Positions 1 through 64,000 of a stretch of DNA of 64,000 nucleotides are shown here, piece after piece. Position 1 is the first letter of the stretch. Every line of letters starts with the position of its first letter. Source of the DNA: Parietichytrium sp. I65-24A (taxonomy: Eukaryota; Sar; Bigyra; Thraustochytrida; Thraustochytriidae); NCBI GenBank assembly GCA_012862575.1, contig BLSF01000011.1, forward strand, positions 620,001 through 684,000. The letters run 5' to 3'. The notes under the pieces were generated by a model. That model searched no databases and was not told the DNA's origin. It was given only the letters and a program-made list of their open reading frames with translations. A program made the translations under genes and the position numbers.

Positions 1-3000
1 AAAGACGGCCTGACAGATGGTGCTGACGCCGGAAAGGGTGCACCGGAAGTGGGCAACGAACATGTCCCAGCCGAGCAGAACGAGCAGGAGGTTACGGATG
101 CAGAGGAGCGAAAGATCCGGCTTGCCAAAGCTGTACGAAAAGTGGCCATGGATGCGGAAGATGTCTGGGAAATGCCATCTGGGGCCTATTTGATAGATTT
201 GAGTCGCCTGAGAATCCCAAGCGCAAGCGTTTTACACATGGAGTTTCTTTACGGACAGAGCGGCTTGCCAGTGCTTGCGATTCTGCACAATGGATGGATC
301 CGGAGCGGCACAGGAAGGCTCGTAGTCTCCCGGTGGACCACACATCTTTCTGCGATCACGATTAGCAAGCAAGACGTTACAGTTGTGTGGAGGGTCAAGA
401 AGCTTCCCCACGACTCGATCGCAGTGGTGCCAATGGAGAATGGTGAGGCGGTGGTGCTTGCACAGAACACAATCCACCACATCGTAGGAGGTTTCATTCG
501 GCGCTCGGTAGAGATGAACGGGTTCGCGCCACTAACTGCAGAGATCAATTCGGTCACCGATGTAAAGTCTTCGCTAGAGCTCGTGCTAGATGGCTGCCGA
601 TGGGCATGGGTAGATTCACATAGATTGCTCTTGTCGCTCAGGTATGGCCAGCTTGTTACTCTGGATGTTAGCCCATCCTCGATTCGCGTGGCTGTCCAGG
701 GCATCAGCAACCAGTGCACATGTATGAGTGTGATAGACAGTCGATTTTTGTTCCTTGGTTCGAGGCTTGCTGATTCACTGTTGATGACTTACAGATTGTT
801 CCTCGAGGAATTTGTTTCGCAAGGTTATGAGTTTATGTCCACCGGCGAGGCAGACGTTGACGAAGAGGAGAAGTTTTTATATTCCACAAGTGAGCAAAGT
901 GGATATCTCGCCTCCGGTTCATCTTCCTCGTCGTCTTCAGCGGCGATCACATCCGCAGCCGCAAACGCGTACCCCATGGGACAAGCTAGACATGCGCCCC
1001 TCCACCGCCCTAAGGGCCACATTTCGATGAGATTGAAAGCAATCACATTTCAAGCAGTCGATGCTTTGCCGTGCATTGGCCCCATCGGCGGCCTTTCCCT
1101 GGGCGAGAATCCGCCTGATATCATGGAAGTTAAAAGAGCCGAGGTGCAGGCCAAGGAGCTACAGAAGAAAGGGATGCACAGTGCTGCCGCCAGGGTCTTA
1201 AAGATGGCCAAGGAGTCCAAAACCTCGAATAGAAAGCCCAAAGACATTGCCGTCTCCGCGGGCCGAGCGCGAGACGGAGGCGTGCGAATTATGTGCCCCG
1301 CGCTTCGCTTAGACACCGCGGAGGACCTCTTGATTGATCACGAGCTGGAATCAACGGCTCAAAACCTGTGGACGTTAGCCAGGCCAGACAAGGCTGAGTC
1401 GCTTGTCTTTTCTGCGCCTTGGAACAGCTCTTCAATGCAGGCGCATCGCGTTATTGGTGACGGGCGTGCCGCGGAGCTCACCGCAATGCCTGACGAGCTT
1501 CGGCAAAAGTTTGATTCGTCAACGCCGACGCTTCAGCTGCACATGTTCCGTGACTTGATTGTACAAGTTTGCATGGATCGTGTGGTATTGAGGACAGGCG
1601 TCGAACCGTATGAACCAGTGTTTGAGCTTGAGCAGTCCACTCGGGCTGCAGTAATGTTTCAGGGTATTGTATTGCTCCTTACACGTAGCCGTCTCCCGAT
1701 GCTGTTTCAAATCAATCACGAGGAGAAGAGGCTCGAACTAGTGGAGGGTGTATTTCCAGATGCGGAAGGTTCGGGACTTGCGCCTGTTGTGAGCGCTCAT
1801 ATCTGTAATTACGATGGTGTCAATGGCGAAAAGCTCGTCTGTAGTTTGGTGCGAGGTGGTGTCGCAGAGAGTAGTGCTGGCGCGTTGGAGGTTTATGACG
1901 TGTCTCAGAAAGAGTTGTTATTTCGCTCCGATCGGGCGCTGGCCCTTGGGCATCCGGTGCTGCAGCATCGGGAGCCAAACGTTGCTCTAGAATCGAATCA
2001 GGGTGTCCTTGCAAAGATTAAAGTGGTGAGCCTATGCGTAGCGCCGGTTGGCCGAATTGATCGGGACCCGCATTGCTCGGCTCATTTCATCGCGCCTCGC
2101 CTGTGCGCCGCCATTGCTATGGCAAGCGGGGATTTGCTGCTTTACCGCGTGGAAGGCGACTGGGAGCGCCTCAGCAGAGTAAATACGGACATCGTGACCA
2201 GGTTGGACCGCAACTTGTCCAGTCGTTACTCGCGCCACGGGATTCCCAACAAAGGCGTCGATGAGGAAGGTGCAAACACAGGCGCATCCCAAGACGCTGC
2301 TCCCGCAGAGCCCCAACAGCGTCGCAACGATGATGATCCCAGCGATCGAAAGCGAAAGCGGTTAGAGACGTTTGATTCGAGTGAGTATGGGCGTGAGAGA
2401 GAAGACGATGGATATAGACCGGCCATGCAGGCCGGGCATGAGAAAGATCAGGAAACTACTTTTGAGCGCCCGTATGAAGGCATAAAAGCCGGCCGGTCGG
2501 CGTTTCGAGCGAACCCGCGACTGGTGGCGTTCCAGGAGCTTTGCGGGTTTTGTGGTATGATTTTGGTGAATGGTTCTGGAATGTCAGTGTGTATCATCGG
2601 CTCGCGTGGATTTGTCACTCCGGTGAGACTTGATTTTGATGTGTACCATGCCTGGAATTTGATGGTGAGCCGCGGGCGTGTATTCTTGCTCGCCTCCAGT
2701 AAAAGTGCTTCTCGTGGCTCGGTTACCGATGGCCCTGCTCGGCTTATGGTGCTTTCTGGTTTGCGGCTGATGCAGCATCTTCGCTTGGACGCGGGAGGCT
2801 CGATACCCTTTGTGCAGGTCCCGCTTCAGTGCAGCGTGACCAAAATTGCGTACGAGCGCTCCTCTCGATCATACATGCTCTTGTGCTCAGTGGATGACGC
2901 TGGGGAGGAGAGCGCGCTTGCAGTCCGCTCAAATAGTCTCATCAGACTTTTGTGTGCTGACACGTTGACCGTCACCCATCAGTACAGTTTGATGCGACAC

Positions 3001-4032
3001 GAGAGGGCGATCACGATTCAGAACGTTACAGTTGACTTGGCGGCACCGAGTTCGCCGCAAAGAAGAATGACGGACTTTTTAGCGGTGGGCACAGGGTTTG
3101 TGGGACCAGACGGGGAGGATTCGGGTTGTAAAGGAAGGGTGTTGATATTTCAAGTGGAGCTGATTAAAGGAGAAAATGGCGCCCCGCCACAGAAAAAGAT
3201 CTCGCTTAAACTTAAGATCGAGTCTCGTCACATTCGCGGGCCGGTAACCACGATTGGGTGCCTGGACGGTTTGTTGCTCGCTACGTTCGGAACCACGCCT
3301 TCCTCGTTGCGAGTGTTCTACTTTGATCCTGCAAACGAGGAATTCGTGGCAAGGTCGTTCATCGACTCTCCCTTTTCTTCGATATGCCTACGGACCGTGA
3401 AGAATTATATCCTCCTCGGCGATCTGTACAGATCAGTGCAATTCCTCCACTGGCACAACATGAAGCGCGAGTTTCGAGTGCTGGCGAAGGACCAGCAGCC
3501 GCTACAAGTGTATGCTTGCGAATTCATGCAATATGAGCGCACGCTGGGCATGGTGGTGACCGACGGGGACCAGAATTTGCACCTGATGGCGTATCAAAAC
3601 TCCAAAAATATTCTGCAAAACTGCGGAGAAATTCACTTGGGAACTGGCGTGAACGACTTGTTGCAGGTCCCCATCGCGCAAGACAAGACCGTGGTGGTCT
3701 ATGGCACACTGGATGGCTCTGTTGGCGCGGTCGTACCCATGAGCGAGCAGGTGTTTCGCCGCTTGTTTGCCTTGCAAGCTGCAATGTCCTCATCGCCTCT
3801 GGTGCCGCGAAATGCTGGACTCAACCCGAGGGCTTTCCGGACGGCAAGGTATCACTTCACTTTACAGCGCCAGCGACGACGTAATTTGGCGGATGGGGCG
3901 CTGTTGTGGTCCTTTCTACACCTTGACAACATTTCGCAGCGTCAGTTGGCCCGTCTTATCGGAACCACACCGGAGACTGTGCACCAGGACCTTCTCGAAC
4001 TTGACAACCTCGTATTCAACCGCGCTCTTTAA
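1..4032 (+). CDS. CPSF1: CPSF1, cleavage and polyadenylation specificity factor 160 kDa subunit (5' partial)
   Basis: The frame is open from base 1 to the TAA at 4030-4032 (1343 residues), and the first in-window codon that looks like a start is only a GTG, so the true N-terminus lies upstream. CPSF1 is the scaffold of the mRNA 3'-end polyadenylation specificity factor in the nucleus; it is built of three WD40-like beta-propellers (BPA, BPB, BPC) and a C-terminal helical domain. Supporting matches include FLYGQSGLPVLAIL and FLFLGSRLADSLL in the first propeller, the SFIDSPFSSICLRTVKNYIL region with ILLGDLYRSVQFLHW in the last propeller, and a C-terminal helical tail ending near ELDNLVF. Two charged or Ser-rich linkers (about residues 295-305 and 755-815) are lineage insertions. 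No intron is needed. DDB1 and SF3B3 share the fold but match less well. It converges with the actin gene. Confidence 0.93.
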   Translation, partial: KDGLTDGADAGKGAPEVGNEHVPAEQNEQEVTDAEERKIRLAKAVRKVAMDAEDVWEMPSGAYLIDLSRLRIPSASVLHMEFLYGQSGLPVLAILHNGWIRSGTGRLVVSRWTTHLSAITISKQDVTVVWRVKKLPHDSIAVVPMENGEAVVLAQNTIHHIVGGFIRRSVEMNGFAPLTAEINSVTDVKSSLELVLDGCRWAWVDSHRLLLSLRYGQLVTLDVSPSSIRVAVQGISNQCTCMSVIDSRFLFLGSRLADSLLMTYRLFLEEFVSQGYEFMSTGEADVDEEEKFLYSTSEQSGYLASGSSSSSSSAAITSAAANAYPMGQARHAPLHRPKGHISMRLKAITFQAVDALPCIGPIGGLSLGENPPDIMEVKRAEVQAKELQKKGMHSAAARVLKMAKESKTSNRKPKDIAVSAGRARDGGVRIMCPALRLDTAEDLLIDHELESTAQNLWTLARPDKAESLVFSAPWNSSSMQAHRVIGDGRAAELTAMPDELRQKFDSSTPTLQLHMFRDLIVQVCMDRVVLRTGVEPYEPVFELEQSTRAAVMFQGIVLLLTRSRLPMLFQINHEEKRLELVEGVFPDAEGSGLAPVVSAHICNYDGVNGEKLVCSLVRGGVAESSAGALEVYDVSQKELLFRSDRALALGHPVLQHREPNVALESNQGVLAKIKVVSLCVAPVGRIDRDPHCSAHFIAPRLCAAIAMASGDLLLYRVEGDWERLSRVNTDIVTRLDRNLSSRYSRHGIPNKGVDEEGANTGASQDAAPAEPQQRRNDDDPSDRKRKRLETFDSSEYGREREDDGYRPAMQAGHEKDQETTFERPYEGIKAGRSAFRANPRLVAFQELCGFCGMILVNGSGMSVCIIGSRGFVTPVRLDFDVYHAWNLMVSRGRVFLLASSKSASRGSVTDGPARLMVLSGLRLMQHLRLDAGGSIPFVQVPLQCSVTKIAYERSSRSYMLLCSVDDAGEESALAVRSNSLIRLLCADTLTVTHQYSLMRHERAITIQNVTVDLAAPSSPQRRMTDFLAVGTGFVGPDGEDSGCKGRVLIFQVELIKGENGAPPQKKISLKLKIESRHIRGPVTTIGCLDGLLLATFGTTPSSLRVFYFDPANEEFVARSFIDSPFSSICLRTVKNYILLGDLYRSVQFLHWHNMKREFRVLAKDQQPLQVYACEFMQYERTLGMVVTDGDQNLHLMAYQNSKNILQNCGEIHLGTGVNDLLQVPIAQDKTVVVYGTLDGSVGAVVPMSEQVFRRLFALQAAMSSSPLVPRNAGLNPRAFRTARYHFTLQRQRRRNLADGALLWSFLHLDNISQRQLARLIGTTPETVHQDLLELDNLVFNRAL

Positions 4033-4414
4033 CAACTAAATTCCTCTTTTATTATTTGCTTGTATTTATTTTTGATCCTGCGAAATGACTTCTTCGCACA
4101 AAGTAAAAACACGATTCTCATGGCACAAAAGATACACTTGAACAATAGGACAATAACAATTCCGCTCGAAGAGAAGCGAGTGGCAGAGGGATGCAAGTTG
4201 GAAAAAGGAAAAAAAGAAAAGAGAAAAGTAATGAGAAATGAAAGAATGACACGTTTTAATTTCATTGCACAGGATAAACACAAGCAAAGCAACCGGTACG
4301 GAATGGAGTCAATGTGCGCCAGGAAACACTTAAGCCTCAACTAGGCACATCGACTGCTGCATTTCGCACCAAGAGCTCGCAGCGCAAATCTCGGCGTTAT
4401 GGACAATGAACAGC
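4033..4414. other. Convergent 3' spacer between CPSF1 and actin
   Basis: A 382-bp AT-rich spacer holding the 3' UTRs of two convergent genes. I see no coding potential and no obvious RNA gene in it. Confidence 0.6.
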
Positions 4415-4463
4415 TTAGAAGCACTTGCGGTGGACGATGGATGGGCCAGACTCGTCGTACTCC

Positions 4464-4495
<32 letters not shown>

Positions 4496-5545
4496 GAGGG
4501 AAGCAAGGATAGATCCTCCGATCCAGACGGAGTACTTGCGCTCTGGTGGAGCGACAACCTTGATCTTCATGGTGGAAGGAGCAAGGGAAACCATCTCCTT
4601 CTCGAGGCGAGCAGCGAGGCCCTCGTACATGGTGGATCCACCAGACATGACGATGTTGGCGTACAAGTCCTTGCGGATATCGACGTCGCACTTCATGATG
4701 GTCTGGAACATGGTCTCGTGGACTCCAGCAGCCTCCTTTCCGATGAAGCTTGGCTGGAAGAGAACCTCTGGGCAGCGGAAGCGCTCGTTTCCGATGGTGA
4801 TGACGTTTCCGTCAGGGAGCTCGTAGCTCTTCTCGAGGGAAGAGGACTCAGCAGCGAGCTTCATCTCAGCATCGAAGTCAAGAGCGACGTATGCGAGCTT
4901 CTCCTTGATGTCACGCACAATCTCGCGCTCAGCGGTGGTGGTGAAGGAGTAGCCGCGCTCGGTGAGGATCTTCATCATGAAGTCGGTAAGGTCGCGTCCA
5001 GCAAGATCGATACGGAGGACAGCGTGTGGGAGAGCGTATCCTTCGTAGATTGGGACGGTGTGGGTCACACCATCACCAGAGTCGAGCACAGCTCCGGTGG
5101 TACGGCCGGAAGCGTACAGGGAGAGAACTGCCTGGATGTTGACGTACATAGCTGGCACGTTGAAGGTCTCGAACATGATCTGGGTCATGCGTTCGCGGTT
5201 AGCCTTTGGGTTGAGAGGAGCCTCGGTGAGGAGAACTGGGTGCTCCTCTGGAGCCACGCGGAGCTCGTTGTAGAAGGTGTGGTGCCAGATCTTCTCCATG
5301 TCATCCCAGTTGGTCACGATTCCGTGCTCAATTGGGTACTTGAGGGTGAGCACACCACGCTTGGACTGAGCCTCATCACCGACATAGGCGTCCTTCTGGT
5401 CCATGCCGACCATGATACCTGGGTGCTTTGGGCGGCCCACGATGGATGGGAACACCGCGCGAGGAGCGTCATCTCCAGCGAATCCGGCCTTGCACATGCC
5501 GGATCCGTTGTCGATGACGAGTGCCTGGACCTCTTCGTCAGCCAT
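4415..5545 (-). CDS. ACT1: Actin
   Basis: An intronless 376-residue conventional actin, the usual family length. It begins [16 protein letters not shown] and ends [11 protein letters not shown], with the phosphate-binding loops [11 protein letters not shown] and [11 protein letters not shown] intact. The ATG at 5545 is chosen because every conventional actin starts there; the same frame is open further upstream, but that stretch has no actin similarity. Actin polymerises into cytoplasmic filaments. Codon use is strongly biased to C- or G-ending and a few T-ending codons, as expected of a highly expressed gene. That bias keeps the antisense frame open for about 500 codons, which is an artefact. 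Confidence 0.99.
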
Positions 5546-6335
5546 TTTTCTGTCTTGCGATTCTTTGCTCTGTCTTTCGACTTGCTGCTTTCTTGCTTTG
5601 CTTGCGTTTGGGGTCTGCCCATCCCATCTTCCCAGCCACCTCGTCCATCTCATCCATCTCACATCTCACCCATCTCACCAGTCTCTTCCTCCAAAACCCT
5701 GCGCACTGCTACCCGAAACGCTGGCTGCCCGCTAGCAGAGGATCTTCTTGCCCGCCATACTTTCTCCGCGGCTACTGAGAGATTAGTGTATCCTGTGGCC
5801 ACGGTTTATGCTTGGCTTATGGTAGTGCTAGATGTTATGGATCAGGTAGGGGAAATGGTAGGGGTCGGACACGCGAAAACCCCCTTGGGCGTGAGGGGAG
5901 ATGTAGTAGTCAGTTAGGATACTGATAAGAGTCCAAGGACGCCCACCGAAGATGGGCAAAGTTTGCACGCCCTTTGCCACTCTGGCCGGTGGGTAGTACT
6001 TATATAAAGTGATAGTAGCACTCCTCTCTTATCGCGAAATTAGGTCATTTATAATGATCACTAGAGATACCTTTAGCTGATTTAACTCTCCCCGTCACCG
6101 CACACCAACGCTTGGTCACCTAAAGGTGCTCTGTGCCCCCTAGGGGGTTTCTACATCAAAGTGTTAAAGAAGATAGAGTTTACCCACTCTCGTCAGGCAA
6201 ACGGTGGGTGGTTAATTCGGCTTATGGCGCTTCTAAGCCATTCGTATCCATGCATTATCTGGTCTATGCAACGTAATAGAGAGTTTATTTACAGTAAAAG
6301 CTAGAGAGGGGCGTGGCCAGGGGGATATCAGTTTT

Positions 6336-6351
6336 CTAGGTACGTACCTAG
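6336..6351. repeat. Perfect 16-bp palindrome
   Basis: CTAGGTACGTACCTAG equals its own reverse complement. It may be a protein dimer site or chance; nothing around it explains it. Confidence 0.4.
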
Positions 6352-6966
6352 CATTTGATGGACGAAGATGCATCTCCGACCCTTACATGGATACAATAGG
6401 GAGGCCTAACGTGCTAGGATCTAGCATTAGTACTTGTGTAGGTCTGACCGGATCATTGACCAGCCCGAATTGGTCTGAACTGCTGTGTAGGAGTGTATAA
6501 GTCTAGCTATAGGAGTCAGGATATTCTGGGAAGAGCGAGTGCACTTGCGCTGACTTGCATCTATCCGCTCCGGATCTTATACAAGACTAAGTTAAGCCAT
6601 AATCAAAAAGGATTCCGAAGCTGTTATGCAGGGTTAGCTCTCTCATAAGTCCCATACAGCCCACCTTTTTCAGTTGGAAAGATCTGTTGCTGCGTCATCA
6701 TTCCCTAAACTGAAAAGTATACGAGTAATAATGTATGACGCAATACGCACACCAATTTTCAGCCGGCTGTGTAGTTCAAAAGAGTGTGCATCTTCACCTA
6801 TCTATGTCATGGCCGAAACAGTAAGCGCTCTGTCAGTTGCAACTGTCTACCGAACCTGAATCGCCAGCTTCTGGATAAAGCCGCGCCAGAGTAAAGGCTA
6901 GGATAGATGTCCATGAGCAACACGTGTGGTGAGTGGGAGGAAGTAACAACTTGACACGTGCGAGCG

Positions 6967-7098
6967 AGATAGAGAGAGAGAGGGAGAGGGAGAGGGAGAG
7001 GGAGAGGGAAGATAAGAGTGAGAGGGGAGATAAGAGTAAGAGGGGAGAGGGAGGAGGGAGGAGGGAGCGAAAGAGGGAGGGAGGGAGGGAATAGAGGG
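6967..7098. repeat. GA-rich microsatellite tract
   Basis: About 130 bp of nearly pure purine on the + strand, made of AG, GGGAGA and GAGGGAG blocks, in the actin-SRPRA spacer. The purine bias makes long spurious Ser/Leu/Pro frames on the other strand. Confidence 0.85.
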
Positions 7099-8537
7099 AA
7101 TGACTCACGGCGTGAGGGAAGGAATGCACAATGTGTACTAGTTCCAACCATGACGACAGCTAGTACCGGGAGAACTTGCTAGTTGTGAGACATGGGCCGT
7201 GCTCAATAGTGTTAGATAGAGGATGAGTAGAATCCCCTTCGTTTTGTGATCAGGTAAGTTGATCCGACACAGGGAGTTTCTCCCTCTGTGAGCGTACAAA
7301 TGCGCAGAATTCAGTTCAGAAGAATGCAAGGATTGCAACTTGCAAGTCGACCTCTACGAGGGACGATAAGTGGGTATTAGGAGTCCAGCAAGATCAAAAA
7401 GAGAAGATCATGGCCAATCTCGGCTACCTAGCTAGAACAATGTGTCACGAATGACACGAGGCGTAGTCGTGTGTTAAGGATTACCTTGATTATGCCGATG
7501 GACACTGGCCGCACACCTCTACACTCCCTACACACTCTGACGCACCAATGCTATGCGTCGTGCTATCACTCGCTATAAGATTGTCACTACTTGCTATTTC
7601 AAACGACGCCCTAAAGAAGCAATCGCTTATATACGTCTAACGATGAATAAGAAAGGATTCACGAATGCTCGCGAATACTCGCGAATGAACTGGAACACAG
7701 CGGCGACGCAAAGTATGAATCTCGTTGGAAGTGATCCCTCATATTAGCGTAGAGAAGCACGCACGAGGTCGCAGAATCTTGGCACGTGGAGCTAACCTGG
7801 CATCGATCGTGTCGATTTGCATTTCCATAATTTCCATCGTTACGAAGGACAGCGGCGAAAATTTCGTGACCAAAGGAACCAAAATCGTTAGGAAATACAT
7901 GTGCAGTGGAAAAACTGCTCCACAAAAGCGACCAGAATCCAGAATTCAGAACAGATTAAGGTCGATAAACGCACCTTTTCCGACCAAACTTCCTTCTGGA
8001 GCACACCCAATCCGGCACAGCGTTTTACGAGGGCACAACGAAGAAGCTCTGTTCCTTTTTGACTGTTTTAGCACGAAAGTGCCAGCTCTTAGTCTGTACT
8101 TAAAACATCCTACTATCGCCTCTACTTCAATTAACCCTTCCAAGACCATCGTCCAATTTCATCCAAACTGGCGCACACACATACATACATACACACACGT
8201 TTACATTCTCGTGCGTACAGTACATACGTTGCGCGTACCCCAATTTCGTGGTCAGCGCTTTGGGCCAGATTGTATCTCTTCGCGACTGGGCCGTGCTGCG
8301 CAGGAGCGCGTTTAGTTTCTTGTTGCGCGAGATTACACAAGGGAAGTTGTGAAAGTGTCTCTGAGACTGCGCAAGCGTACTTACCTCCGGCAGACTGTGC
8401 GTTCGAGCAGTGTGGGGCGTGCAAGACAGTCGAGGCTGTGGGCTGCTCAATTTAGGCACGAGTTGGTGTCGTGCAAGGGTTATCGTCGGACTGGTTAAAA
8501 AGCGCGACAGTTTGGTTGGTAAAAGTGCGAAGGAGAA

Positions 8538-10256
8538 ATGTTGGACGAGTTTGTCATTTTCAACTTTGGTGGGTTGGTGCTGTTCCGTAAGCGGTTTGTG
8601 AACCTGAAGGGCGACCCAGTGGATGCTCTCATCCGCACAGTCCTGCTGGAGAACAGGGACACCACTGCAGTTGCGTTCAAGCAAGGTAACCATGCGCTCA
8701 ACTATCTGCGCAATAACAAGGCCGGGTTGGTGTTCGTGGCAGTGTACCAGAGCATGCTTGTTCCATCATACGTTGACGACCTTCTTGAATCTGTCAGCAG
8801 AAATTTCGTCAAGGTGTTCAAGGAAGATCTTTCCAGCTTGTCCGGAATGGTAGAGGACTACGAAACAAAGTTCGACGCACTCCTGTGGGAAGCCGAGGAA
8901 GCCTCTATTCGGGCCAAGAAGCCCCGAAAGCAGATCCCGCGAGTCGAGAGCCCGAAAGAGAAGAACCCGGCTTCCGAGGATGCAGATGTACAAGACTCGG
9001 AGCTTGAGGCACTCATGGAGAGACAAAGACAAAAGGAGGCACGGCAAAACAACGGTCCGCGCGCTTTCCAGAAAAAGGGTGGTGCGGCACCGAAATCGCC
9101 ACCCAAGAAGGGGAAAGAAGATCGCGTCTGGGACGCTGCAAAAAAGCTCACCAAGGAGGAGGAAGAAGCTCTGAATGTTGCCGGAGTTTCCCAAGAGGAA
9201 ATTGAGGAAGCGCAACTCGAAAAAGCTAAAAAGTATTTGCCGGACAATGAGGGGGAGATGGCGGATATTGACAAGGACGATGATGATGACGAAGACCTGG
9301 ACAACGCAGATGGCGGGTGGTTCTCATCGTCAGCAGTGGGAACCTTTTTCGCTCGAATGAGTGGGCAGAAGCCTCTCACTCGAGAGGAAATTCAGCCTGC
9401 GGTAGAAAAACTCGAAAAGCAACTGCTAGCCAAAAACGTATCCACTGACGCCGCGAAGGAAATTGCAGAGGCCGTCGCGCAGGATCTGGAGGGCAAAAAA
9501 CTTGGTAGCTTCACCAGAGGCATCGGGCAGGCTGTAAAGGAGTCTTGTCACGCTGCGCTCAGCCGACTGCTCACCCCAAAGCGCTCGATCGACATTCTTC
9601 GCGATGCGCAGGCTGCAAAAGCCAAGGGCAAGCCTTACACAATTGTCTTCATCGGCGTCAATGGTGTGGGAAAGAGCACCAGTTTGTCTAAAGTTGTCTA
9701 CTATTTGAAACAGAATGGTCTCAAGGTCCTCATTTGCGCTTGCGATACTTTCCGTTCAGGGGCGGTCGAGCAGCTCAAAGTTCACAGCCGCAACCTGCAG
9801 GTAGATCTGTTTGAGCAAGGCTACAACAAAGACGCTGCAAGTGTTGCCGGGAACGGGATCAAGCATGCTCAAGCAAACAATTATGACGTCGTTGTTGTGG
9901 ACACAGCTGGTAGAATGCAGAACAACGAGCCTCTTATGCGTGCCCTCACGAAACTTATCGCCAAAAACCACCCTGACTTGGTTCTCTTTGTGGGCGAGGC
10001 CCTAGTAGGAAACGATGGACGTGACCAGCTTATTGAGTTTGACAAGGCACTCGTGGACTTTAGCGACGCACACGATCCGCGCAGAATAGACGGCATGATT
10101 CTTACCAAGTTTGATACAATTGACGACAAGGTCGGCGCCGCAGTGTCCATGGTCCATAGCACAGGGCAGCCCATCATATTTGTTGGGACCGGTCAAAAGT
10201 ACACCAATCTGAACCGTTTGAACGTTTCCAAAGTCGTAAAGTCACTTCTGCAATGA
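8538..10256 (+). CDS. SRPRA: Signal recognition particle receptor subunit alpha (SR-alpha)
   Basis: A 572-residue intronless protein. It is the GTPase receptor that docks ribosome-SRP complexes at the ER membrane. The N-terminus MLDEFVIFNFGGLVLF starts an SRX/longin-like domain (about 1-130) that binds SR-beta. It is followed by a charged linker (about 130-270, with an acidic DKDDDDDEDLDNADGGW patch) and the NG GTPase module. G1 is GVNGVGKST (about residues 375-383), G2 DTFRSGAVEQL, G3 DTAGRMQ and G4 TKFD, ending in GTGQKYTNLN. The linker tryptophan preceding FFARMSG matches the conserved SR-alpha linker. The length is close to the usual 600-640. The start is the first ATG in an open frame (GAGAAATG). 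Confidence 0.97.
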   Translation: MLDEFVIFNFGGLVLFRKRFVNLKGDPVDALIRTVLLENRDTTAVAFKQGNHALNYLRNNKAGLVFVAVYQSMLVPSYVDDLLESVSRNFVKVFKEDLSSLSGMVEDYETKFDALLWEAEEASIRAKKPRKQIPRVESPKEKNPASEDADVQDSELEALMERQRQKEARQNNGPRAFQKKGGAAPKSPPKKGKEDRVWDAAKKLTKEEEEALNVAGVSQEEIEEAQLEKAKKYLPDNEGEMADIDKDDDDDEDLDNADGGWFSSSAVGTFFARMSGQKPLTREEIQPAVEKLEKQLLAKNVSTDAAKEIAEAVAQDLEGKKLGSFTRGIGQAVKESCHAALSRLLTPKRSIDILRDAQAAKAKGKPYTIVFIGVNGVGKSTSLSKVVYYLKQNGLKVLICACDTFRSGAVEQLKVHSRNLQVDLFEQGYNKDAASVAGNGIKHAQANNYDVVVVDTAGRMQNNEPLMRALTKLIAKNHPDLVLFVGEALVGNDGRDQLIEFDKALVDFSDAHDPRRIDGMILTKFDTIDDKVGAAVSMVHSTGQPIIFVGTGQKYTNLNRLNVSKVVKSLLQ

Positions 10257-10516
10257 CGAGCTCTTGATCTCTCTTTCAGTTTTGTAGTTTACTCTCACTG
10301 TCAATCAAGCAATTCAAGTCATTACCGCGCCATGATATTGAAGGCGTAGATTACTGGCTGGTCGTGCTGGTCGGCCAATTGTCGTGACGACTCGGAGGAA
10401 GAAATATAGTCAGAGGGTTAGTTAGGTTGCAAAGGGAAAGAAATAATTTTTTTACGTGTAATTACAACTGACAATTGCAGGGAGGGGAAACAGACCCCCA
10501 TATCAGGTGCTCGCTC

Positions 10517-11264
10517 TCATTGCTGCGAAAGAATAGTTGAACGGGCATAGTCCAACTCCAAACAACTCATCAGCAGAGGGGTCATGCCGTTCGCTCGAAC
10601 AGTTTGAAAGCAGGCGTTCACCAATCTCTGAGCTGTCTTTTGCAGGCATTCCGAGTCCTGCATGGTGTTGAAAAAAGAAAGTTTCGTTAGGGGCGAGCTG
10701 TCTTTCTAATTGCGCGCGATGGGCGTGACAAACTCACCTCCAAAATGCAATACTGTACATTCATCCCATAAGCATCTGCAAACTGAGCAGTCTCTTCAAT
10801 TGCAAAAGAGAATTTTCCAGGTGTTTCCGCTGAGAAGAGGAGAAAGGAGAGTTCAGCAAAGCGTGTTAAAATGAGGTCCCGTTGTGCTGCGGCACGCCAA
10901 CTTACAATTCAAGACCACAAGAGTCGACCGAGCCAAGGCATAAGCCCGCGGGACATGCACGATACACTCGTGAAGCCTTTCAAAACTGAGCCGGCTGCGC
11001 ATGTCTACCATGAACACCATGTAGTCTACTCTATCCTTGAGCTCCTTTTTGAGCGGAAGCTCATTTGTCACCAGTCTGGCGGTTTGACCAGTAATTCAAC
11101 GATTTGAAAGGGCACGTGGGGGGTTTCTCTCGTCAGTCTACCTGGTTGCATCTCGCAGCTGCTTTCAGACTTACACATCCAGCTCCACATCGCTACTCTT
11201 GGAAGCTTCCACGACCGCAGTCGCCAAGTCTCTCTTTCCGATACCATCCAAACCAACCAGCTGC

Positions 11265-11295
<31 letters not shown>

Positions 11296-11403
11296 CACAT
11301 CCGTCAGAACTCATTCCCGTTAACAGAGCCACATCTCCTGGTACGGACCGTAGTCACTTACCATCACGCGCAACCGCTCGCTCGGCGGCGCCAGCAGAGC
11401 CAT
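10517..11403 (-). CDS. CENPM: CENP-M, kinetochore CCAN subunit, five exons
   Basis: I assembled this from five exons on the minus strand: 11362-11403, 11175-11260, 10906-11075, 10738-10829 and 10517-10657. The introns are 101, 99, 76 and 80 bp, all GT-AG with donors GTAAGT, GTAAGT, GTAAGT and GTGAGT. The exons sum to 531 nt, giving 176 residues in one frame against about 180 in human CENP-M. Colinear matches to human CENP-M include the segment ELDVLVTNELPL, then DRVDYMVFMVDMRSRLSFE, then LVVLNSE, then YGMNVQYCILED and KTAQRLV. CENP-M is a GTPase-fold pseudoenzyme of the CENP-H/I/K/M group at the inner kinetochore. Here residues 17-24 read GLDGIGKR, a nearly intact P-loop with Arg where Ser/Thr would bind magnesium. 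Intron 1 contains an AAC-type microsatellite. It converges with SRPRA. Confidence 0.85.
11264..11295. repeat. (AAC)n microsatellite inside CENP-M intron 1
   Basis: About ten AAC triplets on the + strand. On the transcribed strand this is a (GTT)n run ending in GCAG, so it supplies the pyrimidine/T-rich tract just before the intron 1 acceptor. Confidence 0.85.
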
Positions 11404-12050
11404 CTTATCTTCCTTCCCTCTTCAAAAACCACCGTCTCCACCGGACCAGTCTCTCCCTCTCTCTCCTCCGCGCGACCCGTCCTGCGAACCGCTTCCTTGT
11501 TCGCTCCCCCGCCTCTCTCTCTCTCTCTCTCTCTTGCCCCACTCTCCGCTCTCCACTCTTCGCCTTTCCCAAACTCGTTGCCACTTGTCTCTCTTGTCTC
11601 GCTCACCTGACCACTGTGTTTTCACAGTTTTCACACTGTTTTCATTCAGTCAACACTGTGTTCACGTTTTTGAATCGGTGGACTATTAATGTTATAGTTA
11701 TGTAGTGGTAGTGGGTAGGTCTCGGTGCAATCAGACATCAACGATGATCATCGACGATTGTCGATGTGGCGGAGGTGGAAGAGCCTTAAAAAAAAACGAA
11801 AAGGGTTGGAGAAGTGGTGGAGAGCAGAACGGGAAGGGTGAGAAAAGCGCAGAGAGGGATTCGGATTCGGATTTCGGAGTTCAGAGTTCAGGAGTTACGA
11901 TTAGTTTGGTGAGGAGAGGAGATGTTGTGGCAGGAAGTTTTGGGTGGACGCCGTGGTGGCTTCCGGCATAGGATGCTGCGCGATTGCTGCTTGATTTGGG
12001 CTGACGAAACGCGCCGTGCGATTGGCAAATGGTTTCAATGTTCGGGGTGT
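11404..12050. other. Spacer between CENP-M and the sulfotransferase
   Basis: This contains a CT dinucleotide run (11512-11534) in the CENP-M upstream region, then unremarkable sequence. It is the 5' flank of CENP-M and the 3' flank of the sulfotransferase, both on the minus strand. No gene is seen. Confidence 0.5.
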
Positions 12051-13787
12051 TTATTTTGGTCTCGCATTGGAGTCAGCAGCAGAGCTACAGCCAGGGTCAG
12101 AGGGACCGTTGTCGCCTGAGAAGGATGGCACGTGTCTGCGCTTGATGACACGTACGGGAGGCAAAGACTGCAACATGGACTTCCACCTCTTGCCGAATCC
12201 GCGGCCGTACGGGTCGTCCTTGGTGAGTGGCCGCAGGCCGTACCGGGTGTTCAGAGAGATTGAATATTGGTCGACGTTCTTATTCAAGCTGTTGCGGACG
12301 TTCTTGACTACCAGGCAACCATTCATTTTGCGATAAGGCTGGGCTGGCCCGAATTTGTCAGCCAGAAAGGAGTCCCAGTATCCAAACGTGCAAAGCTCGT
12401 TCTTGGCAGAGTACGCGATGAATTTGGCTTGATCTTCCGAGAAGAACCGCATGTTCTTCAAAGCTGACGGAGGCAGTTTTTCATACGATTGTGCTGCTGA
12501 TGATGATGATACAGAGTGAGGTGAGTTCGACCCCGTGTCGCCGATCTGTATCTCCTTGCTGTTGCCACCACTCTTTTGTCCTTCGCCCTCGCTCTCTGCT
12601 GACCGCGGCCGGTATATTCCAAGCATCGTTTGGCAGGTACCAACCGCCTCTTTGAGCATTTTTTCGTATGGGGTTCCCTCGAGAGAATCCGTTTTAAGAA
12701 TGAATTTGGCTATCTTCTGGTAGGTTTGTTCGCGGTGTTCAATCATGTCTTCATATCGAAGTAATAGGACAGGGCACTTTCCAGTTACGGCTTTACTCAG
12801 CCAGTGGTTGTGAAATTGCTTCCACACTTCCACCTCTTCTCGCACAAAAGCATCCCAGACATCTGCGTATTTGATAAACTCGTCCTCCTCGATGGTATCG
12901 GTGTGCGTCTCTGTAAGGACCATGTTGAAATAAGACACGATGGCATCGAAAGGGTTGCGGACCACAACTATCGCGCGGTTGGCCTGGAACGCACACCTCC
13001 CAAGCCGTTCCGGGAAATGTGTTTTCACGGCGAATACCTTGTCGTCGACAATACCTTCTCCTTTCATCCCGCCCTTGACTAATTGTACGTTTAATGGCCG
13101 GCGCGGGTCAGCGTCACTGCCAGTGTAGACGCCTGTCAGGCGCTCTACGAGACTGCGTAGGAGGGAGTTGCCACTGCGAGGGTAGCTGGCCAGCGCAATC
13201 TTGTCCTTGTTCTTGCACCATGGGTCGCCTTTCTCCACAAATCTGAGTTGCAGCCCACCTGGCCGGGCTGTCACATTTCCGGTTGCAACGTCTCGTATTT
13301 GCTCCTCCAGTGCCTCCTGGACGAGCTTTTCGTTTTCCTCGCGCTTGTTTTTGCGAAACGCCGCCTTTTCGTCCTCTGTCATCGTCTCCATGTCAGGGGC
13401 TGGGACGTCTTCCCTCTGGTACTCCTTGACCCCGTCAGTGGCTCCGTTGACGGAGTAGTGGCCCATGGCAGCTTTGATCTCTTGCTCCAGCTCTTGCTCC
13501 TCCCGCACTAGATCTATCATCCGCATCTCTAGGCTTGTGCGTTGGTTGTGCAGCGACAATTTCTCGCGCTTGAGGTTCAGAAGCCTGCTCTGCATCTCCT
13601 CTACCGCCGCACGGGCCCATTCCGCGTCGTCTTCATCTACATCGTCGTTGGAATCTACGTTCCCGTCGTCTGGGCACTGCTCCTGGCTCTCTTGCCGGTT
13701 AGCCGCTTCCGCTTCTGCAACATGTCCTAGGCCTTCGTTTTGGCTCGAGCTCGTGCAATTGCCTGCGTTGTCCTCCTCAACTTCCAT
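12051..13787 (-). CDS. PAPS-dependent sulfotransferase-domain protein with N-terminal coiled coil
   Basis: A 578-residue intronless protein. The sulfotransferase fold occupies about residues 195-480. The 5'-phosphosulfate loop is SYPRSGNSLLR (201-211) and the 3'-phosphate motif is AIVVVRNPFDAIVSYF (272-287), both in the family's order and spacing. LLLRYEDM lies further on. Such enzymes move sulfate from PAPS to an acceptor hydroxyl; the acceptor cannot be read from sequence. Residues 1-55 are acidic and low complexity and 58-108 look like a coiled coil. There is no signal peptide or N-terminal membrane anchor, unlike Golgi sulfotransferases, so a cytosolic or peripheral location is inferred. 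The closest style is the WSCD-like group. Confidence 0.85.
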   Translation of the reverse strand: MEVEEDNAGNCTSSSQNEGLGHVAEAEAANRQESQEQCPDDGNVDSNDDVDEDDAEWARAAVEEMQSRLLNLKREKLSLHNQRTSLEMRMIDLVREEQELEQEIKAAMGHYSVNGATDGVKEYQREDVPAPDMETMTEDEKAAFRKNKREENEKLVQEALEEQIRDVATGNVTARPGGLQLRFVEKGDPWCKNKDKIALASYPRSGNSLLRSLVERLTGVYTGSDADPRRPLNVQLVKGGMKGEGIVDDKVFAVKTHFPERLGRCAFQANRAIVVVRNPFDAIVSYFNMVLTETHTDTIEEDEFIKYADVWDAFVREEVEVWKQFHNHWLSKAVTGKCPVLLLRYEDMIEHREQTYQKIAKFILKTDSLEGTPYEKMLKEAVGTCQTMLGIYRPRSAESEGEGQKSGGNSKEIQIGDTGSNSPHSVSSSSAAQSYEKLPPSALKNMRFFSEDQAKFIAYSAKNELCTFGYWDSFLADKFGPAQPYRKMNGCLVVKNVRNSLNKNVDQYSISLNTRYGLRPLTKDDPYGRGFGKRWKSMLQSLPPVRVIKRRHVPSFSGDNGPSDPGCSSAADSNARPK

Positions 13788-16700
13788 CTCGCATTATCGA
13801 CTGCGACAAAGCACTGCTGCTGCTAGAGCTGCGACCGCCGTCGCTCCTCCTGCCACTTTCAACTTTGAAATTTACAGCTTTACAGCTTTACAGCTTTCAG
13901 GTTTGCACTCTCCGGAGTCGGTGTGGCAGTGAGTTGTTGTCGATGATGTTGTTGTTGTTGTTTTGAGTGGACAAGATGGAATGTGCGATTGTCTAGTCGC
14001 ACCTACTGCCCAGTCGCGAGGTTTACTGTAGTCCTCTGAGGCTGTTTAGCGAGCGTGGTAGCTTGAGTTGGGGATTGTAAATGTACATTGTAAAATAATG
14101 TAAATGTGGAGTAAACGGTGGAACTAACTGCGCAAGTCGTGGATGGCGCGAAGCCTTTCTGCCTCTCGCGCGAAATTGATGTCTGCTCTTTGTTTTCTAT
14201 TTTTTTCTTTCGTGCGTGGGTTGTTCTCGGTTCTCGAGTGTTCAAGGGCGACAGCATCCAGCATCAAGAGCTGAATGTCAATGCTACGATTCGCACGAAT
14301 GGATGATGGAATCGGGGCGTGGATTTTGTATGACGTGTATGACAGGGAAAGAAGGCTTGTGCAGTGTGGAACACGGTGCAGGGTTTCGGACGGGAGATTC
14401 TGTTGCCGCGCCTCGCGCTAACGCGTGTGGACAGCGTGGTATCTATTTTCGCATGTTAATCTATCACTTTAGCGCGAGGTCCGAGAGCATGAATGCATCG
14501 AAGCTTGGCCAGTCCCCTCTCCCTCACATCAATCAACCAACTTGCAACACGCGGACGCTTTTAGAGCTGCGTTTTGTTTCCATAAATAAAACACAAAAGC
14601 TACTGCGCTGGCCTCGGTCTGTGTGGCTGCTTCGTTTCATTGACTAGCAGCTTTTCACTCATTCACAGCAACTCTGCTTTCTATTAATTTTACAGCAAGA
14701 AAGGCCAGATCACTTTCAGCGGGCAATTCGACTGTTTGGCATCGAATGATCCGCAAAACGTAGAGCTCTAGCTAGCTAGAATTGCGAAAGAGAAACGATC
14801 TTTTTGTATAACTTACATCTTAATCCTTCTTCGCTCGCTCGACTAGCCTCTATTTATCGCATCGGTCCGGGGATTCGTGGGTGATTCCGATCCAGAAGTG
14901 AGCTGAAAAACGGCAGGTCTAGGGTAATGAGGTATTCGAATGCGTGCAAAACAACTTGCCCAGCCTTCTGGCAACGAGTGCCAAACTTTACACATTTCAG
15001 TCCTTGGCATTCTGTGGCCCAAGTCAGTCACGGGACATAATTACGCAACAAACAATGTGTTGTGGACAAGTCAATGGAAAACATCTCTTACACCCATGCT
15101 GAACGCAAGAGAAGACCAGTGGTGACGAGGGTAATACTGACTGTGAGTACTGCGGCTGCAAAATCGTCACATTTGCAAAGAGCAAATGGTCGATAGCTGC
15201 GCTTAAACCAGGATTTCGTTCCTTGACGCTAGGTCGCAAAACAACGCTCGCTCATCCTAGCTCATCTTCGCCCATCAGGCTCCAAGCGCAGCAAGCATAC
15301 ACTGTAATTGCGCTGCCAGGAGAGCTCTCCGCCGATGGGAATGCTCATTGCAAAAATGAGAGTGTGAAAGCAAGCGTCTTCTTGCAGCATTCTTTGTCAG
15401 CGAGCAAGTCGAAGCAAACTTTGTGAAGAAAATGATGCGCCGCTTTGTGTAATTCGTCGCGTTCGAGAGACAATTAAAAAACGCCGAGCCAAAGTCTGGC
15501 CATTTCCGAAACTGGTCTTCAAACCTCTTCAAACAATAAGATTTCACATTAGTTCCAGTACAACCTTCCTTCTTCTCCATAAACAGCTGGTACCGAGCAC
15601 TGCGGACGCTCTGGGCGCTCTTCAAACCTTTGCTGGCTGTGAGTACACCTGCACACAGCCCCTGACCGACCGATGGATAAGTCTCTCTCTCTCTCTCTTT
15701 AGCATTGGGTACTGGTGTGTGGTCCTTCAAGCAAAAATCACTGCGGTGAGGGAACAAAGTCTCACGTATTCGCGTCACTCGCGACCGTAAGAGTCTCTCT
15801 CCGTTTAGAATCGAGGATCGGATTTATTCCAATTCCTGATTGGCTCCGGGCGGGTTCTCACAGGTCCTCAAGCTGTCGCATTTGGTAGTTCAGAGTTCAG
15901 ATGATCAAACCCATCTCACACAGGCTCGACAATCGAAGGTTCTCATGCTTGAATTAGAAGTAACAGCAAGTCCTCTTAGAAGAAGCCGTGAGCACATGGC
16001 GATGCCAGAAAAGAGCCACGCGAGAATTGCGAATTGTCATTCGCGCGAAGGATTTGTGCATCGTGAATTCCTGTTGCTTTGCCAGCTATGTGATCCACAT
16101 GTCAGATCAGAGATCACAGCGACTTTGCTGAACGCGCTCGTGGCGCGAAGAAGCGTCTCGCAGTGCACTCGGAACGACCGCAATGGGCGGGTGTAAACTG
16201 TGTAAACCATTTCCAAGTACTGATTGATTTCACGGAGTTAACAGTCAGTCAAAAGCAAAACCAAAGTTGACACTGTGTTCAATCGACACTAACGACCTCC
16301 ACCTATTACCTCACTCTGCGAGGCTCTGCTAGGTTGACTCCTAAATGCCGAGAAATTCACTGTGGGAGGGAAAACAGTAGAAGTGGAGTGCACTCTTAGC
16401 GAGGTGTGCGACTTACACAAAGTAAAAGATTTCTGCCGCTACCAGTCTCTACTAGAATTAGGGAGTAGTCGGGATTTGGTTTGTGGAGTTTGTGCAATGT
16501 GCAATGAACCTGTCAATGAACGAATGAATTGATTGACAGTGAATGAAAGAGCAATTTACAGTTAATGTCGGAAATGGAACATTTGCAGTGGCTGCAGTTC
16601 AGCAATGGCGTCCGCGACAGCATTGCGATCCACTACAGGTGAACGGCAGTGCACTGAGATGTGAGCATAAGCGCGCTGCGAGCGTGCTCTGAGCGCGGTG

Positions 16701-18589
16701 GCGCTCTTCACGGAATGTCATGAACTACTCCGAACGAAAGGACTCCACCACGTCCGCCGGGCCAATGGTCAAATGCTGAAGCGATTCCCGGCTCGTAACT
16801 GTTGGATCCAACCAGTGAAAATCTGGATTCAAGATTACAACACGCACACGCAAACTCGATCTCGACCCACATTTGCACAATTTGCACATTCCGTGACTCT
16901 GTTGAGGACGTGAGAAGCGCATGAGCAACGTTTTTGGCATTTCCATTTTTTCACCGAAACCTTGTTGCTAAAGCTCTGCGCGATTGAGCTCTTACTACGG
17001 CTGGTCACTTCCCGGTCTTTGAAAAGTCGTTTCCGAAAAGGTCTGGTTGCTGCACTGCATCATACTGCACCGCCTTTTGCTTTCGGAACATTGCAATCAC
17101 TCATCCATTCTCCCATCTATCAAGCTGGAGGCAGCCTCACGCAAGAGCGGATGGGGTAGCTGAATAATGACGTCAAACAGCTCTGTCGGCGTTTGTGCGT
17201 GGCAAATGTCGCGAATTTACAGTAAGCTTCCCTGCAATTCGCCCATTAGTTAGAACTCTTCATTCACTCTGGTGCTGTGCTGCAATACACCACAGCAGCC
17301 AAACGTTTACAGCTTAAACATAGCTTGCGCAGGCATGAGCTTTTTTTCTTCTTCTTTGAATTGAACTGAACTGAATGCAAACAGGGATAAAAGCAGTTCC
17401 ATCGAACAAAAGGAGCGAAGGAAGCTTGAAATACTTTGATGAACGAACCATTTTTTCACGGCTTCGTCACGGCATAATTAGCAGTCGCGACACGCTTCAC
17501 TTGGGGCGTCTTCAAAGGGGCACTCATGGGCACTCATGAAGAAGCCACCTGAAGTGCAGGCTGCAGCTCTATGCGAAAGAGCCAGGGACTTTGAATGAGT
17601 AATCTTTAGGCAAAAAGAAACCAAGACGTCGACCCCTGGAGGTACAGTTCTTCGTTTCGAACAAGATGGCCTTTCGAGGCTTTGCACAAGTTCCCATCTC
17701 GCAAGCAAACGCTCGTCAAAACATTGCAACCCACAAAAGAGAAAATGAGACTCGCGAAAAGTTAAGATTTGAGTCGAAACGCCAACCGCAGCCCAAGCTG
17801 TCAAATTTTCCTCACTCACGCTCATGGAACCACGAAACACGAAACATAGGGTCCCGACGCAGCCACCTTTCGCTCCAACACAAGCTCCCCTCCCCTCCGC
17901 GCCCAAAACCCAACTTCAACAATATGTTCAATGGCAATCAACGCCTCCCTCCAACGCGCAGCGACAAGACCAAGTAGCTCAACAAAGGAGGCTTCTTCCA
18001 TCGACCGAGCCTTTTCCAAGCTGCGAATCCATGGAAACGCAACGAACCCTCGCGAACTGCCCTGGTGATCAGCGTTGCGAGCTGACGAAGTCCATCAAAC
18101 AGAAACACAAGCAACACAAGCACAGAAAATGGCACACAGAAACACCGAAAGACGGAAACAGAAGCACAGAAACAGAGACCATTGATCATGGGAAAGGACA
18201 ATAAAAGAGACAACAAACTTGCGCTTTGCACTTTGCACTTTCACTTGAACTCGGGTCATTGCGGTCCCTCGAGTCCCTTGGGACCCTTCGGTTCGGGATA
18301 CTATGCAACACACAGCAAGTAGCCATTGCGTATTGACAGCGAGGACTCAGTAGCGGCAGTCCAAGAGGTCCGAGTAAGTAATAGTCGCCAAACAGTGCTG
18401 ACGATGTGCTATGTTTGCTATGTGCTATGTGCCATGTGCCATGTGCTTTGTGTGCTGCGTACGCGCCAGGGAAAGGCAAAAGGGCAAAAGGGCAAAAGGG
18501 CAGAAGCCGAGACGGTTCAGAGGGTCCAGAGGGTCCAGGGGGCGTGAATACCGCGGAAACGTGGTGTGGGAGGGCAAAGTGTCCGCAGA
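13788..18589. other. 4.8-kb gene-free divergent intergenic region
   Basis: The largest non-coding stretch of the window, between the divergent sulfotransferase and Kae1 genes. The open frames in it are short, low in complexity or lack any recognisable motif. I found no convincing splice-joined exons, tRNA or transposon remnant. The right end (18400-18545) carries imperfect minisatellites made of TGTGCYATG-type and GGGCAAAA words. Confidence 0.5.
18404..18545. repeat. Imperfect minisatellites upstream of Kae1
   Basis: Three adjacent short-period arrays: variants of ATGTGCC/TATGTGC (about 18404-18450), GGGCAAAA (about 18478-18502) and AGAGGGTCC (about 18517-18540). They end 45 bp before the Kae1 start codon. 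Confidence 0.6.
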
Positions 18590-19642
18590 ATGGCAGTGAT
18601 TGCGTTGGGCATCGAAGGCTCCGCGAACAAGGTGGGCGTGGGGATCGTGAGGTATAACGGAGGCGGAAGAGAGGTGTCCGGAGACGGTGGCGACTTTGAG
18701 ATCCTGGCGAATCCGCGCAAGACGTTCATCACGCCTGCAGGCGAAGGGTTTTTGCCAAGAGACACCGCGCGGCATCATAAGAATCATGTATTTCAGCTCG
18801 TGCGACGAGCGCTGGAAGAGGCACAGCTGACTCCGAAAGATATTGATGTGATTTGCTTTACGCAAGGACCGGGCATGGGCGGGCCGCTGACCATGTGCGC
18901 AGTTTGCGCTAGAACACTGTCTCTTTTGTGGAACAAGCCGTTGGTGGGCGTCAATCATTGCGTGGCGCACATTGAAATGGGCCGCGCTTTGACGGGCGCT
19001 CAGAATCCGGTCATCCTCTATGTCTCTGGCGGGAACTCGCAGGTGATCGCTTACTCGCAGAGAAGATATCGCATTTTCGGAGAGACCATCGACATCGCGG
19101 TGGGCAATTGTCTTGACAGGTTTGCCAGGGTCGTTAATCTGCCGAACGACCCGAGCCCAGGTTATAATATCGAGCAGTGCGCCAAAGAAGGCAAGGTTTT
19201 GGTGGACCTGCCGTACAGCGTCAAGGGAATGGATTTTTCGCTCACAGGCGTGCTCACCCAGCTTACTAAATACGCGAAAACTGATATTCCAGCTGGGCGT
19301 TTGACTCAGGAGGATTTGTGCTTTTCACTGCAAGAGACGGTGTTTGCAATGCTCGTGGAGGCAACTGAGCGAGCAATGGCCCACGTCAGAGCCAACGAAG
19401 TGCTTATCGTTGGCGGCGTTGGCTGCAACAAGCGTTTGCAGGAAATGATGGCTGACATGGTGAAGGATCGCCCAGGAGGCAAGGTGTATGACATGGATTT
19501 CAGATACTGTATTGATAACGGGGCCATGATTGCACAGGCAGGAATTTTAGAATTTATGGCAGGCCGCACCACGCCAATAGAGACAACGCAGTGTACGCAG
19601 CGATTTCGAACAGACCAAGTCGAAACCATTTGGCGGGACTAG
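18590..19642 (+). CDS. OSGEP: KEOPS tRNA threonylcarbamoyltransferase Kae1/OSGEP
   Basis: A 350-residue intronless protein, near the usual 335. Kae1 is the catalytic subunit of KEOPS and makes the t6A37 modification of ANN-decoding tRNAs in the cytosol and nucleus. The alignment to human OSGEP is almost gap-free: [12 protein letters not shown] near the start, metal-binding [79 protein letters not shown] and [12 protein letters not shown]. The ATG at 18590 ([14 protein letters not shown]) is preferred over an in-frame upstream one at 18566, because the family starts directly before the first beta strand. There is no mitochondrial presequence, which argues for the cytosolic paralogue rather than Qri7/OSGEPL1. 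Confidence 0.98.
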
Positions 19643-19985
19643 GGCTAGCTCGGTCGTTCTGAAAAGTCTCAGTGCAATAAGAGAAACCGCAAATCAAAAC
19701 TGTACTGTGTTATATTAGTTTTCATTCCTCTTTGACTCGTTTAGAGAAAGACGACGGGGAGCCATTCCGGAAACGGGCGGTGAAAATTCGCTCGAATTAA
19801 CAGCAAGTTAATCAACACAAACAAGAAAATTGGATCGGAAATTATCTCTACTAGAAAAAGAAAACCAAGAAGTATGACACGTATTCTACTGCAACATGCA
19901 TTCACTCAAAGCGGAGTGACAAATTTGGCGAAACCTGGAAAGCAGATCTTGCTCCACTAAAACTATCTCACAGCTGCGAGGGACT
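19643..19985. other. Convergent 3' spacer
   Basis: 343 bp between the Kae1 stop and the PX protein stop. It is AT-rich 3' UTR sequence with no feature seen. Confidence 0.5.
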
Positions 19986-20612
19986 TCAGACAGCAGCTCC
20001 TAAACTTTGCGCTGATGGACGATCTCTCGAGAAGAGGTTAAAGGTATCCATCCACTCTTCCTCGTCACTCCCGACGGACATGGTGGCAACGCTCTCGGCC
20101 CCGACCGATCCAGGATGTATCGTTTCCTGTGTGGCTGTCAGGTAAAGCTCCTTTTGGTTTGATCGCACAAAACGAGAGGGGTCCACCAACGTCGCGCGCC
20201 GCTCTACTGTAGCACCGCAAAAGCCCAAAAAAAGCTTTTTCGCCTGGCGGACTTGTTGCCCCGGCATCTTTTTCAGCAGCAACACGACTTGTTGCACATA
20301 ATTCCGCAAAGAGTCAATTCTGCGCTCCGGCGTCGTCGCGAAGAGTTTCGACGGGAAACTTGGCATCACAATGCCAGTGCCATTCAGCGCTCTTTGCAAA
20401 GCCTCGTTGAGCAGTGCAAACTGCCTGAACCTCCGCTCCGTAACGATGCACGCCCGCGACTTGAGCGCCACCGTGTAAAACACCGCCCCGCGCTTCTTGC
20501 CAGTCCCGGCGTGAAAGTTGACCACGTCCACCTGAAAGTCCTCCTCCAGCGTAATGGAGCACTGCTTGAGGATCTTGCCTCCCCTCCTCTCCGACGCCTC
20601 GCTGCCGCCCAT
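19986..20612 (-). CDS. PX-domain protein
   Basis: 208 residues from the ATG at 20612 (MGGSEASERRGG). The frame is also open to an ATG at 20741, but the extra 43 residues look non-coding. Residues about 18-135 fit a phox-homology domain: strand VDVVNFHAG, the phosphoinositide-binding RRFRQFALLNEAL, a proline loop MPSFPSK, then TTPERRIDSLRNYVQQV, where the arginine is the usual lipid contact. PX domains bring proteins to PI3P-rich endosomes. The tail ends with SDEEEWMDTFNLF, an acidic stretch. There is no BAR or kinase domain, so it is a short PX-only protein of unknown partner. Confidence 0.75.
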   Translation of the reverse strand: MGGSEASERRGGKILKQCSITLEEDFQVDVVNFHAGTGKKRGAVFYTVALKSRACIVTERRFRQFALLNEALQRALNGTGIVMPSFPSKLFATTPERRIDSLRNYVQQVVLLLKKMPGQQVRQAKKLFLGFCGATVERRATLVDPSRFVRSNQKELYLTATQETIHPGSVGAESVATMSVGSDEEEWMDTFNLFSRDRPSAQSLGAAV

Positions 20613-21584
20613 GCTTTCCACGCCAACGAGCTTGGCCGAGCAACCGCTTGCCGCTTGTCTTTCACAGTCCGAAAGCAGCCCCTGCACTCCGTATTCACAG
20701 TGCGGTCTCCTTTTCCCTCTCCAGGACGACCTGCGCACCAAGCGATTGTTCCCAACTCCAGAGAAGAAGACTGACTTGAGGTCGCTGAGCCTGAATGCCG
20801 ACAGAAGTCACAACAACAACAACAACAACAACAACAACATACAACGCAGTGGCCAACAGAGGTCAGTCAGTAGCGAAGCAAGCAAGGCAGTCGTTGCTCG
20901 ATGATTGATGGTTGATGATGACTGAAGGATGTTTGTTGACTAGCTGTGGTTGGGTGATAACGATGACGATGGCGATGATGGCTTGCGAACAGCGCAAACG
21001 ACACCTTGCAGTTCGGTTGGCCAGTGAAAAAGAAGAGATGGTGCCACGGTGTACAGGAAAACACGTCCTACACTTCACGGCCACAGCTGCTCATTTATTC
21101 ATTCACAATAGCATTCACTGACGAGTAACTGGTTAGCTGTAAATTGTAAATTACGCGCCAAGACGCGCCGAGAGTGGCGCATTGAAGCGTTGAGGTCGAG
21201 TGTGCGTAGTAGGCGCGTAGATAGCGCCTCGTAAGCAGTGAAAGGGTGGTGTTTAACGTCCACTTGGTCGAAGGGACATGGAGCCGTAGACGTCCTCTAG
21301 TGGCCATAGATGGCCATAGGGCGGACATCCATTCCGGGAACAATGAACTTGCAAATTAGTTCCCCTCATGATCAATGGCGCAAATGCTTTCTTTCCTCTT
21401 CTCTTGATTTGAACGCTCCTTGTTGTCTCACTCTTCCATCACTTGAAGACGCGAGGGAGGTGGGGATGATTGTTTGAACTATGGAGTAATTGTAAATTGA
21501 AGTCAAGGTAGATACTACATATCAGGTGGAACTCATGTTGGCATGTAGACAACAACAAAAAGGCCACAGTGTATACCTGGCGCA
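20613..21584. other. Spacer between PX protein and PIF1 helicase
   Basis: This is the 5' flank of the PX gene and the 3' flank of PIF1, both minus strand. It contains a (CAA)n microsatellite at 20811-20839. No gene is seen. Confidence 0.5.
20811..20839. repeat. (AAC)n microsatellite
   Basis: About nine to ten AAC triplets in the 5' flank of the PX gene, on the same strand relation as the one in CENP-M intron 1. Confidence 0.85.
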
Positions 21585-23297
21585 TCAAATTCGCCCGGTA
21601 GTAAGGATGTCTTGCGCGGCAAAAGTGTTGCCGCTTGCGAGCTTTTTGTAAAACTCGACAACGCTGGGAGAACTCATGACGCTACTGTTCGTGAAGCCTT
21701 TGACCCTAAGATTTTTCAAACTCGAAGCCCGCGACAAAGCGGTGTAGGCTTGGCCAACTTCAAAGCAGCCGGAAAGATCAACCTCTAAAAGGTCGCACGT
21801 CATTCCTTGGGACTTGTGGATCGTCATTGCCCAAGCGAGACGGAGTGGAAACTGGAGTCTGGAGGCCACCGTGCTCTTCTCTACCTTCCACTCCTTTCGG
21901 TCTCGGCCAATCCATACAGGATAAGGCCGAGTCAAAAACTGAATTAGGACAAGGTCCTCTTTATCCTCTTCCTTGAAGTCCAACACAACACCTCGCGACC
22001 CATTGACTAAGCCACCTGCAGTGTCCAGGTTCTTCAGCAGGATCACTTGCGCGCCAACTTTGAGCTCCAACTTTTCTGCATAAGAGCAATATGACTTGAG
22101 CTTTTGAAGGTAGAAATCAACCCCACCGTCAATTGCCTCGAACGTTCGCTTTGCTTCGGGGAGCGCAGCTAGCTTTTTGGCATTGATATGATCTACATTG
22201 ACGTTCCTGGCGAACAGCTTTGTAGGTTCGATGCCTTTATCGTTCGATAGATCCGTGTCATGCAGGGACTCGATCAAGGTTTTTACTTTGGCGGTTACAT
22301 TGTTGACGCGAATACTGTTCAGCATTTCGATCATCTCCAAGTCCTTTTGGCGGTGGACTTGTGTGAGCAGCACCGTCCTCTGAATACACTTTTTCCAGGC
22401 TTCGGATTGAAACGAGAATTTCGAGTTTTCGTCCACCCGCACCTTTTGAACTGGAGGAAGCTGGCCAAAATCGCCGCAAAAAATCAACTGAATGCCCCCA
22501 AATGGGTAATTGTTTCTGCGTAGATGGCGAGCCAAGTGCTCCAGCTTGTTCAACAGCTGAGGGTCAATCATACTAATCTCGTCGATGATCAAAACGTGCG
22601 TGGTGGACCATCGCTCCACCGTCATCTCTCGTCTTTCCAGTGTGCTGCAGAGCTGCTCAATCGGGGCCAAACCAAGCCCTACGCCAGCCCACGAATGCAA
22701 CGTGACTCCGTTGATGAGAATCGCAGCCGCTCCCGTGGATGCCGTCACTGCCACCTTTTGGCCCAACTTACTTAGCTCGCTGATGATCACGCGCAGGGTC
22801 GTAGATTTGCCCGTTCCTGCGCTACCCGTGAAAAAGAAGGACTTTCCCGAGGTCGCCAGGTCCACTGCCAAACGCTGCTCTCGGTTGAGCGACTCCAGGT
22901 CAATATCTCGCGGAACGCTCTTCGACGCAGCAACCTCCAACTCCGCGTACCTTGACCGTCCTGCATCCCTTCCATCAGTCTCATTTCCTCTCGCACTTTT
23001 GCCATCCCAGTCCGTCGCAACAACATCCACATCCTTCTGCAAACCGCCTCCATATCCCGTGACATTGACGTTTCCAACAGCTGCTACATCCTCGCCGCCA
23101 ACATCTCCTTTACCATCTGCTCCGTGTTCATTCTCTTCTTCTTCTTCTTCTTCTTGTTTCGTCCTCAAGTACTCCCCAAGGTGGCCCACTTGAGCGTTCT
23201 CGTCCTCCGAGTCGCTTGACAGAAGAGCGATCGCAGTCCTTTTCAAGAAACCCTCGAGACCACCGTCCGCCTCGAGCGCCCTCTTCACCGGAGACAT
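21585..23297 (-). CDS. PIF1: PIF1-family 5'-3' DNA helicase
   Basis: 570 residues from the ATG at 23297 (MSPVKRALEADGG); the open frame upstream of it is not ATG-started coding. PIF1 helicases unwind G-quadruplexes and D-loops in nucleus or mitochondria. The motifs appear in order: Walker A FTGSAGTGKSTTLR, Ia TASTGAAAILI with LHSWAGVGLG, Walker B VLIIDEISMID, III CGDFGQLPPVQ, IV LTQVHRQKD, V AWAMTIHKSQGMT and VI GQAYTALSRASS. The first 140 residues are acidic and low complexity (a Glu run near residue 55-65). No presequence is obvious, so a nuclear location is more likely. It is intronless. Confidence 0.96.
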   Translation of the reverse strand: MSPVKRALEADGGLEGFLKRTAIALLSSDSEDENAQVGHLGEYLRTKQEEEEEEENEHGADGKGDVGGEDVAAVGNVNVTGYGGGLQKDVDVVATDWDGKSARGNETDGRDAGRSRYAELEVAASKSVPRDIDLESLNREQRLAVDLATSGKSFFFTGSAGTGKSTTLRVIISELSKLGQKVAVTASTGAAAILINGVTLHSWAGVGLGLAPIEQLCSTLERREMTVERWSTTHVLIIDEISMIDPQLLNKLEHLARHLRRNNYPFGGIQLIFCGDFGQLPPVQKVRVDENSKFSFQSEAWKKCIQRTVLLTQVHRQKDLEMIEMLNSIRVNNVTAKVKTLIESLHDTDLSNDKGIEPTKLFARNVNVDHINAKKLAALPEAKRTFEAIDGGVDFYLQKLKSYCSYAEKLELKVGAQVILLKNLDTAGGLVNGSRGVVLDFKEEDKEDLVLIQFLTRPYPVWIGRDRKEWKVEKSTVASRLQFPLRLAWAMTIHKSQGMTCDLLEVDLSGCFEVGQAYTALSRASSLKNLRVKGFTNSSVMSSPSVVEFYKKLASGNTFAAQDILTTGRI

Positions 23298-23704
23298 AGC
23301 TATACTACACTGAGTTTTTACTGTGCCAAATAAGACTGTGAATCGCAAACGTATGCCGCCTCAGTGCCCGAGGACCAAAAAGTACTAATTCGAATTATTA
23401 TTCTCAATTTTTGAAAAAGAAGAAAAAATTGCCCCAGGGTTTTATTGTATTCACTAAGATGGTCCATAATACAAGATGCTAATGTTAAAGTTAGATAATG
23501 GATATAGAGAGGGGGAATGCTCTTTCGTTCTCTCGTGGAAGGGATCGTTGTTCGGTGTGTGCCAACGGATCTATATTGGTAGGAAGGCGGTCAATCGATG
23601 CATGGATGAATGGAAGAATGAATAAGTCGACCGATCAATCGATCGTGTGAGAAGGAATGTACTGACTACGACTGCCGCGAAACGATGGACGCGAAAAGAG
23701 TGAG

Positions 23705-23740
<36 letters not shown>

Positions 23741-24613
23741 GTCCCGAACATGGGAAGCGATGTTGTCAGCGTCTCTGTGTGTGGAACGGTCCAGCAAGCA
23801 AGTTTGTGGAGCAGTGCAGTTGACTCGCGAAGATGAAACCGAACGTAGCAAACTCCAGCGAGTGTGATCTATGTACATGCAATCACATGATCTCTCAACG
23901 TGTGTGCGCCTTCCCGCGATGCCTGGTTGAGCACCTGGTGTGTGGCAAAAAGCGTTTTGCGCACAGGTGAACGCTACTGTAACTGTAATCAGGCGCTGCG
24001 AGTGACTACGCTACTAGGTCCGCAAACGTGGAAACCCGAGATGAAACGCTCGGTCCCAAATGTTTTGCGTTGATCCTGAACCTGACGAGAGCTGGGGTAA
24101 GACTGCAATAGTAGGCGTCATGGGCGCCCAAGAGCTAGTGACGTCAGATCCGGAGAGCACAAGCCAACGTATAAACTCATCGGAACTTGAAAATGAACAC
24201 TTCGAAATCTGAAAAATAATTGGCGCCATGAGTGTGGTCGGCTCGCGCAGCTTTCAACGTTTACTTTGGCCGCTCTGCGGGATACGTTGTGTACGTGGCA
24301 GAGCTCCGACAGTTTTTTCTTCCTTCTCTCCTGACTCTTCATTTCGGCTGACCTTTAAAACTGTAAGGTACTTCGCCGTTTCCAATCAAACTCCCAATCA
24401 ATAATCTTCCCACCTCGGCTATCAAGGTCAACTTGAGGACTTGTCTGCAATTCAGAAGCCAGAGCTAAGCCAGACCAAATTTGCACTCCGACGATCGCAA
24501 CTCGGATCAGCAGATCCCAATTCCAGTCAGAGTGCCAGTTGCTGATCTGTTGTCGGGCCTGCAGGTATCTGTGCAACAACTTGACAGGAGGCAGCAACGC
24601 GTGAAGGGCAGAG
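23298..24613. other. Divergent spacer between PIF1 and cyclin genes
   Basis: 1.3 kb of shared upstream sequence. It includes a GA dinucleotide run of about 26 bp at 23711-23737. No RNA gene or coding exon recognised. Confidence 0.5.
23711..23737. repeat. (AG)n microsatellite
   Basis: A perfect AG dinucleotide run of about 13 copies in a divergent promoter region. Confidence 0.85.
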
Positions 24614-25864
24614 ATGGATGATGGGGCGCTTGATTACTTTCGCGAGCGCATGAAGCACGACTCCAGCCACAATGTTTTACCTCCCAAGTTGAACAGCCTG
24701 AAAGCAAAGCCCTCAAGCAGCAAGCTTCGCAAGAACAAAGTTTCCAAGCTCAGCCGGCACAACTCTACTTCCACAGTCAAATTCAAGCACACCATGTCAA
24801 AACCAAACAATCATGCTACCATCGAAATCATTGCCACGGTCTTCCACGAATACATCAAAAAGAGCGAGGTGGAGTCCAAGCGCTCGAGCTTCAAGAGCAA
24901 CCCCTTTGCATTCGACCTCAGCTGCTTCAATGACCCCATCTACTCGACGCCCCGCTTTTATCCTTCAGACAGCGACAGCGACTACGATGACGAGGATGAT
25001 GACGAAGACCTTATTATTGAGGAGAAAGACGAAAATTTCTTCTACGCAGACTTCACCAGGTCTTTCAGTACGGCGAGCACGGTATCGAGTGGCAACAAGG
25101 AGAACTCTCAAATGCAAAGCTTTCGGGACGAACCTGCAGAAAAAAATGGCGGGTCGTTCAAGAACCGGAGCTTGACTGAAATCGACATCTCCACATCTTC
25201 CATCCCTAGGGTTGGTTCGAACAATGCCAAGAAAAACAGCAATCGTCTGCCTCTGCCTCCAGTCATGCGACCCACCGTCGCCACAATTCGAGAGTACCTT
25301 CTCAATATGTTTGTGACTGCGCAATGCTCTGAAGAGTGCAACATCATCTGCCTCTTGTACGTCAAGCGCATGCTCGAGAATTCCGGGTCTGACGGTTCCA
25401 TGAACGCATACAACTGGAAAGCGACCGTGATGACTGCCCTGCTGCTCGCAAGCAAGGTTTGGGATGACCTGAGCATGGTGAATAAAGAGTTTAGCATCTT
25501 TATGCCCTATACTTTGGATCAAATCAACGAATGGGAGACCAAGTTTCTCTCTGGTTTGCAGTATAATGTACATGTAAGTGCGTCGGAGTATGCCAAAGTT
25601 TACTTTGAGCTTCGGAATCAGGCGCACAGGCGCGGGCTTGAAAAGCTACCTGAAAAGGAGCTCGACCTTGTCCAAGCTGCCAAGTTGGAGGCTCTAACCT
25701 CGACTATGGAGAAGCGCACCAAAGAAATGTTGGCGTTCCAGCAACAACCATTCACCGGTGATGCTTTCCATCAATCTTGTAATAAATCCGCCAAACTCGG
25801 GCTCCGCAGAATAAACTCTGATGCCGGCGCCAGAAAGCCTGTGTGTCGATACATTATCGACTGA
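24614..25864 (+). CDS. CCNY: Cyclin Y-like protein
   Basis: A 416-residue intronless protein. The cyclin box lies at about residues 218-345: PTVATIREYLLNMF, CNIICLLYVKRML, NWKATVMTALLLASKVWDDL, then LDQINEWETKFLSGLQYNVHV. The stretch SASEYAKVYFELRNQAHRRGL followed by KLEALTSTMEKRTKEM matches the C-terminal part of human cyclin Y. Cyclin Y activates CDK14/CDK16-type kinases at membranes and takes part in Wnt and cell-cycle control in animals. The N-terminal 210 residues are Ser/Lys-rich with an acidic run (DSDSDYDDEDDDEDL). I see no Gly-2 myristoylation site, unlike the animal protein. A yeast Pcl-type cyclin is the alternative. Confidence 0.85.
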   Translation: MDDGALDYFRERMKHDSSHNVLPPKLNSLKAKPSSSKLRKNKVSKLSRHNSTSTVKFKHTMSKPNNHATIEIIATVFHEYIKKSEVESKRSSFKSNPFAFDLSCFNDPIYSTPRFYPSDSDSDYDDEDDDEDLIIEEKDENFFYADFTRSFSTASTVSSGNKENSQMQSFRDEPAEKNGGSFKNRSLTEIDISTSSIPRVGSNNAKKNSNRLPLPPVMRPTVATIREYLLNMFVTAQCSEECNIICLLYVKRMLENSGSDGSMNAYNWKATVMTALLLASKVWDDLSMVNKEFSIFMPYTLDQINEWETKFLSGLQYNVHVSASEYAKVYFELRNQAHRRGLEKLPEKELDLVQAAKLEALTSTMEKRTKEMLAFQQQPFTGDAFHQSCNKSAKLGLRRINSDAGARKPVCRYIID

Positions 25865-26488
25865 GAATAGAAAACCCAAGTTGTCGAGTCCAAACTGAAA
25901 AGTACTCCATGTTTTGCATTTCTCCCTTTTCCCTTTCTTTTTTGTGTAAAGATAGTTAGATAGATAAAACTGTGCAAACTGTCAAATGATGTCGCCTGTG
26001 TTTCGTTCTTCAGTTTTGTGCCTTCAAGTTCTGCAAATCGAATTAAGATTACAAAGAACGATGCTCTCCTCTTCAATGTGAATGAGCCAGCTGACAATTT
26101 TCAAAAGAAAAGGGACTTGGCAAGATTATGTGTCCTTTAGTAGCAATTTGCGTACCAGATGATCAGGAATCGAAAGAAAAAGCGTCACGCCATTTTGACG
26201 AAGGCGAGAAGACTGAGTGGGATGGTGAACTGGGAAAAAGATGAAAAGACGTGACGATTGACAGTGCTTGTTATTTCGAGGCTTTGAAACTCCGTCCAGT
26301 ACCGGCTTAATAATGCTCCGATAACTACTTTTGGAGAGCATGGACAAAACCGCTGATTCTGGCGGCTATGCAAAATCTCCGCGCAACGACCAGCCGAGCG
26401 CGCACATAACGGGGAAGTGGGAAGCGCGCAGGTCAAGCTCGGTATCTAAATACAGAGTGCACCATCCCAGGTTGGTGTGCCGATGCAA
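25865..26488. other. Convergent spacer between cyclin and ABCE1
   Basis: About 620 bp of 3' flanking sequence for both genes. Nothing recognised. Confidence 0.5.
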
Positions 26489-28444
26489 TTACTCATTGAG
26501 GTGAAAGTACTGTCCAGACTTCTTCTGCTGCTGATCCATCTGGGAGTTGAGCTTGTTGATGCGAGGGCGGTGCGACTCCTCATCGCGGCGGAAGGTCACA
26601 TCGAGCTTTTGCAAAAACTTGTTCATACCAGTGAGAAGAGACTCGGCAGAGTTTGCGGTACACTCAACACCCGGCTGACCGTCGTACACAATAACGCGAT
26701 CGGCGAGATAGGTTGCCATGATAAAATCATGCTCCACAACAAAAGCAGTCTTCTTCGCGTTGATGACAAAGCGGCGAATAACCTTGCTCGCAGAAATACG
26801 CTGCGCAGAGTCGAGATAAGCGGAAGGCTCATCGATGAGGAAGAGCTGCGCAGGGGTTCCGAGACAGAGCACGATGGCAACGCGCTGCAATTCTCCACCG
26901 GAGAGCTGCTGCAATGGCTGGTCCATAAGTTCGCTAATCTGCATAGGCTTCAGCACATCGGTTTGAAACGAAGGGTGGCCAAGAGCCGCCTTGATCTTCT
27001 TCATCAGCATTGCGCGGACTGGGAGGTCAGACTTTGGACTAATCTTCTGTGGTTTGTAGGAGATGTTGAGCTTTGGCACTGCCGACTCGACGGTGTCCTC
27101 ATCCTCACCATCAGGCTTCATGAGGCCAGCGATCATGCGGACCAAAGTGGTCTTTCCGGTTCCGTTTTCTCCCAACAGCACGATGATCTCAGATTCGGAG
27201 AACCCACCTTCGGTAACATTGAGCTTGAAGACCTGCTCACCTGCCTTATTATTCAATGTCTTGGACATGGTCTTGTAGTTGAAGCGATGCTCGCCGTCCC
27301 CACCGATCTCGCGCTCGTCGAGGCCTTGTGCGACCTTGAAACTAAGAGCTTCATCACGGAAGCGCAAATTCTCCGTTGGAAGAAACCCAGCCAAAAAGAT
27401 GTTGATACCATCACGGACAGCGAAAGGCATGGTAACGACACCGTACGCACCAGGTGTTCCATAGAGGCAGCAGATGTAGTCACTCAGGTAGTCTAGAATG
27501 GACAAATCGTGCTCCACAACGATCACATAGGTGTTGGCACCGAGCTCGACCATGGATCTGATGGTGGTAGCAGCCTTGAGACGCTGTCGAATATCGAGGT
27601 ACGAGCTTGGCTCATCGTAGATATAAACGTTGGATTTTTGGACGCAGACAATAGCAATGGCAAAGCGCTGAAGCTCACCACCAGAGAGGTTCTCCACATC
27701 GCGGTCGAGGACGTGATTGAGGTCCAAAACGGTGGTGATCTCGTCAAAAACCTCGTCTCCGCGGTCAGCCTTGGACTTGAGAATTTTGCGTACGTTGCCC
27801 TTGATGGCACGAGGGATGTGGTCCACGTACTGCGGCTTCATGATTGCCTTGATGTCGTCCTCAAGAATCTTTGTAAAGTAGTGCTGAAGCTCAGACCCGC
27901 GAAAGTACGCAAGAATCTCCTGCCACTCTGGTGGCGAGCCTCCGTATCGGCCGAGGTTAGGCTTGAGCTTGCCGGCAAGAATTCTACATAAGCGGTCAAC
28001 ACATACCTGTTGTTAGCACGACCAAAACAAAATCAATCCACTTCAGTTTGATAAATAAAAAACTCACTTCAACGCAGTGGACTTTCCAACTCCGTTCTCC
28101 CCCACGAGTCCTAGCACCTGCGCCGGCCTCGGCGTGGGCAACCTGTGCAGCTTGAAGCTATTGGCGCCATATCTGTGCGTGGTCTCCTTGTCCAAGTTCT
28201 TCGGCAGATTAATAATCTGAATCGCCCCAAATGGGCACTTCTTCACGCAGATACCGCATCCAATACACAGAGACTCGGACAGCTCCGCCACCTTGGACGC
28301 AGGCGTCACCTCAATGCACAGCTTGCCCATACGCACCACTGGACACGACTTGCGGCACTCCTGAACGCACTTCTTCGGCTTGCATTTCTCCGCGTTCACG
28401 ATCGCCACGCGAGTCAACTTTTCGTCAGTCTTCTTCGACGACAT
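26489..28444 (-). CDS. ABCE1: ABCE1/Rli1 ribosome recycling ATPase, two exons
   Basis: Exon 1 is 28068-28444 and exon 2 is 26489-27983. An 84-bp GTGAGT...TAG intron splits the codon for the Lys that follows the first Walker A ([12 protein letters not shown] | [10 protein letters not shown]). The product is 623 residues against about 600 in other eukaryotes. ABCE1 splits terminated ribosomes and works in initiation. The two [4Fe-4S] sets are [15 protein letters not shown] and [15 protein letters not shown]1 has [17 protein letters not shown] and [13 protein letters not shown]2 has [21 protein letters not shown] and VVEHDFIMA. The start [16 protein letters not shown] at 28444 is the first ATG. 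Upstream is a heptanucleotide array. Confidence 0.98.
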
Positions 28445-29542
28445 TCTCTCTTTTCTCTTCTCTCCCAAATCTGCTCTCTGCTCTCTGCTCTCTGCTCTCT
28501 GCTCTCTGCTCTCTGCTCTCTGCTCTCTGCTCTCTGCTCTCTGCTCTCTGCTCTCTGCTCTCTGCTCTCTGCTCTCTGCTCTCTGCTCTCTGCTCTCTGC
28601 TTTATTCCCTCTGTAGATCGCGGGCTAGGCTGCGCGGATAAGGTTTGCCTATACCCAATCCTATTCCCCGGGTGTCCTCGGCGCGGATGGGAGGTGAGAA
28701 GTTTCTTCCCTCTTTCCTTTTTGTATTTTTTTTCCTGGATTTTTCTGTGATTTTTCGAGTTTTCTTAGTGTTTTCTTAGTGTTTTCTTTGCTTTTCTTGG
28801 GCGAGAATCATGATGGAGATGGGACCACCGGGCGATAGGAGCGGCTAAGGTAAATGGTAGCACTGAGGCGATGGATGGTGGCAGTGTTAGGGGATAGGGT
28901 AGATGAGAGTTAAGAGGGGGGCGACTGGACGGGAAGAGGGCGCGACCTAACCCAGCGACCTGACTGAATGTTTGGAGATGGAGAGAACAAAGAGCCGCTT
29001 CGCTGTGCTTGGCGATGTGGGACCTGGAGACTGGGGAAAACGTTCCGCGGAACAGTTCGTCACGAAGCGGCCTTTTTCGTCACGCTTAACCGCGTTATTC
29101 CTTAATATCTGCGTCATTTACCCCCCTACGTGACGCAACGGTGCTCGCCAACGGTCGCCAACGGTCGAAAGTTCGAGCGAGAGAGCATGAGAGATATGAG
29201 AGAGATGGAAATTGAGAGAGCAACTACAAGTCACTCTCAAAGAGAGAGAAACAAAGAAACACAGAAGGAAGCAAAGAGAGAGAGAGAGAGAGAAAAAGAA
29301 ACAGAGAACAGAGCTCTCCAATCGAGAAAGGAGTAAACCCACAGGTCGATAGATTGATAAATAGAGAATAATAGAGAGAGAGAGAGAGAGAGAGAGAAAG
29401 AGGGACCAAGTTGAGTACGAGGACGAGGTCGTGCGAAAGAAAGTGCGAAAGGAAGGAAGTGAGAAAGTGCGAAAGGAGCAGCAAAGACAGGTGATTTCGT
29501 CCACTTGCTGCGAACAGAGAGTGTTGTCAAGGGAGCGGGAAA
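28445..29542. other. Divergent promoter region of ABCE1 and the WD40 gene
   Basis: 1.1 kb that includes a heptamer array beside ABCE1 and GA dinucleotide runs (about 29277-29293 and 29373-29397) beside the WD40 gene. No further gene seen. Confidence 0.55.
28471..28600. repeat. Heptanucleotide tandem array (GCTCTCT)n
   Basis: About 18 nearly perfect copies of a 7-bp unit, starting some 27 bp upstream of the ABCE1 start codon, so probably in its 5' UTR or core promoter. Because 7 is not a multiple of 3, all + frames through it are open and repeat every seven codons (SALCSLL), which mimics a coding region. Confidence 0.95.
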
Positions 29543-30829
29543 ATGTCGAGCAAGAGGTTGGCGCCGCTGTACACGGTGAGCGATAACCCGAGCGAAGTGT
29601 TCTCAACGAGGTTCTCACCAGATGGCAAACTTCTGGCAGCGGGGTGCGGAGATGGGACGATTAGAGTGTACAATGCGGCGAATGGGAGAATGGCGTACGA
29701 GCTGAGGAACACCAAAGGCAAGGAGTCCATGCCCGTGACTGGTTTGCGGTTCCGTCCGCTGGGGGCTTCCAAGACGAAGAATGTTTTGCTGGCGGTCAAT
29801 GCAGACGGGTCTGTGTCCCACTGGCATGTGACCTCCGGAAAGTGCTTACACACAATCAAGGACGACGACAATCAGCTCTATTGCGTGGACTACAGACCGG
29901 ACGGAACGGTGTTCGCCACCGCAGGAAAGGACTACACGGTTCGTGTCTATGACGAAGCAACCAAGACATTGATGACCGAGATGAAGTCTGGCGCTGGTCG
30001 CGTCACACCAGGTCACTCCAACAGAGTGTTTTCGGTAAGTTTTTTCTGTTTCAGATAAAGTGCACTCTTTGCCTGAGCATGACCTCGTCGCAGCTGACCT
30101 TCTCTTTGTCTTCTCTGCATTGCATCTGAAACCCAATCATTGCACAGATGAAATTTCACGACCACGATCCAAATGTAATTGTTTCGGGAGGCTGGGATAA
30201 CACTGTACAAATTTGGGATCTTCGCGTCGTAAGTTGCCCGTGTTCGCGCACATGGTCGCTTAATTTTGCGTCGTTGTATTGACTTTAGTTTCCATATTGT
30301 CTTGCGTCAACAGGAACACGCTGTGAGAAGCCTATACGGACCTCATGTCTGCGGAGATAGTGTAGATATCCGAGACAACACAATTTTGACCGGGTCATGG
30401 CGTACCAAGAACCAGCTCGAGCTATGGGATTATACAACTGGTGAAAAAATCGCCGATATTCCTTGGAACCAAAGCGTCGTGCACAGCGCAACCCCTGCCA
30501 TGTTGTACACTGCGCAGTTCAGTAAAGGAAGCGGGCAACTCATCGCTGCCGGCGGAACCGGCTCAAACGAGGCAAAAGTATTTGATCGAAGTGCTGGCAA
30601 CAAGCTAGTGGGGACTGTGGCTGGATTGTCGCGCGGCGTCTACACTGTTGACTTTGATCCTCACAGCACCAAGCTCGCAGTCGCTGGAGGCGACACTGCG
30701 ATCAGGGTTCTCAAGATTGAAAGTAAGTCATCCGACGGATACGACACCCCTCGCGACGACGGTGAAGGCCAAGTGTTACAAGCCGATTCGTTTCCTTCCG
30801 AAGGTAAAGAGACTGAGGGTAAAGAATGA
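29543..30829 (+). CDS. WD40 beta-propeller protein, three exons
   Basis: Exons are 29543-30034, 30148-30228 and 30314-30829; introns are 113 and 85 bp (GTAAGT...CACAG and GTAAGT...AACAG), both phase 0. The product is 362 residues made of WD40 repeats throughout: TRFSPDGKLLAAGCGDGTIRV, CVDYRPDGTVFATAGKDYT with VRVYD, MKFHDHDPNVIVSGGWDNTV with QIWDL, LTGSWRTKNQLELWDY, and TVDFDPHSTKLAVAGGDTAI. Splicing is supported because exon 2 supplies exactly the missing repeat and its WD dipeptide. The tail is polar and low complexity. I do not recognise a named orthologue; it is not eIF3i or RACK1. It probably serves as a protein-interaction scaffold. Confidence 0.85.
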
Positions 30830-31276
30830 CACAATTAATAGGAGAGGAATCGAAGTGTAAGATGACTCGGGCCCTCAATCAAGAGCGAGGCTCTTGCTCA
30901 AAAGTATTCAGATGGAAAAACAGCATTTAAATTAACCCAGAACTAGAAAATATCAGTGTTGATTTTCACGAGCCCTTTTGACGCGAAGGCTTGGGACTGG
31001 CCTGTCGTTTGCATGACCAACTCTCTCTGATCGCTTCGACTTGCATAAAAAATTCAATGCACGTAGAAGAAAGAAAACTGTAAACAGGGTTGAAGATTGC
31101 TGGTGGTGGTGGTGGTGTCGATATGTAAAATGTTTCGTCTAAATTGGGAACAAGATGCTGTACTCTCGGCTGTGGTCCCACTCCCCTTGAGTCTAGTAGC
31201 TAGGCTGGCCCTTTCAAATAAAACAATATTGGCTGATTTGTACAAACACGGAGCATCGGAAGCCGAGTGATGAGTT
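30830..31276. other. Convergent spacer
   Basis: 447 bp of 3' flank of the WD40 gene and the minus-strand unknown gene. It has a short GGT run at about 31101-31117 and nothing else notable. Confidence 0.5.
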
Positions 31277-32035
31277 TTAGAGGACCTCAGATCTTGTCAT
31301 TTCCTGGAACTCCCTCCAGGTAAGTGGTTCGGGCCGATGCTCCTTCATAATTTTTCGATGTTTGTAGAATCTCTGCAAAGTCGCCTCGTCTTTCTCCCGT
31401 TGGCCCCCACCAGCTTCGTCTTGGATGTTGCACGTATCGTCTAGAGCTTGAAACTCTTCCACGGTCAGTTTTACCTCATCCACACTTCGATATTTGGACT
31501 TGAGCATCTCCAGCAACTGTGGGTCCACTACATTGTTCCCAGGCCGTTGTATAAATCCGCATCCTGGATCACTGTACCTGCCTGCAACTGAGCGATTCCG
31601 CTTTGCCCTGCCTCGAGGAGTGTTCAGTTCGCCAGACAGCTCGGATTCTGGCAAGGTAGTGGTACACTCCAAATTTCTTATCAGCGGTGTGTCAGAAGGG
31701 CGAAGCGCCTTGACCGGCGAAAACACAGTCGCCCTTTTCGCCGACTTGTACACTTTCTTCTTCCTCGGTCGTCGTCCCAACCCGAGCTCCGACGACTCCG
31801 TCAAATCAGCCAGCCCGAGTTGCCATTTGTCGTGAACTTGTGACTCATCCGCATCATCCTTGTCTTTCTCTCTCTCCTTCAACCCGACGTTGAGCAACAC
31901 CTCTTGCATGAACTCCCCAAGCTCCCATTCTGCGCTTCTTTTTACAAATGCCTCCAGGTCCTTTCGCAAAGCCTCTGATTCTGGCGCGTTCGACAGGATT
32001 TCGCCCACTCTTCTGCCCAGCGACTTGGCCTCCAT
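31277..32035 (-). CDS. Uncharacterised charged protein
   Basis: 252 residues, intronless, ATG at 32035. Not recognised. Residues 1-55 are predicted helical (EALRKDLEAFVKRSAEWELGE). The middle is basic, with RRPRKKKVYKSAKRA, a likely nuclear localisation signal, followed by VFSPVKALRPSDTPL, whose SPVK fits the cyclin-dependent kinase consensus. The C-terminal third is again helical and charged (LLEMLKSKYRSVDEVKLTVE and YKHRKIMKEHRPEPLTWREF). No transmembrane segment or enzyme motif is seen. Codon use and length support a real gene; a nuclear, cell-cycle regulated role is only an inference from the two motifs. Confidence 0.65.
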   Translation of the reverse strand: MEAKSLGRRVGEILSNAPESEALRKDLEAFVKRSAEWELGEFMQEVLLNVGLKEREKDKDDADESQVHDKWQLGLADLTESSELGLGRRPRKKKVYKSAKRATVFSPVKALRPSDTPLIRNLECTTTLPESELSGELNTPRGRAKRNRSVAGRYSDPGCGFIQRPGNNVVDPQLLEMLKSKYRSVDEVKLTVEEFQALDDTCNIQDEAGGGQREKDEATLQRFYKHRKIMKEHRPEPLTWREFQEMTRSEVL

Positions 32036-33007
32036 TTCACCGTTCCAATAGTTTCAAATTATATCTCTCACCTTTTCCAACACTTGGCGATCCAACTAGT
32101 TCCAGCTTTGCGAGGGCCAAATTGGTCTTCCCAGCCCAAGTTCTTCCGTTTCTGCTGTCGTGCTCGGAATGTGGAGGCGCCTATTTGCCGCGAGGACACT
32201 TTCTTATTTGCCGAGCACAAGGATTGTGGTAACTGTGGTAACTGTGGTAACTTTGGGAACTGTGGGAACTTTGGGAACTGTGGGAACTGGGAACTCGTCA
32301 GAAACCGAGAGAGAGTTCGAAGTGCTTAGTCTCAAATAGTTTCAATTAGAGAACAAAATTGTGTTCTTTTGATCGTGATCAAGGAACCATGGCAATTTTT
32401 TTCCTCCCTCGCCGTCTCCTACTGTACTCGTACTTGTAGTTATATGGAAGGGCCAATGGTAATACTGTTGTATTGAGACTCGCTTGTAAAAAGATTGCGT
32501 CACTAATGATAATTCATACCAATCTCGCTATTAATTACCCTATAAGCCAACACGTTTGATTCTACGAAAACGATTACCCGATGGACTAGAAGCGGGCTTG
32601 GGACTCGAAAAAGTATATTACACTTATACTTATCCATAGTAAACTATTAATGAATGATGAGTTGTTCATCGAGCGGGACGTCTACGTAGCTACTCCTACG
32701 TCGCGCACTACCATGGCTGCTACGGGGACTGGTAAAACTGGCAATGATGGCAGATGAACATTCATGAACAGCCACTTTTTTTCGGATTGACACAATTGAC
32801 ACACAACGAAAGAGAGAGAGAGAGAGGTAGAACACGACGGGAGAAGACAGGCGTTTGTGTGCATGTGTATGTGTATGTGTGTTTATGTTTGGCGTTTGCA
32901 GAGCGCAAGGGCGGGTGTCATTTCAACGTTTTGAGTCTGTGCATTGGGGAAAGTATAGGAAGTAGGTGACGAAAGAAGCGGCACAGTGTGCGCAAGTTGC
33001 TGCGGGA
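32036..33007. other. Divergent spacer with short minisatellite
   Basis: This region contains a minisatellite at 32221-32292, a GA run at about 32810-32826 and a GTGTATGT-type repeat near 32860-32885. No gene seen. Confidence 0.5.
32221..32292. repeat. GTGGTAACT / GTGGGAACTTTGGGAACT minisatellite
   Basis: A 9-bp unit repeated about eight times, shifting from GTGGTAACT to TTGGGAACT and GTGGGAACT, about 190 bp upstream of the minus-strand unknown gene. Confidence 0.8.
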
Positions 33008-33899
33008 ATGGAGTTTGTCACGGAAAAGCTGGACAAGTTTGGGAAGAAGTGGGTGGAGAAATGCAACCAAGTTGGGAATCAATGCTACATTACCGTCGCG
33101 AACTACACGAGGTTCAACATTGTTGTGAGCCTGGAGGTTGCCGGAGTAAGTTGCTTGCGGGGAGCTTTTTGTTGGGTTTGGTTGTCGAAGGCGACTGTGT
33201 AACGCTGATTCTAGTTTCATGTGGCAGGTGGCGTATCACAAGGCTGTGCTTCCAGCGAATGAAGCGCCTGAAGATGATCTCTATGGTCCGCGGCAAGGCT
33301 CGAACGCACCTTTCAGAGGCACCAACTTTGCTGTCGCTAAACTCCCATGTGGGTACGCTTGGTACACCATTCGAGGTGCGGTAGCTCGACCTTCCGAAAC
33401 CTCAGAAGACTATGCCGAGATTGCTCCGGCCAAACGCCTGCACTTTGTTTATGGTGGAAGTTTTGTGTCCGTATTTTATGACGTCGAAAGTGAAGCCCAA
33501 ATAAAGCTCAACAATGTCTCCAGCGCGAGAAATGAGGAGGCTTCTGAAAACCTCGAGTCTCTAATTGAGACCACCTCCACACGAGCAAGCCAGATTTATG
33601 AGAATAACGTTAAACCTACTCTCGAGAAAGTCAAAAGCACGGTCAGAGAAAGCGTACGGAATCTCACCTCTCAGCAACAAGCTCAATCGGGCCGAAACCA
33701 CGGCTATGAATACGGATCCGGCATTAACCAGAGTCAAAACGACGAGTACTACCAGCCTGAGGAGACGCACCTTCCAGACCGGATGCTCAGCGGCTGGGAA
33801 TTTAGCGATGATGAGCCGGGGTCCATGAGCTCCAAAACTTCACAAAAAGCCAATCTTCGCGGACAGCAAAGTCTTAGTGCAAGATATGATAGTCTGTAA
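33008..33899 (+). CDS. Uncharacterised protein, two exons
   Basis: Exons 33008-33145 and 33228-33899, with an 82-bp intron (GTAAGT...GGCAG, phase 0), give 269 residues: LEVAG | VAYHKAVLP. Not recognised. Residues 25-135 look all-beta (CYITVANYTRFNIVVSLEV, then FRGTNFAVAKLPCGYAWYTI and LHFVYGGSFVSVFYDVE). This is a single compact domain, with the intron interrupting it between two strands. Residues 140-190 look helical (ENLESLIETTSTRASQIYEN), and the last 80 residues are polar and disordered with Gln/Asn/Ser. No signal peptide or membrane segment. The joined domain has more consistent amphipathic strands than either open frame alone, which supports the splice. Confidence 0.65.
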
Positions 33900-34090
33900 A
33901 TTTGGATGTTCGCACCGGGGATTGAATCAGGTGCATTCATAAAAATAGTCTTCAGTATTTATTCGCGTAATCACATTTTTACAGTTGACCGGCAAGAGCA
34001 ATTGATTCTCGCAGGAGCAGGTCCTATTACACTTCGCAACAATATGTTGGAGGCAAGTGCACGCCCAATCGCATGTTGGCGAAACCTTTT

Positions 34091-35389
34091 CTACAAAGAT
34101 TCAACCTGATACCGCTGGTCGCTGCTCCAGGGACCTTTGGGATAAGTCACCAAGTATTTGCCTTGTCCGAGCGGTGCTCTGGTCCAACCAGGCCCGTTCT
34201 TCCAAGGCTTTCCAACAAACTCATCGTTCTCGACCACAAATTCATACTCCGTCCCGTCGGAGCGTCTTCCTCTGATCGTGGCTTCAGATGCCAGTGCAGG
34301 ATTCTCAGGGAACTGAATCAGAACCTCGGCCTCCACATTTCCCCTGCCATCTTCCACAAATTTGTTTCCGTACGAAGTGTCCGCTGTAATGACTGAAAAT
34401 GGCAGCGTCGCATGCCTGATCACTGTAGGCAGATCACCATGTGGCCGATGACCGCTCACTACCCGTTTGAAGCCGCCGTCTAGCAAATACTTTGCCACCT
34501 TGTCTGAAATCGGAGCAGGACTGTGGACATCTTTAGAGAGCCAATCGTTATACACGACACCCCTTCCGTCCAAGCCACCCGGCCGGCCATACTCAGCCAA
34601 GACTCGGACCTGAGCAAAATCGCCGCCTGATTCGGCATACCTGCGCAAGCTTTCGGCATAAAATTTGTTCAGCTCTCGGACCCAGTCTCGAGCACAAGAA
34701 TACCACTGGCCACCACCAAAACTATCAGGACGCTCCACGGACCCTGCATGGCCAGGGAGGCTCGGAACAAAGCCCAGCCCGTTTTCTGGGACAGCGCCAT
34801 GTACAAACAGTGTATCGCCGATTGCGGCTACGAGTTGCGCTGCAGCGAGGTATCGGAACATGAATCCGTGTGGGGGCCGAATTGAGTCTAGAAAAGATTG
34901 GGCCACCATGTCCTCATCAACATTGCCGTGATGCCCCTCTTCCTCGGACAAAAGCCTGAGCTCGTCTGTTCGCCCGCGAAATGCTTTTGGAGCGCCCATT
35001 TTTCTAGCGAGGATCTCTTTCACCGTTTTTGGCCCTGCATTGTGCACCTTTGTTGCAAACATCAACTTGTTTAAGTCCCTGTTGCCAGCAAGTAACCGAG
35101 CCGAGAATCCATACTTCTTCGTTCCACAATCGTCAAGAGATTGAGGGGCGTTTGCGTCCCGATCCCACTGCCGAAGTCTCAAAAGGTCACGCGTGACGCG
35201 AACATCTGCCCCATAATGGTCGCAAGCGTCTCCGCCGAACACCACCGCGTGTCCACCGTTGCCACCGATTGGCTTGCCGCTCCCGTCGCACGATACTGCG
35301 CCGCTTCTGCGCATGAACGCGCGCACCATGCCCAAATGCCCCTCTGCATCAGTGAAGAACGACACTGTGCGTACTCTTCCGGCCACCAT
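34091..35389 (-). CDS. Calcineurin-like metallophosphoesterase
   Basis: A 432-residue intronless protein with the metallophosphoesterase signature in order: TDAEGH (13-18, in place of DxH), GGDACDH (52-58), GNRD (102-105, the GNH[DE] block with Arg for His), FVHGAVP (about 204) and SGHRPHGD (about 333). These bind the two metal ions of PPP-type and related phosphatases. The DAEGH and GNRD variants set it apart from PP1/PP2A/PP2B, and its closest relatives should be the protist and bacterial-like groups. The C-terminal 80 residues form an extra beta-rich part (EYEFVVENDEFVGKPW). The substrate cannot be told. A TATATAT at 35487-35493 lies about 100 bp upstream of the ATG. Confidence 0.8.
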   Translation of the reverse strand: MVAGRVRTVSFFTDAEGHLGMVRAFMRRSGAVSCDGSGKPIGGNGGHAVVFGGDACDHYGADVRVTRDLLRLRQWDRDANAPQSLDDCGTKKYGFSARLLAGNRDLNKLMFATKVHNAGPKTVKEILARKMGAPKAFRGRTDELRLLSEEEGHHGNVDEDMVAQSFLDSIRPPHGFMFRYLAAAQLVAAIGDTLFVHGAVPENGLGFVPSLPGHAGSVERPDSFGGGQWYSCARDWVRELNKFYAESLRRYAESGGDFAQVRVLAEYGRPGGLDGRGVVYNDWLSKDVHSPAPISDKVAKYLLDGGFKRVVSGHRPHGDLPTVIRHATLPFSVITADTSYGNKFVEDGRGNVEAEVLIQFPENPALASEATIRGRRSDGTEYEFVVENDEFVGKPWKNGPGWTRAPLGQGKYLVTYPKGPWSSDQRYQVESL

Positions 35390-36532
35390 ATTTGTACTCT
35401 ACCCTCTGAACAAAAAGTATTTTCGTCGACGCACACAGCCCGCACCAACCCGAAACTCTTTGCGCACTTGTCTCTAGCTCTCTCTCTATATATCCCCGAT
35501 ACCGACCGTGAAGCAGACAGCAGTCAGCAGGAGGAAGAAGGAAGAAGGTCTCGGCGAATTTCCCGCGTACACTTTGGACCCCCACAAGCTTCTACTCCAA
35601 AAGCCAGGCAATCGTTGGTACTAAGATTTAGGATATGTGAACTATGGAGAATTCGAGATTTTAATCTTGGCGAGGACCAATGACTCGGCGATCGCAGGAA
35701 TCGCAGGAATTGCAGGAGAGGAAAGCCAGCGTCCTCTGTTACCCTCTCAGTGGTGTCCTCGCAGTCTAGCTTTTCTCAGCGCAATGCATCCCATTACGGC
35801 TTCCACATACTGTGAAGGATCACACGTACATCGGAGCTCAAACATGCTCGAACTAAACACTTCAAACAGTGACTAGCTAGTACGTACACTAGCGTATTAC
35901 ACTTCCTTACACAAGGATCAGTGCTCGTTACCGCCCATTTATCGAATATCTCAGGATTAAAGTATTAGTCTATCTCCTAGTAGCTAGAGATAAGTAAAAT
36001 CGGTAGAAACACTTTCATAGGAAATAAATAGCGTACCTTCTTAGGATCCTCCCTATTCGGAAAATTTGACAGTGTTTAGCTTAAACGATAGCAAATTCTC
36101 TAGAGTAAAAGAATAATACCGTTTGAAAAATTGGACGAGATCATGTTTCACTTGTGATGCAAGAAAAAAATTTCAATCAATCAAAATAGCCTTCACACAC
36201 TGGCGCTGTACTTGTAGCGCACAATGACACAGTGGCACTGCGTCAAGATGGGCGAATGATCTTATGCAAAGTGACAAGTGAGTGGAAGGGAGGGAAAGGG
36301 AAAGGACATACTGCAGGTAAGCCAGACGCATTGGTGGGATGATAGCGGCAAGAGCAAAAGACAGTACACAGTAGACAGACTTCAGAACTGCAAAGTTGGG
36401 AAAGGCTCGCGAGAGATTGGGCTCGCTGGAGCGTGTTCTCGAGGGCGTTGGCAAGTGTCAGATGATACTGCCCAGGAGAGCGGCGGGTTCTGTGGAGTAG
36501 TGTCAAGTTGTCGTGGGGGACGTTGCAGAAGC
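35390..36532. other. Divergent spacer upstream of the metallophosphatase and the 36533 gene
   Basis: 1.1 kb with a CT/TATATAT element close to the phosphatase. The remainder (35880-36180) is AT-rich with CTAG and GTAC words. The frame of the downstream gene is open back into this region, but its earlier part reads as non-coding. Confidence 0.5.
35487..35493 (-). promoter_or_regulatory. Possible TATA box of the metallophosphatase gene
   Basis: TATATAT inside a CT-rich stretch, about 100 bp before the start codon of the minus-strand gene. The spacing fits a core promoter with a short 5' UTR. Sequence match only. Confidence 0.35.
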
Positions 36533-37402
36533 ATGTTCTGGGGCTCGGCGCTGCCGGCGGTTCGCGCGCCTTTGGACAAGTCACAAGGTGAAGCCGAGGA
36601 ACTGTTGGAGGACGGGGAAATTTCGCGGGGCGTGGAGGCCCTGCTTACTAGGAAAGGGCCGAGGCTGGCAGCCTTCAACAATAACGACGTTGAAGGGGCT
36701 CGGAACGCCACTAGTTTGGAACATATTCGCCGCGAGAGGAGTGAGCTTCGCAAGAGTTCCGTCAAATTGCCGAAGGCGGCAGGCGCCACCAGCGCCAAGG
36801 ACATCGGGGAGCAGGAGAGACAAAGGCTGCTCAAGGAGGCATTCGCGTTTGGGGGTGGAGATGACCTCGATGACGATGGAGGTGACGACGGGGACGACGG
36901 GGACGACGGAGAGGAGGGCTCAGTTGGTGGCGTCGACGACCGTGAGCTATCTGCCAAGGCAGTCGAGGGAAGGCATGCGTTGGGACAAAGAGGCAGCAGG
37001 GTCACAATAACAAATTTGTCGGAGAAGAAAATGTCTAAGAGCTTCAAAGGAATGCAAAGAACTAGCTCTGCGAATAAGTTGGCTAAAAGGACGCAAGATA
37101 TTTATGGGAATAGCAGCAACGGAAAGGCCGTCGGGGCCGGGAAGTCAGAGAAAGGGCAAAAGAGTGGTGGTAAAAAGGGGGCCAGGAAAGGGCCAAAACG
37201 AAGTTCAAGTGCCGGGAACAGGGAATCGGCCTCAAGACCAAGCACAGACGCTGGTTCGTCCGAAATGAATGCACTGCTTTCCAACTTCGAGAATGGCACA
37301 ACGCTCAGGGAGCTTCGTCAACAGCTAGAGAATTCACAGCGGAGCTTGAAAGAGAGCAGTTCGTTCATCCAATCAGCAACGGAGCATTGGTTTTCGAAAT
37401 GA
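36533..37402 (+). CDS. Uncharacterised charged, low-complexity protein
   Basis: 289 residues from the ATG at 36533 (MFWGSALPAVRAPLDKSQGE). The frame is open to 36278, but residues before this Met look non-coding. Not recognised. It has an N-terminal helical acidic part (EAEELLEDGEISRGVEALL), then RRERSELRKSSVKLP, an Asp/Gly repeat (GGDDGDDGDDGEEG), a basic Ser/Gly/Lys tract (about 185-240) and a C-terminal coiled-coil segment (MNALLSNFENGTTLRELRQQ and onward to the end). No membrane segment or catalytic motif. A nuclear or scaffold protein is possible. The lone clear structural elements are the two ends, which suggests a linker protein. Confidence 0.6.
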   Translation: MFWGSALPAVRAPLDKSQGEAEELLEDGEISRGVEALLTRKGPRLAAFNNNDVEGARNATSLEHIRRERSELRKSSVKLPKAAGATSAKDIGEQERQRLLKEAFAFGGGDDLDDDGGDDGDDGDDGEEGSVGGVDDRELSAKAVEGRHALGQRGSRVTITNLSEKKMSKSFKGMQRTSSANKLAKRTQDIYGNSSNGKAVGAGKSEKGQKSGGKKGARKGPKRSSSAGNRESASRPSTDAGSSEMNALLSNFENGTTLRELRQQLENSQRSLKESSSFIQSATEHWFSK

Positions 37403-38121
37403 TTCCCATTCTCCTCGGTGCAATCATGTCAAAAGAGTTGCAATCGGCTGACCTCTTTCACATCATCCTTTATATTTTTTTTGAGACGACCAGCTGTCTA
37501 GGAAAAAAATTTCCATCGCCCAAGTATTGGCGCGGGAACTTATTACCGACTCAGCTCGACATGCGTGCTATCGAACTCTTTCAACACTTTCAACAATCAA
37601 GAGCGACAGTAATACAAACAACATTTCGACGCACATTTTCTTCTCTAGAGACTAGCTGGCTAGTAGCTCTTCACGCATGTGGTTCATCAATTACCCTTCA
37701 GAGCCCAAAACCAAAACGCCCTAAGTCCTGCATTCACAATGCACAATGCACAATTTACAATTTACAACAATTCACAGCCCACCCTCAACTGCCTCATCAC
37801 ACCTCAGGCACCTCAGGCTCAATCTGCCTCAAACGCATGAATTCGGCCGCCGAAATGCGTTCCGCAGCACCCCAACGCTGGCTCCACTACCTCAACCCCT
37901 ACACTTCGTGGTAGCGTCCCCTACCATACCTAAGTAAATCAACCACAATCATATCTCATCATAAGTCTCGACTAACACTTCCATACACCACCCGAGCACC
38001 TCTTAAACATATATATCTCAAACCATTAATCCCGGCGTCTTAGTAGCCCTACCAGTATTCCCTGCGTCGTTTCGAGGACTTATCGCCGTACATATCACAA
38101 ACCTTAGGCGCTGATTCTGCA

Positions 38122-38140
38122 TCGATCGATCGATCGATCT
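38122..38140. repeat. (ATCG)n microsatellite
   Basis: Nearly five perfect copies of the self-complementary tetranucleotide ATCG. Confidence 0.85.
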
Positions 38141-38223
38141 TCCCGTCGCTGTACGACCTCGTTACCACACGGCGTAGCAATCCGAGATGGATTACTAACT
38201 CAGGTGAACTCCTTGATGTCTGT

Positions 38224-38249
38224 GAATGAATGAATGAATGAATGAATGT
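38224..38249. repeat. (GAAT)n microsatellite
   Basis: Six GAAT copies flanked on both sides by GTCTGT words, about 195 bp before the transporter start. Confidence 0.85.
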
Positions 38250-38444
38250 CTGTGAATGTCTGTGATGATGGCGATGATGGACTCAGAGTCAGTTCCAAAG
38301 CATCCAAAAGCCTTGAGTACACAGACTGTGGAAGGTCGAACAACGAGGTTTAGCTAGAGAGAGAGAGCTTGGGGGCTTCCGCGCTGTTTGGGAGCATAGA
38401 GGCGCATGTGCGTGGGGAGTTGAGCGCGTAATTCGATAGAGGAG

Positions 38445-39827
38445 ATGATGGCTGGCAAGTTAGAGTCAAGGCCGTCGCTGCCGAAGGATCTTTCGCCCGG
38501 CATGACGCCCACAGTTCCTGACGGAGGGCTGTGGCCGAAGGAGCAGAAAGCGAAACCGAGCAGGCCGAGGAAATGGAGCTACGGAGATCTGCTCACGACC
38601 CGGCAAGCGTTCTGGCATTGCATGACTCTCGTGCTCGGGCTCGGCACGCTGACGATTCCGTATGTATTGAAAGAGCTCGGGTGGGCGGGGCTCATCTTTT
38701 TGGGACTGCTCGCATGGCTCAGCGCCCACACTGCCAAACTGCTTTGTACGTGCATCGATTACGTTCCGGAGGAAGAGGCCGGCCGCGGACTCGTCAAGGT
38801 GCTCAACACCTATCCTGATATTGGTGAGGCTGCTTTTGGACCCATGGGCCGTACCTTCGTTAATTACATCCTGTACATTGATCTGGTGGCGAGCAGTGCG
38901 CTCTTCCTCGTTTTCATCGCTACCAACATGACGGAGATCTTTCCCGACGTTCTGACCCCTACCGCTTGGATCATCGTCACCGCCGTGAGCTTGTTACCAA
39001 CGGTGTGGCTGAAGCTGCAAAAACTAACCTTTCTGAGCGCTTTGGGATCCTATATCATGCTTTTACTCGTGCTTGCTGTTCTCTATGCGGCAGTAAGCAC
39101 TGCCCCTGAGTCTCTCGAGAAAAACGAGTATCATTTTGCAAGATTTCGCCCACAAGCTGCTGGCAATATGATCTTCGCCTTTGCCATGCACGGCACTCTT
39201 CTAACAATCTACCGCGACATGCGCGTTCCTAACGACGCTGGCCCGCTCTTTGACAAGGTGTACCTAACCGGCTATGCGCTCAAATTTTTGGTAGGGGCGA
39301 CGGGTTACTATCTCTTTGCCCAGAACACCAGCGACCAGGTCTCGCTGAATTTGCCTTATGCATGGCTCAAGACCTTTATCACTTTGGCTGTAACGCTGAA
39401 GAAATGGCTTACCTACGCGCTTCCTCTGGAACCGGTTGCCGTAGAGATGGAGCAGCACTACGAAGGCCGCTCTGTTATGATCAGGAGCTTTCTTGTGTTT
39501 TTGACGGTCGCCTTGGCGCTCTGTTTGCCATACTTTGGTTTGTTTCAGTCCCTCGTGGGCTCTTTGTGCGCCGGCTTCCTCGTGCTTATCTTCCCCTTGG
39601 CGTTCTACCTCAAGCTATTCGGCAACAAGCTCAGCAGCCGGTCAAAGCTCGCTCATATCGCTTTGCTTGTTCTTAGCTCTATCCTCGTTGTGCTCGCCTC
39701 GTACAGCTCCATCGAAGAGGCTTACATGCTCTGGGAATCAAGCGGGGCTGCCGAATCCTCTGCGCCCTATGTGGTGGAGGTTCTCGAAGGTCAGGTAGAC
39801 GTAGCTGTGGAGAACTTTGTGAACTAA
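38445..39827 (+). CDS. Amino acid/auxin permease (AAAP) family transporter
   Basis: A 460-residue intronless membrane protein. After a polar N-terminus (1-45), TM1 is FWHCMTLVLGLGTLTIPYVL, with the broken-helix GLGTLTIPY typical of AAAP/SLC32/SLC36/SLC38 carriers. TM2 follows as GLIFLGLLAWLSAHTAKLLC. About nine to eleven hydrophobic segments can be counted, with VNYILYIDLVASSALFLVFI, AWIIVTAVSLLPTVWL, FAFAMHGTLLTIYRDM (the family's TM6 region) and YFGLFQSLVGSLCAGFLVLI as the clearest. It should move small neutral amino acids with H+ or Na+ across the vacuolar or plasma membrane. Substrate unknown. It could equally be called vesicular inhibitory amino acid transporter-like. Confidence 0.88.
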   Translation: MMAGKLESRPSLPKDLSPGMTPTVPDGGLWPKEQKAKPSRPRKWSYGDLLTTRQAFWHCMTLVLGLGTLTIPYVLKELGWAGLIFLGLLAWLSAHTAKLLCTCIDYVPEEEAGRGLVKVLNTYPDIGEAAFGPMGRTFVNYILYIDLVASSALFLVFIATNMTEIFPDVLTPTAWIIVTAVSLLPTVWLKLQKLTFLSALGSYIMLLLVLAVLYAAVSTAPESLEKNEYHFARFRPQAAGNMIFAFAMHGTLLTIYRDMRVPNDAGPLFDKVYLTGYALKFLVGATGYYLFAQNTSDQVSLNLPYAWLKTFITLAVTLKKWLTYALPLEPVAVEMEQHYEGRSVMIRSFLVFLTVALALCLPYFGLFQSLVGSLCAGFLVLIFPLAFYLKLFGNKLSSRSKLAHIALLVLSSILVVLASYSSIEEAYMLWESSGAAESSAPYVVEVLEGQVDVAVENFVN

Positions 39828-40083
39828 CCGCGCTCATCCTGGGTCGGTGTTGTTCGACGCCCCCCACCCTTGTCTGTTACTGTGCTAAAAGAAAAGGAAT
39901 GTCTGATTTTGTCAAGTCTATTTGCTATTTCCGCTTGCTTTGCAGGACGAGGGATCGCCTTCGCATCCGAATCAGCGACGGCGAGTATTGCAGTAAATTT
40001 TGAGCACCTCACCAAGATCTCATTGTCTGCAGGAATATTGGCGAAGATTTTTTAGAGTAATTAGTGTAATTGTAATTGTCTCT

Positions 40084-41919
40084 CTACTCTTTCTCCTCCT
40101 TGGTTGTACTCATGTTGGACGCAGAGGACTCCCGAGAAGCGGGGATTCCCAGCAATCTTAATGCACGGTCAGACTCCACATGGATGCTGCCTTTCCCGGA
40201 GTACGACTCAAAGTCGCGTACATATTCGGAGTTTTGCTTTTCAACTGCAGCAGGGGTCTTTGGCGAGAGCATTGGGGCGGGCAAATGCTTTGGGGAGGTG
40301 GAATCGGGAACATACTTGGACCTTACCCGAGAAGGTGACAGCACTTCACTTTGGTTGGGTGCACTGCCAGGAAGTATCTTGGGGACAAATTCTTTGGCAG
40401 CTCTGTTTTGGCCCCACTCTGGACTATTCAACATATCCATGTTGTAGTCCGTTGCCTCCAACTCTGGGCTCTCCAGCTGGCCTACAGGTGATGACGGCGG
40501 CTTTGAATTAACGACTACAGGTTGACTTGCCGAGACAGACCTTTTCTTTTGCTGCCCAACATCATTTTTCGGAGGAGCCGAGGGTTTTCGAGGAACTGGT
40601 TCCGATGGCTCTTCTGTTGCGGCGACCGAGTTTGTCGTGAGGGCATTGTCAAGAAAGTGTGATGCCTTGGACATGTCGCCCTCCGGTGTTTTCACGCCTC
40701 CATTAGCTTTCGAGGACTTCGGGGTGCCCTGAACCACAACTGAATATTGAGACTCGAGCATTGCTTGGTGCTGCAAGAAATTCTGATGGCTCATGTGTTT
40801 TTCGTTCTCTTCAAAACTCGGGCCAGACTTGCCGCTAGCGCCCTCTCTGATGGCGACACCAGCAGACACTTCCAGCTTGGGATTCTTCAAAATGCTCTGC
40901 TGAAAGCTTTCGGCGCTTCGGTAATATTCGTTGTTGAACGGGGCAGCCTCCGGGCTACCACCACTGTTTTTCGACCTAGATTTTTCCTCCTGTAAAGGTA
41001 TGATGACTGGTTGAGGAGAGTCCACCTTTTCGTCTTCCTCAAGCTCGCCGACGTTGTGTTCCACGCAAAAGTGCTTGGCGGGGAGTTTGTCTCCGTTGAC
41101 TGGCTGAACAATTATGACTTCGCCATCCTCTGTGACGGTGAAGTCCTTTCCCTTGAGCTCTTTCTCCAGCATCTCGGCCCTCCGAGCTTCCTCGAGTTCA
41201 GCCTCCTGCTGTCTCATGCGAATCGCCTCTGCCTGCTGCTTGCGCTCCTCCAATTCCCGAATAGCATCTGGCCGTGAGCCGGCCTGGGCGTTCTTCATTT
41301 CGCTTAAGCGCTGCTGCTGCTGTTGCTGCATTTGAGACTTTCTAGTTTGATCGTCATCGTTCAAGCGAACAAGATAATCCGGAAGCTGCCCGCGCTTCCT
41401 CTTGCTCGATTTGCTGTCCGCAGTACCATCCCGCGGCTTGAAACTAGTACGCATCTTGCTCGCCACAGACTTTGACTTGGACCGCCCTGATTCGCTAGGC
41501 AATTTGGACGATGGCCCTGCCGCAAGTTGATCCGATTGTTTTTGAGAATTCTTCTTTTTGCGCTTTAATGGGATTGCTGCCCGAGACCAACTGTCAATTG
41601 GAGAGCTGGCCGGCGGCACGCATTTTGATAATTTCCAAGATTTGCTCTGCACTGCTTCCGGACTCTCTCCTGCTTCTGGTCGAATGAACGCAAGTTGAAC
41701 GGTTCTGAACAGGCTAATCATAGACTTTTCGATTGCAAAGGGTATCTCACGGCTCAGCATGTGCTCTTCGAAAAGGTCTTCGGCCGCCTTGAACAGCGCG
41801 CCGCCGACGAGCTCATCGGCCTCATTCTTCGCAAAGTCCTTCTCCAACTCTGTCTCCAGCGCACTAAACTCTTCTTCCGAGAGACCTGGAGGAGGTTGAA
41901 CCGCCTTCGCTTTCCCCAT
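40084..41919 (-). CDS. C2orf81-like protein (DUF4639 family)
   Basis: 611 residues from the first in-frame ATG at 41919 (MGKAKAVQPPPGLSEEEF); upstream codons of the frame lack an ATG. The N-terminal 120 residues resemble vertebrate C2orf81: a LSEEEFSALE helix, LFEEHMLSREIPFAIEKSMI, and SPIDSWSRAAIP at the end, where the family has DSW followed by a small and a hydrophobic residue. C2orf81 is of unknown function and enriched in testis and ciliated tissue. The rest is low complexity: Gln run (about 250), a coiled coil (ELEERKQQAEAIRMRQQEAE), and Ser/Pro-rich sequence with repeated SP sites. The name rests on a short N-terminal similarity recalled from memory. Confidence 0.55.
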   Translation of the reverse strand: MGKAKAVQPPPGLSEEEFSALETELEKDFAKNEADELVGGALFKAAEDLFEEHMLSREIPFAIEKSMISLFRTVQLAFIRPEAGESPEAVQSKSWKLSKCVPPASSPIDSWSRAAIPLKRKKKNSQKQSDQLAAGPSSKLPSESGRSKSKSVASKMRTSFKPRDGTADSKSSKRKRGQLPDYLVRLNDDDQTRKSQMQQQQQQRLSEMKNAQAGSRPDAIRELEERKQQAEAIRMRQQEAELEEARRAEMLEKELKGKDFTVTEDGEVIIVQPVNGDKLPAKHFCVEHNVGELEEDEKVDSPQPVIIPLQEEKSRSKNSGGSPEAAPFNNEYYRSAESFQQSILKNPKLEVSAGVAIREGASGKSGPSFEENEKHMSHQNFLQHQAMLESQYSVVVQGTPKSSKANGGVKTPEGDMSKASHFLDNALTTNSVAATEEPSEPVPRKPSAPPKNDVGQQKKRSVSASQPVVVNSKPPSSPVGQLESPELEATDYNMDMLNSPEWGQNRAAKEFVPKILPGSAPNQSEVLSPSRVRSKYVPDSTSPKHLPAPMLSPKTPAAVEKQNSEYVRDFESYSGKGSIHVESDRALRLLGIPASRESSASNMSTTKEEKE

Positions 41920-43025
41920 GCTTTGGAGCCCTTTCCCTTGCTGTCCCCTGGAGACAGCCCGCTTGCCACCTTGACCTCCACCACGGACAGGGCCACGAAA
42001 CTTGTTTTTATAGGCGCAAGCGAACACACCAAAGCCTTGCCTCCTGTCGTCCTCCCTTCCTTCCTTCCTCACTCACTCACTCACTACAGCAGGACTACAT
42101 GTAGATCGAGAGCGACCCTGAGCTTTTTGCCAAAGTCTCCAAAAGTTTGCGGCAACTGATCTCGTTTCTTGCGTCACAGCAAGCCAGCCGAAAGGGAGCT
42201 AAAGGTCGCTTGCAGTTTGTTGATTTGTAGTTTTGTTGTTTTGTGCGCTGCAGGATGAGCCACAGTCAAGTTCTTGTTTCATGAACGATTTGACAGCAAC
42301 GGCTGCGGAATGGAATGGGGATAAGCGTAGTTGTTGTATTTTGCACTTTTGCAAAGACTTTATAAAATAAAATGACAATACTCAGCAAAGACGGCACCAT
42401 CAATGCCAGAAGAGAAGACTTGATGTAGCAAATGCATTGCACTCATCGTACGAAGCTTGAAGATGGCAGTCCAAGTTCGCTTTCAAAGCCACTTTATTCA
42501 TACATGGGCAACTCGTATTACGGGCCGGTTTTATTTCACGTTTGCTTTGGGAGCCTTGTCTTTCGATTGCTTTCCTCCCTCGCACATATTCGCACATGAC
42601 CGTTGAACAGCTCTCACCCAATCTCCTATCTCCTGCGGCTAATGAAATGCGTTCCGCAAAAACGACTCTTGAATTGCCTTGACTTTCGGTAGCGAGAAAG
42701 GCAGCTTTCGCGGAGGACTAGTGGCGGGCTAGCTGCTGCTATCAAATGAGCCGAGTGGGTACGCGCATTGGGACCACTGGGACTATTGGGACCATTGGGA
42801 CCATTGGGACTTGAGGGAGATTGTGAGAGAGGTGATTGTACGTACATTTGTGTTTATAGATGTATACTCGTTAGATTCGCGCGGCTGTGCAGATAGATAT
42901 AGATAGACCAGCGTTTGGGAAGAAGAGAGTTAAAGACTGAAAGAAGGAAGTGAAGGATCGGATTGGATTGGATTGGATTGAATTGAATTGAATGTATTTG
43001 TGTTGAGCTGATCCTTGAGGAAATC
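41920..43025. other. Divergent spacer between C2orf81-like and TRAPPC13 genes
   Basis: 1.1 kb with a GGGACCATT-type minisatellite (about 42768-42813) and a GGATT/GAATT pentamer run (42959-42993) just upstream of TRAPPC13. No other gene seen. Confidence 0.5.
42959..42993. repeat. (GGATT)n to (GAATT)n pentamer array
   Basis: About seven pentamer units that change from GGATT to GAATT halfway, 33 bp before the TRAPPC13 start codon, so probably transcribed. Confidence 0.85.
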
Positions 43026-44801
43026 ATGCAGCACGGACAAAGGTACGGTCTTCAACACGGCCCTTTTGAGAGCCAGCCGCCGCTCCAAGGATCCTCGGCA
43101 TATACCTCGCCGGCAAACAGCGCGAGCAATTCACCGGCGAGGGCAACGTCTGGCCAGCTTGGAACTCCGCCACATGAGCACACTCAGCACGTAGGATATG
43201 TGTCCGAAGAAGTTGGCGGAGACCGCGCAAATTATTATCAACCACAACAACAGCAGCAGCAACAACAACAACAACAACAAACGCCTCCTAGGATGCCACA
43301 TGCAATGCAGCAGTCACATGAGCAGCAATACTACCAGTCGCCGACCCAAGGATTATATCGGAGCTCTCAACAGCAATCGCCTCAGCAAGTGCGTCAAACC
43401 GTCGAGCAGCAACAGCAGCAGCAGCAGCAAACGAATGCGCACGGCCATGTGCAACGTGTTTCCAGCGGCCGCCATGCGCGGCAGCCGTCGGCTCAGAGAA
43501 CGGAGGAGGAGCAATCGCTGTCGCTGAAAGTGATGAGATTGTACAAACCCATGATCGAGGAACCAGGCATCACGCTGGGGTTTCATGCGTTGGACGCAAG
43601 GAGCTGGACAGAAGGAAGCGCGGGGCAGCTATTGCTCCCAGGCGGGTTTGGGCAAATTTACATCGGTCAGGTATTTGCGTGTTTTATTAGTGTCTGTAAC
43701 AATGGTTTCTGCCCGGTGGTACGAAATGTGTCAATTCGTGCCGAACTGGAGGTTGCAGGAAATAAAATAGAGCTGTGTGATAAGCGCGAGGCTGATGGTA
43801 CGAGACCGGAGAATTACAAGTATGGGAAGAGTGCAGCGGCTTATCCTGGCGAGTCTATTGACTTTGTCATACAACAAGAACTTAGTGGCTATGGGGAACA
43901 CACTTTGCGAGTGAATGTCCACTTTGAGAGCTCACAATCCGCTACTCCAAAGTCCATTAGGAAGCTGTATCGCTTTGACGTCAATAAACCACTATCTTTC
44001 TCGGCGTCCTTCACGCCACTGCCGAGTTTGGCTTCGAGTGAATACCCAGAGGAGGACACTAACGCACGAGACAACTTTGCTTTCGCTGATGGGGACACGG
44101 ATCGCCTTCTGGCCCAAGTTGTTGTGCAGAATCTCACAAAGTCTAACTTGTTATTAGCGTCCATGGATATGAACCCGATGATAGATGGCTACCAGGCGAG
44201 CCAACTGGCTCCGCCCCCATACAAGCCCATCGACAAGCTCAACTCCAGAGCACAAGAACCCATTCTTTTCTACCCTGGAGCGTCGCGAAACTTTCTCTTC
44301 GTTATTGAGCCAAAACAGACCAAAGATGCAACGCATCCAAGGCGGCATCGTCTCCAAGTAGGAACGCAGATTGCGCGCCTCCAAAGTCGCTGGACGACGG
44401 ACTTTGCGGAACAAGGCAGGCTGATGTCCCAGCCTCTCACATGGAAGAGTGATCAGGCACGACTGCCTCACGTGTCCATAGAGGTCGCCCATCCCCCCAC
44501 GCCTTTACGATTGGGCCACCAGACGCCGCTGTCCTTTCGGGTTTCCAACTGCACGGACAGCGAAGTTGATGCAGAGTTTCGAATTGACACGCACCAGGGT
44601 CAAAAGAAAGCGGGGATCTTGTTTGTTGGAAGAACCGCCACGTGCATAGGTAAGCTGGGGCCGAACCAGTCACAACTAATCGTTTGCCAGGCGCTACCGC
44701 TCTCGCCCGGGTTGCATCGTCTGACGGGCATCACCGTGGTGGACCGAAACAACCTCAATACCTACTCGCCGTCACAGTTCCCAAGCATTTTTGTGGAATG
44801 A
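43026..44801 (+). CDS. TRAPPC13: TRAPPC13, TRAPP II/III tethering complex subunit 13
   Basis: A 591-residue intronless protein. Residues 1-160 are a Gln/Pro/Ser-rich extension with two CAR-coded Gln runs, absent from the animal protein (about 417 residues). The family match begins at LSLKVMRLYKP and continues through LPGGFGQIYIGQVFACFISV, VRNVSIRAELEVAG, the IDFVIQQELSGYGEHTLRVN strand pair and KLYRFDVNKPLSF. It goes on to the C-terminal Ig-like domains, ending LSPGLHRLTGITVVDR. TRAPPC13 is a peripheral subunit of the metazoan-type TRAPP complex that tethers ER-Golgi vesicles and activates Rab GTPases. The large Gln-rich head is probably disordered and differs among relatives. Confidence 0.92.
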   Translation: MQHGQRYGLQHGPFESQPPLQGSSAYTSPANSASNSPARATSGQLGTPPHEHTQHVGYVSEEVGGDRANYYQPQQQQQQQQQQQQTPPRMPHAMQQSHEQQYYQSPTQGLYRSSQQQSPQQVRQTVEQQQQQQQQTNAHGHVQRVSSGRHARQPSAQRTEEEQSLSLKVMRLYKPMIEEPGITLGFHALDARSWTEGSAGQLLLPGGFGQIYIGQVFACFISVCNNGFCPVVRNVSIRAELEVAGNKIELCDKREADGTRPENYKYGKSAAAYPGESIDFVIQQELSGYGEHTLRVNVHFESSQSATPKSIRKLYRFDVNKPLSFSASFTPLPSLASSEYPEEDTNARDNFAFADGDTDRLLAQVVVQNLTKSNLLLASMDMNPMIDGYQASQLAPPPYKPIDKLNSRAQEPILFYPGASRNFLFVIEPKQTKDATHPRRHRLQVGTQIARLQSRWTTDFAEQGRLMSQPLTWKSDQARLPHVSIEVAHPPTPLRLGHQTPLSFRVSNCTDSEVDAEFRIDTHQGQKKAGILFVGRTATCIGKLGPNQSQLIVCQALPLSPGLHRLTGITVVDRNNLNTYSPSQFPSIFVE

Positions 44802-45517
44802 GGCCGATCCAATCCGCACCTGTCATGAAACGCCTGCGACAACCATAACAGATGCACGACATTTTGTGAACAAAACGAAAGAGATTATCTCAATCACCCA
44901 TGCATCATTTTTTTCTTTTCGTCTCTCTCTCTCTCTCTCTCCTTTGGCTGTTTTAATCCGCATCTGCGATAAAAGGCAATTTTTTCCAGCAAACGATTGC
45001 TCGTCCCTGAGCATGCATACCATCAAAGCATACTAACATGCTACCGTGTATTTCGACATTGGCGAGTGAGATAAGAAGGCTGTCGAAGATTTGGAAAACT
45101 CCATGTTCATTTGATTGAAAACCACGAATTACATAAAGTAAGAAGATCCGAAAAAAAGTGGGACATTGAGAATAGATGTCCTGGTAAATTATCAATTTCT
45201 TTTTCTTTCGCAAGAGTCGACCGTGCGAGAACTTTGTTGGTTGTTTTACGGGTGTGTGATCCGATAACAGTCTTGGCTCCGAGTCTCGCGGTGTGCACGA
45301 TGAAGATACGGGATGATTCTGGCACCGATCAGTAGCACGCAGTACCACTACTACAGTTGTCTTCGATAGGCAAAATTATGACCTTGACTATCATTTGTTG
45401 ACTGAGAGTGAAAAAGACGGAACGCACACTTCGCACAGAGGGCACAGAGCAGTTCGCACAGTGGAGGTCACGACGTTCGCGCTCAAAGCATTCTGGAGAC
45501 TGATACAACGGAGAAAG
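44802..45517. other. Spacer between TRAPPC13 and the LRR gene
   Basis: 716 bp. A CT run sits at 44922-44942, just after TRAPPC13. The remainder is the 5' flank of the LRR gene. No gene seen. Confidence 0.5.
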
Positions 45518-47832
45518 ATGGGCAGGTACCGACACTTGAATGATGTTGGGGCAGAGTCGAGATCCTGGTGCGTGGAGTCGTTGGAAGAAGGACTAAACGC
45601 TTTCGACCGAGAGGTGGCCCTGTGGTAAGTGAAGTGGCGTCCGCTGAGTGAAAGAGCCAATGTAGTTGATTGTCTGACGGTGCATTTCCTTTTTCGCACA
45701 GGTTTTATGAGCATTGCGTGAAGCAAGACGGAGCGATAAAGGTCGCCATTGCGCTCAACGGAAACAAAACGCTTCAACAGTTAGGGTAAGTCGTGCATGT
45801 GCTGAGTGATGCTCGGGCAACAGAGCCAGTTCGCGTGACTTTGACACCGGTTTGTTCAATAAGCTCAGTACCTTGTTAAGCCTTCTTGGACTTGGTGATT
45901 CACGATTTCAAGTCTTTTGGTACTGAAATAGTCTTAGCAGAAATAAAATTGGCGCTGAAGGAGCATTAGCGATCGGTCGCGCGTTGGAGAAGAATACTGC
46001 ACTGACCTCGTTGAAGTACGTATGACTTTGACACCGGTTTGATGAGAACGGTTAGTATCTTGCCACAATTTTTCGTTCTTTGTGGCTGACGACTTCATGT
46101 CTTCTTCGTGATAAAATAGTCTCTTGGACAACGAAATTGGCGCTGAAGGAGCGATAGCGATCGGCCACGCGTTGGAGAAGAACGCTGCACTGACCTTGCT
46201 GAAGTACGTGGGACTTTGACGCCTGATTTGGTGAAAGCATTTAGTCCCTTGCTAAACTTCCTCTTATTTTGTGGCTGACGGCTTCTTGTCTTCTCGTGAT
46301 AAAATAGTCTCTCTGACAACAAAATTGGCGCTGAAGGAGCATCAGCGATTGGCCGCGCGTTGGAGAAGAGCAATGCATTGACCTCGTTGAAGTACGTAGG
46401 ACTTTGACACCGGTGTGATGAAAACGTTTAGTACGTCGCTAAATTTTCTTGGACTTGATGGCTGACGAGTTCATATCTTTTGGTAATGAAACAGTCTTAA
46501 CACCAATGGAATTGGCGCTAAAGGATCGTTAGCAATCGGCTGTGCGTTGGAGAAGAACACTGCGCTTACTTCATTGGAGTACGTGCGACTTTGACACCGG
46601 TTTGCTGACAAAGAGTTTGCACCTCGTTAAGCTTTCTTTCCTCGGACTTGTGGCTGACGATTTTCACGTCTTTTTGAAATGAAATAGTCTTCGAGAAAAC
46701 AAAATTGGCGCTGAAGGAGCGTCAGCGATCGGTCGCGCGTTGGATAAGAACATTGCACTGACCTCGCTGAAGTACGCGTGACTTTCATGTTGGTTTGGTG
46801 AATAACTCCGTACCTAGCTAAACTCTCTTGGATTTGGGTGGCTGACGATTCCATGTCTTTTTGTGATAAAATAGTCTTTGTAGTAATCAGATTGGCGATG
46901 GAGGAGTATCAGCGATTGGTCGCGCGTTGGAAAAGAACACTGCGCTGACTAAGTTGGAGTACGTGTGACTTTCTCACCGGTTTAACAAAAATTTTAGTTG
47001 TTTGCTAAACTTTCTCGGACTTGATGGCTGACGTTTCATGTCTTTTTGGAATGAAATAGTCTTTCTTGGAATGACATTGGCGCTAAAGGACCATTAGCGA
47101 TCGGTCACGCGTTGGAGAAGAACACTGTGCTGACTACATTGGAGTACGTGTGAATTTGACACCGGTTTGGTGAAAATGTTTGGCGCGTCGCTAAACTTTC
47201 TCGGACTTGTGGCTGACAACTTCATGTCTATTTGTAATGAAATAGTCTTCAGGATAATGAAATAGGCGCCGAAGGAGCATCAGCCATCGGTCGCGCGTTG
47301 GAGAAGAACATTGCGCTAACTGACTTGAAGTACGTGTGACTTTGACACCGGTTTGAGGGAAAACCTTTTCCTACGTTGCTAAACTTTCTCAGACTTGGTG
47401 GCTGACGATTTTATGTCTTTTTGAGATGAAATAGTCTTGGCAGAATTGAAATTGGTGCTGAAGGAGCATCAGCGATCGGCCGCGCGTTGGAGAAGAACAC
47501 TGCACTGACCTCGTTGAAGTACGTGTGGCTTTGACACCCGTTTGATGAAACCGTTCAATACCTTGTTAAACTTTCTCAGATTTGGGCTGACGATTTTATG
47601 TCTTTTTGGAATGAAATAGTCTTGAGCGACATAGAATTGGCGCTGAAGAATCATCAGCGATCCGTCGCGCGTTGCAAAAGAACACTGCGCTGACTTCATC
47701 AAGCAGGTACGTGTGCTTTGACATTGTTTTCCAAGAAAACTCTGCGCTTAAAAATTAGAGTCGTGTAGCGCTGACACCGTTGTGATTCGCAGTCAGAATA
47801 GCTTGCAATTGCAAACTTTTGGAATATTTTAA
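45518..47832 (+). CDS. Leucine-rich-repeat protein (NLRC3/RNase-inhibitor-type LRRs), 13 exons
   Basis: Exons: 45518-45624, 45702-45785, 45932-46015, 46120-46203, 46308-46391, 46495-46578, 46688-46771, 46875-46958, 47060-47143, 47246-47329, 47435-47518, 47620-47706 and 47793-47832. They total 1074 nt, giving 357 residues in one frame. Exons 2-11 are exactly 84 nt, and all introns from intron 1 are in phase 2, so each exon is one 28-residue LRR of the pattern LxxNxIGAEGASAIGRALEK. Exon 1 (MGRYRHLNDVGAES) is a non-LRR head and exon 2 a diverged repeat. Exon 12 has a decayed end, and exon 13 adds SQNSLQLQTFGIF before the TAA. LRRs of this class form a horseshoe for protein binding; the partner is unknown. 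The splice junctions join codons to give LNL at most boundaries, which supports the model. Confidence 0.82.
45836..47740 (+). repeat. Tandem array of exon-plus-intron units, period about 187 bp
   Basis: Exon starts are spaced 188, 188, 187, 193, 187, 185, 186, 189 and 185 bp. Both the exon (84 nt) and the following intron (101-109 bp) are alike between units. The introns share GTGACTTTGACACCGGTTTG after the donor, GGCTGACGATT (a CTGAC branch-site candidate) and TGAAATAG at the acceptor. The first copy of the intron word lies inside intron 2 at about 45836, so duplication breakpoints lie within introns. Confidence 0.9.
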
Positions 47833-48958
47833 GGCCGTGAGCTGTTCCGTGAACCTATGTACGGCGCGCTGAGAAGTGCGTTTTTTTTTAGGAGGAGGAC
47901 GAGGAGGGGTGACCCACTGTCGCACTTTTCAAAAGGCAATCATTCTCCGATGATGTGCCTGTAGAGCCAAAGGGAGGCAATCCTAAGAGCCACTGGAAGA
48001 TAATCCCGGAGACAAACCCGTGCCCCCACCTGACCCGGTGACGAGCAGCTTTGACGGAGGGAATCTGAATCGAGTGAAGAGCGAATTGGAAAGAAAAGAG
48101 GGTGAACGCGTAAAGGAGCAGGGAACAAATAGCAAGAATACAGGAACTGAAAAACATACGAGAGAAAAGCTCCAAGCGCAAATTAAAATTAATAAAAACC
48201 ATAAAAAAAACAAAACACGTGATAGAGCACAAAATATTAAGACGCGCAGCTCCAGAAACAACGGAGGCTCGTTCCACAAGAGCATGCAATGCTAGCAGAT
48301 CAAGCGAAACAACCAAATAAAGCGACACACGGATCAAAAAAGACGCAGTACTTTCTGTTAGTAAAGACCGGTATAACTTCTTACGGAGGGATAAAGTTGT
48401 TCCCAGCAAAGTTTCTGGGCCTTTGGTTTCTCGACCCAACCAAAAAAAAAAAACTTTCGGTTTTTGGGTTTTTAGCAGGAAGCTTTCGCAGGTTTGCATC
48501 CATTATCATCCATCCCCCTCTTGATCGAACATTTCTTGCTCAATGAAATGAGCACTTACCGGTACTCAGTACTCAGTACCTGAGTGATGAACATATACAA
48601 CCTCCCCATCGCCCATCGCCTATCCCCCATCTCAAACCCAAAGAGATAAAATAAAATAAAACAAAGAATAAGAAAATGTTGAACTGCAAGCTGGAACGAA
48701 AGACAGTGACTGACTAGCCTAAGGCTCTCGCATTAATTTACAGTGTTAAGTCATCTCGCATTGCGCCAGGTCGACGACGTCCATGCAACCTATGCCAACA
48801 ACAGGCCAAACCCAAACGCAAACCCAAACTCAAACCCAAACGCAAGACCAAACGATATCCAAACGCAGACGGAGACGCAAATCGGGGGCAGTGCTGCTCT
48901 TGAAACTGCAGGAAGGCTCGCGAGGAGAGGCTCAAGTCTGAGCGCGGTCTCGGCAACA
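47833..48958. other. Spacer between the LRR gene and the FKBP gene
   Basis: AT-rich, with a hexamer-type array of CCCAAA/CGCAAA words at about 48807-48845 just upstream of the FKBP gene. A 203-codon hydrophobic frame lies on the minus strand (listed separately). Confidence 0.5.
47888..48499 (-). CDS. Doubtful open frame for a hydrophobic protein
   Basis: 203 codons from an ATG at 48499, encoding several hydrophobic stretches (YLVVSLDLLALHALV, LCSITCFVFFMVFI, CILAICSLLLYAFTLFSFQF) that could be membrane segments. Its place, convergent with the LRR gene, would be normal. However, the sequence is AT-rich with A-runs on the + strand, which by itself yields Phe/Leu-rich minus-strand translations, and I recognise no family. 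Probably chance. Confidence 0.2.
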   Translation of the reverse strand: MQTCESFLLKTQKPKVFFFWLGRETKGPETLLGTTLSLRKKLYRSLLTESTASFLIRVSLYLVVSLDLLALHALVERASVVSGAARLNILCSITCFVFFMVFINFNLRLELFSRMFFSSCILAICSLLLYAFTLFSFQFALHSIQIPSVKAARHRVRWGHGFVSGIIFQWLLGLPPFGSTGTSSENDCLLKSATVGHPSSSSS

Positions 48959-49978
48959 ATGTGCTCGAGGCGTGCGTTGGCTGCTGCGGCGCTGGGCTTG
49001 AGGCTGGAGCGCAACAACGGAGCCTCGCAAATGGCGCCGCTGCGCCGGATGATCGCGCAACGCAGCTCGAACCTTCGCGGAGCCAGGCACTGGAGCAGCT
49101 TTGGCGCGTGGAAAGAGTCATTCGGAGCCGCGAGGAAGGGCTCGTGGGTTGCCTCCGCGCAGAATGACCCTCGCCAAGCAGCCACTTGCCATGCGATCAA
49201 ACGACTGACGCAAGATCATCATGACGTACCGACCGCGAACAGCGTCGTGCAGTGGGGTGATAAGGTCGGCGTGGTGTACAGCGGCGAGGATGTGGTTTCC
49301 AAGAGGCTGGTGGACTCGTTACCCGAAGGCGAGGTGTTCCACTTCGTGGTGGGGTCCAAAAGAGCGCTTCCTGGCATCGAACGCGCCGTGGTGGGCATGA
49401 AAGTGGGCGAGAGCAAGACCGTGTACCTGTCCCCGAGTGAGGCGTACGGTGAGTATCAGGAGGGCACCACGGTAGTGGTCCCGCGCTCCAAATTGCCAAA
49501 TGACATTAAGATTGCTGAGTCGGTGAGGTATGAAGACGGCCAAATCGCGACCGTGAAGGAGTTGACGCTGGAGGAAGTTGTCTTGGACCTCAATCACCCT
49601 TTCGCTGGCCGCCCTTTGGTGTACACGATTTCTGTTCTCACTTCGGAGAGGATGCCCGAGATCGAAATCATCACCGATTCGGACGGCAACAAAGTCGATT
49701 ACCCTGAGCCAGGTGACCGGGTGTCCCTCCGCGTGGACGTCTATGAGGAGAAGAAGCCCTCCGTGATCCTCGGAGGCGGCTCCAGCCCGTTTGAATTTGT
49801 CGTCGGAGAGGGGCACCATTACCTGCCTGGTATCGATGATGTCATCGTGAAGATGTCGCTTGGAGAAAATGCTCGCATCCGGATCCCTCCGAATCTCGAG
49901 CTGTTTGGTAAAGATGACCGCACAATAGTTTACAGAGTGGACCTTCTCGAGATTGGGAAGCGGAAAGCCCAGGAGTGA
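48959..49978 (+). CDS. SlyD-like FKBP-type peptidyl-prolyl isomerase, probably organellar
   Basis: 339 residues from the first in-frame ATG at 48959; the frame is open upstream but without ATG. Residues 1-65 are Arg/Ala/Ser-rich without acidic clusters (MCSRRALAAAALGLRLERNN), like a mitochondrial presequence. Then comes a SlyD-type FKBP: GDKVGVVYSGEDV, FVVGSKRALPGIERAVVGMK and ESKTVYLSPSEAYGEYQEGT. An insert-in-flap segment and VVLDLNHPFAGRPLVYTISV follow; the DLNHPFAG is the hallmark of bacterial SlyD. A second FKBP-like unit follows: PGDRVSLRVDVYEE, then PFEFVVGEGHHYLPGIDDVI and ending IVYRVDLLEIGK. FKBPs speed proline isomerisation and chaperone folding. The SlyD form is unusual for a eukaryotic nuclear gene. 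Confidence 0.85.
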   Translation: MCSRRALAAAALGLRLERNNGASQMAPLRRMIAQRSSNLRGARHWSSFGAWKESFGAARKGSWVASAQNDPRQAATCHAIKRLTQDHHDVPTANSVVQWGDKVGVVYSGEDVVSKRLVDSLPEGEVFHFVVGSKRALPGIERAVVGMKVGESKTVYLSPSEAYGEYQEGTTVVVPRSKLPNDIKIAESVRYEDGQIATVKELTLEEVVLDLNHPFAGRPLVYTISVLTSERMPEIEIITDSDGNKVDYPEPGDRVSLRVDVYEEKKPSVILGGGSSPFEFVVGEGHHYLPGIDDVIVKMSLGENARIRIPPNLELFGKDDRTIVYRVDLLEIGKRKAQE

Positions 49979-50495
49979 TCAGGTCAGTCTTTGATTCGAT
50001 TTTTTTTTCCTTTTTGGGGATTTACTTTTTAAAAAAAGCAATCCATGGTAAACTACAAAGCGTCTTCCCGCCTTCAACATAAATAATAAAGAAAATACAT
50101 GTGACAACGAATAAAGAAAGATAAAGAAAAGAAAAAGGAATCTCATCGTAAAACAAAGCTTTTTGAATTCTTTTTTTTTTCTCCTTGATTGACTGTGAGT
50201 GAACATTCTACAAGGGTGATTTCAGCTCGACGGCATCGCCTCGCCAAGCTTCGCATTTGCAAACATCATCCTATTGACGAAAACGCCAACAAGGTCTTTA
50301 AACTCTCTCCAACCAAAGCATCCAATCAACCAACCGAGATGCTTTCTTCTTCCCCTCCAACTTCGCGCTGGTCTATGCCATGCAAGCCAAAGAACTCGGG
50401 CCTCCGTGAGCCCCTTCGATCCCGCTCGCACATCCATCTCTTTACAACAACAACAACAACACCACCACCAACAACAACAACAACAACAGAAACAA

Positions 50496-50531
<36 letters not shown>

Positions 50532-50708
50532 CACAACCTCCTCGTGCTCCTGCGCATTGCGCAAGTTCAAAATGACAACATGACAACATGCCAACATGTC
50601 AACAACGAGGGAAAGAAAACACAGCCAAACACAGCCACATCGACCGACACGACTGGCAGAGATGGCAGAGATGGGAGTGATGGCAATGATGGGAGTGATG
50701 GGAGTGAG
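49979..50708. other. Convergent spacer between FKBP and G-gamma genes
   Basis: 730 bp with AAC and ATC triplet runs (50444-50530) and GGGAGTGAT-type repeats (about 50660-50706) reaching the stop of the G-gamma-like gene. No other gene seen. Confidence 0.5.
50444..50530. repeat. Compound AAC/ACC/ATC triplet microsatellite
   Basis: A run of AAC triplets interrupted by ACC, then a pure ATC run of about ten copies. It gives spurious homopolymer frames (His, Asp, Val, Ser). Confidence 0.9.
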
Positions 50709-50918
50709 TTAGCAGCACACGGACGGGCTCTTGTTGGCCTGTGCGTAAGGGTTGCTAGTGCTCTTGGTAACGAGCGGGTCGTTGAGCTCGTTCTCGCGCA
50801 CGTACTTTGTCAGCTCCTGGCACCTCGCGCGCGTCGTCTGCGCCTCTGAGACCAACTTCAGCTCGCGCTCCAACGCGTACAGCTCCTCCTTCAGCGACTT
50901 GAGGTTGTTCCCCGGCAT
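50709..50918 (-). CDS. G-protein gamma-like subunit
   Basis: 69 residues, single exon, ATG at 50918 and TAA at 50709. Residues 5-45 form a coiled coil (LKSLKEELYALERELKLVSEA), followed by ELNDPLVTKSTSNPYAQ. The DPL...NP[FY] block after a helix is the hallmark of heterotrimeric G-protein gamma subunits (GGL fold). The length also fits (gamma subunits are about 68-110). G-gamma pairs with G-beta at the plasma membrane. The C-terminus is SVCC, not a canonical CaaX: it could be geranylgeranylated as a Rab-like CC end or palmitoylated. The upstream region is a long CT/GA run. There is a receptor gene at 57143. The call rests on a short motif. Confidence 0.65.
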   Translation of the reverse strand: MPGNNLKSLKEELYALERELKLVSEAQTTRARCQELTKYVRENELNDPLVTKSTSNPYAQANKSPSVCC

Positions 50919-50951
50919 CCTTTCTCTCTCTCTCTCTCTCTCTCTCTTCCT

Positions 50952-50982
<31 letters not shown>

Positions 50983-52443
50983 GCGCTGCTCTCGGGCGGG
51001 TGGGACGCGTGCGTACCGCTTGTGAATCGCAGATGCGGAAATGTGGGACGGGGACAGGGAGTGAGTGCGTGGGTGAGTGGGTGAGTGGGTGAGTGGACGA
51101 GTTGTGTGTGATGTGTGATGTGTGATGTCTGAGAGGAGAGAGAGAGGGAAAGTAGGGAAAGAGAGAGAGAGAGGGTGTGTGGGTAGTGTGGTTAGAGAGA
51201 ATGGGTAGTAGGGGAAACTTATTGCTCAAGAGAAGAAGAGGGAGGGAGGGAGGGAGAGAGAGAGAGAGAGAGAGAGGAGGAGGTGAATGGGAGAGTGTGT
51301 GGGGGGTGCTAATACCTTAGACGTACCGGTAGTACCGGATTATGGAGGGGAGTAGAGAGCCCCTAGTATGTCGTAGGTCTCTTTTGCTTTGTGCTCCATT
51401 GAGGCCCTCTCCTCTGTTTTTTTATTTAAGGAGTATTAGTCAGGCCATTCGTTATGTGCAGGGGAGAAAGGTGGGTTTGCTAATGTATGAGCTAGCAGGG
51501 GCTACGTCCTACTCCAGGAGGACAGCAGATCTTCTGTGTGCCTTTCTTAGGGGCTCTTAGGCCGGGTGGGTGGGAGTTGGCGCGGACGGCCTTACCCAAA
51601 AGGCTATACTGTTCGATAGTACCTCTGATGTACTACTGTTCGCCGTATAAGAAATCGCAGCAGGGAAGGTTCGATTTCAGATCGTAGAGGTGCTAGTAAG
51701 TACGACTGGTGACAATGCGTTTCTGCACACTTAGAACTGTTAGACACACTTAAATAATCTTATCGGCATTATGCTCTGCGTGTAAGCTTCTTATGGAAAA
51801 CTAGATAAGCACTATGAAATTTCTACCAAGTGATAATGTCAGACCACCTGTCAGTACGCCACCAATTACTGCACTCGCTGATGTTACCGGTACCGGATGC
51901 TACCGGTATGCTACCGGTGCCCCAAAGAATAGCTCATTGTACGTTTCTGAGGAACAAGGAAGCTACAGCCCGCGCAGAACGGAGAGAACATTCGGTGACT
52001 CGAAGTGGGTGGTACGGTACGGGTACTCACCCCACAGGTGTTACAGCTGCTCATTGTCGGTCACTTCGCTTTGATCTGGTCGGTGTTCACGGCAACTTTA
52101 TTGCGGAGCCGAGCCAGCAGAGTATACAATTTGGTGAAATTCAGAATGTACCAGGCAAGCTCAAGGTCCGCCGATCCATGGTCAGGTTTCAAGTCTAAGT
52201 TTCTAAATTCTATAAAGACCACCACGAAGACCACGACATTTTTTTTCTACTAAAAAAGACATAGGGTGTACCACGTGGAACATACGCTACTAACTAACTA
52301 GTACTCGCAGCGTTTCCAGCATGTGGCACTAGTATCCGTGTACCGTACATTCACGCCACCAGTTTAACACAGTTTTGTGCCCAGTTTCACCGAATGAAAA
52401 GACTTCGAGGGCAGACCCCAAACGGAGAACAAGAACAAGAACA
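50919..52443. other. Divergent spacer with GA/CT tracts
   Basis: 1.5 kb. CT runs (50923-50979) lie against the G-gamma start, and GA-rich tracts follow (about 51127-51280). The part from 51330 to 52440 is unique sequence with ACCGGTA/GTACCGG words and no recognisable gene. Confidence 0.5.
50923..50979. repeat. (CT)n microsatellite at the G-gamma 5' end
   Basis: Two CT runs split by CCTT, starting five bases upstream of the minus-strand ATG, so (GA)n probably lies in the 5' UTR of that gene. Confidence 0.9.
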
Positions 52444-53334
52444 ATGAAGGCAACAGTTGTCCCTCTTGCTTTGGCGAGCCTTCTCTCAGCCACCTTGACG
52501 GATGGAGTGCCCGTTGAAGTGCTGAAAATCGAGTATTTCGATTCGGGAGATTGCTCTGGAGAATCTGTGGTTGCCCAGCTCATCCCTTTGAACGAATGCA
52601 TTTACCATCCAGGTGTCGCTGCTGCTTTGAAAGCTGAATCTCTGGAAAGGAGTGGAAGCAAGCCTTTAAAGTTCAGGCTCGTGGCTTACAATGGGAAAGA
52701 ATGCAAAGACGATGATGTCGCTGCAACGGTTGACGGGGATGGGGGTTACAAGCATCTCGTTGACAGTATTGCAGGCATGTCATGCTTTAACACTTCTATT
52801 GCCGCGTTGGAGTCGGAAAGTATTGCCATGGTTGTTTCTGGGGATTATGATATGGTGCCGTCAGGCACCAAGCTGCCAGGCTCTTGCACATATTCGCCTG
52901 AACGTCCAGGGAACGCCGACTACATAGAGAAGTTATCGGATTGGATGACAATATGGAAAGGCACACGTGATCACCATGCGATGAACAACACCAAGAGATT
53001 TATAGGTTATGAGGTGGGAAAGTGTCTCACTTTAAGAGCGAAAAGCGATCTTTTTCAGACTGACCAGAGAAAGTACGGGCAAGGGGTGGTAGCTCATTTT
53101 GAAGACTTGGCCGGGTGCGAAAATGGAACTTCGCCATACCTCGGTCCAAACCAATGCACGATTCGAGTCAAGAACGACGGTTGGTTCGCGGATTTTCCGA
53201 TGTACTCCATGCAGGCTGTTTACCCATTGAACGAGCTCATTGTGACAGCATCAAGCTCAGCCAATCGCGCCTATGCTCCACTAGCGTCTCGCGTCACAGT
53301 ACTTCTCGCTCTCGCTCTGTCGATGTGGTTCTAG
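52444..53334 (+). CDS. Secreted, probably GPI-anchored protein
   Basis: 296 residues from the first ATG at 52444. Residues 1-18 (MKATVVPLALASLLSATL) look like a signal peptide. The last 20 residues are hydrophobic after a small-residue stretch (ASSSANRAYAPLASRV then TVLLALALSMWF) with no basic tail, as in GPI-anchor signals. The ectodomain has about a dozen cysteines in spaced pairs (DSGDCSGE, LNECIYH, GKECKDD, MSCFNTS, GSCTYS, GKCLTL, GCENGTS, NQCTIR) and several N-glycosylation sequons (NTS, NNT, NGT). Not recognised as a named family; it reads as a disulfide-bonded cell-surface protein. Intronless. No repeat or enzyme motif. Confidence 0.75.
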   Translation: MKATVVPLALASLLSATLTDGVPVEVLKIEYFDSGDCSGESVVAQLIPLNECIYHPGVAAALKAESLERSGSKPLKFRLVAYNGKECKDDDVAATVDGDGGYKHLVDSIAGMSCFNTSIAALESESIAMVVSGDYDMVPSGTKLPGSCTYSPERPGNADYIEKLSDWMTIWKGTRDHHAMNNTKRFIGYEVGKCLTLRAKSDLFQTDQRKYGQGVVAHFEDLAGCENGTSPYLGPNQCTIRVKNDGWFADFPMYSMQAVYPLNELIVTASSSANRAYAPLASRVTVLLALALSMWF

Positions 53335-53962
53335 CAGACCACCGAATTCTATATTTACGATTTTTTTATTGCTCATCTCTTTTCTACCCTCAAGAGTCTG
53401 TCGGGCCGATCTCCATTCAGACTGAGCTCTGGCCAGCAAGTGCAGCTTGCAAGCAGCTTGTACTCATACCTCCATGCTATGAACACGTTCCCTCGAAAAC
53501 ATTCGTTCCGTTTCAAAGGGCAGGAGGAAACCTAATTGTGTCATGATGATTATCCGTATCCGCCAGATATCATGCTGGTCCTGAGGCGACGAACAAACTT
53601 TTGCAGCAGATTATCCGCAAGTTTCCTCTTATCGGCTTTGACGCGGGATCGAAGCGCGTGCGTACGCAAGCAGGGGAACATGTTTGAGTCTATGCATTGT
53701 CCCCAAATTATTGTAAGAAGTGACACAAGAATAAAGCGCTGCCACTTTACGGCTCCAAAGAGAGCTGTACGCACGGCAAGGCCTTAAGACAGAACGGCTA
53801 TCGAGATTTCGACGTTGAGATCCTCTCAGAACATCTCAGAACACGGTAGCATACACGTTATATTTTAAAAAATTACTATAAATATGAGGTTTGTTGGTGG
53901 GCACAAAGTTGTATAAGGAGCCAAAATGCAGGAACATAGCGACTGGCCGCAGTCAGCCGGAA
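53335..53962. other. Convergent spacer
   Basis: 628 bp of 3' flanking sequence of two genes. Nothing recognised. Confidence 0.5.
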
Positions 53963-55237
53963 TCAGTTGCAGAGTGAAGCAATCGCCGCAAGTCTCAGCA
54001 CTGGGATGACAATGCGCTTGACGCCAGTAGGGAGCTGTTTAAGGCGAGCAACCCACTTTGCAAGAGACCACAGGAGGAGAACCGCGATGAATTTGTGCGT
54101 GCGGATAATGAAGGAAATCAGGTTCCACGTCACCTTATCGTGAAATTTTGCGACCCGCAGATTGCGCTGCAGGCGTTTCTTAAACTTTTCAGGCTGCTCA
54201 CGTCTTTCGTCAATCTCGCTGATGAGCCTCTTGCTCATAGCCGCTGAAAAAGCGTCGTACTTTTGCATTTTAAGAACAGCGAGGACAAACTTGTTAATTC
54301 CATATGAAAACAGCGGCTTCGGACGGAGGTGGGAAATAGCCACCTGCTTGGTGTCAAACGAATTGTCAAACGCCGCATACCAAAACTGCTCACCTAGACC
54401 TGTTTGCATGGAAAATCCTTCGATCGCCGTGCGCCGTAGCTCGTCAGTGCTTGTCCGTTTGGTGATGAGTCGGCGAGGGGTCCAAGCCATGAAGTCTTTC
54501 ACACAGGCATCTAAAGTTTTCAGGTCTGTGCACGGATTGAAGCGGTCCTGAATTCCCAAGTGATAGCCAACATATCTCCAGAAGAAGCACATGTCCTCGC
54601 GATCTTCTTCGCTCAGTGGGTATCCCAGCTCTGATTCAATCAGTTGCATACTGATGCCGGAAAAGCCAAGCAAGACCTCGGCCATGTCCAGCTGGCAAAG
54701 CGGCACGCCTTCCCCTGCATCTTGGCTGAAAAGCGGCGCGCTCCTGCGTCGGGCGAAGGCATGCATGGCACGCACTGTATACAGTGACTTTCGAGCTTGC
54801 GAGTCGGGATCGTTCAACGGGTAGCGCACCCAGTCCGAAATGGCGTGCCCGGTGTCCATGTACCTCCACATTGCCGTCTTTCCGTCCTGCGCGTAGCCGT
54901 TCTGGAAGAGCACTTCTGCGAAGCGAGCGATGGAAAACCCGCTCAACAGGGCGAGCGACAGCACCGAGAATGAGCGGCCCACGTGCGTCATGGAAAGCTG
55001 CTGGCCACGAAGTAGCTGGTCCGGATCCAGCCACGATGGCTCCGGATCTTGAGGCACCTTGCCTGCGTGTTTGCCATGACATGCAAGCAAATGTGCTGGC
55101 AACACGTCCATCTTCGGATCACCGACGTCCAGGCCTTCCAAGAGGAACTTCATCCCATATTTGTAGGGCGCGGGATGCAACGTGTCCCGCTGGTCCCAGG
55201 CGGCGAGCTCCTCCTCCGCGTACTGCGGTTTCAACAT
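53963..55237 (-). CDS. MpaB/rubber-oxygenase-type (DUF2236) oxygenase-like protein
   Basis: 424 residues from the first in-frame ATG at 55237 (MLKPQYAEEELAAWD); the frame is open further but lacks an ATG. The body is helical, in the pattern of the MpaB/Lcp family: LLRGQQLSMTHVGRSFSVLS, LSGFSIARFAEVLFQNGY, then KSLYTVRAMHAFARRR, where the family has its histidine in a VRxxH helix. ISMQLIESELGYPLSEEDRE and WRYVGYHLGIQDRFNP follow. Family members are b-type heme proteins; fungal MpaB is ER-bound and cleaves a prenyl chain in mycophenolic acid synthesis, and bacterial Lcp cleaves rubber. The C-terminus has a hydrophobic helix (FIAVLLLWSLAKWVARL) that could anchor it to a membrane. Substrate unknown. 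Confidence 0.75.
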   Translation of the reverse strand: MLKPQYAEEELAAWDQRDTLHPAPYKYGMKFLLEGLDVGDPKMDVLPAHLLACHGKHAGKVPQDPEPSWLDPDQLLRGQQLSMTHVGRSFSVLSLALLSGFSIARFAEVLFQNGYAQDGKTAMWRYMDTGHAISDWVRYPLNDPDSQARKSLYTVRAMHAFARRRSAPLFSQDAGEGVPLCQLDMAEVLLGFSGISMQLIESELGYPLSEEDREDMCFFWRYVGYHLGIQDRFNPCTDLKTLDACVKDFMAWTPRRLITKRTSTDELRRTAIEGFSMQTGLGEQFWYAAFDNSFDTKQVAISHLRPKPLFSYGINKFVLAVLKMQKYDAFSAAMSKRLISEIDERREQPEKFKKRLQRNLRVAKFHDKVTWNLISFIIRTHKFIAVLLLWSLAKWVARLKQLPTGVKRIVIPVLRLAAIASLCN

Positions 55238-57142
55238 GGCGTTCTGGCTGGGTCTTATTGCTTTCCCCTCCCCTCTCGGCGGTGTGTTCAAGTCGTCCAC
55301 CTCGCTGCGACAGGCTTCTCTGCGAGTTGCGGAATTGCGATACTCGAGAGTTGACCGATCTTTCAAAGCACCAAGAAGACGGTCTCGGGTGATCGTGAGT
55401 CGAACGGGATTCACCGTCAACAAGCATCAACAAGCGCGGCAAATGTTGGCAACAGTGGCAAACGCTCCCAAATGCGTTTCGATCTCCATGCTCCTGGGAC
55501 AGCTCCATAAAGCGTACCGGTATACTGGTACGGACTGTGCGTACAGTCCGTACGTGGTACAGATGATCGTGATCGATTGTGTAAACTGTCGTTTCACGGC
55601 TCTGCTAGTGCCAATTTTAACTGGACATCGAAAAGATGCGACGACAACTTACGACAACAGCGAAAGTGAACGATCTCCGAATGCTGTAAATGCTGTGTGC
55701 GAGTTCATATCCATGAGCACGAGCGCTCGCTTCCGTCTCCAAGATCTCTAAGATCCCCGTCTCACTTGTGGTCCTTGATCTCAACTTGTCGCGCTCTCTC
55801 GCGGATATTGGATGTTGGATGCGGCTGATGTCGTTTCCTTTTTCTTTTTCTTTCTCGATCTTGGTGTTGATCTCTTGGTGTTGATCTTGATCTTGAATCA
55901 ATCAATTCTTTGAAATCGATGCTTTTACTCAAAAGTTCTGATGAACATGGACAGTGCCTGAGCGAGTGCGACAACTTTTAACTAATAAATAGTTAGTTCC
56001 TTGGGACCAGAGGCTCAAGGGGGTGTAGGGCCTTCTTATCGTTAACAGTAGTACCCGTGGCTTGGGACGCTCAAGTTGACATGATGAGACTTGACTTGGC
56101 GTTTGGTGTGAGGAGCCTCTGAGAGCGAGGAGGTAGGCGTCTTGCAAAGGTGAATTAAACTTATTGACAGTGTGAGTTACTTGGTCTATAAGCCAGGCCA
56201 ATAACTTTATGATTGCTCTGCATTGCGCACATCATAAACCACCTGCATTCCCTGCATAGTAAAATCAGCGAACGTTGCTATTGAGCAATTATTGTGATCT
56301 ATAGTATCACTCGAGAGAGTCACCTTTCCGGTCTTAAGTTATCTGATATGAGCTATGGTAGCTAGTTAGCTAACGAGAAAGGTAGAGATGGGAATAGCAG
56401 GTATTAGCAGCTTCGAAGATTTGTCCTGAACTCTACGACGATGTATAACAAGGGTAGGACAAAGAAGGGGTTACTGATTGAAGTTAGAAAAAAGGCAGGC
56501 ACAAGAACCCAAGAACCCATGGAGAATCAGAAAGAGAACCCATAGAGAACCAAGACAAAGCCAAGAAAAGAACCGGTCGATGCGACTTGTCGTCTCGCAG
56601 AAGACGGAGAGCAAGGCCACCGCGATGGCGCGAACGCAAAAAAGACATCCGCCGTCTTGGCTTGTTTCGAGTTCTTGTGTGGCCCTGGAAATTATGAGTT
56701 CTCCGGGCGAAGGAAAGAACGAGGATCTCGCCTTGTGCACTCCTTCTACTTGCAGACTCGAAGGAAAGAGCGTCTACAAAAATACAGCGCAAAAGAGAGC
56801 CTCCGAAGCGTCTGAAAAAAAACGAGCCCTCGTGGTGGTGCGAGCCATAGAGTCCGGCGACTTGTGCTTGTGGCCTGTAACGAGGCTGGCGACGTGGTCA
56901 ACATTGTGTCATCTCTATCGCTCTCTTACATCTGGAAATGAGCTGAAAGTGTGCTTCAGGAAACCTGGTGGTGCTTGAGTTCATGAGGATCACGCGTCAC
57001 CTCGCTTCGTGTGTAGAGAGTAGTGGCTTCGGCGACGAGCGTAAAAAAAATTGTCGGCTCGAAAAGAAAAAACAAAACTCTGTCTTGAATTGGTTAGACT
57101 TACTGGAATTGAAAATGGAGATTTGACGCGTAGGAGATGCTT
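55238..57142. other. 1.9-kb spacer between two minus-strand genes
   Basis: Low-complexity Lys/Arg-type frames around 55760-55900 and 56480-56980 come from repeated words (for example CTTTTTCTTT and GAACCCA). No gene recognised. Confidence 0.5.
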
Positions 57143-58258
57143 TTAAACAACCGCTACATTGTAGTATCGCGAAGCGGAGTCGTCCGAATCAATGGACGAG
57201 TCAGTAGCTGTTGACGAGTCCTGTGGTCTGACGTCATTCTTGTCTTCCTTTCTAGGCGACGATGCGGAGTGCAAAAACGTCTTGCGCACCTGCTCAGGAG
57301 TCAGGTTAAAGTATTTTTGCTTGCGGAGAACCAAAAAGTAGAGGGAAGCCGCAGTAGCCATCAAGAAGTAGCAGGACACGATAAATGAGCGAACGGTCAT
57401 GGAAATGTCGGTAAGACCATAGATTATGGTAACCACAGCAAAAATGCCAATCCAAAACAAAGTCACTGCAACTAGCACCCCAAAGGATTCCCCAGCAATG
57501 CTGGGAACTTTGCGCGCGACGACAGCCAAAACAAGGTTGACGAAGAGAACTAGAATGAGAAACGCTGACAGGGTGATGTTGAACGCCCCATTGTTCACGT
57601 TTGCTGCGGCTTGGCATTGCGGGCCCTTGTTCTCGCAAGGATTGATCTGCACAGGGTCAAGGCCGAACCACAAACCGAGAATGAGAATCACAAACAGCTC
57701 CGCACCAGCCACTGAGCTCAGCAAGACGGTATTCGTGATACGAAGAACCTGAAGCTTTGAAACGCTGCGGAGCAAACGCCAGGCCCGAAATGTCTTTAGA
57801 GCGAGAACCACGAAGATGAGCGTTGCAGAGATGTAAAAGAGGGCAAAATACGCTCTGCAAGTTGTGGGCAAATAGCCCAAGTAGCCGATTGCTTGTAGCA
57901 AGACAGACATGTTGAAAAGCGTGTACCCAATGGCGAGCAAAAGCATAAAGTGGGACTGAGACATGCGCATTACCGGTTTTGCGCGGTATTTCCAAACGAA
58001 GCCGCTCACGGCCGCGGATCCCAGGATGGACAAACTCGAGACTGCAAGCGAGGCGATCGCATAGCTGTCGGCGAAATCTGGCCGAGAAAAGCTCTCTGGT
58101 GTGTACGCGACGGACACTGCATCGCCTTTGGTCAAGGGAAATAGCACACAAGTGTTGTCGGTCCAGCAAGCTGTGTTCTCTAGACCTTTGACGCACTCGA
58201 TGACGCCAGTGTCATTGCCAAAGGCGCTCTCGATGAACGCTGTCACAGACGCTGACAT
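57143..58258 (-). CDS. Seven-transmembrane receptor, class C GPCR-like (GABA-B/mGluR 7TM type)
   Basis: 371 residues from the first in-frame ATG at 58258 (MSASVTAFIESAF). An outside N-terminal part of about 65 residues with cysteines precedes seven hydrophobic helices. The clearest are IASLAVSSLSILGSAAVSGFVW (with FVWKYRAKPVMRMSQSHFML following, like the class C intracellular loop 1), LLLAIGYTLFNMSVLLQAIG, FALFYISATLIFVVLALKTF with RAWRLL, and AELFVILILGLWFGLDPVQI. The loop cysteine in CRAYFALFY and that in QINPCENKGPQC could make the conserved disulfide. The tail is Ser/Asp-rich. There is no Venus-flytrap domain, as in several protist receptors. Coupling to a G protein is inferred; a G-gamma-like gene lies at 50709-50918. 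Confidence 0.72.
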   Translation of the reverse strand: MSASVTAFIESAFGNDTGVIECVKGLENTACWTDNTCVLFPLTKGDAVSVAYTPESFSRPDFADSYAIASLAVSSLSILGSAAVSGFVWKYRAKPVMRMSQSHFMLLLAIGYTLFNMSVLLQAIGYLGYLPTTCRAYFALFYISATLIFVVLALKTFRAWRLLRSVSKLQVLRITNTVLLSSVAGAELFVILILGLWFGLDPVQINPCENKGPQCQAAANVNNGAFNITLSAFLILVLFVNLVLAVVARKVPSIAGESFGVLVAVTLFWIGIFAVVTIIYGLTDISMTVRSFIVSCYFLMATAASLYFLVLRKQKYFNLTPEQVRKTFLHSASSPRKEDKNDVRPQDSSTATDSSIDSDDSASRYYNVAVV

Positions 58259-60769
58259 CTTGGGGACCGGCGAGCTCTTGCACCTCTCCTCGCAAATGGA
58301 AGCGGCTTGCACGTCTCGCGTGGTCTTCCCAGCAGGGGGCAGTTGCTGATGGCTGCTTGCTGCTTGCTGCAGCGGCAGTCAGAAATTGGTGAAAGAGCGG
58401 GCGTTTAAGTAGTTAATGCGCTGTAACACCTTGAGAAGCAGTTGAGACCCTTTTTTGCACTAACAGCTATGGGATATATGGGATACCTTTCAGACTCTGC
58501 AAGCCTTGTTTGTCGATCGCCAATTACTTGGAGCAGCTCACCCACCATTGTCGCTGGCCACTCCTAGCTTTAAGGGAGTTTCCAAAACCCCTCCCCCTCT
58601 CTGCACTTTTTTGGAGACTCTTTCATGAACTTGCCCACTCATGAAAGGAGCACGTTTCTCGCAACTTTCTCCAGGGTTTTGTGCCTCCCAATTTCCTACA
58701 AGCGTCCTCGATTGGCTGGCTGGTGTTCCAGATCTCGAGGTACAGAATGTAAGCTCCGCTGTCTCCATCATCAACGCTCAGAATCGACTTTCTCTCAGAT
58801 CTTATCATCGGCCCAAGAAGCGAACGAGTCGATGCCCCGCCTGCCCCGCCCATCCGACGCCATCCCACATTCTCTACTACTAGAGCTAGCTACTAGCTGG
58901 TGTTGAATGCAATGTTGCAATGGGCTCGTCAGCTACGCGACAGGTATGTGACTTCTACGCAGACCCGTTACTGAACTCCGCCGCCATGAACGCAGCTTAG
59001 GCTGGAAAGAGCTGAATTTTGCAAGATGTCAGTACAGCTAGTGGGAACTCAGCGACTTGAACTAGCCAGCTAGTAGGTGCTGCACTTTGCACTCAGTATC
59101 CAGTGCTGCACAACTTTGTGCAGATCAATACTCGATGAACTTCGTCAGTGTTGTTTTCTCCAAGTTCTCGAGATCGGTCACTCTCCAACCCGAGACTCGA
59201 GAAGCTTTGACGATCTTCAAGTTGCGCCCTCAAATAGACGGGTGCAGACACGCATACTTTGAATGAATACCCGCAAAGGCACCATCCGGCATTGTCAGCA
59301 CTTGCAATGGAGGGAATTAGTGGGATGGCGAGTGCAGCAAGCAGGCAAGCACTTCTCCGATCGCGAATTGACACTCCCATGTCAGCTGACATCACCAGTG
59401 GAAAGGCAGTAGATGACAAATCTGACTGCATAATCTCTGCGTGGCTCGCATCAACTGAGTTGTAACTCTGTAAAAGCTTCGAAACTCGAATGAGGCAAAC
59501 AAAACTAGCTAACTAGTAGCTAGTAGAGAGCTACAAAAAAGTGCTTCTTGATTGAAATCAACTTGAACAAGTGAAACAATAAGTCAAGCAAATATCTACA
59601 TTGCGTATTTAGATATGAAATGTATTTATGTTTATATTTCACAATTGTACACGCAAATCAATACACGACACAGGTGCTAATAATTAAATCCATGCAGTCT
59701 TAATGCACGTGCCCATCAGGCTGCCTCTCTGGCACCCAGGCGTCGCCGAATAATACACGACCCGTCCCGCTCTATCGCAAACTTGTGTATCGCTCCTGTC
59801 AGAGAACAAAAGGAGCAATCTCACTCCTCTCAGCGAATCTCGACTCCGCGCCACACGCGGAACAGTGAGAGACACGTAAGAGAGTTCTATGCCATCCCAG
59901 CGCATCCTACCCACTGCTAACTAGAAAACTAAAGTGCGACACGAGCCGGACTACTATGCGAGAGGCTATTCACTCGAATATTCATCGATCCTTAAGCAGC
60001 CCTAGAGATAGCATTGGCGGCGCGGTGGCCACTGCTACCAAATGTGCTAAGCACCTCTATGATACCTCCGCTGATGGTCGGATAGGCAATACAGTAGACC
60101 AAGTAGTACGAATGACACATGCCAGGCGACACACAACCCAAAATCGCCAAAATCACATCTGCTAGGGATCAATTAGCTACTTCCCTAAAGGCAAGCGACG
60201 TGTGTTGCTGCTAGTAACTTTTCTCTGATGGGTTTTGTACTGGCTCATGTATGACTCTACATACTCATTCTGAACTTTGAATTCTAAATGTGAATTCATT
60301 CACAGTCAGTCAGAGCTGTCAGAGCACAGAGATGGCAAAGTTCACAAATCAAATATGATTATGATTCCAATTGACGCGTGGAAAATTAAGTGCTGAGGGC
60401 TTTGCGTTTTGCGGATATTGGAATCGAATGAAAACGAAAACCTTGTTGTTCCCATCATAAGAACGTCTCACAGACCCACTACTAGTCCGCGGGTACTAGT
60501 GTTTACGTTGTGTGATCACTAACCACTCTCAATCGAAAAAAACAGCTCCGAATCACACATTTCTCGACAGCGCATTGTTATCGGCCGTCTAGTCTAGACC
60601 CATAGTCATCTGTCCCCTCTTTATGAAAATTTGAGAGAGCTGCGAGGGGTTGTGAGGGGGAGACCAGGTGTCCCTCTCCCACTCGCAGAGAAAGGGGAAG
60701 CCTCTGCCCCCTCACAAAAGTCTTTTGAAACTTTGTCACTTTCGTATTTGCTCCTCTCAGTCGCACACA

Positions 60770-60770
<1 letters not shown>

Positions 60771-60800
<30 letters not shown>

Positions 60801-60854
60801 TTCTCTCTCTCTTTCGCTCACCCTCTCCCGCTCTCTCTCTCTCTCTCTCTCTCT
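60771..60854. repeat. CT-rich microsatellite upstream of the cyclase gene
   Basis: Three CT runs separated by short TTTC or CACCC interruptions, directly followed by CATATAAAG. Confidence 0.9.
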
Positions 60855-60856
60855 CA

Positions 60857-60862
60857 TATAAA
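60857..60862 (+). promoter_or_regulatory. Possible TATA box of the cyclase gene
   Basis: TATAAA immediately after a CT tract, about 320 bp before the predicted start codon. Sequence match only; the 5' UTR would be about 290 nt or spliced. Confidence 0.3.
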
Positions 60863-61182
60863 GTCAAGGTGAAAGCCGCGTCCCCGCGCACCCCCACACA
60901 GTCCCCGCGCACCCCTCACTTGACCCACTCCCCTCACCAACTCACTGCACACACCAGCGCGCCCACCCACTCACTCCCTCACAAACTCACTCACAAACCC
61001 ACTCACCAGCGGAGGAACCGGAACTCCCGCGCGGACACCCTCCGCACCTAACCCTCCTCCTTCCTCCTCCTCGCGGGGACCAGGCCGGTCCCCGGGGATC
61101 GTCGGGTTCCGTCGGGTTCGCCGGGTTCGTCGGGTTCGTTCTGTTCGCTCCGTGCGAGTGTGAGTGAGTGTGTTCAGAGAGG

Positions 61183-64000
61183 ATGAAGGAGTTTGAGAAT
61201 CTGCAGCTGTACCTGCCGAACGTGGTTGCGCGCGCGGTGGCGGAGACGAGTCCTAGGAGCGAGCGTAACCAGTTGTACGTGAAGCCGGAGGCGCAGAAGC
61301 TGACGACGGTGTGTCTGTTCGCGGACGTGACCGGGTTCACCAAGCTGACGGAGACCATGTGCGGGTTCGGTCCCAGCGGTCTGGAGGACCTGTCGATGAA
61401 CCTGAACAAGTTCGCGACGCAGCTGGTCAAGCTGACGACGAGAGCCGGCGGCGACGTGCTCAAGTTCGCGGGGGACGCGATGATCGCTCTGTGGCCGGAG
61501 GTGGAGGCGAACGATTTCACGCACAGAGTGCGCAGAGCGGTGCAGTGCGCGGTGGACATCCAGCTGCAGCTGCACGACTTCAGCTTCCGCGTGTACGACA
61601 AGGACACGGACTACAAAGACATCGAGACGCTGCCGGGGAGCAAGGATGCGTACAAATTCAAGGCCAAGTTGCAGAGCAAGCTGGGACTGGGATGCGGCGA
61701 ACTGCAGATCTTGCATCTGGGCGGGCAGGGAGATCTCATTCAGAAGGAACGGTACGAGTATGTGGCCCTGGGCCCGGCGCTTATGGAGGCCATCGAGTCG
61801 GAGAAGCACGCGTCTCCTGGCGATGTGGTCGTCAGCAGGCAGATCTGGAACATGGTGTCGCAGTACTTTACATTGGACAAGGAGTTCATCCGCGCCGTGG
61901 AAAAGGAGCGCGAGAAGAGGCGCGACAAGAAATTCACACCCAACTTCTTCACAGTCAAGGAGTGGAAGCCCGAGTGCTTTGTCCGCTGGAAGACGTTCGA
62001 AAAAACCATTGCGTACAACTCTGACGTCGAGCGCAAGCTGTGGAAGTACGTCCCGAACGCTGTGATACCCTACTTGGTGGAAAGCAACGACGAGTTCTGG
62101 GCCCCAGAACTTCGCACGGTGACCACCCTCTTTGTGGATCTCGGATTCAACGTGGGAGAGCTCCCATCGCAGCAGAACATACCCAAATTGGAACACGTCT
62201 TCTTCGAAATTCAAGCCATTCTTCTCGGCTACGAAGGTACCATTAACAAATTCCTCATCGACGACAAGGGAAGCACCCTTATTGCAGTGTTCGGGCTCCC
62301 GCCTCTCGCTCACGAGAACGACCCGTTGCGCGGGATTCTCAGCGCCATGAAGATACTTTGGATGTTGTCCAAATACCACCTGAAAGGCAGCGTGGGCGTT
62401 TCCACCGGGCTCGCGTTCTGCGGCATCATTGGTCATGCCGCGGGGAACCGCCGCGAGTACTCGGTCATCGGGGACACCGTTAACCTTGCCGCGCGGCTTA
62501 TGGGCTCGGCCAAGGATAAGAAAACTAGCTTGCTCGTAGACAAGACCACCAAGGAATGCGTAAGTGGCACGGTGTTCGAATTCATCCCGATGACCATCGC
62601 CATCAAGGGTAAATCCCTTCCCGTGCACTGCTACCAGATTAGCTCCAACACATCAGACCCGGACTACCACTCTGTTCACATGACACACCTGAGCCAGCTG
62701 TTGAGCTCCAATACCGTGGTGCTTGATGGCCAACACAACAAGTACAAGCTCAAGACTCGTAGAAGAGGCACGAAGGAGGCGATTCAGACGGATCAGATGA
62801 AGAGAATGGAGGAATATCAGGTCAAGGCGATGAACGACGCCAACTCGTTCCTGGAGAAGCGCAAGGCTCACCAGCGCAAACAGCAGCAGAAAGCCGTGGA
62901 TGGGATCACGGTCAATGGTAGTTTTAGTAGCACAGCCAGTAGCTCGAGCGGTGCGTCCTCCACGCACGACACTGCTCTCATTTCGGCCACCAACCAGTTT
63001 CAGATCAGCCGGCAACGGGAGGCGGCAGGAACGCGCAGATCCTCCTCTTCACGCCGGCGAAGCTCCAGGATGCAAACCTCAGGGATCGCCCGCATTAAAT
63101 TCCGCTCACGGTCCGCGCGTGGCGAGCCGGACGAATTTGAGACCGTGATTCCTCTCACAGAGTCACTGCGCACCGCGCAAGACCTATTGGACGCCACTTT
63201 GGCCAACCTAGTGAAAAAGGGATTTGTTGACCAGCGAGCAGCGCAGGACACGGACTACTTTGAGCTGATTTGGCACCGCGGCGCCACGGAGCGCGTGACT
63301 TTGCGCCCCAATGAGCAGCTCAGCGCCCTCCCTAGAACCCTCAGCCTGCTGTTGGTCCGATATGACAAGCGCCGCAATGTCACCGCCGACGCCAGCATGC
63401 TGTCGCGAAACTCCCCGGAATACATCACGGATCGTCTGTGCGAAGCCGAAGATCACGTGTTCTCCGGAAGCGGTTCTAGAGTGATTCTTCTTGATGGAGA
63501 CCATGGGGTCGGGAAAACGAAATTGGTGGAGACGTTCATTTTAAACAAAGACGACGAGTCCTCTGAGATGAACGAAGACATGCTGATTGGCTACGCTCGC
63601 GGAAACCCGTTCCAGATTGGGAGATTCCCATTCTTCGTTTGGGAGCATCTCGTCAATGCGCTGCTGACAGGTACGGAGACGAAAAAGTCGCGAGAGGAGC
63701 AGATTAGAGAGGCCATCACCGCAGGCGCAGGGAACAACCCGTCCCGGAGAGTTTCACAGAGCGAGCTGTATCTTCTTAACCAGATTCTTCTGACCAGGTT
63801 CGACGATCCCAATTTTGCAAACGGAACAGACAGTGGTCCAGCTCCGGAGCACTTGCACCGGCCGGACGAGACGCAGGAGAGCGGATCTTCCAGTAAACTT
63901 TTGAAAAAGGCGAAAATGCTTGCCAAATCTAAAAATTCTGGACCTGCGGCTTCCGGAGGCGGGAAGATGAGCCGAACCAAGAATCTCACGTCTGCATTTG
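61183..64000 (+). CDS. Soluble-type (ADCY10-like) adenylyl cyclase, 3' partial
   Basis: The frame from the ATG at 61183 has no stop to the window edge (939 codons), so the gene continues beyond it. Class III cyclase domain C1 covers about residues 35-210. Its FADVTGFTKL holds metal ligand Asp48 and VLKFAGDAMIALW holds Lys94 and Asp98, the same layout as human soluble adenylyl cyclase Asp47/Lys95/Asp99. Domain C2 (about 310-490) has VTTLFVDLGF, VGVSTGLAFCGIIGH and REYSVIGDTVNLAARLM, with the transition-state Asn and Arg. A basic Ser-rich linker follows (about 575-640), then a P-loop GDHGVGKT (772-779) opening an NTPase region, as in ADCY10. It makes cAMP in cytosol or at cilia; bicarbonate control is inferred from Lys94. 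The antisense strand is also open for 484 codons but has no protein features. Confidence 0.93.
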   Translation, partial: MKEFENLQLYLPNVVARAVAETSPRSERNQLYVKPEAQKLTTVCLFADVTGFTKLTETMCGFGPSGLEDLSMNLNKFATQLVKLTTRAGGDVLKFAGDAMIALWPEVEANDFTHRVRRAVQCAVDIQLQLHDFSFRVYDKDTDYKDIETLPGSKDAYKFKAKLQSKLGLGCGELQILHLGGQGDLIQKERYEYVALGPALMEAIESEKHASPGDVVVSRQIWNMVSQYFTLDKEFIRAVEKEREKRRDKKFTPNFFTVKEWKPECFVRWKTFEKTIAYNSDVERKLWKYVPNAVIPYLVESNDEFWAPELRTVTTLFVDLGFNVGELPSQQNIPKLEHVFFEIQAILLGYEGTINKFLIDDKGSTLIAVFGLPPLAHENDPLRGILSAMKILWMLSKYHLKGSVGVSTGLAFCGIIGHAAGNRREYSVIGDTVNLAARLMGSAKDKKTSLLVDKTTKECVSGTVFEFIPMTIAIKGKSLPVHCYQISSNTSDPDYHSVHMTHLSQLLSSNTVVLDGQHNKYKLKTRRRGTKEAIQTDQMKRMEEYQVKAMNDANSFLEKRKAHQRKQQQKAVDGITVNGSFSSTASSSSGASSTHDTALISATNQFQISRQREAAGTRRSSSSRRRSSRMQTSGIARIKFRSRSARGEPDEFETVIPLTESLRTAQDLLDATLANLVKKGFVDQRAAQDTDYFELIWHRGATERVTLRPNEQLSALPRTLSLLLVRYDKRRNVTADASMLSRNSPEYITDRLCEAEDHVFSGSGSRVILLDGDHGVGKTKLVETFILNKDDESSEMNEDMLIGYARGNPFQIGRFPFFVWEHLVNALLTGTETKKSREEQIREAITAGAGNNPSRRVSQSELYLLNQILLTRFDDPNFANGTDSGPAPEHLHRPDETQESGSSSKLLKKAKMLAKSKNSGPAASGGGKMSRTKNLTSAF

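Follow-up and report, generated by a model that had tools for sequence, protein, structure and literature searches.

The 64,000-nucleotide stretch of the Parietichytrium sp. I65-24A genome analysed here (contig BLSF01000011.1, positions 620,001 to 684,000; hereafter the window) contains a gene in which a leucine-rich repeat (LRR) exon recurs in tandem together with its intron, and this raises the question of what kind of gene is built in this way. It could be a local coding repeat, a member of an ordinary old family, or one part of a system that diversifies. We favour the last of these, and think that the gene is probably an LRR-only member of a modular recognition repertoire that evolves by unit duplication, recombination and diversifying selection.

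Organisation of the LRR gene in the window

The gene model, rebuilt from the window DNA, spans positions 45518–47832 on the plus strand, and its 3′ end is tentative. Exon 1 (45518–45624, 107 nt) carries the start codon and an N-terminal segment (MGRYRHLNDVGAESRSWCVESLEEGLNAFDREVALW) in an open frame that runs to a GT donor in phase 2, and is followed by an 84-nt phase-2 exon encoding a degenerate cap LRR (45702–45785). Nine further LRR exons are each of 84 nt (45932–46015, 46120–46203, 46308–46391, 46495–46578, 46688–46771, 46875–46958, 47060–47143, 47246–47329 and 47435–47518), and a tenth of 87 nt is degenerate at its 3′ end (47620–47706). The terminal exon with the stop codon (47793–47832) is a tentative assignment for which alternative acceptors are possible, the chosen one lying outside the three that remain open longest. 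The region downstream of the gene is 75% identical to locus L013 across 128 bp, and a 3′ element is common to the gene and to L013, L026 and L030.

The sequence-only reading of this region had proposed nine 84-nt LRR exons and one of 87 nt, with exon plus intron as the copied unit of about 187 bp and every intron in phase 2, and each of these points is borne out. The exon lengths agree with the mapped coordinates, and all 12 introns of the rebuilt model are in phase 2. Tandem Repeats Finder reports an array of exon plus intron units at 45828–47694 (period 187, 10.0 copies, 76% matches, score 1811), with a second, overlapping row at double the period. The introns between the repeats are mutually homologous at a spacing of ~187 bp; the nine inter-LRR introns are 101–109 nt long, begin with GT and end with AG, and successive LRR exons start 185–193 nt apart. 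The count of ten exons is right for the LRR exons themselves and missed the upstream cap-LRR exon and exon 1; the range given for the gene, 45836–47740, starts within intron 2. Retention of any one of the 12 introns would introduce at least one in-frame stop codon.

The predicted product has 357 residues and consists of LRRs of the ribonuclease-inhibitor type, with repeats of 28–29 residues. Its match to Pfam LRR_6 (PF13516) has an E-value of 3.4e-48 (158.3 bits; cut-off 23.4), LRR_1 and LRR_4 are likewise above their cut-offs, and the best chains in a PDB search are ribonuclease-inhibitor-like and other LRR proteins. The Pfam matches are to LRR families alone, with neither ROC nor COR, and the window protein is thus not itself a ROCO protein. 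By eye there is no obvious signal peptide in exon 1, given which the recognition-gene family appears to be intracellular.

A genome-wide family of LRR arrays

A search of the 42.5-Mb genome (172 contigs) with a 30-mer from the exon core found 469 matches with three or fewer mismatches, and none with the reversed control, which rules out a chance repeat. The DNA of the window gene, introns included, has at least 79 genome matches counting itself, with the other 78 at 68–89% identity (40 of 110 candidates scored). The window and 33 other loci together contain 44 arrays with between 2 and 22 unit hits apiece (398 in all), some of them cut off by contig ends or by the ends of the extracted loci. 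The head of the gene is shared too: of the 25 other loci compared, 17 match its first 300 bp in DNA, wholly or in part, and in L017 the match is limited to 70 bp.

Among 39 family clusters drawn from the matches to the gene's DNA, at least 19 are no more than 10 kb away from the end of a contig, with about 8% expected (binomial p=2.5e-11; contig size known for all but six of the clusters). A subtelomeric location of the family would explain this, as would breaks in the assembly at its repeats, and several arrays do reach a contig end; the assembly has no exact match to four repeats of the TTAGGG type. One 6-kb locus (L025) holds an LRR array, and its last stretch, at the end of contig C146, by eye resembles the 3′ end of the SSU rRNA and the start of ITS1.

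Exon length is constrained

Exon length is strongly constrained in the repeat units. In a profile alignment of 333 units with no built-in preference for 84 nt (the exon calls used for the diversity and array sets do favour 84 nt by design), 284 units are fully covered, and 267 of these show no net change from 84 nt. Exon indels of any kind are present in 17 of the 284, and 11 net changes are multiples of three, whereas 105 have an indel in the flanking intron sequence (up to 50 nt). Intron lengths are spread over all three classes modulo three (94, 79 and 75). The constancy of exon length in 267 of 284 units indicates that the frame is under selection. Unit exons in the other loci keep the frame of the window gene, with one LRR per phase-2 exon. 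The description of the locus as a 'coding satellite' undersells both the constrained exon length and the genome-wide repertoire; the original observation is confirmed and is larger than first described, and the interpretation given to it holds in part.

The module would thus be a single 28-residue ribonuclease-inhibitor-type LRR encoded by an 84-nt phase-2 exon and accompanied by its own intron of ~103 nt.

Turnover and exchange of units

There are two lines of evidence that units are gained, lost and exchanged. First, there are recently duplicated gene heads that lead into arrays of differing size. One example is L013, where the two heads are 97.8% identical across 1,596 aligned bases and lead into 5 and 22 unit hits; a second is L016, where they lead into 5 and 19. 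Unit number therefore changes between paralogues. Second, in some unit pairs the following introns are identical, yet the 5′ halves of the exons differ, a pattern that exchange within the conserved core of the exon would produce.

Relationships among units are largely mosaic. From the 398 unit hits we kept 325, of which 290 have the following intron and 258 have both introns. The nearest relative of a unit is in its own locus for 105 of the 290 (10.5 expected), and for 61 it is within two units. When only other loci are considered, the nearest units are colinear in just 3 of 233 cases (1.5 on average and at most 5 after shuffling). Mean distances within and between loci are almost the same, at 0.278 and 0.282 for introns. 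There are 50 cases of 233 in which neighbouring units find their nearest other-locus units in one and the same locus (21.5 on average and at most 38 after shuffling), so that some block relation survives and exchange departs from full randomness. The possibility that entire diversified arrays were simply duplicated was considered and rejected on the 3 of 233 colinear cases, even though the 50 with a shared nearest locus exceed the mean of 21.5. Unequal crossing-over and gene conversion could account for the gain, loss and exchange of modules, and the same processes would also keep the framework and the introns similar.

Hypervariable codons 2, 3, 5 and 26

A prominent feature that had been overlooked is a set of hypervariable contact codons. 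Diversity was measured in 275 of the 333 units, 248 of them with the following intron; here, and in the set of 325, a unit was left out if its exon had another length, if it contained a stop, if it scored low or if an intron was missing. In the 248, mean nucleotide diversity at codons 2, 3, 5 and 26 is 0.67, compared with 0.28 in introns and 0.22 at the third positions of the remaining codons. All three positions of these four codons approach saturation, unlike the framework codons and the introns, which are alike between units. Polar residues dominate at the hypervariable codons, and in the larger set the 325 units have 296 distinct combinations at codons 2, 3 and 5. The LRR consensus is LxxLxLxxNxI, and we take codons 2, 3, 5 and 26 of the unit to be its exposed concave positions.

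The same excess is seen in the recent duplicates. In L013 and L016 pooled, 11 of 120 hypervariable sites have changed versus 20 of 788 intron sites (Fisher p=0.0011), a difference of ~3.6-fold across the two duplications; taken singly, L013 is significant (p=0.002) and L016 is not (p=0.10). Nine hypervariable codons have changed, seven nonsynonymously and two synonymously, and among 230 framework codons there are 14 nonsynonymous and four synonymous changes. Among eight unit pairs in which both introns are within 4%, the exon segments that were compared are identical in five and differ at contact codons in the other three.

Identical contact blocks of 9 nt occur in 36 of 52,650 unit pairs, where 3.7 are expected from independent codons; 21 of these pairs are within one locus and 15 are between loci. 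The contact codons are weakly associated with the exception of codons 3 and 5 (z=5.3). With so few identical pairs and mostly weak association between codons, block-wise reuse of cassettes was rejected as the main source of variation.

The best reading is that diversifying selection maintains differing contact codons, holding codons 2, 3, 5 and 26 apart so that nearly every module would have its own contact residues. It is highly improbable that this is instead an ordinary old gene family with one exon per LRR, drifting under relaxed constraint and with neither special function nor turnover. One-exon LRRs are indeed common, for example in human NLRs (PMC6642158, excerpts), which would favour such a family. 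It is the intron yardstick that disfavours it, diversity at the contact codons being more than twice that of the introns, and the strong constraint on exon length and the altered unit number of recent duplications also count against it.

A diverse silent site within the contact block

Codon 4 lies inside the variable block and encodes a conserved Asn, and the diversity at its silent third position is 0.465, or 93% of the maximum. Selection acting solely on amino acids would not predict such diversity. The 21 other silent third positions have values of 5–49% of maximum (35% at Asn codon 21); codon 25, a neighbour of codon 26, comes next at 49%, followed at 47% by codon 14, which has no contact codon beside it. 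The silent sites at codons 1 and 6, which adjoin the block, are not raised, and a gene-conversion model consequently requires tract ends to be very short or closely packed. Decay of CpG was rejected as the source of the codon 4 diversity, which persists before A (59 AAT to 54 AAC); CpG observed/expected in the window is 0.96. The base at this site does, however, covary with the one that follows it (p=0.016) and with the final base of codon 3 (p=0.0002).

The 72 unit pairs with no differences among 63 framework positions still differ at 52% of their hypervariable nucleotides, and in 31% of these pairs the silent site of codon 4 is different. One example of a close pair is units 3902 and 4089 of locus L011, which have flanking intron distances of 0.01 and 0.00 and six exon differences, all (by eye) in the first 21 nt. 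A star-tree simulation calibrated on the introns, which ignores both homogenisation of the flanks and the real shape of the tree, requires an omega of ~12–40 to come near the observed values at all three positions.

These observations could be taken to indicate a targeted process at the DNA level, either mutation or very short templated replacement, acting on ~12 nt at the exon start (codons 2–5) and near codon 26, with selection merely filtering its products. The near saturation of the contact codons at all three positions, the gap between codon 4 and the 21 other silent sites, the framework-identical pairs, the L011 pair and the large omega would all fit. We nevertheless consider it very unlikely: there is a single silent site inside the block and the distant codon 14 is also fairly high, the pooled excess over introns in the two recent duplications comes to no more than ~3.6-fold, the simulation has the simplifications noted above, the residue composition is non-random with polar residues dominant, and the process comes without a candidate mechanism. 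Were it true, this eukaryote would possess a mechanism dedicated to diversifying receptors, linked to outputs through TIR and kinase domains. The data are reconciled most simply if the framework and introns are homogenised and the contact block is held diverse by selection. Because each module has its own intron, and with it a built-in neutral yardstick, the choice between selection alone and a focused DNA process is directly testable.

Tails and effector domains

Some of the arrays continue in frame into ROC-COR-TIR or protein kinase tails, to which they are predicted to be spliced. A Pfam scan of 11 tail frames from nine loci found ROC, COR-A and TIR_2 above cut-off in L015, L034, L037, L038 and L039, and Pkinase above cut-off in L012, L017 and L023. 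The L011 tail frame, which is partly masked, has no Pfam match, and its DNA resembles the tails of L012 and L023. Neither NB-ARC nor NACHT is matched by Pfam in the window protein or in these 11 tail frames (that of L011 partly masked). The tail is split into overlapping frames in L034 and L039 (in L039 the three domain matches are spread over two frames, and the second L034 frame is without ROC), and some members may therefore be broken.

In 11 loci, among them the window, the final LRR exon has a phase-2 end; in two further loci no donor was found. A phase-2 acceptor leads into an LxxNxI-like start and an open frame of 845 residues in L015, 414 in L039 and 144 in L034. The tails of L009, L018 and L020 reach a stop 29–39 residues past the last LRR exon, and those of L011, L012, L017 and L023 stay open for ~800–1,000 residues from a start that is not LRR-like. 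Arrays would thus be spliced in phase 2 onto one of three kinds of tail: a short cap with a stop, a coiled region with a protein kinase, or ROC-COR-TIR.

Genome-wide there are 11 COR-A matches (10 above cut-off) and 38 TIR_2 matches (37 above cut-off), and by their coordinates nine of the 11 COR-A matches have TIR_2 just downstream on the same strand. The other 29 TIR_2 matches are not just downstream of COR-A and some are in open frames of more than 1,000 residues, amounting to a wider TIR repertoire. A query from the region preceding the kinase gave 19 matches, several of them out of one locus. In L012, positions 1–1710 and 6722–8416 are direct repeats with 94% identity, which, judging by coordinates, seem to be part of two tandem kinase tails on contig C140.

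The LRR-only arrays, that of the window included, could be mainly a reservoir or decaying copies, with the members tailed by ROC-COR-TIR or kinase being the working receptors. The window gene has no effector tail, the tails of L009, L018 and L020 stop after 29–39 residues, and a similar reservoir has been suggested for LRR-only loci in kelp (PMC11378527, excerpts). The window gene nevertheless has an intact frame with GT/AG splice sites throughout, and its head recurs at 17 of 25 other loci; we regard this interpretation as unlikely. With the window gene as a functional member of a repertoire, as we prefer, the proteins would presumably be expressed inside the cell and bind partners through their contact residues. 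By analogy with ROCO and NLR receptors, and judging from gene architecture, the repertoire most likely recognises non-self or variants of self, which would give it an immune role.

Relationship to known systems

The closest precedents are the ROCO genes of brown algae and the HNWD receptors of fungi. Brown-algal ROCO genes with shuffled LRR exons were reportedly described by Zambounis in 2012. According to the available excerpts of PMC11378527, these genes have 72-bp phase-2 exons each encoding a 23-residue LRR, with selected concave sites and splice variants. The resemblances are considerable: one LRR per phase-2 exon, large numbers, an LRR-ROC-COR architecture, and the occurrence of LRR-only loci (PMC11378527, excerpts). 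Diversifying selection is described at four concave positions in the algae (PMC11378527, excerpts); here codons 2, 3, 5 and 26 show excess diversity over introns, in recent duplicates too, together with a raised silent site. The differences are of three types. First, the exon here is of 84 nt and encodes a 28-residue LRR of the ribonuclease-inhibitor type in place of the 72 bp and 23 residues of the algal genes (PMC11378527, excerpts), and 267 of 284 fully covered units are without net change from 84 nt. Second, some tails here have TIR after ROC-COR, or a kinase without ROC-COR, whereas the brown-algal proteins are relatively simple LRR-ROCOs apart from three-member groups with a peptidase or DUF900 (Teng 2024, PMC11378527, excerpts); the same excerpts name a TPR-ROCO-TIR in Chondrus crispus and mention TIR and kinase with ROCO in other organisms. 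Third, the excerpts of PMC11378527 contain no statement on homology of the introns between ROCO exons.

In the fungal NLR repeats evolution is concerted both within genes and between them, unit number is polymorphic and positive selection acts at few positions per repeat, and these repeats share with the units described here near-identity, a small number of variable positions and varied effectors (PMC4986451, excerpts). Repeat exchange, change in unit number and few hypervariable positions, which characterise the HNWD genes, are all found here, between paralogues. The fungal repeats are WD, ANK or TPR motifs on NLR domains, with no LRR motifs, in contrast to the LRRs here, and no exon-intron unit is described for them in the excerpts (PMC4986451).

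Human LRR exons, those of NLRs included, are mostly frame-preserving and encode one or more LRRs of 69–87 bp each; they include the ribonuclease-inhibitor class, and their architecture has been linked to alternative splicing (PMC6642158, excerpts). The likeness is one of architecture only, in frame-preserving exons of LRR length. Bacterial AP-GTPase (ROC)-COR proteins have rapidly evolving N-terminal LRRs and are proposed to be counter-invader systems (PMC8195603, excerpts); they share the combination of LRR, GTPase and COR in one protein, and exon modularity does not arise there.

An exact-string literature search found no papers using names such as LRR-ROC-COR-TIR, and searches covering combinations of ROCO and TIR, and LRR genes of labyrinthulomycetes or thraustochytrids, returned no such system among the matches listed, judged by title and abstract. 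Nothing came from a search for the phase and length of LRR exons in NLRs. In lampreys, VLRs are assembled somatically from LRR cassettes; the likeness is in LRR modules that vary at concave positions, and reuse of contact blocks here is above chance but rare.

The chlorophyll-binding family PF00504 has no match in the genome, and the host is probably a non-photosynthetic eukaryote. The idea of an exon-modular, self-diversifying receptor, known from brown algae, would be extended to a genome with no PF00504 match, to another class of LRR, and to TIR and kinase outputs.

Other sequence features

Two relatives of the LRR query are present in viral contigs. In one region (L042 2700–3700, from an IMG/VR contig) there are query-related 28-residue LRRs with no intron seen in that stretch. 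The PfaA model has no genome match above cut-off; contig C66 (8562–22499) has an open frame of 5,583 residues with repeated below-cut-off PfaA matches and is polyketide-synthase-like. Elsewhere in the window, at 28470–28601, Tandem Repeats Finder reports a perfect array of the heptamer TCTGCTC (18.9 copies, 100% matches), which sits in a minus-strand open frame that by eye resembles the start of ABCE1/RLI.
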